Shown piece after piece: positions 1-33,020 of a DNA stretch of 33,020 nucleotides (within the stretch, counting starts at the first letter, position 1; every line of letters starts with the position of its first letter). Position numbers and translations under genes: made by a program. Under the pieces are notes generated by a model. The model had not been told where the DNA came from, made no database searches, and saw nothing but the letters and a program-made list of their open reading frames with translations. Source of the stretch: Gammaproteobacteria bacterium (GTDB lineage Bacteria > Pseudomonadota > Gammaproteobacteria > SZUA-229). The DNA lies in assembly GCA_026195255.1 (NCBI GenBank), contig JAPHSS010000042.1, positions 1 through 33,020 of the forward strand. Reading direction: 5' to 3'.

Positions 1-59
1 ACTTTTTCTTACAACCTTCCTTCGCCGTTCAACCTCTCGGGTCGACTCGTTTGCCTTAA

Positions 60-135
60 CGAGGTGGCGCATTCTACAGCTTTGTTTCTCATCGTCAACT
101 GCTTTTTAACATTTTCTTAATATTATTTTTTACTC
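60..135 (-). promoter_or_regulatory. rRNA-P1-like promoter pointing out of the window
   Basis: Read on the minus strand there is a -35 hexamer TTGACG (93-98), a 16-bp spacer and a -10 hexamer TAGAAT (71-76), followed directly by a GCGCC discriminator (66-70). AT-rich DNA lies upstream of the -35 (about 100-135), like an UP element. A near-consensus promoter with a GC-rich discriminator and an UP element is typical of stable-RNA promoters under stringent control. No RNA gene is visible in the remaining 60 bases, so an rrn operon just beyond the left edge is an inference. Confidence 0.6.
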
Positions 136-160
136 TCTGATCAGAGCGACGCTACGGTTA

Positions 161-184
161 TCAAAAGGCAGCCGGCTGGGCCTT
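161..184 (-). terminator. Putative rho-independent terminator of tyrS
   Basis: On the minus strand an AAGGC arm (184-180) pairs with GCCTT (169-165), with the self-complementary AGCCGGCT inside the loop, and a short T run follows. It begins about 35 bases after the tyrS stop. The stem and T tract are short, so efficiency is uncertain. Confidence 0.4.
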
Positions 185-217
185 ATATCAAGCCGCTTAA
201 ATCTGCAAAATCTTTCG

Positions 218-1414
218 TTATTTCAGTATGATTCTTGCTATTTTTTTCTTGCCTGCCTGAATAATGTATTCACCTGCAGCTAAACGATGTTTAACATCTA
301 TCACTTGCCAGTCCACCTTAACTCGGCCATTGGTTAACATGTCTTTTGCCTGGGCCGAGTTTTGCGCAAGATTTGCTTTATTTATAATTGCCGAAACAGG
401 CATCTCATCCTGCCCGCCTAATTCTACTTCTATTTCTGGCGTACCCTCTGGCAATTCACCTTCTTTAATAATATTGCCTGCCGACTTATCCGCATTTGCA
501 GCCGCCTCATCTCCATGAAAACGGGCTATCAATTCTTTTGCTAGCTCAATTTTAATTTCTTTCGGATTACGTCCGTTCTCCATCTCAGCTTTCAATGAAT
601 CTATATCATCAAGTGAACGAAAGCTTAATAATTCATAATAACGCCATATCAGGGAATCAGGCATAGAAACAATCTTGTTAAACATTTCCCCCGGCGCATC
701 GGTAATACCGATATAGTTATTCAGCGACTTGGACATTTTATTTACGCCATCCAGCCCTTCGAGCAGTGGCATCATTAATATGGTCTGCGGGTCTTGCCCA
801 TAATGTTTCTGCAGCTCACGCCCCATTAACAGGTTAAATTTCTGATCAGTGCCTCCCAGCTCAACATCTGCTTTCATAGCTACCGAGTCATAACCCTGAA
901 CCAACGGATACAGAAATTCGTGTATAGATATACTCTGCCCTGCTTTATAACGTTTTTTAAAATCATCACGCTCCAGCATTCTGGCTACGGTTTGCTGCCC
1001 GGCTAAATGAATCATACCCGCCGCACCCAGCTCAGACATCCACTCAGAGTTGAAGACTATCTTTGTTTTATCTTTATCTAATATCTTAAAAACCTGCTGA
1101 GTATAGGTTTCAGCATTAGCTGACACCTGCTCTTGCGTAAGCGGTGGTCTTGTCGCACTTTTACCTGTCGGATCACCAATCATGCCGGTAAAATCACCAA
1201 TCAAAAATAAAACTTCGTGACCCAGTTCCTGGAACTGACGCAATTTATTTATTAAAACTGTATGACCAAGATGTAAATCAGGTGCAGTTGGATCAAAACC
1301 CGCTTTAATTCTAAGCGGTTTTCCCGACTCTAATTTTTTCAGCAGCTCTTCTTCAACGAGAATTTCTTCGGCGCCGCGTTTAATTAACGCCAGTGATTCG
1401 TCTACAGATGGCAT
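218..1414 (-). CDS. tyrS: Tyrosyl-tRNA synthetase
   Basis: Cytoplasmic class I aminoacyl-tRNA synthetase that activates tyrosine with ATP and loads tRNA-Tyr. The 398-residue protein has the HLGH signature at residues 48-51 and KMSKS at 226-230, both needed for ATP binding. The catalytic Rossmann fold occupies roughly residues 35-250. A C-terminal S4-type RNA-binding domain follows from about residue 340 (alanine/asparagine-rich helix, then GRVKVDW). Length and the S4 domain fit the roughly 400-residue bacterial TyrRS form. The start is supported by a TGGAGA ribosome site 7 bases upstream. The gene is divergent from the CapA-like gene, with only 32 bases between the annotated starts, so the two promoters must overlap or lie within coding ends. 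Confidence 0.97.
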
Positions 1415-1446
1415 AATGTCTCCAGAATATTACAACTCAATAAAGC

Positions 1447-2583
1447 ATGGTCTTATACAAGAGCAACCCTGATATGGCAATAGCTAAACCATTTCTTTTA
1501 TCAATACTGACCACTCAATTACTACTGAGCGCATGCTCCGATCATATTGAAACATCTCTATATACTCAAAATCTTCCTGAAGACAGCATCACTATCGTTG
1601 CCGTAGGTGACATTATGCTTGGCGGAACCGCTGAAGAAATTTTATTAAGAGAAGATTACGATTACCCGTTTAAACATGTAAAACCCATACTCTCCAATGC
1701 AGACATAGTAATTGGCAACCTCGAAGGCCCATTAACTTCCATTTGCAATAGCAATATGGAGCTTGATAAAAAGTACATCTTTCGCTCACCCGCAGAAAAG
1801 GTTGCCCCAGCACTAAAAAACGCTGGCTTTAATTTATTAAATTTAGCCAATAATCATATTCTTGATTACGGCACGGAAGGCATGTACGACACCATAAAAG
1901 CGCTTAGTGATATCGGCATTAATAGCGTTGGAGCCGGTAAAGACATAACTCAGGCCAGAACAGGCACAGTTATACAAACCTCAGACGGAAAAGTTGGATT
2001 TCTAAGTTACTCCCTCACTTTTCCCGAGTCTTTCTGGGCAACAGACACATCACCGGGCACCGCATTTGGCCATAAGCAACAAATAATCGACGATATAAAA
2101 AGACTCAGAACACAAACCAGTAGTGTGATTGTCTCTTTTCACTGGGGAAGGGAAAAAACCACCAAACTTAGACCTTATCAGCCAACCCTGGCCCGCGCCG
2201 CGATAGATGCTGGCGCCGCAGTTGTTTTAGGGCACCACCCCCATGTTTTACAAGCTATCGAAAAATATAATAACGGCTTAATTATTTATAGTTTGGGTAA
2301 TTTTGTATTTGGCTCTTATAGCCAGGACGCAAAAACAAGTGTGATTGCCAGAGTTACATTAAATAAAGGTAAATTTCATAGCGCTGAATTTATCCCCATT
2401 AATATTCTAAATACCGAAGTTATTTTTCAACCTCAAATACTACTTAACAGCGCTGCATCAGGAGTTTTCGAGCACTTAAACCAACTATCTGAGCCCCTAA
2501 ACACTCGATTAGATCAACAAAATAGCCGTGGATACTTGCATGCTGGACAAAATAAAATACAATCTTTGATCCGCAACAATTGA
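1447..2583 (+). CDS. CapA-family (PGA_cap) lipoprotein
   Basis: A 378-residue protein of the CapA family, named for poly-gamma-glutamate capsule synthesis; the fold is a calcineurin-like metallophosphoesterase. Visible family motifs in order are VGDIMLGG, NLEGPL, NNHILDYG, HWGRE, GHHPHVLQ and SLGNFVFG, which supply the predicted metal ligands. The N terminus is hydrophobic and ends in LLLSAC, a lipobox, so the mature protein is probably lipid-anchored through that cysteine. No capB or capC genes are present, so polyglutamate synthesis cannot be claimed; many solitary CapA-like proteins have no known substrate. An alternative start at 1474 (MAIAKPF) gives a shorter signal peptide and more room for divergent promoters; neither start has a clear ribosome site. 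Family is secure, function open. Confidence 0.85.
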   Translation: MVLYKSNPDMAIAKPFLLSILTTQLLLSACSDHIETSLYTQNLPEDSITIVAVGDIMLGGTAEEILLREDYDYPFKHVKPILSNADIVIGNLEGPLTSICNSNMELDKKYIFRSPAEKVAPALKNAGFNLLNLANNHILDYGTEGMYDTIKALSDIGINSVGAGKDITQARTGTVIQTSDGKVGFLSYSLTFPESFWATDTSPGTAFGHKQQIIDDIKRLRTQTSSVIVSFHWGREKTTKLRPYQPTLARAAIDAGAAVVLGHHPHVLQAIEKYNNGLIIYSLGNFVFGSYSQDAKTSVIARVTLNKGKFHSAEFIPINILNTEVIFQPQILLNSAASGVFEHLNQLSEPLNTRLDQQNSRGYLHAGQNKIQSLIRNN

Positions 2584-2632
2584 TTTTTCTCGTCTTTCGA
2601 GCTATTTTAATATAAAAACTGTAGACAAATCC

Positions 2633-4114
2633 GTGAATTACAATAACTTTATAAACAAAGACTTTCGAAACAGATCGCAAACAGAAGAAAAACAACGCCA
2701 CCCCGCATTACGCTGGATGGTTTTGGGTGCCTGTTGCGCCGTTATTAGTGTTGTTATTGCGAGCACAGGAAAAAATGAAGATATCATCTCAGTCAATGAA
2801 TCTGAAATTATCCAGAATATTGATACGCAGTTAAATCAGGAAGAAAACCTGACTAGCAGTATTCAACTAGAATTACCCAAACTATCTAATTATAAAACCA
2901 TCAATGATAATGCCGATACGCATAATGCGGACACGACAGAAACGCTTAAACAACAACCAACAAGTATTGTTTCAAAAAACAACACAACCATCACTGACAT
3001 TGATAATCCGCAGTGGCAATCGTTTAAAGTAAAAAGTGGTGATAGTTTATCTGTTGTATTTGACCGCGCCAAAATCAAACCAGCCCAATTACTTGAATTA
3101 ATGAAATTAGGCGCAGCCACTGATGAGCTAAAACGCATTCACCCTGGCGATATAATTAAAATAATTAGCGATGAAGAAGGTAATTTATTAGCATTAAATT
3201 ATCAGGTAGATGGCATACGTTATTTACAGGTAGAGCGCGAAGATGACCAACTTGTCGCAAATATTCACAAACACCACATTGAAGTTAGAAGCGCATATGC
3301 TACAGCGGAAATTGAGTCTTCATTATTTTTAGCTTCGGCAAAAGCAGGCTTATCACAAAACACCACAATGGAATTAGCCAATGTTTTTGGCTGGGATATA
3401 GATTTCGCGCAGGACATTCGTAAAGGCGACAAATTTACGGTTATATACGAACAACGATTTAAAAACGGCAGCAAGATTAAAGACGGAAATATTCTTGCTG
3501 CTGAATTTGTTAACCAGGGAGAAACGCATCGCGCGCTACGTTACACTGACCCGGTAACAGGGCTTACAGGTTATTACTCGCCTACTGGTCATAGCTTACG
3601 TAAAGCATTCTTACGCAGCCCGGTTAAGTTCAGCCGTATAAGCTCACGTTTCACAACTAAACGTTATCATCCAATTCTTCATCGCTTCCGCTCTCATAAA
3701 GGCGTTGATTATGCCGCAGGCAGAGGTTCGCCAGTACGCGCTTCGGGTGACGGAAAAGTTATCTATAAAGGCAATAAAGGTGGTTACGGCAGAACAGTTA
3801 TCATTAAACACGGAAGCCGTTACACCACGCTGTATGCACATTTGAATAGCTACAATAAAAAAATTCGCTCTGGAAAGAGCGTTAAACAAGGCCAGATTAT
3901 TGGTTATGTTGGCTCTAGTGGTTTAGCTTCTGGCCCGCACCTTCATTATGAATTTCGCGTAAACGGCGTTCACCGAAATCCATTAACAGTGAAGTTTCCA
4001 AGCAGTAAACCTATTCCTGAACGTTACCGGGACAACTTCCAGTTAACCACTAGCAGCTATCTTGCACAACTGGATGTCTTATCACGCAACGCACTGGCAT
4101 TAAACGACAAATAA
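2633..4114 (+). CDS. OapA/LysM-like + M23 peptidoglycan endopeptidase (MepM-like)
   Basis: A membrane-anchored murein DD-endopeptidase, 493 residues. A short cytoplasmic N terminus is followed by a transmembrane segment at about 28-44, a low-complexity linker, a LysM/OapA-like domain at about 130-175 (FKVKSGDSLS motif), a Csd3-type middle domain, and a C-terminal M23 zinc peptidase. Its catalytic motifs are visible: HKGVD (HxxxD), LYAHL and GPHLHYEF (HxH). These proteins cleave peptide cross-links to allow wall growth or separation. The start is GTG; an extended upstream start is not available because the CapA-like gene ends 49 bases earlier. The stop overlaps the anmK start in TAATG, indicating translational coupling. 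Confidence 0.92.
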   Translation: MNYNNFINKDFRNRSQTEEKQRHPALRWMVLGACCAVISVVIASTGKNEDIISVNESEIIQNIDTQLNQEENLTSSIQLELPKLSNYKTINDNADTHNADTTETLKQQPTSIVSKNNTTITDIDNPQWQSFKVKSGDSLSVVFDRAKIKPAQLLELMKLGAATDELKRIHPGDIIKIISDEEGNLLALNYQVDGIRYLQVEREDDQLVANIHKHHIEVRSAYATAEIESSLFLASAKAGLSQNTTMELANVFGWDIDFAQDIRKGDKFTVIYEQRFKNGSKIKDGNILAAEFVNQGETHRALRYTDPVTGLTGYYSPTGHSLRKAFLRSPVKFSRISSRFTTKRYHPILHRFRSHKGVDYAAGRGSPVRASGDGKVIYKGNKGGYGRTVIIKHGSRYTTLYAHLNSYNKKIRSGKSVKQGQIIGYVGSSGLASGPHLHYEFRVNGVHRNPLTVKFPSSKPIPERYRDNFQLTTSSYLAQLDVLSRNALALNDK

Positions 4115-5232
4115 TGCCTGAGCTGTATATTGGTCTGATGTCAGGTACCAGCATGGATGGTATCGACGCAGCTCTGGTTGAATTTGAAAATCAGCATATC
4201 AAACTTATTGCCAGTCACAGCCACCCCATCCCTAAAAGCCTGAAAGATAAGTTACACCTACTAAGTTTAGACTCGCCTGAAGCAAGTCTGGACATGTTAG
4301 GAGAAGCCGACTCCCATCTGGGTCAGGTATTCTCTGATGCTGTAAAAAGCCTGCTTAATGAAGCCGGTATACAAGCTGAAAAAATTACTGCCATTGGATC
4401 ACACGGGCAAACTATTCGTCACCGACCCGATTTAAAAAATAGTTTTTCAATGCAAATTGGTGATGCAAATAGAATAAGCTACAACACACACATCACAACA
4501 GTTACTGATTTTCGTCGTAAAGATATGGCGGCTGGGGGCGAAGGTGCACCCTTAGCCCCGGCATTTCATCAACAGGTTTTTTATTCCGAGAATGAAAATA
4601 GAGCCATCCTGAATATTGGCGGCATCTCAAATATAACTTTTTTACCCAAAGACAAAAAACTAAACTGTTTTGGCTTTGATACAGGGCCAGGCAATATGTT
4701 AATGGACGCCTGGATTCAGAAACACAGAAATAAAAGTTATGACAACAACGGCATGTGGGGCGCAAGCTCCACAGCCGACCAGATACTGGTGAACTCATTA
4801 ATGCAGGACGCATTTATTTTAGACAAACCGCCGAAAAGTACCGGTCGAGAACATTACAATCTCGACTGGCTTGAGCAGCACTTACAGAACGATCAGCAAA
4901 ATCTAAACGAGAGCCAAATTCAGGCAAGTTTATGCAGCTTCACTAGTGATAGCGTTGTTTACGCTATAGAGAATTTTTTACCCAAAATTGACACCTTAAT
5001 TGTTTGTGGTGGCGGAGTTCATAATTCAAATTTAATGAACCAGCTTTCAAAAAAACTAATTCAAACCAAAGTCACGTCCAGTGACGATTATGGTGTTCAC
5101 CCTGACTGGGTAGAAGCTATCGCATTTGCCTGGTTGGCAAAACAAACGATTAACAATAAACCGGGAAATTTACCAGCGGTTACCGGTGCTAAAGAAGCAA
5201 CTGTTTTAGGTGCCATTTATCCGGCTATATAA
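4114..5232 (+). CDS. anmK: Anhydro-N-acetylmuramic acid kinase
   Basis: Cytoplasmic ASKHA-fold kinase that phosphorylates and hydrates 1,6-anhydro-MurNAc to MurNAc-6-phosphate, feeding recycled wall sugar back into metabolism. The 372-residue protein opens with the family signature GLMSGTSMDGID (7-18). Further family motifs are GSHGQT, the DFRRKDMAAGGEGAPLAP loop, GGISN, and FDTGPGNMLMD. Length is normal for AnmK (about 370). The ATG overlaps the stop of the M23 peptidase by one base, so the two are almost certainly co-translated. Co-expression of a cross-link hydrolase with a recycling kinase makes metabolic sense, although AnmK's substrate is generated by lytic transglycosylases, not by M23 peptidases. 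A strong terminator follows about 100 bases downstream. Confidence 0.97.
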   Translation: MPELYIGLMSGTSMDGIDAALVEFENQHIKLIASHSHPIPKSLKDKLHLLSLDSPEASLDMLGEADSHLGQVFSDAVKSLLNEAGIQAEKITAIGSHGQTIRHRPDLKNSFSMQIGDANRISYNTHITTVTDFRRKDMAAGGEGAPLAPAFHQQVFYSENENRAILNIGGISNITFLPKDKKLNCFGFDTGPGNMLMDAWIQKHRNKSYDNNGMWGASSTADQILVNSLMQDAFILDKPPKSTGREHYNLDWLEQHLQNDQQNLNESQIQASLCSFTSDSVVYAIENFLPKIDTLIVCGGGVHNSNLMNQLSKKLIQTKVTSSDDYGVHPDWVEAIAFAWLAKQTINNKPGNLPAVTGAKEATVLGAIYPAI

Positions 5233-5334
5233 TTTAAGCCTGTTATAAAATGCCCTGTGCACTTTCTCGAAAGCAGCTCAGGCACCTGGCCACTCATAAA
5301 CGTTCTTTTTATAACTACCTACTTTCATGAGCAT

Positions 5335-5367
5335 AAAAAAAGAGACGCAAAAGCGTCTCTTTTTTTA
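5335..5367. terminator. Bidirectional rho-independent terminator between anmK and erpA
   Basis: A perfect 8-bp stem AGAGACGC/GCGTCTCT (5341-5348 with 5353-5360) encloses an AAAA loop. It is preceded by an A run (5335-5340) and followed by a T run (5361-5367). It therefore works in both directions for the converging anmK and erpA transcripts. The strongest terminator in the window. Confidence 0.92.
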
Positions 5368-5387
5368 TTCAGACTTCTCGGTTTGTA

Positions 5388-5750
5388 TTAAGCCGGTGAG
5401 AATGAAGATCCACAACCACAGGTCGTTTGTGCATTCGGATTACGAATTACAAACTGCGCACCCTGCAAGTCTTCTTTATAATCTATCTCAGCACCAACCA
5501 GATACTGAAAACTCATAGGATCAATTAGTAAAGTAACATCATCATTCATTACTTCTGTATCACCATCTTTGATTTCTTCATCAAAAGTAAACCCATACTG
5601 GAAGCCAGAACAACCACCACCAGAAATAAACACGCGTAATTTCAGGTTAGGGTTACCCTCTTCGGCAATAAGCCCTTTTACTTTAGCCGCTGCCGCATCT
5701 GTAAAATCCAGTGGATCTGGCATTGCGTTATCAACTGTTTCAGCAGTCAT
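5388..5750 (-). CDS. erpA: Iron-sulfur insertion protein ErpA
   Basis: A-type carrier that delivers Fe-S clusters to apoproteins, including isoprenoid-synthesis enzymes in E. coli. The 120-residue protein has the HesB/IscA fold with the three cluster-binding cysteines: one in [11 protein letters not shown] and a C-terminal CGCGSSF. The solitary position next to anmK, argC and hemJ rather than in an isc or suf operon, and the sequence around [10 protein letters not shown], favour ErpA over IscA. A ribosome site (GGAGAG) lies about 6 bases before the ATG. Transcription converges on the terminator shared with anmK. Confidence 0.94.
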
Positions 5751-5840
5751 TCAATCTCTCCAAAATGTCTATCAGACTATAATCAACTAAATTTTGCATT
5801 ACCTGACTAATTTAGTCAAGTTTTATACTTCAGATAAAAA

Positions 5841-6278
5841 CTAACTGACTGATGGGCTGCTGACCTCTTCGACATCATGCTCATCAACGCTATCTGATTG
5901 ATATTCAAGCAATTTTTTATCATCTTTACAATGAACCAGGTTGCCATTAACTTCAGCACCCATCGCCATTTCCAGTAAATTATAATATACATTACCTTTT
6001 ACCTGGCCGTGCCTTGAAAGCTCTACCCGCTCACTTGCATACACATCACCCGTTACCTGACCATTAAGCACAACAAACGGCACTCGAACTTCACCTTCTA
6101 TTTGCCCCTGATCACTAAGTACTAACATCGAATGAGAATCACCATCAGCGATCACATTGCCGACAATTTTCCCATCAACATGTAAGCCACCTGAAAAAAT
6201 AAGATCACCCTGAATCTCCATTGCTGTTCCGACCAGAGTTTCTATTTTAGTTGATTTAGTTTTTTTCTTGCCCCACAT
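5841..6278 (-). CDS. Bactofilin-family cytoskeletal protein
   Basis: Bactofilins polymerise without nucleotide into membrane-associated filaments that scaffold wall-synthesis or polarity factors. The 145-residue product has the right-handed beta-helix pattern: short repeats with regularly spaced V/I and G residues from about residue 15 to 110 (DLIFSGGLHVDG, GKIVGNV, GQIEGEV, GQVTGDVYASE, GQVKGNV). It has a basic N terminus (MWGKKKTKSTK) and an acidic, serine-rich tail. I chose the start at 6278 because AGGAAG lies about 9 bases upstream; the longer frame from 6299 adds seven residues without a ribosome site. The gene overlaps the end of the DUF6776 gene by 23 bases, so the two are coupled. 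Confidence 0.92.
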   Translation of the reverse strand: MWGKKKTKSTKIETLVGTAMEIQGDLIFSGGLHVDGKIVGNVIADGDSHSMLVLSDQGQIEGEVRVPFVVLNGQVTGDVYASERVELSRHGQVKGNVYYNLLEMAMGAEVNGNLVHCKDDKKLLEYQSDSVDEHDVEEVSSPSVS

Positions 6279-7026
6279 TGGCTTCGCTTCCTGTATCAAT
6301 TATCTCAGCCCAGGAATAAACGGCGTTTACCCTGGGTACTTTTGCGCTTTTTGGTTGCGCCTTTATATATAGTGACAATGGCTCAAATCCTTCAGGAAAT
6401 CTGATACCGCCTTCAAAGTTTTGAAAATATTTAAATCCAAAGACCTGTCGTTTCTTGGTTTTTTTCACTGAAATCGTCGGTAAGTCTAAACGAACCTTGG
6501 TACCATCCGCCTTAGTACCTTCCACAGATATCTCCATATATCCACGCTGCACATAATCATGACGGCCTATTTGAATTAAAACAATTTTATATGAGTAGCC
6601 TCCCTGATCATCCGACGTGAATGTTACTTTATTCACTTTTATTTCTCGTTTCGCTTTTCCTGGCGCCACCAGATTATGATAGAAGGTTAACTCTTCTTTC
6701 ATTTTAAGTGTTTCATCCTGACATTCTGCAAGTGTTTCATTTATTTTACTACTGGCATCCTTTTCAATATCACTACCCCGGGACAAACGTGCATTATTAC
6801 GCAATGCATCCTCTTTCCTGGTGGTCTGCTCCTGCAGAGACATTCGTAAAACCTCTATCTCTTTATCATAGTCTGACTGATCAAAACCAGCCATATGACG
6901 ACCATATTCATATGCTCCCCAAATACCTGACAAAATAACCAATAAAATACTCAAACCACTCGCCAGCCATAATTTTGGCTGATGAATTGAAATAAGATGT
7001 TTGCTGTGTACCGGACCTAAACTCAT
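6256..7026 (-). CDS. DUF6776 family membrane protein
   Basis: A 256-residue protein with one transmembrane segment at about residues 20-40 (LWLASGLSILLVILSGIWGA). A charged, coiled-coil-like helix follows at about 55-120 (repeated E/K/L heptads). The C-terminal beta-rich domain (about 125-250) contains the FGFKYFQNFEGGIRFPEGF stretch typical of this family. The topology suggests a cytoplasmic N terminus and a periplasmic coiled coil plus globular domain. The gene sits between argC and the bactofilin gene and overlaps the latter. A role in anchoring or positioning the bactofilin is an inference from the overlap only. No experimental function is known to me for this family. Confidence 0.85.
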   Translation of the reverse strand: MSLGPVHSKHLISIHQPKLWLASGLSILLVILSGIWGAYEYGRHMAGFDQSDYDKEIEVLRMSLQEQTTRKEDALRNNARLSRGSDIEKDASSKINETLAECQDETLKMKEELTFYHNLVAPGKAKREIKVNKVTFTSDDQGGYSYKIVLIQIGRHDYVQRGYMEISVEGTKADGTKVRLDLPTISVKKTKKRQVFGFKYFQNFEGGIRFPEGFEPLSLYIKAQPKSAKVPRVNAVYSWAEIIDTGSEANVGQEKN

Positions 7027-7046
7027 AAAAATTTACACTCTAAGCT

Positions 7047-8078
7047 TTATGGCAGTAAAGCAACCTGACTAATGCCCGATATCTCATCAAGACCAAACAT
7101 TAAATTCATATTATGCACCGCCTGACCTGCTGCACCTTTCACCAGATTATCTATAACTGATGAAACAACAACGGTATCTCCACCCTGCGGACGAAAAACT
7201 GAAATTCGACACATATTAGAACCCTTCACACTACGTGTTTCCGGCATAGAACCTAACGGCATAACATCTACAAACGGCTCATCTTTATAACGCTGCGTGT
7301 AAATCTGATGCAGATTATCAACATCGGTTTTTAATACGCCATATAGGCTTGCCTCAATGCCACGAATCATCGGCATTAAATGAGGCACAAATGTAAGCCC
7401 TACCTCATGCCCGGCAACACCGCCTAAAACCTGGCGGATTTCCGGTAAATGACGATGCCCATCAACCCCATAAGGTTTGACACTTTCAGTGGCTTCACAC
7501 AAAAGTGTCGCCACACTTGCGCCGCGACCGGCACCACTGACACCTGATTTAGCATCGGCAATTAAATGCGTATCATCAATAAGCTGCTTTTCTATCAGGG
7601 GAATATAACCAAGACTGACTGCTGTCGGATAACAACCCGGATTCGCTACAATTCTGGCTTTTTTAATAGCCTCACGATTTAACTCGGGCATGCCATACAC
7701 GGCTTCTTCGAGTATATCCGGGCAGGCATGATCCATACCATACCATTGTTTCCAGACCGCTGTATCTTTCAAACGAAAGTCAGCAGCCAGATCAATGACC
7801 TTAACACCCGCCTCGAGCAACTGAGGCGCCATTTTCATTGCGGTACCGTTTGGCGTAGCAAAAAAGACAATATCACATTTTGAAAGCGAATCGAGCTGCG
7901 GCTCCGAGAAATCAATATCCACATGACCACGTAAGTTTGGATACAGACTAGACACCGCCTGGCCCGCTTCGGAGCGAGATGTAATAACCGATAACTCTAC
8001 GTCTTTATGAGCAACCAACAAACGTAATAACTCAACGCCTGTGTAACCGGTGCCACCGACTATGCCGGCTTTAATCAT
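7047..8078 (-). CDS. argC: N-acetyl-gamma-glutamyl-phosphate reductase
   Basis: Third step of arginine synthesis: NADPH-dependent reduction of N-acetyl-glutamyl phosphate to the semialdehyde, in the cytoplasm. The 343-residue protein has the nucleotide-binding [10 protein letters not shown] motif (5-14) and the catalytic cysteine at 149 in ANPGCYPT. Family motifs SGVSGAGR and HRHLPEI follow. Length is typical of the long-type bacterial ArgC. A ribosome site (GAGGGT) lies about 6 bases upstream of the ATG. The DUF6776 start is 20 bases downstream, so argC, DUF6776 and bactofilin are likely one transcript. I saw no convincing ArgR box in the upstream 230 bases. Confidence 0.96.
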
Positions 8079-8309
8079 AGGAAACCCTCAAATATGACTA
8101 AAGTTCAAACTTTGCTTAACAAGTTTAAACAAGTGATTGATATTTAGGCCGTAAGTATAGACTGAATTAACACCACATAACACTGCTCAAAACTAATCAC
8201 ATGTTATATTTCTGTATGAGCGCACACTTTATATTTTCTCACGCTGGAAACTTTGCTCAAATACCAACTCACGTTATCATGCACCAACTTAACTAATTTT
8301 GAGAACCTG

Positions 8310-8723
8310 ATGCTCTGGGTAAAAGCCTTTCACATTATTTTTATGGTCAGCTGGTTTGCCGGTTTATTTTACCTTCCGCGGCTGTTTGTTTATCACGCCA
8401 TGACGGATGATGAGGCCGGTAGCGAACGTTTTAAGATCATGGAGCGAAAACTTTATCGATTTATCACACCGTTTATGGTTCTTTCTGTGGTTTTAGGTGT
8501 ATGGCTCATGATCGAGTGGCAGCTTTATAACTCTGTGTGGATGAATATCAAACTGCTTTTAGTGGGCTTATTAATTGCTTATCACTTTTACTGTGGTCAT
8601 CTGGTTAATGTATTTGCCAAAGATGAGAGCAGGCATAATCATGTCTGGTATCGATGGTTTAATGAAATGCCGGTTCTGATATTAACGGCAACGGTTATAC
8701 TGGTGGTAGTTAAACCATTTTAA
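8310..8723 (+). CDS. hemJ: Protoporphyrinogen IX oxidase, HemJ type
   Basis: Inner-membrane enzyme for the penultimate haem-synthesis step, oxidising protoporphyrinogen IX to protoporphyrin IX. The 137-residue product is a four-helix membrane protein with segments at about 5-25, 50-70, 78-95 and 118-136. The conserved HemJ N terminus includes KAFH and FYLPRLFVYH, with the histidines thought to hold haem. I start at 8310 (MLWVKAFH) because HemJ proteins begin here; an in-frame extension to 8253 would add an unrelated 19 residues. Divergent from argC, convergent with rppH. Confidence 0.93.
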   Translation: MLWVKAFHIIFMVSWFAGLFYLPRLFVYHAMTDDEAGSERFKIMERKLYRFITPFMVLSVVLGVWLMIEWQLYNSVWMNIKLLLVGLLIAYHFYCGHLVNVFAKDESRHNHVWYRWFNEMPVLILTATVILVVVKPF

Positions 8724-8759
8724 AAAATAGCTCTATCAAGCGCCGTGCGAGCATCAAAC

Positions 8760-9245
8760 TCAGTTGGTTATCTGGTCTAACAATAATGGCTCTAATTCAG
8801 TTAAGGCCCTCTTGTAAACCTTACGTTTGAAAAACACAACTTCATCCATTGGGTGCCAGTAATCAACCCATGACCAGTTATCAAACTCAGGCCGATCCAT
8901 GGTGCTGAGATTAAAATCATTCTCTGTTCCAACCAGCTTTAAGATAAACCAGATTTGCTTTTGACCGATACACACCGGATGACTGTTTTTTCTGACCATC
9001 CACCTGGGCAGGCGATAACGTAACCATTTATTGGTTTTGCCGACCAGTTCAACATGTTCAGGGCTTAAACCGGTTTCCTCAAATAATTCTCGATACATTG
9101 CCTGATCAGGTGACTCATTCTGATGAATACCGCCCTGAGGAAATTGCCAGGCATTCTGACCATAGCGGCGAGCCCAGAAGACCTTGCCATCCGGGTTGCT
9201 CAAAATGATGCCTACATTAGGCCTAAATCCGTCAGAATCAATCAC
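8760..9245 (-). CDS. rppH: RNA pyrophosphohydrolase
   Basis: Nudix hydrolase that removes pyrophosphate from the 5' triphosphate end of mRNA and so triggers RNase E-dependent decay. The 161-residue protein starts with the RppH hallmark [13 protein letters not shown]. The Nudix box lies at residues 38-60 (G38, E44, R52-E53, E56-E57, G59). The start codon is GTG, chosen because RppH proteins begin at this motif. The HAD-IB phosphatase gene is divergent, 150 bases away. Confidence 0.95.
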
Positions 9246-9395
9246 TTACAACTACCTGTTTAAAAGCTACCTCTGATTCTTCCAAAAATCAGGGTATTGC
9301 GCAATGTTTTAGTTACAATATACCATCTCCATTAAACTATAGATCAAATCTATTAGAAATGGTTTCAGAATAATTTTATTTATGGCGTTTTATTT

Positions 9396-10049
9396 ATGGC
9401 TTTAGCACTTTTTGATCTGGATAATACCCTGCTTGCAGGTGACAGCGATTACCTATGGGGTGAATTTTTAACCGAACAGGGTGTGGTTGATGCGGATTTA
9501 TATGCCCGCGAAAATCAACGATTTTACGATGAATACAAAAAAGGGACTTTAGATATTCATGAATTTCAGGCTTTCTCACAACAGCCACTTGTCGATAACC
9601 CCACCGATATGATGCTGGCACTGCGCAAACAGTTTCTGGAAGAAAAAATCAAACCGATAATGAGCCCGGCCTCTTTTGAGTTAATCAAACATCACCGGAA
9701 CCTGGGAGACACACTGGTTGTCATAACCGCCACCAATAGTTTCGTGACTTCTCCTATTGTTAAAGCTTTTGGAATTGAGCACCTGCTTGCTACAGAGCCA
9801 GAGATAATCAATGGAAAATACACGGGAAAGATCGATGGCACCCCCTGTTTTCAGGACGGTAAAGTAAAACGCCTGCTTATATGGATGCAAAAACATCAGC
9901 TGAACCTGGAAGGTAGCTGGTTTTACAGCGACTCTCATAATGACTTGCCACTTTTACTAGAAGCGGAAAACCCGGTTGTTGTAGACGCTGATGAGCAACT
10001 ATTAGAATATGCCCGGCAGCATAACTGGAAAGTTATGTCATTACGTTAA
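9396..10049 (+). CDS. HAD-IB family phosphatase (SerB-like)
   Basis: A 217-residue haloacid-dehalogenase phosphatase of subfamily IB. The nucleophile motif DLDNT is at residues 7-11, a helical cap with the LLAGDSDYLW signature follows, motif II is in VVITATNS, and the acidic motif is in YSDSHNDLPLL. This subgroup includes proteins annotated as phosphoserine phosphatase or histidinol-phosphatase, but substrate assignment from sequence alone is unsafe. Divergent from rppH. A 12-bp imperfect hairpin (10057-10092) follows the stop. Confidence 0.85.
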   Translation: MALALFDLDNTLLAGDSDYLWGEFLTEQGVVDADLYARENQRFYDEYKKGTLDIHEFQAFSQQPLVDNPTDMMLALRKQFLEEKIKPIMSPASFELIKHHRNLGDTLVVITATNSFVTSPIVKAFGIEHLLATEPEIINGKYTGKIDGTPCFQDGKVKRLLIWMQKHQLNLEGSWFYSDSHNDLPLLLEAENPVVVDADEQLLEYARQHNWKVMSLR

Positions 10050-10056
10050 TAACAGG

Positions 10057-10092
10057 GGTGATAATCTTCATTCCGCTCATAAGATTACCACC
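10057..10092 (+). terminator. Possible terminator hairpin after the HAD phosphatase gene
   Basis: GGTGATAATCTT (10057-10068) pairs with AAGATTACCACC (10081-10092) with one mismatch around a 12-base loop. No T tract follows, so it may only stabilise mRNA ends or act in a rho-dependent way. Confidence 0.35.
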
Positions 10093-10142
10093 CACGTCAG
10101 TCGTCTGATTGCATTTAGAGGTTGTACTTAGGCGCTTTAAAA

Positions 10143-10652
10143 TTAGTCGATTTCTTTAATTGAATAACCAAATGATTGCGCTCTTTCAATTACTCGATCA
10201 ATATTTTCAACACTCCACTCTGTACTCACAGCAACCTTGAGCTTATCTAACTGAACAAGCTCATCAGGTTTTATAAAATGCCTTTTATGACCCGTTCTTT
10301 CGAAAATCTCAAGGGCATCTTCCTGTTTAACAAAAACACCGCTTGAGCCTTGCAGATCTTTTGGAAAAACACTGCTCAACTCCACAAAAGAAGTACCTGG
10401 ATGGTCAGTCGTATACGCCTTAACTACAGCCAGAACAAGCCGTCCTTTTCCGTAGGTTTCCCCATTAAACATATACTTTCTGGTATGTCTTTTTACAGAT
10501 CGTTTAGATGCCAATTTAAGCGCCTGCTCTGGTTTTATACCCTCATAGTGATTTAATAACTTTTCTATCACATTCGCGGGCGTATCAAAACCTGAAGCAT
10601 GCTGCTCTAAACGTTTATAAACATCAGATGATAACCTTATAACTGGGCTCAT
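10143..10652 (-). CDS. Unknown protein with SeqA/RHH-like N terminus
   Basis: A 169-residue soluble protein I cannot assign to a named family. The first 35-40 residues (MSPVIRLSSDVYKRLEQHA, then a helix ending NVIEKLLNHYEG) resemble the ribbon-helix-helix unit of SeqA and related regulators: a beta strand, then two helices. The remainder (about 60-169) is a second domain with a short helix-strand pattern, YMFNGETYGKGRLVLAVV and an aromatic/charged C terminus. RHH proteins usually dimerise on palindromic DNA. A matching inverted repeat sits just upstream of this gene, which suggests autoregulation. An AAGGAGG ribosome site (10660-10666) sets the start. No toxin, partition or restriction gene is adjacent, so it looks like an orphan regulator. 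Gene is secure; role is inferred. Confidence 0.75.
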   Translation of the reverse strand: MSPVIRLSSDVYKRLEQHASGFDTPANVIEKLLNHYEGIKPEQALKLASKRSVKRHTRKYMFNGETYGKGRLVLAVVKAYTTDHPGTSFVELSSVFPKDLQGSSGVFVKQEDALEIFERTGHKRHFIKPDELVQLDKLKVAVSTEWSVENIDRVIERAQSFGYSIKEID

Positions 10653-10659
10653 AACAATT

Positions 10660-10666
10660 CCTCCTT
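10660..10666 (-). promoter_or_regulatory. Strong Shine-Dalgarno of the RHH-like gene
   Basis: On the minus strand AAGGAGG lies 7 bases before the ATG at 10652. It is the best ribosome site in this part of the window and fixes the start. Confidence 0.75.
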
Positions 10667-10670
10667 ACTT

Positions 10671-10697
10671 TCTACACGTTATCATGTAACATGTAGA
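10671..10697. promoter_or_regulatory. Inverted-repeat operator candidate
   Basis: TCTACACGTTA (10671-10681) and TAACATGTAGA (10687-10697) are inverted repeats with one mismatch and a 5-base spacer. The element lies 18 bases upstream of the RHH-like gene's start, immediately before its ribosome site, where binding would block transcription. Binding by the gene's own product is an inference. Confidence 0.5.
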
Positions 10698-10863
10698 ATT
10701 GTAAATCAAGTGCTATTCGTCCAGTTTTCAAACGCATAAATATAAGGTATTAGGAGAAAATCACTGAATTTGCGGTGTAATTGTATTGATTAAACAATAT
10801 TGAATATGACTATTAAACAACCCGAATCGGTATTACCTGTAGAATTAGAACGACAAACGAAAA

Positions 10864-11238
10864 TTACTCATCCTCACTCTGTAGAAGACTCTTCACACGC
10901 TCTAACACATCAAAATGCTGATAAGGTTTATAAAGTATCTTTTTATGCAAAACCACGTCATCCCGAACCTGGTCACTATAACCTGTTACCAGCTGTATCT
11001 TTACCCGGGGATATAACTCATTAACCTTATCTACTAGCTCAAAACCACTCATACCAGGCATAATAATATCGGATATCATTAAATCTACTTTAGTTGACTT
11101 AAGAATACCCAACGCCCTGACAGCGCTATTGGCTTCTAACACCTGGTAACCTTCATTAGACAATGTGTCACTTAACATATGACTCAATGCCTCTTCATCA
11201 TCAACAATTAAAATAGTTTTATTACTGCTTGAAGCCAT
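10864..11238 (-). CDS. Single-domain response regulator (CheY-like)
   Basis: A 124-residue stand-alone receiver domain with no output domain. The acidic pocket D13-D14, phosphoacceptor D57 (LMISDIIMPGMSG), switch threonine T85 (VTGYSD) and K104 (YKPYQ) are all present, so it should be phosphorylatable. It would signal through protein contact. No histidine kinase or chemotaxis gene lies in the window, so the partner is unknown. Confidence 0.9.
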   Translation of the reverse strand: MASSSNKTILIVDDEEALSHMLSDTLSNEGYQVLEANSAVRALGILKSTKVDLMISDIIMPGMSGFELVDKVNELYPRVKIQLVTGYSDQVRDDVVLHKKILYKPYQHFDVLERVKSLLQSEDE

Positions 11239-11582
11239 TTTTCATTTACCCTCGGCATTGACTGCCTGTCAACACACGACACCTGTGCTAAGTAGAGCTT
11301 CACATACCTTAAGTACAACGTATACTGTTTATATATATGTGAAAGTAATTATTCTACACGATGACTTGAATACTTTTTTGATAATAATATCATCAAAACT
11401 TAAATATAGATAAAAACAGTCAAAGTTATATATTAAAGGCTATCAGGGAGACCTGCTCCTTAGTTGATATGATTAATCAATTATTGACATATTCGTTAGA
11501 CACGCCAGGCAAGCTGTTATCTAATACCTTGTGCTATTTCCATATACCTCATTTAACTAAATTTAAGATCAGGATCATATCT

Positions 11583-11963
11583 ATGTTAAATCTTATTAAA
11601 AAACATACTAAAAATTATTATATATTCTTATTTTCTGTTCTAGCCACAGTCTTCCTTACAGGCTGTTCGCCACACACGGCTACCGGCACCTGGCTTGTTT
11701 CTGAGGTTAACACTAACAATTATTCAAAAATAATTGTGCACTTTGAACCCAAACTGGAAATATATTCAGCGCAATCAAATAAACCGGCTCTATATTGTGG
11801 CTGGTCAGGTGCAAATAAAAGTGACATTATACTGGAATGCATGAGCTCAGAAGATCAGAAAGAAATGGATGTTTACCAGCTAAATGTCACTGATGAGTCA
11901 AAAGCTGAATTAGTATACAAAGGCGAGGTTATCGCAAAATTCACTCGATCACCGGAGTCGTAA
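11583..11963 (+). CDS. Small putative lipoprotein, unknown function
   Basis: A 126-residue product with a basic N terminus (MLNLIKKHTKNYY), a hydrophobic stretch and the lipobox FLTGC, so a lipoprotein signal peptide is clear. The mature part is about 100 residues with a GTWLVSEV opening and a predicted beta-rich body with two cysteines. I chose the start at 11583 because AGGA lies about 8 bases upstream and gives a compact signal sequence. The frame extends up to 11469 but would place 38 residues before the signal. I do not recognise a family. Confidence 0.65.
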   Translation: MLNLIKKHTKNYYIFLFSVLATVFLTGCSPHTATGTWLVSEVNTNNYSKIIVHFEPKLEIYSAQSNKPALYCGWSGANKSDIILECMSSEDQKEMDVYQLNVTDESKAELVYKGEVIAKFTRSPES

Positions 11964-12132
11964 TTCCTCAAGCTCAATATCCACTCCTTTACAGGACATC
12001 TACTGGCGCATCGTTGACTCATATTAAGGCTATTTATTTAGCCCATATATTATTCAACTTCTACTTTTATGCTTCATCAACTATATGAGTATGAGTGTCG
12101 ATTTTTACTTAAATTAACACTCGGTTTAGACT

Positions 12133-12981
12133 TCAATCGCCTAGAAGAATATCTTTAGAGCTTTCATATTGCTGTTGTGCTTTCTCTAATATTTTATCCA
12201 GTAATGCTGGATCCAGACCATTTTCTGCCCAAAGACTATTGTCTATGCTGGCATCTTTCGCTAACTGCTCATCCGGCTCCAGGTGGTGCACGACAATTTC
12301 ACTGGCCAGTTTAATAAGCCAGGCGGCTTGCTGTTCTGCCTGTGGTGCTTTCTCCGGGTTATGCTGATATCTAACTGCAGCACAAATTTGAGGTGGCAAA
12401 TTCCATTTTTTTAATAAGCCGCCACCGACCTGAGTATGGTCGTAACCTATAATTTCTTTTTCTGCTTTAACTCGTTCTACACCGTCTGTTTTTTCAAGCT
12501 TTAATACCTGAGCCATTTCATCAGGTAGTTTAAGGTACATAAGCAGTGAGCCAATATCATGCAGTAGACCCGCTATAAAGAATCGTTCAATTACTTTTTC
12601 ACGTTTAAATGCGGCTAATACTCTGGCGGTTACTGCTGTACTTAAACTGCGTTTCCAGAAATCTTTCATAGAAACCAGTTCGGCAGGAATGCCATCAAAA
12701 ACCTTAATTGCGGAAGCCGCAACCACCACACTACGTAATTCTTCATGGCCAATTAAAGCAACGGCCCTGTATACAGTATCTACTTTTCCAGTAAATCCAT
12801 AAAAAGGACTATTTACTAATTTGAGTAATCTGGCAGTTAATGCAGGGTCGTCATTAATGACTTTACCAATTTTTGTGGCGGTAGATTTAGGTTCATCCAT
12901 AACCTCAAATACTTTATAAACTATGTCAGGCAGGCTGCCTAATTTACCACTTCGATCAATTAGTTTTTCAAGGCTAAGCAA
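12133..12981 (-). CDS. HDOD domain protein
   Basis: A 282-residue cytoplasmic protein with an HDOD domain, a catalytically degraded HD fold used in signalling. Residues about 15-210 carry the family pattern: LPDIVYKVFEVMDEP, the INDDPALTARLLKLVNSPFYG motif, and GLLHDIGSLLMYL. A C-terminal helical tail follows (about 215-282). No GGDEF, EAL or receiver domain is fused. Such proteins act in chemosensory or nucleotide second-messenger circuits; target unknown here. The gene lies 156 bases downstream of dcd on the same strand. Confidence 0.92.
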   Translation of the reverse strand: MLSLEKLIDRSGKLGSLPDIVYKVFEVMDEPKSTATKIGKVINDDPALTARLLKLVNSPFYGFTGKVDTVYRAVALIGHEELRSVVVAASAIKVFDGIPAELVSMKDFWKRSLSTAVTARVLAAFKREKVIERFFIAGLLHDIGSLLMYLKLPDEMAQVLKLEKTDGVERVKAEKEIIGYDHTQVGGGLLKKWNLPPQICAAVRYQHNPEKAPQAEQQAAWLIKLASEIVVHHLEPDEQLAKDASIDNSLWAENGLDPALLDKILEKAQQQYESSKDILLGD

Positions 12982-13136
12982 AGGATCTGTTTCCTATTTA
13001 TTGTTTTTAATAAATTTTAGGTCATTTGCAAATATAAAGTAAGGGGGCCGGAATAAGAACAAAAACATCATTCGATAGAAGACGCTTTAGCCTGATAGTG
13101 CCTCAAAAAATCTTTAAGGCTCTGTAGAAGTTTAGC

Positions 13137-13706
13137 TTATGTTTTGGGCAATGTAACGCCAGTTTGGCCCTGATATTTGCCCGCTCGGTCACCATAAGAG
13201 GTTTCACAGATCTCGTCAGACTCAAAAAACAGCATCTGAGCAACACCTTCATTGGCATAAATTTTTGCAGGCAAAGGCGTAGTGTTGGAAAATTCCAGTG
13301 TTACATGACCTTCCCACTCAGGCTCTAAGGGGGTGACATTAACAATGATTCCGCAACGAGCATAAGTGGACTTACCAAGACAAACCGTCAGAACGCTTCG
13401 CGGGATTTTGAAATACTCAACCGTACGGGCCAGAGCAAAAGAATTCGGCGGGATAATACATACATCAGACTTTACATCTACAAAACTATTATCATCAAAA
13501 TTTTTGGGGTCTACGATAGCAGAATTAATATTAGTAAAAATTTTAAACTCATTTGCACAACGCACATCATATCCATAACTCGATGTACCATATGATATCA
13601 GTCGGTTATCGCTGTTATCATAACGCACCTGGCCCGCCTCAAAAGGCGAAATCATAGCTTCGTTTTCCGCCATACGACGAATCCACTTATCTGACTTTAT
13701 ACTCAT
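13137..13706 (-). CDS. dcd: dCTP deaminase
   Basis: Homotrimeric enzyme that deaminates dCTP to dUTP, the main route to dTTP in enteric-type bacteria. The 189-residue protein matches Dcd along its length: the N-terminal [35 protein letters not shown] and the active-site glutamate region [14 protein letters not shown]. Length is normal. The start is supported by GGGGAAA about 5 bases before the ATG. In many gammaproteobacteria dcd follows apbC, as here. Confidence 0.97.
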
Positions 13707-13771
13707 TATTTCCCCAAAATCTTAAAAAGTTGCTCCTGCATTTTTAAGATACCGTACATCCCGTACATAAA

Positions 13772-13800
13772 AATGCCGTCACTAATTTAGTGGCGGCATT
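13772..13800 (-). terminator. Rho-independent terminator of apbC
   Basis: A 13-bp stem (13772-13784 with 13788-13800) with one G-T pair encloses an ATT loop; a T run follows in the minus direction. It lies between apbC and dcd, so dcd probably has its own promoter. Confidence 0.75.
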
Positions 13801-13821
13801 CTAACATGATCTGATTGTTTT

Positions 13822-13927
13822 TTTGCCACAGAGGCATGGAGCACAGAGTTTTTTATTGTTATTGCGCCGTTGGCACAATAACAATAATTCAGGCTTTTCT
13901 CAGTGTACTCCGTGCCTCTGCGGCAAA
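13822..13927. repeat. Foldback intergenic repeat
   Basis: The outer arms begin TTTGCCACAGAGGCATGGAG (from 13822) and, on the opposite strand, TTTGCCGCAGAGGCACGGAG (from 13927), a near-perfect inverted repeat. A perfect 12-bp inner stem TTATTGTTATTG/CAATAACAATAA (13853-13864 with 13876-13887) lies at the centre. The whole 106 bases can fold into one long hairpin. CACAGAGGCA-type repeats recur in intergenic DNA of many bacteria; treating this as a REP-like or MITE-like unit is an inference, because no second copy is in the window. Confidence 0.75.
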
Positions 13928-13932
13928 GTCTT

Positions 13933-15021
13933 TTAATTGTTCTCTATAACGATATTAGGAAACTTGCTGCTGTAGTCTTTCGCCTGTGAGGCCAGCTTCG
14001 CCGCTGTACGACGCGCAATATCACGATAGATAGTCGCAATAGGACTGTTTTCATCCGCTGCAACCGCAGGAATACCCTCATCGCCACTAGTACGTATTGC
14101 CATATCCAGGGGCAATGCACCGAGAAAATCCACATCGTAATCTTCAGACATACGCTCACCGCCGCCCTGACCAAAGATAGGTTCAGCATGTCCGCATTGT
14201 GAACAAATATGAACACTCATATTTTCGATAATACCCAGCACAGGTACTTCAACTTTCTCAAACATCTTCAGACCTTTACGTGCATCTAATAATGCGATGT
14301 CCTGAGGCGTGGTGACTATAACTGCACCACTTACGGGTACTTTTTGTGCCAATGTAAGCTGAACATCACCTGTACCTGGTGGTAAATCAATGACCAGATA
14401 ATCCAGATCTTTCCACTGAGTATCAACTAATAACTGCTCTAATGCCTGTGTAACCATAGGGCCGCGCCAGATCATAGGTGTTTCTTCATCGATCATAAAA
14501 CCAATCGACATGGCCTGAATACCGTGGCCCATCATTGGGTCCAGTGTTTTACCATCTACAGACTCGGGTTTGTCGGTGATACCTAACATACGAGGAATAC
14601 TTGGGCCGTAGATATCCGCATCCAGAAGACCTACATTTGCGCCTTCTTTACTTAAAGCCAGGGCCAGGTTTGCTGCCGTTGTTGATTTCCCAACACCACC
14701 TTTACCAGAAGCTACCGCAATAATATTCTTAATGCCTTGCAATGGTTTTAAGCTCGATTGCACAGAGTGTGAAACGATGTCCTGGCTGATATCTACCTTA
14801 ACTGAATCGACACCATCAAGCGCGCCTACAAGCTTTGTTAACTCATCAGTAATTGTTGCATAGTGACCTTTTGCCGGGAAACCCAGAACCACTTTAATGG
14901 CCACTTCTGCACCATTAATATCAATACCCTTAACCGTATTAGCTGCTTTTAGATCTTTCTCTAAGTAAGGGTCAATAAATTTTGCAATTGCTTCTTCAAC
15001 TTGCTGCTGTGAAACGCTCAT
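13933..15021 (-). CDS. apbC: Fe-S cluster carrier ApbC/Mrp (NBP35-type ATPase)
   Basis: Cytoplasmic P-loop ATPase that binds and transfers Fe-S clusters. The 362-residue protein has an N-terminal DUF59/FSCA domain (about 5-85). The deviant Walker A GKGGVGKST follows at about 106-114, then the DADIYGPS and LPPGTGD motifs, and a C-terminal CxxC (CSQCGH) that bridges the cluster between subunits. Length fits ApbC. In many gammaproteobacteria it is directly divergent from metG, but here metG is 13 kb away. The stop lies 6 bases beyond a foldback repeat and the transcript should end at the 13772-13800 hairpin. Confidence 0.96.
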   Translation of the reverse strand: MSVSQQQVEEAIAKFIDPYLEKDLKAANTVKGIDINGAEVAIKVVLGFPAKGHYATITDELTKLVGALDGVDSVKVDISQDIVSHSVQSSLKPLQGIKNIIAVASGKGGVGKSTTAANLALALSKEGANVGLLDADIYGPSIPRMLGITDKPESVDGKTLDPMMGHGIQAMSIGFMIDEETPMIWRGPMVTQALEQLLVDTQWKDLDYLVIDLPPGTGDVQLTLAQKVPVSGAVIVTTPQDIALLDARKGLKMFEKVEVPVLGIIENMSVHICSQCGHAEPIFGQGGGERMSEDYDVDFLGALPLDMAIRTSGDEGIPAVAADENSPIATIYRDIARRTAAKLASQAKDYSSKFPNIVIENN

Positions 15022-15234
15022 GGCATTTACTCCAAAACCTGAAATGTGTCGCCCCAGAGAAATAATTCCGGGTGCTATAAAAATAGTGACGCGAATTCTA
15101 CACCAGCTGAAGTGGGAATTAACCCTACCCTTTGTTGGTATAGTGATGAAATCGCAATGTGATCGCTAGTTTGGGGCGTTTTTTCTTATTTCAAGCTAAA
15201 ACCCCACCTCAACCGTGCCCCATAAGAGGGAAAT

Positions 15235-15597
15235 TCAGGTTTTCTTAAGATTCCCCGCTCTCGGGGTGCCCGAAGTGCGCGTTTGCAACACCTCTACCTC
15301 AAATGGCAATTCAACTATTTTATCTTCGGCTTTGGCTAAAATAGCTGCTTTAATTTGTTCAAAGCTGCCTTTGGCCAACTTATTTTTAAGTGTAATAACC
15401 TTACGTTTATTGCCTTTCGGGTTGTTAAAATGCTGCAATTGTAAATCGCCATCGGCATTTTGAAAAACTATACCTGTAAACGTATCAGGTACACCTTTTA
15501 TAGTGAACTCAAGCCTGAAGGTGAGTTTATGCAACATATTGTCCGGCAGATTAAGCAGATCGTCGGGCAGTGCTTCAATATTTAATAAAACGAACAT
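15235..15597 (-). CDS. Hypothetical protein
   Basis: A 120-residue soluble protein with no family I recognise. It has no signal peptide or membrane segment. The first 90 residues look like mixed beta strands (LTFRLEFTIKGVP, TFTGIVFQNADGD), followed by a lysine-rich helix and a short basic tail. The last codons lie in a GC-rich hairpin (CCCCG/CGGGG, 15253-15266), so the tail may be junk-derived. The gene is upstream of apbC on the same strand with a 213-base gap. Coding status rests on frame length and protein-like composition. Confidence 0.55.
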   Translation of the reverse strand: MFVLLNIEALPDDLLNLPDNMLHKLTFRLEFTIKGVPDTFTGIVFQNADGDLQLQHFNNPKGNKRKVITLKNKLAKGSFEQIKAAILAKAEDKIVELPFEVEVLQTRTSGTPRAGNLKKT

Positions 15598-15787
15598 AAT
15601 TTTTAACTTCCAGAAAGCTTTTATTTCAATACAGCCATAAGTTTAACAAATGTCAGGGGCACAAAAACCCGATTAATGTACAATGAATTAACAATATACA
15701 GAGACTATATGTATATATTTAGTTTTTCAACGGCTACAATTAGGTAAGATTGGCCCATAATTATATTATAAAATCGTCAACCGGAAC

Positions 15788-17245
15788 TTGATAACTACCA
15801 CTATGAGCACAGATTCAGATACTCCTGATACACCAGAAAAAATCGTTGATATTAACGATGCCGAAAAAGTTTCCAAGGCTATTAAAAATTTCATTAATGG
15901 CGAAGGCGATGAAGGCGGTGCATCCACAGTACAAAGCGGCGCTGGCAAGCAGTTTCATGATCGTCGGGACGTCATAAAAGCCTTAACCAATTTACAGACC
16001 AATTACAAACCTAAGTTTTCCCCAAATGAAACCAGCATAAGAAATGATAGCTTTAAGCATGCCCTGCTTAACAGTATGGCAAAAATGGGCAATACCAGCA
16101 TGTCTAAAAGCCTTAATGCGATTGACGGACGTACTATCGACTTTGTTGAAATGCTATTTGGTGCATTTTTACGTGATGATAATGTATCAGTCGCCATAAA
16201 ATCATTGCTACTTGAATTACAGATTCCTTTAATCAAGGTTGCCATGCTCGATGCACAGTTCTTCCAGAACGACAAACATGCTGCTCGCCGTATGCTCGAT
16301 ATGGTCGCTCACCTTGGCATAGGCATTGAAGACGAAGAAAATACATTAATAAAAACAATACGTTTGATTATTGAGCAACTACAGGCCACCTTTGTTCAAA
16401 ACCTCAGCAGTTTTAACACCGCTCTTACCGCTCTAAATCGTTTAATGAGCATCGAAAAAGATAAAACGGGCAAACAGGAAGAAGAAACACAAAAAGCCAT
16501 ATTAAAAGAGCATGCGCGGCAGATCGTTTTAAATGAATTGCAAAAAAATACTTATAAAAAAATTATTCAAAAAGAATTAAAACCACTGATTTTAAAACAG
16601 TGGGCGGCCTTAATGTTTCAGCGTTTCATCAAATACGGAAAAGATAGCAGCCAGTGGAATGAAATAGTCACCCTTTTAAAACATCTTGTGTATAGCGTTC
16701 AACCCATTAAAACATCAGAACAATGGGTATTACTTAACAATGACTCAGGTGTGTTAATCAGTGATATTGAAGCACAGTTAAATACAACCAAACTTAGCCC
16801 CGGCGGTATCGATGCCTCTATTTGTGCTTTAAAAGAAATACATGCCAACCTGATTGAATCGTCCGAGTTTTTTCTTGAAGAACCTGATTACACCTTGTCT
16901 GAAAGAAGCCTTAATGAAATTATAGAAGAATCAATTGAGGATATGCCTGAAGATGAAGGCGACCCACCGCATATCCAGATCTCTCGTTTACCAAATGATG
17001 TAAAACAGGGTGTCTGGTTTGAAATCTACAATGGTGATGGATGCGCTCTACGCCGGGTCAAGTTATCGGTTATTTTATTTGATGAAGCAAAACTCATTTT
17101 TGTAGATCGACACGGCAATATGGTGATTGAAAAGTTTGCAAATGAATTTGTTGATGAACTCAATGAGGGAAAATCGAAAATCATTGCCGATCACTCAATC
17201 TTCAATCATGCTTTAGGGCAAATTATCAACTCTATTATTCGATGA
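15788..17245 (+). CDS. DUF1631 family protein (short form)
   Basis: A 485-residue cytoplasmic protein matching DUF1631: the LQIPLIKVAMLDAQFFQNDKHAARRMLDMVAHLGIG block (about 150-190), the LILKQWAALMFQRFIKYGKDSSQW block, and LLKHLVYSVQP. The C-terminal part (about 400-480, VKQGVWFEIYNGDG, LIFVDRHGN) resembles the PilZ-like end found in this family. Family members are usually 700 residues or more, so this one is short, mainly at the N terminus. The annotated MITTTM start may be replaced by MSTDSD at 15803. Function unknown; the 'thymidine phosphorylase' label some databases carry is unsupported. Confidence 0.75.
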   Translation: MITTTMSTDSDTPDTPEKIVDINDAEKVSKAIKNFINGEGDEGGASTVQSGAGKQFHDRRDVIKALTNLQTNYKPKFSPNETSIRNDSFKHALLNSMAKMGNTSMSKSLNAIDGRTIDFVEMLFGAFLRDDNVSVAIKSLLLELQIPLIKVAMLDAQFFQNDKHAARRMLDMVAHLGIGIEDEENTLIKTIRLIIEQLQATFVQNLSSFNTALTALNRLMSIEKDKTGKQEEETQKAILKEHARQIVLNELQKNTYKKIIQKELKPLILKQWAALMFQRFIKYGKDSSQWNEIVTLLKHLVYSVQPIKTSEQWVLLNNDSGVLISDIEAQLNTTKLSPGGIDASICALKEIHANLIESSEFFLEEPDYTLSERSLNEIIEESIEDMPEDEGDPPHIQISRLPNDVKQGVWFEIYNGDGCALRRVKLSVILFDEAKLIFVDRHGNMVIEKFANEFVDELNEGKSKIIADHSIFNHALGQIINSIIR

Positions 17246-17264
17246 ATTTAAATCATCGAATAAT
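17234..17264 (+). terminator. Hairpin across the DUF1631 stop codon
   Basis: A perfect 12-bp stem ATTATTCGATGA/TCATCGAATAAT (17234-17245 with 17253-17264) with a 7-base loop includes the stop codon. The next gene starts 31 bases later. The stem is AT-rich and lacks a T run, so partial termination or mRNA processing between the two genes is more likely than a hard stop. Confidence 0.45.
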
Positions 17265-17294
17265 ATCAAAGACTCTTTGCCTTTATAAATCACT

Positions 17295-17930
17295 ATGCTT
17301 CTAAACCCAACCCCAGCATTACTAGAAAATCTTTACTGGATTACACTCTTTGCCGTAGTCGTATCCTCAACTTCTGGTGTACTGAAAGCGGGTTTTAAAA
17401 AATTTGATTTATTTGGCGTTATTATTATCGCAATTGCCACCGGGCTAGGCGGCGGATCACTGCGAGACATGTTACTGGACCGCCCGGTATTCTGGGTTCA
17501 CGATCATATATTTTTTATCGCTTCACTTGGCAGCGCGATTGTTTTTTTCATCACGGCTCGTTTAATTGTTATTTCTCATCGTTTTTTTCTAATACCTGAC
17601 GCCGCTGGACTGGCCACATTCGCTATCGCCGGCACTCTTGTCTCAATGATGCTCGGCGCATCATGGTTAGTCGCCAGCTTTATGGGGGTTATGACGGGTA
17701 CAATGGGTGGTATCTTTCGAGACATTTTATGCAATGAACAACCGCTTGTTTTTCAAAGTCCACTTTATGCAACCGTATCCTGGGGTGGCTCATTATTATT
17801 TATCGGTTTAATCTATATAAATATAGATGTGACTATTGCCGCAGTTGTTGCCGGGTTGTTTATTTTTATTACTCGTTTGCTGGCTATTTATTACAACATC
17901 AATTTACCCAAGTTTCGATTCAAAGAATAA
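17295..17930 (+). CDS. TRIC cation channel family protein (UPF0126)
   Basis: A 211-residue inner-membrane protein with about seven hydrophobic segments. Two family repeats are visible: GLGGGSLRDMLLDRP (about 50-64) and GTMGGIFRDILCNEQP (about 137-152), each with the conserved glycine-rich kink and RD pair. Bacterial TRIC homologues form trimeric cation-permeable channels; some members (YadS/YicG) are linked to glycine uptake. It follows DUF1631 by 49 bases on the same strand, with a hairpin between. Confidence 0.9.
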   Translation: MLLNPTPALLENLYWITLFAVVVSSTSGVLKAGFKKFDLFGVIIIAIATGLGGGSLRDMLLDRPVFWVHDHIFFIASLGSAIVFFITARLIVISHRFFLIPDAAGLATFAIAGTLVSMMLGASWLVASFMGVMTGTMGGIFRDILCNEQPLVFQSPLYATVSWGGSLLFIGLIYINIDVTIAAVVAGLFIFITRLLAIYYNINLPKFRFKE

Positions 17931-18475
17931 TAACGCTCGAAAACTTGCTATGGCAAAAACACACTTCGAAAAACTTAACAAGCCATAACCCGGTTAGACT
18001 TAAACAGTGACATATTAAAACCAGGAGAAACAATAAAATATGTGTTTCGTGGTCTTTTTCTGGTCTGGTATTTAAATTACGGCGCCAGGAAGTTAATCAT
18101 TTAATTAACAATGGAAAAGCAATACCACTGAAATATTTTCCCAAAGGCTATATCAAAAAAAATTATGCTGTTTTTGAACAGCCTGAGAAAAAAACACCTG
18201 CACACTGGTTAGCATGCTTTATAAAAGCATTTAAAAAAATCTAACTAACTACTCATCAGCTCATGTAACCATAAGTTTGAGCGATATTATTAGTATTGAT
18301 TATTTGTTAACGTTAAGCAGTCAGTCATTCTCAATAAGGCACACCGCATAATTGAAGCTATTGCTCCTAAGTTTAGAAAATAATTAGCAGGCAGCTCAAA
18401 TTTAATGCAAAATATAACCAGCCTTTTGTAATTTATAAGGCATTTCAATTCAGTGGCTTAAAAATAGAGGTATAT
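17931..18475. other. Gene-poor intergenic region upstream of the peroxidase gene
   Basis: This 545-base stretch holds no confident gene. It contains the short open frame described at 18011-18244 and then about 230 AT-rich bases with no clear motif before the peroxidase ATG, which should include that gene's promoter. I saw no convincing FNR or Fur-type palindrome. Confidence 0.6.
18011..18244 (+). pseudogene. Possible frameshifted or decayed small ORF
   Basis: AGGAG at 18023-18027 is followed by ATG at 18040, but that frame stops after 11 codons. The neighbouring frame is open from 18011 to a stop at 18242-18244 without a usual start. From 18041 it encodes 67 residues of protein-like composition (CVSWSFSGLVFKLRRQE near its start, then LKYFPKGYIKKNYAVFEQPE, and a basic end). 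One inserted or deleted base near 18040-18075 would join the good start to the long frame. I recognise no family. It may be chance. Confidence 0.25.
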
Positions 18476-19465
18476 ATGAAACATATCAACAGGATACTTG
18501 TTACTTTACTGTTACTGGCGACAACCGGGCTTGCAGCTGCCAACACGGATCGACTGATGCGTCAGGCAAACCGTTATTTTTCACCCCTACCAGATGTTAT
18601 GCCCGGATCTGAAAATGACACAGCAGAACGTATCGCCCTGGGCAAAAAACTTTATTTTGAAAAACGACTGTCTATCAATGACACGCAATCCTGCGCCTCC
18701 TGTCACCTTCTCGAAAATGGTTTTGCCGGCGTGGATAATCTACCCACATCACCCGGTGCAAAAGGTCAGATGGGAACTCGCAATAGCCCAACGGTATTAA
18801 ACGCAGGCTGGCAGGACAGTCAGTTCTGGGATGGTCGTGCGAAGGACCTGGTTGAGCAGGCCAAAGGCCCGATACTTAATCCGATTGAAATGGGCATGCC
18901 CGACGAGCAAACAGTGGAGAAAAAAATACGCGGTATTACAGAATACCAAAATGCTTTCGCCTTAGCGTTCCCCGAGAATAAACCCGCAATCACCTACCAG
19001 AATATTGCCGAGGCCATAGCCGCCTTTGAGCGCACCCTGATAACACCCGCCCGTTTTGATGATTACCTCAATGGCGATGCAAATGCATTAAACGAAACTG
19101 AGTTACGCGGGCTTAACACTTTTATCAAGGTTGATTGCAAGTCATGCCATGACGGAAAACTGCTAGGTGGTGAGATGTATGAAGTTCTCGGCAAGAAAAA
19201 CCCCTACGAAAATCAGTCTGATCCGGGCATATACGCACTTACTAAAGATGAAGCTGATCGCATGGTTTTTAAAGTGTCAGCTTTGCGAAACGTGGCCTTA
19301 ACTGCACCCTATTTTCATGATGGAAAAATCAAAACTCTCGATGAGGCTGTACGCAAAATGGGCAAACTGCAATTAGACGAAGAACTCACTGATCAGCAGG
19401 TGAAGGACATTACAGCATTTCTTAAAACTTTAACTGATAAAAAAAGGCAACATAAACATAATTAA
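18476..19465 (+). CDS. Periplasmic dihaem cytochrome c peroxidase
   Basis: Reduces hydrogen peroxide to water using electrons from small cytochromes or quinol-linked donors. The 329-residue protein has a signal peptide (about 1-22, ending GLAAA). Two c-type haem sites are present: CASCH at 73-77 and CKSCH at 221-225. Family motifs [36 protein letters not shown], and APYFHDG with a C-terminal helix are all present. The order and length match the CcpA/MauG superfamily peroxidase branch. It stands alone, with no mau or electron-donor gene next to it. A small hairpin follows at 19508-19527. Confidence 0.94.
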
Positions 19466-19507
19466 ATGACACGAAAAATTAATGTGAATTTAAGGCGAAA
19501 TTAATGC

Positions 19508-19527
19508 GGACAGACTCATAACTGTCC
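19508..19527 (+). terminator. Hairpin downstream of the peroxidase gene
   Basis: GGACAG (19508-19513) pairs with CTGTCC (19522-19527) around an 8-base loop, about 43 bases after the stop. No T run follows. The GGACAG/CTGTCC core also occurs in the repeat at 27228-27418, so it may be a repeat relic rather than a terminator. Confidence 0.35.
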
Positions 19528-19613
19528 CGTTAACTTGTGCTGAAGTTCAGTAATAAGTCGAAATTTATTAACTGAATAATTTTAAAAGCCTAGAGTGCCT
19601 ATAATTCACTTTA

Positions 19614-21569
19614 TTATTGATCACTGAGCCAGTAAAAATGATAAGGAGGTATTACCAGCTGATTTTTAAACATAGCCGGTGTATCACCTGAAATCAGATC
19701 TATGATATGTCCATAGGAAAGCACAGATTTAATTTGAGGATTTGCCATATCCAGATACTGTGGATTGGCATCAAAATTCACCACGACTAATACACCTCCT
19801 GAGGTACGAGTCAGATTGAATCTCGAAAAAACAAACAGGTGTGGATTATCTACGTAGATTAACTCGCGATTATTAAAATCAGCAAATGCGAGTATTTCCT
19901 TGCGCACCGCGATCATTTTTTTAATGGCATTAAAAATCTGCTGTTCAATGGTGCCCGGCTGATGCCTCAGTTCTGCTTTGTCCCAATCAAAATTAGGCCG
20001 ATGTGCCCAGCGACTATCGAGGGCTTTGTTTTCATCATTAAGAAAATCACTTTCATTTAACGTACCCAGTTCGTCACCATAATACAATAACGGTAAGCCA
20101 CCGAATGAAAGAATCAGACTGTGCAAAAGCAGTATGTGTTGTATCGCATTATCAATGCGTTTGGGCTCATTAGATTCTAGCGCTGTTTCCAGTCCGACAA
20201 GAGACGCTAATGAACCAGAAATACGTGCATCGCCGGTTTTTAGATTATGTCCGAAAGGAAACCCCCGGGCATCCGAATCACTGAAATTACCAGTGTAATA
20301 ATCAAGCAGAAATTTTCGATGCTCGACAGGTTCATAACCTACCGCATGGATATCTGCGTCATCAAAACCCAGACCAATATCATCATGGCAACGTACGTAG
20401 TTTAACCAGGTGGCCCGTTCCAGTTTATCCGGCAGGCTCCTTAAACCCTGGTACAACAATTTTGCATTTTTGGTGGCCACGGCATCCCACATCAACGCCA
20501 TGAAAGTCGCATTGTAGGCAATCTCACATTCTTTTGCATTGATGGCATCTTCACCAAAATATTTGGTGATTTCCGATGGCGCCACAATAGCCTCGGCAAT
20601 AAATAACACACCCGGTGCAGTCACCTGACAACAGTCTTTCATCAATTGTAATATCAGATGGGCCTCGCGTTCATTTTGAGAGACGCTGCCAATTTTTTTC
20701 CATAAGAAAGCCACCGCATCGAGTCGAATAATATCCGCGCCCTGGTTAGACCAAAACAGGATAATGTCGAGCATTTCAATAAACACGGCGGGGTTACTAT
20801 AATTAAGATCCCACTGGAAATTATTAAATACGGTCATTACCCATTTATTCATTTCCTCGTCCCAGGTAAAATTACCTGGCGCAGTTTCCGGAAAAATTTC
20901 AGGCATGGTTTCTTCAAACATATCGGGAATTTCACGATTATCGAACAGGTAATAATAATCCTGATATTTTTTCTCACCCTTACGCGCGCGTTTTGCCCAG
21001 TCATGTTCGTCGGATGTGTGATTAACCACTACATCCATGGTTAACAAAATATCTCTCTTTTCCAGTGATTCACTCAGCTTATGCAAATCCTCATTAGTAC
21101 CAATACGACTATCCACCCGACGAAAATCACTGATGGCATAACCGCCATCACTTTTGCCATCAGGACATGCCAGAATCGGCATGATATGAATCATATTCAC
21201 GCCAAGCTCCTGAAAATAAAACAGCTTGTCTGTCAGACCACTCAGATTATTGGCAAAACCGTCTGTATACAGGGCCATGCCCACCCACTTCTGACTCAGA
21301 AACCAGTTATGGTCTTTTTCGCGTTCGATATCTTTTCTTTTAAGTTGTTCAGAACGATCCATATATTGCCGAGCCATCGCCTCAACCAGACATAAAGCCT
21401 GATCTTCGAAATCGTCACGATCGCCGTATAACAAATGAAACAGGGAATGAATTGCGTAAAAATTAGCACCCAGTCGGGTATAAAAATGCCTTAACTCATG
21501 TTGTTTGATTTCTGAATTTAATTTAATCAGTATTTCATTGAGTAAGGAATGTGAGACTTGTTCATACAT
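19614..21569 (-). CDS. ams: Amylosucrase (GH13)
   Basis: Cytoplasmic GH13 enzyme that uses sucrose to extend alpha-1,4-glucan, releasing fructose. The 651-residue protein has the long helical N domain of amylosucrases (about 1-90). The catalytic barrel has the nucleophile D284 (IIRLDAVAFLW), acid/base E326 (LFIAEAIVAP), and transition-state residues H395-D396 (YVRCHDDIG). These lie within a few residues of D286, E328 and H392-D393 of Neisseria amylosucrase. DVVVNHTS (179-186) is GH13 region I. Sucrose hydrolase or sucrose phosphorylase are alternatives, but N-domain length and gene context favour amylosucrase. Last gene of the sucrose operon, 100 bases after fruK. Confidence 0.88.
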   Translation of the reverse strand: MYEQVSHSLLNEILIKLNSEIKQHELRHFYTRLGANFYAIHSLFHLLYGDRDDFEDQALCLVEAMARQYMDRSEQLKRKDIEREKDHNWFLSQKWVGMALYTDGFANNLSGLTDKLFYFQELGVNMIHIMPILACPDGKSDGGYAISDFRRVDSRIGTNEDLHKLSESLEKRDILLTMDVVVNHTSDEHDWAKRARKGEKKYQDYYYLFDNREIPDMFEETMPEIFPETAPGNFTWDEEMNKWVMTVFNNFQWDLNYSNPAVFIEMLDIILFWSNQGADIIRLDAVAFLWKKIGSVSQNEREAHLILQLMKDCCQVTAPGVLFIAEAIVAPSEITKYFGEDAINAKECEIAYNATFMALMWDAVATKNAKLLYQGLRSLPDKLERATWLNYVRCHDDIGLGFDDADIHAVGYEPVEHRKFLLDYYTGNFSDSDARGFPFGHNLKTGDARISGSLASLVGLETALESNEPKRIDNAIQHILLLHSLILSFGGLPLLYYGDELGTLNESDFLNDENKALDSRWAHRPNFDWDKAELRHQPGTIEQQIFNAIKKMIAVRKEILAFADFNNRELIYVDNPHLFVFSRFNLTRTSGGVLVVVNFDANPQYLDMANPQIKSVLSYGHIIDLISGDTPAMFKNQLVIPPYHFYWLSDQ

Positions 21570-21669
21570 AATATTTAAGCTAATTAGTTTTTATTGTTAT
21601 ATTGATGCTGGCAGATTTTTTTGATATTTACAAACGAGTACTACCATTCACAAATTCAAATCGACAAAT

Positions 21670-22551
21670 TTACAACTGCCAGGCCTCGATAAAGGGTTCG
21701 TAAAATGTTTTATCCTGGGTTGTCGCCCCACGCTGCTGAACCACTGCACTGGCAAAGTGCTGAGCTCGATTCAATATTTCCTGCAATGGCCAGGCCTTGT
21801 GCAAACCTAATAATAGTACACTAGTGAAAGCATCGCCGGCACCGACAGTGTCTACCACATGACTGATGGTTTCCGGAAACACTGAACAGCGTTCATCTAA
21901 CCTCGCCGCAATAGCCCCATCCCCACCTCTGGTAACAACAACTAACTTAACATTCGTACTGGTTAATAAAAATTCCATCCTTGATTCGATATCTGTGTGC
22001 TGCGGAACAACTAATGCCAGTTCTTCGGCATTGAGTTTTATACACTGCCCGCTTTGCATAATATTCTGAATTAGCGACAGACCCCACCAGGGCGGTCGTA
22101 AATTAACATCAATAAAAACCGACTTAAAACCTTGTTGTTTTAAATCTGCCAGACTTCTTGCGGAGACAGGATTTCTTAGCGCAAGGGAGCCATGATATAA
22201 GGTACTGTGTTTATCGATTTCTGGTGTTTCCTGATAATCAATAAAATCCCAGGCACTGTTTTTCACAATATCATATGAGGGTTCACCATCATTAAAACTG
22301 ACATCGACAATGCCGGTGGCATGGGCAGAATCCAGCTGCAGACCTGAAACATCCAGCCCCCAGTTTTGCATGGCTGACCTTACTTCCTGACCCAGTGAAT
22401 CATCTCCCACCCGTGATATAAACAAAGGCCGTAAACCAAATGCCTGACAGTGCCACGCCACATTAAAGGGAGCACCACCCAGGACACGTGTGCCGTCGGG
22501 GAAACAGTCAAACAATACCTCACCAAATATAACGAGTTCTGAATGACTCAT
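21670..22551 (-). CDS. fruK: Fructokinase (PfkB/ribokinase family)
   Basis: Phosphorylates fructose to fructose-6-phosphate. The 293-residue protein shows the PfkB layout: an N-terminal substrate motif GGAPFNVAWH (25-34), the NLRPPWW stretch of fructokinases (150-156), VVTRGGDGA, and the anion hole/catalytic base motif DTVGAGDAF (234-242). Its start overlaps the stop of the sucrose-phosphatase gene by 4 bases, so it is translationally coupled. In the operon it recycles fructose freed by amylosucrase, giving the SPS substrate again. The symbol fruK follows usage in methylotroph sucrose clusters, not the E. coli 1-phosphofructokinase. Confidence 0.9.
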   Translation of the reverse strand: MSHSELVIFGEVLFDCFPDGTRVLGGAPFNVAWHCQAFGLRPLFISRVGDDSLGQEVRSAMQNWGLDVSGLQLDSAHATGIVDVSFNDGEPSYDIVKNSAWDFIDYQETPEIDKHSTLYHGSLALRNPVSARSLADLKQQGFKSVFIDVNLRPPWWGLSLIQNIMQSGQCIKLNAEELALVVPQHTDIESRMEFLLTSTNVKLVVVTRGGDGAIAARLDERCSVFPETISHVVDTVGAGDAFTSVLLLGLHKAWPLQEILNRAQHFASAVVQQRGATTQDKTFYEPFIEAWQL

Positions 22552-23393
22552 TTTTCACCTCGAATCCAGTTTTCTGCCTGTGGAATATAGTGCACGACGC
22601 CTTCCAGTATGCCTGCGCTGTAATTGCCATTCATATCCATAAAATTACCCTGTGCCAGATATAAGGAGCTTTGCTGATGATTTAGCTGTGCCTGCCTGAC
22701 AGCCTCGTGCCGAACGTCTTCTTCAGCATTGGCGACCAGTATCGACTGAATCTGGCTGCTCATAACACCAATATCATTACCGCTATCACCGGCAAAAACG
22801 GTGTCAGAATAATCAAATTTCAATTGTTGCATTAGAAATTCAATCGCCTGGCGTTTACCGGCACTGGCAGGTAAGACATCGAGCAGTCCAGTATTCGCCA
22901 GTTGATCGACACTCCAGATCAAATTGGCTTTTATAGACTGTTGTTGTAACAAGTTTTGCATTGCTGCAATAATTTTCTGATGATCATGCTTAAGCGTTAC
23001 ATAATAACTGAGCTTGTGAGTATTTTGTTTACTCTCTTCCTGGCGCTTCAGGCCTTCGAGATCAACCAGCAAACTATGCAGTTGATTTGCATTTTTACCC
23101 TGCCAGTCCTGTTCAATAAAGCGCTCCCACTGTTGCTGATAATGCCAGTCATGCCCCTTTATTTCATAAATTGTCGAACCCACATCAGCGATAACATAAT
23201 CCGCTTGCGGTAATTGATATTCATCTATGGCCTGCTTTACCAGTTGTTGATGACGGCCGGTAACATAAACCAGTGTTACCTGTGGATGTTGTACCAGACG
23301 GTTAAAATTTTTTCTCGCATTCGCAGACTCAGGCTCAGGCCCATTGGGCAATAAAGTGCGATCAAGATCGGTGCACAATAATAAACGCCTCAC
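22548..23393 (-). CDS. spp: Sucrose-6-phosphate phosphatase
   Basis: HAD-IIB hydrolase that releases sucrose from sucrose-6-phosphate, pulling synthesis forward. The 281-residue protein has an intact nucleophile motif DLDRT (9-13), YVTGR (motif II), and the acidic GDSGND motif near residue 200, so it should be active. The cap domain lies about 95-180. The start overlaps the SPS stop and the end overlaps the fructokinase start, each by 4 bases. The S6PP family and operon position between SPS and fructokinase support the assignment over mannosylglycerate-type phosphatases. Confidence 0.92.
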   Translation of the reverse strand: MRRLLLCTDLDRTLLPNGPEPESANARKNFNRLVQHPQVTLVYVTGRHQQLVKQAIDEYQLPQADYVIADVGSTIYEIKGHDWHYQQQWERFIEQDWQGKNANQLHSLLVDLEGLKRQEESKQNTHKLSYYVTLKHDHQKIIAAMQNLLQQQSIKANLIWSVDQLANTGLLDVLPASAGKRQAIEFLMQQLKFDYSDTVFAGDSGNDIGVMSSQIQSILVANAEEDVRHEAVRQAQLNHQQSSLYLAQGNFMDMNGNYSAGILEGVVHYIPQAENWIRGEK

Positions 23394-25552
23394 TTTTCTG
23401 GCACCTTACAGCTTTTAAAAAAGTCGTAATATTCAATCGCTTCTAAAATGCCAGCGGCATAGGGTTGCCTGGCAAAATACACCTGCTCTAATTCAATCAG
23501 GTCGGATAACTCTTCATGGTGCCGGTTGGCCACCAGCACTGCCAATGTATTACCGCGAATCATATCTTCATCGGCTCCCGAACCTCCGGCGACCAGAATA
23601 TGATTCAGCGGAATCTCCCACTGTTCAGCATACCAGCGTAAAGCCAGCCCCTTGGATGCTCTTACCGGTATTATGTCGAGAAACTGGCCAAAGGAAAACA
23701 CCACATTAGTGGTTTGTTCATGCTGCAATAAAAGTTGCCTGATATCATCTACATCCATGGCTTTTGCCGCATCATAGAAATAGCTGATCTTGTAACGACT
23801 TTGTTCGGCCTTGGGCTGCAGACGTAAACCGGGAAGGTCTTTGAGAATGTCGCGAACTTTAGCCGGCCGCCATAAATAATCGATATGATCGGTCCAGGCC
23901 GTGTCGCGGGTTAAATTCGAACCGTAGTAAATTTCTGTGCCGAGGCTGGTCACCAGCGCATCAGGATAAGGAAGTTTATTTGCCTTGATTAATTTCAACG
24001 CCGAATCCAGTCGCCGCCCGGTAGCAATACCAAAACTACTGCACCTGGCATTTTCCTTAATAGCACGAGAAAAATCAGGCAGCATTTTTTTGTCACCCAG
24101 CAGACTCTGGTCCAGATCTGAAAATATAGCTCGATCACGATACAGCCGTGTACGACGACGCAACTCCATACGCACCACAGGCTCGGTTTCTTCAATAATC
24201 GGTTTTATAACTTTTAAATATTTTTCAGCATGGGCCTGCCATGAATAATGCTCATTGACACCGGCAATGCCATTTTCTGCGAGTTTTTGCCATTTAGATT
24301 TATCATTAATCACGGCGAGTAGTTTTTCGGCAATCATATCCTTATCTAATGGATCAATCAGATAACCATTACCGCAGTTTTCAATAATGTCCGTGGGCCC
24401 GCCATCCTCTGTCGCCACAATAGGTAAACCACTGGCGGCCGCTTCAATCAAGGTCAAACCAAAAGGCTCGGTTAGAGCGGGATTGATAAACACACCGCCG
24501 GAAAGCGCTGCAAGACGATATAACACTGAAACATCGTCAGACTGATGATGTTTAGGATAAGCAATTTTGCCATATAAATCATACTGATCGATACTCAGTA
24601 AACAATCGGTCAGCACCTCCTGGGGGCCCGCCTCCATTTCCCGAATATCATCACGGTTACCCGCGACTATCACCAGGTTAGCAAGCTGCTGTAACTCTTG
24701 CGATTCGCCAAACGCTTCAATCAGGGTGATAATATTTTTTCTTTGATCGGGGCGAGATATAGCCAGCACCATGGGTTTATCGGGTTGCTTTAAAAATCGC
24801 TTGAGCTCGCAGGCTATCTCACTTTTAAATTCGTCGCCCAGAGGAGGATGAAATTTTATTAGATCAGTTCCTGGTGGCACCACCCGCATCTGATCCGGTT
24901 GATAATAATCATATAATTCGTATTGCTCTTCAATTTCCTGATGCGTGCTGGTAATGACCCTGTCAACTGCCCCCAGAGTCGCTTCCTCGGCATTGATTCG
25001 ACGTGACATGTTATAGCGGTTTTCTATCACATCACGCTTAATACCACTGGCCAATAAGTGTTTTCGTTTACTGCGCCCTAATGAATGCCCGGTATGAACA
25101 AGTGGCACACTTAATTGATGTGATAAACGCGTACCGACATAACCTGCATCGGCATAATGACTGTGAATAATGTGGGGTGTGAGTTTATTATTGTGGAGAT
25201 AATTAAGCAGATTATCGGCAAAACTATCGAGATGATCCCAAAGCTGCTCCTTGGGTATATAAAGCTGATCAGCACAATCGATTCGAATAATATTAACCTT
25301 GTCACCAAGTGGTTCGATGCGTTTGGCATAATCACGACTAACAGTCTTATCATCTATTCGCCGGGTCACGAGGTCGACTCTGGCGACATTCGGCTGATCA
25401 CCTAAAACCCGAGCCAGCTCAACCACATATTTACTTTGGCCTCCGGTATCCGCATCTCGACCTAACTCTAATTCATCACCCCGTATCAGGCCATGCACGC
25501 TGATTAAAAGTAAATAAAGTTTGTCCTGTGGAGGATTCATAATAGATATCAT
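23390..25552 (-). CDS. sps: Sucrose-phosphate synthase with C-terminal HAD domain
   Basis: GT4 glycosyltransferase that joins UDP-glucose and fructose-6-phosphate to sucrose-6-phosphate. The 720-residue protein has a GT-B fold (about 10-465) with HGLIRG, DADTGGQSKYVVELA (33-47) and the EPFGLTLIEAAASGLP donor-site motif. A second domain (about 470-715) is a phosphatase-like HAD fold: DLDQS at 479-483 and GGSGADEDM near 655. In the HAD acidic motif the usual first D of GDSGND is G here, and the nucleophile motif ends in S, suggesting low or no phosphatase activity, as for the equivalent plant domain. The start may be at 25540 (MNPPQDK). First gene of the sps-spp-fruK-ams operon. Confidence 0.92.
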   Translation of the reverse strand: MISIMNPPQDKLYLLLISVHGLIRGDELELGRDADTGGQSKYVVELARVLGDQPNVARVDLVTRRIDDKTVSRDYAKRIEPLGDKVNIIRIDCADQLYIPKEQLWDHLDSFADNLLNYLHNNKLTPHIIHSHYADAGYVGTRLSHQLSVPLVHTGHSLGRSKRKHLLASGIKRDVIENRYNMSRRINAEEATLGAVDRVITSTHQEIEEQYELYDYYQPDQMRVVPPGTDLIKFHPPLGDEFKSEIACELKRFLKQPDKPMVLAISRPDQRKNIITLIEAFGESQELQQLANLVIVAGNRDDIREMEAGPQEVLTDCLLSIDQYDLYGKIAYPKHHQSDDVSVLYRLAALSGGVFINPALTEPFGLTLIEAAASGLPIVATEDGGPTDIIENCGNGYLIDPLDKDMIAEKLLAVINDKSKWQKLAENGIAGVNEHYSWQAHAEKYLKVIKPIIEETEPVVRMELRRRTRLYRDRAIFSDLDQSLLGDKKMLPDFSRAIKENARCSSFGIATGRRLDSALKLIKANKLPYPDALVTSLGTEIYYGSNLTRDTAWTDHIDYLWRPAKVRDILKDLPGLRLQPKAEQSRYKISYFYDAAKAMDVDDIRQLLLQHEQTTNVVFSFGQFLDIIPVRASKGLALRWYAEQWEIPLNHILVAGGSGADEDMIRGNTLAVLVANRHHEELSDLIELEQVYFARQPYAAGILEAIEYYDFFKSCKVPEK

Positions 25553-25645
25553 TAAATATAATTTAAAGTCTTTAACCTACTGCATATAAATATTTATCTC
25601 TAGTACTTTCATTTAAACATCTGTTTTGTTTTTTGCGACCATAAA

Positions 25646-25978
25646 TTACGACTTATCAGGTGGATATATATCCCACTCGACCACAAAATCAGGGTTAGTC
25701 ACAATGACCTCTGACTCTGCAAGTTTATAATCACCTGATTTGGCCGCCTGGTAGTGGTCCAGGTCAGGCGGAATACTAAACTCTTCGTCAGTATCCGCTC
25801 TTTTCACAACCAGCCCATCATCATTATTAATTCTCAAAATGGGCCCAAAGAACTGTTCAAATGCTTCCAGGTCACCAAAATCATTCATGCAGGTAAGACT
25901 GACCAGCACCGTTTTGCCAATCATTTTCTCTGCCTGTTCAGGGTCAAAGACACAACCCGCAAATATTTTTTCACTCAT
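25646..25978 (-). CDS. Hypothetical protein
   Basis: A 110-residue acidic, soluble protein with no signal peptide or membrane segment. It has a small beta-rich pattern (KTVLVSLTCMND, GPILRINNDDGLVVKR, a proline-rich SIPPDLDHYQ, and VVEWDIYPPD at the end). I do not recognise a family. It lies 93 bases upstream of sps on the same strand. Whether it is co-transcribed with the sucrose operon is open, since no terminator is visible between them. Confidence 0.7.
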   Translation of the reverse strand: MSEKIFAGCVFDPEQAEKMIGKTVLVSLTCMNDFGDLEAFEQFFGPILRINNDDGLVVKRADTDEEFSIPPDLDHYQAAKSGDYKLAESEVIVTNPDFVVEWDIYPPDKS

Positions 25979-26033
25979 AAATCACACATCACATAAATTT
26001 TTCTAACGTATACGCCGCTTAAAACTAAACGAC

Positions 26034-26252
26034 CTACCTCTCAAGTACTGCTATTGCACTTTCTAAAGCCAGCCTAAGTTCCTTAGCCTGATCAATTGTC
26101 ATGGCATAATAACGGCTTATTTCTGCATCTTCGGCTAATTGCCCCGGAGTGGAAATAAAATGCGGCCGAAAAACCACAAGTTTATGCTCTTCAATCGGGC
26201 CTACGTCCCAGTTAGCAATTGGGTATATATTCTCATTATCCTGTTCTGACAT
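26034..26252 (-). CDS. Small BssS-like protein
   Basis: A 72-residue soluble protein. Its order of motifs resembles the enterobacterial biofilm regulator BssS: an N-terminal PxxxWD (YPIANWDV), a hydrophobic strand ending in R.H (VVFRPHF), then MTIDQAKELRLALESAIAVLE, which parallels a T-x-D-x-A helix with a C-terminal E..IA.(I/L)E in BssS. I compared these from memory without alignment, so the relation is tentative. The gene is divergent from the DUF2797 gene and lies 55 bases upstream of the 110-residue protein on the same strand. Confidence 0.65.
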   Translation of the reverse strand: MSEQDNENIYPIANWDVGPIEEHKLVVFRPHFISTPGQLAEDAEISRYYAMTIDQAKELRLALESAIAVLER

Positions 26253-26353
26253 TTTTTTCTCAATATTTAAAGCGTTAATACATTCTACATTATAGGGCTT
26301 GTTTTCTGTCTATGTTAATATCTTCAATCGATTAAATAGACAGAAATTGAACT

Positions 26354-27175
26354 ATGAAATACAGCGGCAACATTCAGAAGATGCAAACCAAACTTGATGA
26401 TACTGTGTTTTATCACCTGCCAATAGGTGATGACCTGGTAGATATGAATGTTTTAATAGGCTCAGAAATCAAGCTGACTTATCAAGGTGAAATTAACTGT
26501 GTATCCTGCGATCGCAAGACGAAAAAGAGCTTTGCCCAGGGTTTCTGTTACCCCTGTTTTCAATCATTAGCACAGTGTGATATGTGCATTATGAAACCAG
26601 AAAAATGTCATTACGCAGAAGGCACATGCAGAGAGCCGCAATGGGGTGAACAATTTTGCCTGCAAGACCATTATGTTTATCTGGCAAACTCTTCAGGGCT
26701 AAAAGTGGGCATCACCCGCGGCACACAAATTCCAACGCGCTGGATGGATCAGGGCGCGACGCAGGCAATTCCTATTTTCAGAGTTAAAAATCGCTTAACA
26801 TCAGGCTTAGTTGAAGTTATTTTTAAAAATCACGTGGCGGATAAAACCAGTTGGCAAAAAATGCTAAAAGGTGAGGCAAATAATGTTGATATGCAATCTC
26901 GCCGCGATGAGCTTTACGAATTAAGTAAAGACGCATTAATTGAATTATCTGACTCATTAGACAGTGATGCTATTGAGTTTCTGGAAAATGAATCTGTGGT
27001 CGATATTAATTTCCCCGTCAATCAGTATCCGCAAAAAGTTAAATCATTTAACTTTGATAAGACACCTGAGGTTAGTGGCGTATTGAATGGTATTAAAGGA
27101 CAATATTTAATTCTCGACAATGGCGTGTTAAATATGCGCAAGTTTGGCGGTTATAACTTAACACTTGAAACCTGA
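26354..27175 (+). CDS. DUF2797 family protein
   Basis: A 273-residue cytoplasmic protein. A cysteine-rich region at about 49-92 (CVSC, FCYPCF, CDMC, then two more cysteines) is likely a metal-binding module. It is followed by YLANSSGLKVGITR, which resembles the start of a GIY-YIG-like domain, and by helical and beta segments to the end. DUF2797 proteins carry this zinc-ribbon plus GIY-YIG-like order. No catalytic activity is known to me for the family. The full length is normal. A long inverted repeat begins about 53 bases after the stop. Confidence 0.88.
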   Translation: MKYSGNIQKMQTKLDDTVFYHLPIGDDLVDMNVLIGSEIKLTYQGEINCVSCDRKTKKSFAQGFCYPCFQSLAQCDMCIMKPEKCHYAEGTCREPQWGEQFCLQDHYVYLANSSGLKVGITRGTQIPTRWMDQGATQAIPIFRVKNRLTSGLVEVIFKNHVADKTSWQKMLKGEANNVDMQSRRDELYELSKDALIELSDSLDSDAIEFLENESVVDINFPVNQYPQKVKSFNFDKTPEVSGVLNGIKGQYLILDNGVLNMRKFGGYNLTLET

Positions 27176-27227
27176 ATAACTGTTTTTATTAGTAGCGAAA
27201 CTTGCTCAGTTTAATTTTCTCATTATC

Positions 27228-27418
27228 TGCGCTCCGTTAAGGATCATTTCCCTCGGGGAAAGACCGCCGTTTTTTGGCGCTCTGTCCCCTGATTGAGACC
27301 ACCGAGAGTTGTGCAGAGTCGTTCATCGCTCTGCCAATCAGATTGGAATTACCACATGGGACAGGGCGCTAAAAAGCAGCGGACTGTCCCTGATGGAGAT
27401 ATTCCTTAACAGGGCGCA
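27228..27418. repeat. Nested inverted-repeat element
   Basis: A 61-base left arm (27228-27288) and a 61-base right arm (27358-27418) are inverted repeats at roughly 45 of 61 positions. Both begin TGCGC on their own strand and end CTGTCCC inside. Each arm also folds on itself: GGGACAG/CTGTCCC flank a GC-rich stem in the right arm, and GGGG/CCCC with a GCC stem in the left. The 69-base centre has CTGATTG/CAATCAG and GCAGAG/CTCTGC stems. No coding frame fits. A REP/BIME-like pair or a foldback MITE are the likeliest explanations. Confidence 0.8.
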
Positions 27419-27475
27419 CAAAATAGCTAGCAAATAAAACGGTTACTTCCTCTTTTGAATTTCAACTGCCCAGCA

Positions 27476-27766
27476 TTACCTGGATGCTAAATGCACTTCA
27501 CCTGACTCTCGCTCACCCATTTCAAAACCATGATGATAGGCTTTATGCCATTCCATTATCTGGTCTTTCTTATGTATAGATTCATCATCCAGTGTTAGAT
27601 GACTCAACTTTTCTGCAAAGCCATTTTTATTAAAATAGCTTACAACCCCATTGGCATACCCCCGGTTGTACCAGAGCTGCGCATCAGAAGGGTTATCCAG
27701 ATAATCATGGGTTTCAGCGTATAATTTATCTACCAGGCCTACTAATTTATCAATTACTGTCATCAT
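27476..27766 (-). CDS. Hypothetical protein
   Basis: A 96-residue mainly helical, soluble protein rich in aromatic residues and histidine (LWYNRGYANGVVSYFN, MEWHKAYHHGFEMGER). It has no signal peptide. It starts with two ATG codons 2 bases after the stop of the 111-residue gene, so the two are surely co-transcribed. No family recognised. Confidence 0.7.
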   Translation of the reverse strand: MMTVIDKLVGLVDKLYAETHDYLDNPSDAQLWYNRGYANGVVSYFNKNGFAEKLSHLTLDDESIHKKDQIMEWHKAYHHGFEMGERESGEVHLASR

Positions 27767-27768
27767 AT

Positions 27769-28104
27769 TTAACTCAATAATTCGTCCAGTGAAGAACCTT
27801 CAGCATCTTCACCCATTTCAACTATCAGGGTTTGCTCTAATGGCAGGCTATTAGATTGAATATGTGGCAATATTTGTTCAGTCAGCTCAATTACCATCAT
27901 TAATCCTCTCTGGCCACCCGCATCCGTTGTTGATTTTGCCTGTTCCAGCATAAACTCAATATAAGCACGCAGGGACTCCAGGCGCTGATCAACCGTCATC
28001 AACTGAAAATCAGAGGTAAAGCTCAGATGCAGTTCGCGTAACTGGGGGCTCGGATCATGTACCGATATATTAAAAGGAACCGGGGGATGCATAGACGCAC
28101 TCAT
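27769..28104 (-). CDS. Hypothetical protein
   Basis: A 111-residue acidic, soluble protein. The first 40 residues have a strand-like pattern (FNISVHD, LHLSFTSDF), and the rest is a long amphipathic helix (RLESLRAYIEFMLEQAK, then GLMMVIELTEQILP) with an acidic tail. It is divergent from metG with about 100 bases between starts. I do not recognise a family; the helix-rich layout would suit a small protein-protein adaptor. Confidence 0.7.
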   Translation of the reverse strand: MSASMHPPVPFNISVHDPSPQLRELHLSFTSDFQLMTVDQRLESLRAYIEFMLEQAKSTTDAGGQRGLMMVIELTEQILPHIQSNSLPLEQTLIVEMGEDAEGSSLDELLS

Positions 28105-28205
28105 GAATATTCACTCTAATCTCACAGGAGCGGGAATTATATATGAAAAATACGCCTAAAAATGCTATTTTACGCGACTGAGATTTAATCTAAATACGAG
28201 CACCC

Positions 28206-30263
28206 ATGACCACAAAACGTAAAATCCTTATCACGAGCGCACTACCCTATGCCAATGGCCCAATTCATCTTGGTCACCTGGTTGAATATATTCAAACGGA
28301 TATCTGGGCACGATTTCAAAAAATGCGTGGCCATGAGTGCCATTATGTCTGTGCAGATGATGCACACGGCACGCCTATTATGTTACGTGCACGTCAGGAT
28401 GGCATTACTCCAGAGCAGTTAATAGCAGAGGTAAGTCGTGATCACCAGGCTGACTTTTCCGATTTTCTAATTGGCTTTGATAATTATCACAGCACTCACT
28501 CAGAAGAGAATAAGGAACTATCTCAGAGCATTTATCGAACCTTACGAGATAACGGTCATATTGCTACGCGCACTATTTCACAGGCTTATGACCCTGAAGC
28601 AAAAATGTTTTTGCCTGACCGTTTTATTAAAGGCACCTGCCCAAAATGTGGCGCTGAAGATCAATACGGTGATAGCTGCGAAGTATGTGGAGCAACCTAC
28701 GACACGACTGATTTAATTAAACCTTATTCGGTTGTTTCGGGCGCCACCCCCATCAAAAAAGATACCGAACATTTCTTCTTTAAACTGGGTGATTTCGAGG
28801 CCATGCTTAAAGAATGGACCACGGCGGGCCATGTGCAGCCTGAAATTGCTAACAAACTAAATGAATGGTTTGAATCAGGTCTGAAAGACTGGGACATTAC
28901 CCGAGATGCGCCTTACTGGGGTTTTGAAATTCCAGACTCTAAAGATAAGTTTTTCTACGTCTGGTTAGATGCACCTATTGGTTATATGGCCAGTTTTAAA
29001 AATTTATGCGATAAAACCGATCTGGATTTCGATGAGTTCTGGAAATCAGAAGACAAAACCGAGCTGTACCACTTCATCGGTAAAGACATTGCTTACTTCC
29101 ATACTTTATTCTGGCCGGCTGTTTTAAAAGGCTCGGGTTACCGCACACCGACTAAAGTTTTCTGTCACGGTTTCTTAACTGTTGATGGTGCAAAAATGTC
29201 AAAGTCTCGCGGCACCTTTATCAAGGCGCGTACTTATCTGGATAATTTAAAACCTGAATATTTACGTTATTATTATGCCGCTAAATTATCATCGGGTGTT
29301 GACGACATCGACTTAAATTTAGAAGATTTTCAACAACGTGTTAATACAGATCTGGTTGGTAAGTTTGTTAACATCGCCTCACGCGTTGCCAGCTTCATTA
29401 AAAAGAACAATGACGGTTTATTATCAGCGTCTTTACCTGCACCTGAATTACATCAAAAAATGATTGATGCAGGTGATTCTATTGCACAACATTATGAAGA
29501 CAGAAAATATTCTCAGGCTACTCGTGAAATAATGACATTAGCTGATAAAGCAAATGAATATATTGCCAATGAAGAACCCTGGGCTAAAAACAAACAGGAG
29601 GGTTTAGAGCAGCAGGTGCATGATATTTGCACACAGGGCATTAATATGTTCCGTATTCTGTGTATTTACTTAAAACCCATATTACCTCAAGTTATTAAGC
29701 AAGCTGAAGATTTTTTAAACTCTGGCGATTTATGCTGGAATGATTTAGATAAACCACTGCTAAATCACAGAATCAATAAATTCAAACCTTTAATGCAACG
29801 AGTTGAAAAAGAAGCCATTGATAATATTATTAATGCATCTAAAGAAGATATTAAAGCCGCCGCACAAAAAACACCGGCCAAAAAATCAAACAAGGATAAA
29901 AACGTGTCTAATACTCCTGTTAACGATGAAATAGCCCCCGAAATTGAATTCGATGATTTTGCTAAAATTGATTTACGTATTGCACGAATTGTAAAAGCAG
30001 AACATGTTGAAAAAGCAGATAAACTATTACAGTTAACGCTGGATATTGGTGGTGAAACACGTAATGTGTTTGCAGGAATTAAGTCTGCTTACGCACCAGA
30101 AGATCTCGAAGGCAAACTCACTGTAATGGTAGCCAATTTGAAACCACGTAAAATGCGTTTTGGCATGTCCGAAGGCATGGTTTTAGCTGCAGGGCCCGGT
30201 GGTAAAGATTTATGGATATTAAACCCGGATGATGGTGCTCAGCCGGGTATGAAAGTTAAATAA
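28206..30263 (+). CDS. metG: Methionyl-tRNA synthetase
   Basis: Cytoplasmic class I synthetase that loads methionine on elongator and initiator tRNA. The 685-residue protein has HLGH at 21-24 and KMSKS at 330-334. A four-cysteine zinc knuckle (C145, C148, C158, C161) lies in the CP insertion. A lysine-rich linker follows (about 555-580). The C-terminal tRNA-binding OB-fold (about 585-685, [16 protein letters not shown] to PGMKVK) promotes dimer formation. This is the full-length, zinc-containing type. The frame starts at ATG in a promoter region shared with the divergent 111-residue gene. A small hairpin (30305-30322) lies after the stop. Confidence 0.98.
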
Positions 30264-30875
30264 ATTTATATTATGTCATTTCTGCGTAAACCTGTTTTCA
30301 AGTGTTTGACTGGTTAGTCAAAGTCAATAGATTCCAGCTTTTGCAGGAATGATAAGGCAGATTAATTTTCTTTTGAAGAACCGTTTTATTATGGTTTTGA
30401 CTTTCATTCCCTCTGGAGCTAGCCAAAAAATATTTCCATCGAGGGATAAAATCACAGGGATGTGATTTTAAGTTCTGTAAGCCTGGACGGCGCATCTGAA
30501 CGACCCGGGAACAGGGTAGGAATCACGCAGCATAGAGTAATAGCTTTTAATAACATTAGATTTTTTGGGCATTCTCATCGTTTTTTGATGAGAACTAGCG
30601 AATAAAGGGCGGCTATTTTTTGCTTACTTTTTTGCAGCTGCAGGCAAAAAAGTGAGTCGCCAAAAAGGCGAAACTACAGAAATCAAGTTCCCATGAAGCT
30701 CAAGCATTGTAAGATCCGGTCTAAATCTGTGAGTAAATATGTTAGACAGAATATAAACTAACACAAATTACATCTAAACAGACACACATCCACTAGCCTG
30801 TAATTTAAAACTATAATCTTTAAGCCTCGCAAAAACTGTATGTAAAAACATACATTATAAATTATCTCAGTAAAA
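30264..30875. repeat. Hairpin-rich non-coding stretch, likely decayed repeats
   Basis: About 610 bases without a gene hold a series of palindromes: TTTGACT/AGTCAAA (30305-30322), AAAATCAC/GTGATTTT (30448-30469), TTCTCATC/GATGAGAA (30572-30594), a 13-bp arm CTTACTTTTTTGC with GCAAAAAAGTGAG (30623-30656), and CGCC/GGCG (30658-30670). The CTTACTTTTTTGC-type hairpin resembles a repeat class common in intergenic DNA of gammaproteobacteria. The first could serve as the metG terminator, and the 30623-30656 hairpin could terminate transcripts in either direction. Mosaic origin is an inference. Confidence 0.5.
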
Positions 30876-32477
30876 TCATAATTGCGACTCTATTGGCATA
30901 ATGGAAAACAGACCCTGACCAAAACGTCTCCAGAAACCTGTCTCAGGCTCAGTGTCATGAATCACTTCTTCTCCGTCTTTTATTTCAAGCCAGTAAATAT
31001 CCCCCTTCTCTATTTGAACATCACCTGTTTCAATATCCTGTTCTGCAATTTTTACCTTATATGCTACATCCTTAATCGTTTTATCAAATACTGATTCAGC
31101 TATAAACGTAGACATTGCCTGCACATCATAAATAACGCCAACTTCTGAATTTATATCTGCTGAACGCTGGTCAAAATTAAATGAACCTATAAATGTTTGT
31201 TCTCGATCAAAAACATAAGTCTTTGCATGCAAGCCACTTTTAGCTTTTTCTCCGCGCCTTAATGATTTACTGACTTTGGTTTTAGTATCTGTTTTTAATT
31301 CATATAATTCCACACCACCTTCCAACATATCGTATCGTCTTCGCGAATAACCAGACTGTGCCATCAAACCATCTGTTGACGACAGTGAATTCGTTACTAC
31401 GCGCACTCTCACGCCTTTATCTACCAGAGCTATTAAATATTCAACACCTTTTTTACCTGGCACAAAGTAAGGTGAAATTAACTCAAATGTTTTATCTATA
31501 TTATCCACATAGGGTTTTACCAGGTTTTTTAAAAAAATAACCTCATCCTCTGTTTTCCCCAGACCTTTATTCGGATCATCATAGACAACTAAAACCTCAC
31601 CTTTAAATACAAGTGAAGGATTATCTTTTGATAAACTGTTACGCTGAATACTTTTATACATTTTCGAATCTTGAACATCCAGATGGTACCTGGAGTTTTC
31701 TTGTGCATCAGTAAACGCATCTAACTCTTTTCTTATTAAACTCAGAGTTTCCTCTGTCGCAGAATTATGCTCAAAAGCAGTAACCGGATAGACCACTTTA
31801 CTATTCCAATATATATCAAATTGTTTTTCGACATCTTTTACAATAGGCCCGACAGCAAGAACATCTATATCTTTAAAATTATTAAACTCATCAGCAGAAA
31901 AATATTCATTACCAATATTTCTGCCACCTATAATGGTATGCTGATTATCCACCGTGAATGATTTATTGTGCATACGGCGATTAATTCGTACGGGACTCAA
32001 CATATAATCAGAATATCGAAAGCTCCTTGAGGCAAAAGGATTAAATAAACGTACTTCAATATTTTTATGCCGATCTAGAGCATATAAATATTCTTCCGTT
32101 GTATCTTTGACAGGCATATCGTCCAGCATAATACGAACCCGTACTCCACGGTCTGCCGCATTTAACAAACCAGTCAATAATAATTTGCCAACTAAATCTG
32201 TGTGCCAAATGTAGTATTGCACATCTACTGTTTTTTCTGCCAACATCAATAATGCAAGCCGTGCAACAAAAGCATCAACACCATCATTAATTAAATACAT
32301 GCTTGAATCTTTTGTATTCACTCCCAATTCGTTTTTTGCCTTTACTCCTAATGCTGTATTCTCAGTATCCGTTATGGCATAACTCGGTGTAGCCCTGTAA
32401 TTAGTAGGCAGCTGAGCACAGGCAGATAATAACGCCATCACAAAAACAACACTCATTCCTGATGTTAACTTAATCAT
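30876..32477 (-). CDS. Phospholipase D family lipoprotein (ClsC-like cardiolipin synthase)
   Basis: A 533-residue protein with a lipoprotein signal (LLSAC, C20). It has two HxKxxxxD catalytic motifs: H170-N-K172 to D177, followed by GGRN, and a second in GLHAKTYVFD with GSFNFDQRS. This is a complete bi-HKD phospholipase D fold. Family members such as ClsC make cardiolipin from phosphatidylethanolamine and phosphatidylglycerol. Lipidation suggests it acts at the periplasmic side of a membrane. A non-synthase phosphodiesterase is possible. No YmdB-type partner gene is adjacent. The gene stands alone, with repeats on both sides. Confidence 0.88.
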   Translation of the reverse strand: MIKLTSGMSVVFVMALLSACAQLPTNYRATPSYAITDTENTALGVKAKNELGVNTKDSSMYLINDGVDAFVARLALLMLAEKTVDVQYYIWHTDLVGKLLLTGLLNAADRGVRVRIMLDDMPVKDTTEEYLYALDRHKNIEVRLFNPFASRSFRYSDYMLSPVRINRRMHNKSFTVDNQHTIIGGRNIGNEYFSADEFNNFKDIDVLAVGPIVKDVEKQFDIYWNSKVVYPVTAFEHNSATEETLSLIRKELDAFTDAQENSRYHLDVQDSKMYKSIQRNSLSKDNPSLVFKGEVLVVYDDPNKGLGKTEDEVIFLKNLVKPYVDNIDKTFELISPYFVPGKKGVEYLIALVDKGVRVRVVTNSLSSTDGLMAQSGYSRRRYDMLEGGVELYELKTDTKTKVSKSLRRGEKAKSGLHAKTYVFDREQTFIGSFNFDQRSADINSEVGVIYDVQAMSTFIAESVFDKTIKDVAYKVKIAEQDIETGDVQIEKGDIYWLEIKDGEEVIHDTEPETGFWRRFGQGLFSIMPIESQL

Positions 32478-32656
32478 CCTGGCGGCCTTTTTTTAGGACT
32501 GTATTACTATACATAGTTATTTATATTTCTATATGCGATCAAAGATGTTAGCTAATTTACCTTATCATAGAACATGATCTGGTTTTATTGTGTGAATGAT
32601 TTCAAACACCGGGCTTACGCTCAGGAGTATGGTTTATTGGAGTAAAATTGAAAGGT
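32478..32656. other. Intergenic DNA upstream of the PLD gene
   Basis: These 179 AT-rich bases contain the PLD gene's promoter region and no gene I can support. A short plus-strand frame through the repeat region (32596-32829) looks non-coding. Confidence 0.6.
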
Positions 32657-33020
32657 TTCGTCAGGTTTTTTTGCTGCGTATAAACCACACCTGGTGCAGA
32701 CGCCGGCCACCACAGCCCGGCTTTCGGCTGAGCCTCAAGCGTTCAGGCGGGAGAAAGCAAAACTGTTTGCTTTCTCTATTTCCGCCTTCACCCCTGCGGG
32801 TCGTTAATCGAGCTGCGATTGCACATTGAGTGCAGTCGATCTCGATAGCTTTTATAGGAATGGATTAGAAATTACTTCGTCAGGTTTTTTGCTGCGTATA
32901 AACCATCCCTGGTGCAGACGCCGGCCACCACAGTCCGGCTTTCGGCTGAGCCTCAAGCGTTTAGGCGGGAGAAAGCAAAACTGTTTGCTTTCTCTATTTC
33001 CGCCTTCACCCCTGCGGGTC
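32657..33020. repeat. Tandem repeat, 219-base period, truncated by the window end
   Basis: A 146-base block (32657-32802) recurs as 32876-33020 with a one-base deletion and a few substitutions. Each block contains a perfect 11-bp stem GAGAAAGCAAA/TTTGCTTTCTC with loop ACTG, extended by GGCGG/CCGCC. The linker between blocks contains another hairpin (32807-32846). The second copy stops at the window edge, so the copy number is unknown. The block is much more GC-rich than its surroundings. Confidence 0.9.

Follow-up and report, generated by a model that had tools for sequence, protein, structure and literature searches.

How did a strongly structured 191-base element come to lie between two reading frames that run towards it, and what kind of element is it? 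A sequence-only reading of the window (the whole stretch of 33,020 nucleotides analysed here) had drawn attention to positions 27228–27418, described there two 61-base inverted arms that are themselves palindromic, and proposed either selection on structure or a BIME made of two REP units, with a possible part as a double-sided transcription barrier.

Two inverted arms between convergent reading frames

The arms at 27228–27288 and 27358–27418 are indeed inverted copies of each other, identical at 48 of 61 positions without gaps. The runner-up 61-base pair at equal spacing, anywhere in the 33-kb window, has 31 identities, and 20,000 single-base shuffles of the element never reached 48. A default repeat search of the window reported no inverted pair, having missed the arms because the longest exact run between them is 8 bases and its exact seed is 9. 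Each arm is an imperfect hairpin by itself, with the palindromic ends that had been described (GGGG...CCCC on the left, GGGACAG...CTGTCCC on the right), and the RNA fold of the 191 bases has an energy of −107.4 kcal/mol, where dinucleotide shuffles give −58.1 ± 4.3 (z = −11.5).

Matches to a covariance model of one unit (R1, described below) place a complete doublet at 27231–27415 (unstranded), within 3 bases of 27228–27418, with the heads of its two units pointing inward and their tails outward. The left unit (27231–27300, minus strand, 84.0 bits) comprises an upstream part, a hairpin and the outer tail GAGGGAAATGATCCTTAACGGAGC; its hairpin, GGGGACAGAGCGCC-AAAAAA-CGGCGGTCTTTCCCC (27255–27289, minus strand), is mismatched at positions 6 and 10 of the stem, as in most units of the family. 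The right unit (27345–27415, plus strand, 78.8 bits) has the outer tail GATGGAGATATTCCTTAACAGGGC and the hairpin GGGACAGGGCGCT-AAAAAGC-AGCGGACTGTCCC (27358–27390, plus strand). Between the hairpins, the sequence and an alignment of 40 doublets delimit a spacer (27290–27357, unstranded) with inverted-repeat stretches of its own. In the window, R1 recognised these two arms and nothing else; its next matches, at 28867–28922 and antisense to the left hairpin, scored 9.9 and 8.8 bits. The GGACAG/CTGTCC core reported at 19508–19527 is present there as a string, but R1 finds no unit at that place, and we rejected it as a third copy.

On either side, a gene for a DUF2797 protein (26354–27175, plus strand, stop at 27175; Pfam PF10977, E = 7 × 10−105) and a 96-aa ORF (27476–27766, minus strand, stop at 27476; 92% identical in the related genome G002) both read towards the element, so the neighbours are convergent, as had been noted, as far as ORFs show. 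An Rfam scan of the window returned nothing at gathering scores, a terminator and promoter scan gave nothing above shuffles and no terminator-like structure followed by a run of T, and plasmid records contained no match. An origin associated with a tRNA was discarded, the window containing no tRNA. Elsewhere in the window, a row of minus-strand genes (19614–25552) encodes an alpha-amylase-family enzyme, a pfkB kinase, a sucrose-phosphate phosphatase and a glycosyltransferase fused to a sucrose-phosphate phosphatase domain; this row is presumably a sucrose-synthesis operon.

A family of hairpin doublets nearly confined to one genus

Searching the own genome (G000) with the element by blastn gave 48 matches, itself included. 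Regular-expression matching at 29 loci yielded 52 matches, from which the removal of 3 antisense matches left 49 units (alignment A1), and R1, a model of one unit, that is, of one arm, was built from this alignment. At E ≤ 0.1, R1 gave 134 matches in the 3.56-Mb genome, among them one palindrome on contig C5 counted on both strands; the number may be low, since 150 of 662 first-look candidates were scored. Eighty of the 134 matches form 40 head-to-head doublets, each a minus-strand unit followed by a plus-strand unit, with a gap between R1 matches of 44–46 bases (exactly 46 in 30 of the 40). A unit measures about 70 nt, its outer tail about 22 bases and the whole element about 185 bases. The genome search for the arms that the sequence-only reading had recommended thus turned up a multi-copy family rather than a single-copy element.

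The remaining 54 matches were counted as singles, although some of them are, by eye, halves of degenerate or interrupted doublets. Inspection of 47 of these 54 revealed a number that belong to a subtype sharing a different upstream sequence, ...ACTACACCGAACATCTTCTGGT; units of this subtype (L154, L160, L165, L166, L167, L170, L181, L187 and others) have CTTTTCAGG...ACTGGGTTACTACACCGAACATCTTCTGGT or parts of it upstream, and their hairpin loop is sometimes longer (CCATGTCCATTGAAAGTGGG). Such units perhaps represent an end of a different element. At several doublets (L080, L081, L083, L089, L094 and L099), the outward continuation is a repeat similar to AATCTCTTTCAGCTCAT...CATCTCGTTCCCACG, which indicates that elements are nested or adjacent.

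Placement was surveyed for 87 of 94 elements (left out were six singles on C68, C69 and C70, plus C38:157), and 83 of the 87 are extragenic, in that an ORF of at least 100 aa overlaps them over at most half of the element. Where both neighbouring ORFs could be read (n = 77), 32 elements lay between convergent, 41 between co-directional and 4 between divergent ORFs, against a background of 49 convergent, 135 co-directional and 46 divergent among all neighbouring ORF pairs in those loci; ORFs were defined by length alone, without a gene caller, and some elements share a gap, hence the counts are not independent. Copies of the family avoid divergent gaps (4 of 77).

Paired bases had been said to be maintained despite the differences between the arms, and this holds for each local hairpin. 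Across A1, the cells of the local hairpin are paired in 94% of cases, compared with 43–58% in slid controls, and 46 cells keep their pairing although both partners have changed, compared with 12.0 ± 2.7 in shuffles (0 of 500 as high), so the covariation test across copies that had been suggested came out positive. The measure counts cells, not events, and two of five measures do not clearly beat shuffles; pairs altered in both partners were unremarkable (31 of 500 shuffles as high), as were further pair types (494 of 500). One common set of stem pairs is found in 17 of the 49 units, and the covariation does not amount to that many independent events, because a handful of inherited unit subtypes carry much of it. 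The two mismatches recur throughout A1: stem position 6 is mismatched in 45 of 49 units (C-T or C-A, with C-G in the other 4) and position 10 in all 49 (G-G or G-A).

Pairing between the arms fares differently. In the 37 doublets compared (3 of the 40 were unparsed), there are 86 stem positions at which the arms disagree; Watson–Crick pairing persists in both local hairpins at 50 of these, whereas arm-to-arm pairing would hold at 9, which identifies the local hairpin as the conserved structure. It is accordingly very improbable that one long hairpin, as a cruciform or as double-stranded RNA, was selected in place of two local ones, even though the minimum-energy fold of a single copy is one long hairpin and RNAalifold on 40 whole doublets (alignment A2) returns a weak mixture of local pairs and some arm-to-arm pairs. 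Selection on structure is therefore visible across copies on the local hairpins, and there alone.

Comparison with relatives shows that the element can be present or absent at one site. The doublet at C29:124137 is in G000 and absent from its close relative G002 at the syntenic place, with matching flanks on both sides (right, 92.9% over 183 bases; left, 92.5% over 7,338). The empty site also lacks some 50 more bases on the left, so the edges of the insertion are not exact, and neither a target-site duplication nor an exact insertion edge is readable at this one empty site. By its letters, the stretch to the right of this doublet is presumably where the RNase P RNA gene begins. The window copy is absent in G001, G002 (neighbouring sequence 94% identical) and G004, in all of which the intergenic gap is wholly diverged; G003 is unreadable there. 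By contrast, the copy at C29:116513 is kept in both G000 and G002 and, by eye, has drifted more than its neighbours, hairpins included.

All four other genomes of the genus that were searched have units (32, at least 116, 39 and at least 116 matches; up to 125 candidates were scored per genome, so that counts near 125 are lower bounds). Outside the genus, 2 of 49 genomes of the host's taxonomic family matched at E ≤ 0.001 in a search with stricter filters and 92 candidates scored per genome: G061 with 2 matches, which form a doublet with a 46-base gap, and G063 with 5. In a second outgroup search, none of 20 genomes from other genera of that taxonomic family matched, and elsewhere in the class one genome of 15 did (E = 0.0019). 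Named genomes scanned with a strict pattern gave 19 stretches, all in the MAG Gammaproteobacteria bacterium N1D-Bin_4; judging by this one named match, a Gammaproteobacteria assembly, the host genus is apparently gammaproteobacterial. The repeat family is thus nearly confined to one genus.

The GGGGWSAS head, Y1 transposase genes and known repeat systems

The consensus unit has the head GGGGACAG, which fits the motif GGGGWSAS, and the exact motif occurs in 84 of 128 units (motif and identity counts cover 128 of the 134). Some units are GGGGTCAG variants with a matching tail, and in G063 hairpins of the GGGGTCAG and GGGGACAG types are neighbours (L203, L206). Among the papers listed by a literature search for the string GGGGACAG, all were unrelated. 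According to PMC3733652, GGGGWSAS is the motif of the terminal repeats of Y1 genes named TIRYT, and S. maltophilia has TIR repeats that are self-complementary and closely spaced. PMC6006769 places 20 of 26 of those TIRYT genes in subclass 2.1, reports no REP-like sequences found near subclass 2.1 genes, and leaves open what GGGGWSAS transposases recognise.

A RAYT gene had been suggested as a companion to look for, and genes of the wider class exist: Y1_Tnp (IS200-like) loci number 7 in the own genome and 9 in the four other genus genomes. None of the 7 own loci holds a convincing unit by R1 within up to 1.5 kb on each side (best 11.6 bits, E = 0.24), several of these flanks ending at contig ends. 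GGGGWSAS motifs are present at 4 of the 6 own loci scanned for them (all except L037), as GGGGTCAG in L031, L033 and L035 and as GGGGACAC in L032; L034 and L036 have none. Across all 16 loci, R1 found convincing units at one, L067 of G001 (46.7, 38.7 and 29.1 bits), where a Y1 gene with a frameshift has the weak 29.1-bit unit immediately on its 5′ side and GGGGTCAGAGCA repeats on both sides, the outer repeats being GGGGTCAG. The lack of a convincing unit at the own loci, the frameshift, the low unit scores and the GGGGTCAG outer repeats count against a role for Y1 enzymes, as does G063 (68% complete), where the 5 unit matches are accompanied by no Y1 hit.

Separately, an insertion-sequence end, AATGGCACTAAGTTAAG, has 11 exact occurrences in the own genome, and loci L190–L199 are such end sites (G000 contigs C17, C24, C36, C37, C38, C40, C49, C53, C58 and C64). 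Ten of the 11 flanks end in a GGG(A/T)CA(G/C)-type motif; 8 of these motifs belong to units of this family, and the other two to a GGGGTCAG and a GGGGACAC repeat. Independent insertions are fewer than ends, since many ends lie at contig ends and one insertion may contribute two, and the inner letters differ between ends, which points to more than one related insertion sequence. A 128-aa ORF beside the end in L195 had no Pfam match; we presume a likeness to IS4-family transposases. REP-targeting insertion sequences have been described before (PMC1525189).

REPINs and BIMEs likewise consist of two inverted imperfect palindromes at a defined spacing, extragenic and in high copy, and their inverted REP doublets are linked to RAYTs (PMC3116915), but the family here lacks the GTAG/GTGG tag and its units are about 70 nt long with tails. 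One of the tags GTAG, GTGG and CGTC stands no more than 6 nt from a hairpin foot in 2 of 121 units. REPIN doublets are, according to PMC3116915, clearly more conserved than singles, whereas here mean identity is 67.2% for doublet units (n = 80) and 66.3% for single units (n = 48), a comparison made with no significance test. The scarcity of tags and the slight difference between doublets and singles argue that this is not a canonical REP family; of the proposed BIME of two REP units, the multi-copy, extragenic inverted doublet stands and the canonical REP tag does not.

CGTC-tagged palindromic repeats are also high-copy inverted dimers between genes and, in PMC3733652, are not associated with transposase genes; here, 119 of 121 units are without GTAG, GTGG or CGTC. 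That paper places GTAG and CGTC REPs, too, mainly between unidirectional and convergent ORFs. The TIRYT GGGGWSAS families (PMC3733652; mostly subclass 2.1, PMC6006769) share the motif that the head fits, and their published TIR repeats are also dimers, some of them self-complementary. They are described as moderately abundant, the family here having 134 matches; here, moreover, there are outer tails and a near-fixed spacer, and no intact Y1 gene with this very repeat was found among the 16 loci. We therefore regard the family as REPIN-like in its working, with the GGGGWSAS repeat families as its nearest kind.

Probable mobilisation in trans and rival readings

Our reading is that the window element is probably a copy of a non-autonomous, REPIN/BIME-like doublet moved in trans by a Y1 transposase; the repeat resembles a small DNA parasite that depends on the enzyme of a different element for its movement. 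The mobile piece would be built from two units, each an imperfect hairpin starting with GGGGACAG and followed by its outer tail, that face each other across the near-fixed spacer. The enzyme would most likely be a Y1 transposase (HuH, IS200-like) of the TIRYT/RAYT kind that, supplied in trans, recognises the single-stranded hairpins at both ends and moves the doublet as one piece; single units would for the most part be remnants or belong to a side branch. The involvement of a Y1 enzyme, its identity and the origin of the singles we infer rather than observe; the mobilisation is suggested by the GGGGWSAS motifs at Y1 genes, the weak unit beside the Y1 gene of G001, the fit of the GGGGACAG head, the GGGGTCAG variants and the hairpin pairs of G063.

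Inverted ends, a near-fixed length and presence or absence at one site would equally suit a MITE of a DDE-type insertion sequence, whose terminal inverted repeats, the roughly 60-base arms, would be cut by a double-strand DNA transposase. We nevertheless consider this unlikely: the one empty site shows no target-site duplication, each end is a covarying hairpin with common mismatches, which a DDE end does not need, and no longer copy with a gene between the units came to notice among the R1 matches. It is quite unlikely, too, that the copies are host-selected functional RNAs or 3′-end elements, such as bidirectional terminators, protectors of mRNA 3′ ends or protein-binding sites. Their strong hairpins, their frequent position between convergent ORFs and their avoidance of divergent gaps would fit such a role, but the same placement would follow if insertion were least harmful there, and the Rfam and terminator scans returned neither a known RNA nor a site with a T run. 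Moreover, the window site is empty in G001, G002 and G004, and the older copy common to G000 and G002 has base changes within its hairpins.

The family may, rather tentatively, join two things mostly described apart, the REP-type hairpin doublets and the TIRYT GGGGWSAS repeats: GGGGWSAS could be the head of a hairpin that the transposase recognises, with the mismatches at positions 6 and 10 forming part of the code, and an unrelated insertion sequence appears to insert into this very motif. The analysis gives a name to a repeat family that amounts to more than a hundred hairpins and recurs across several genomes of a single genus, and its units with GGGGACAG or GGGGTCAG heads and matching tails offer a natural set of variants for studying how transposases recognise GGGGWSAS.
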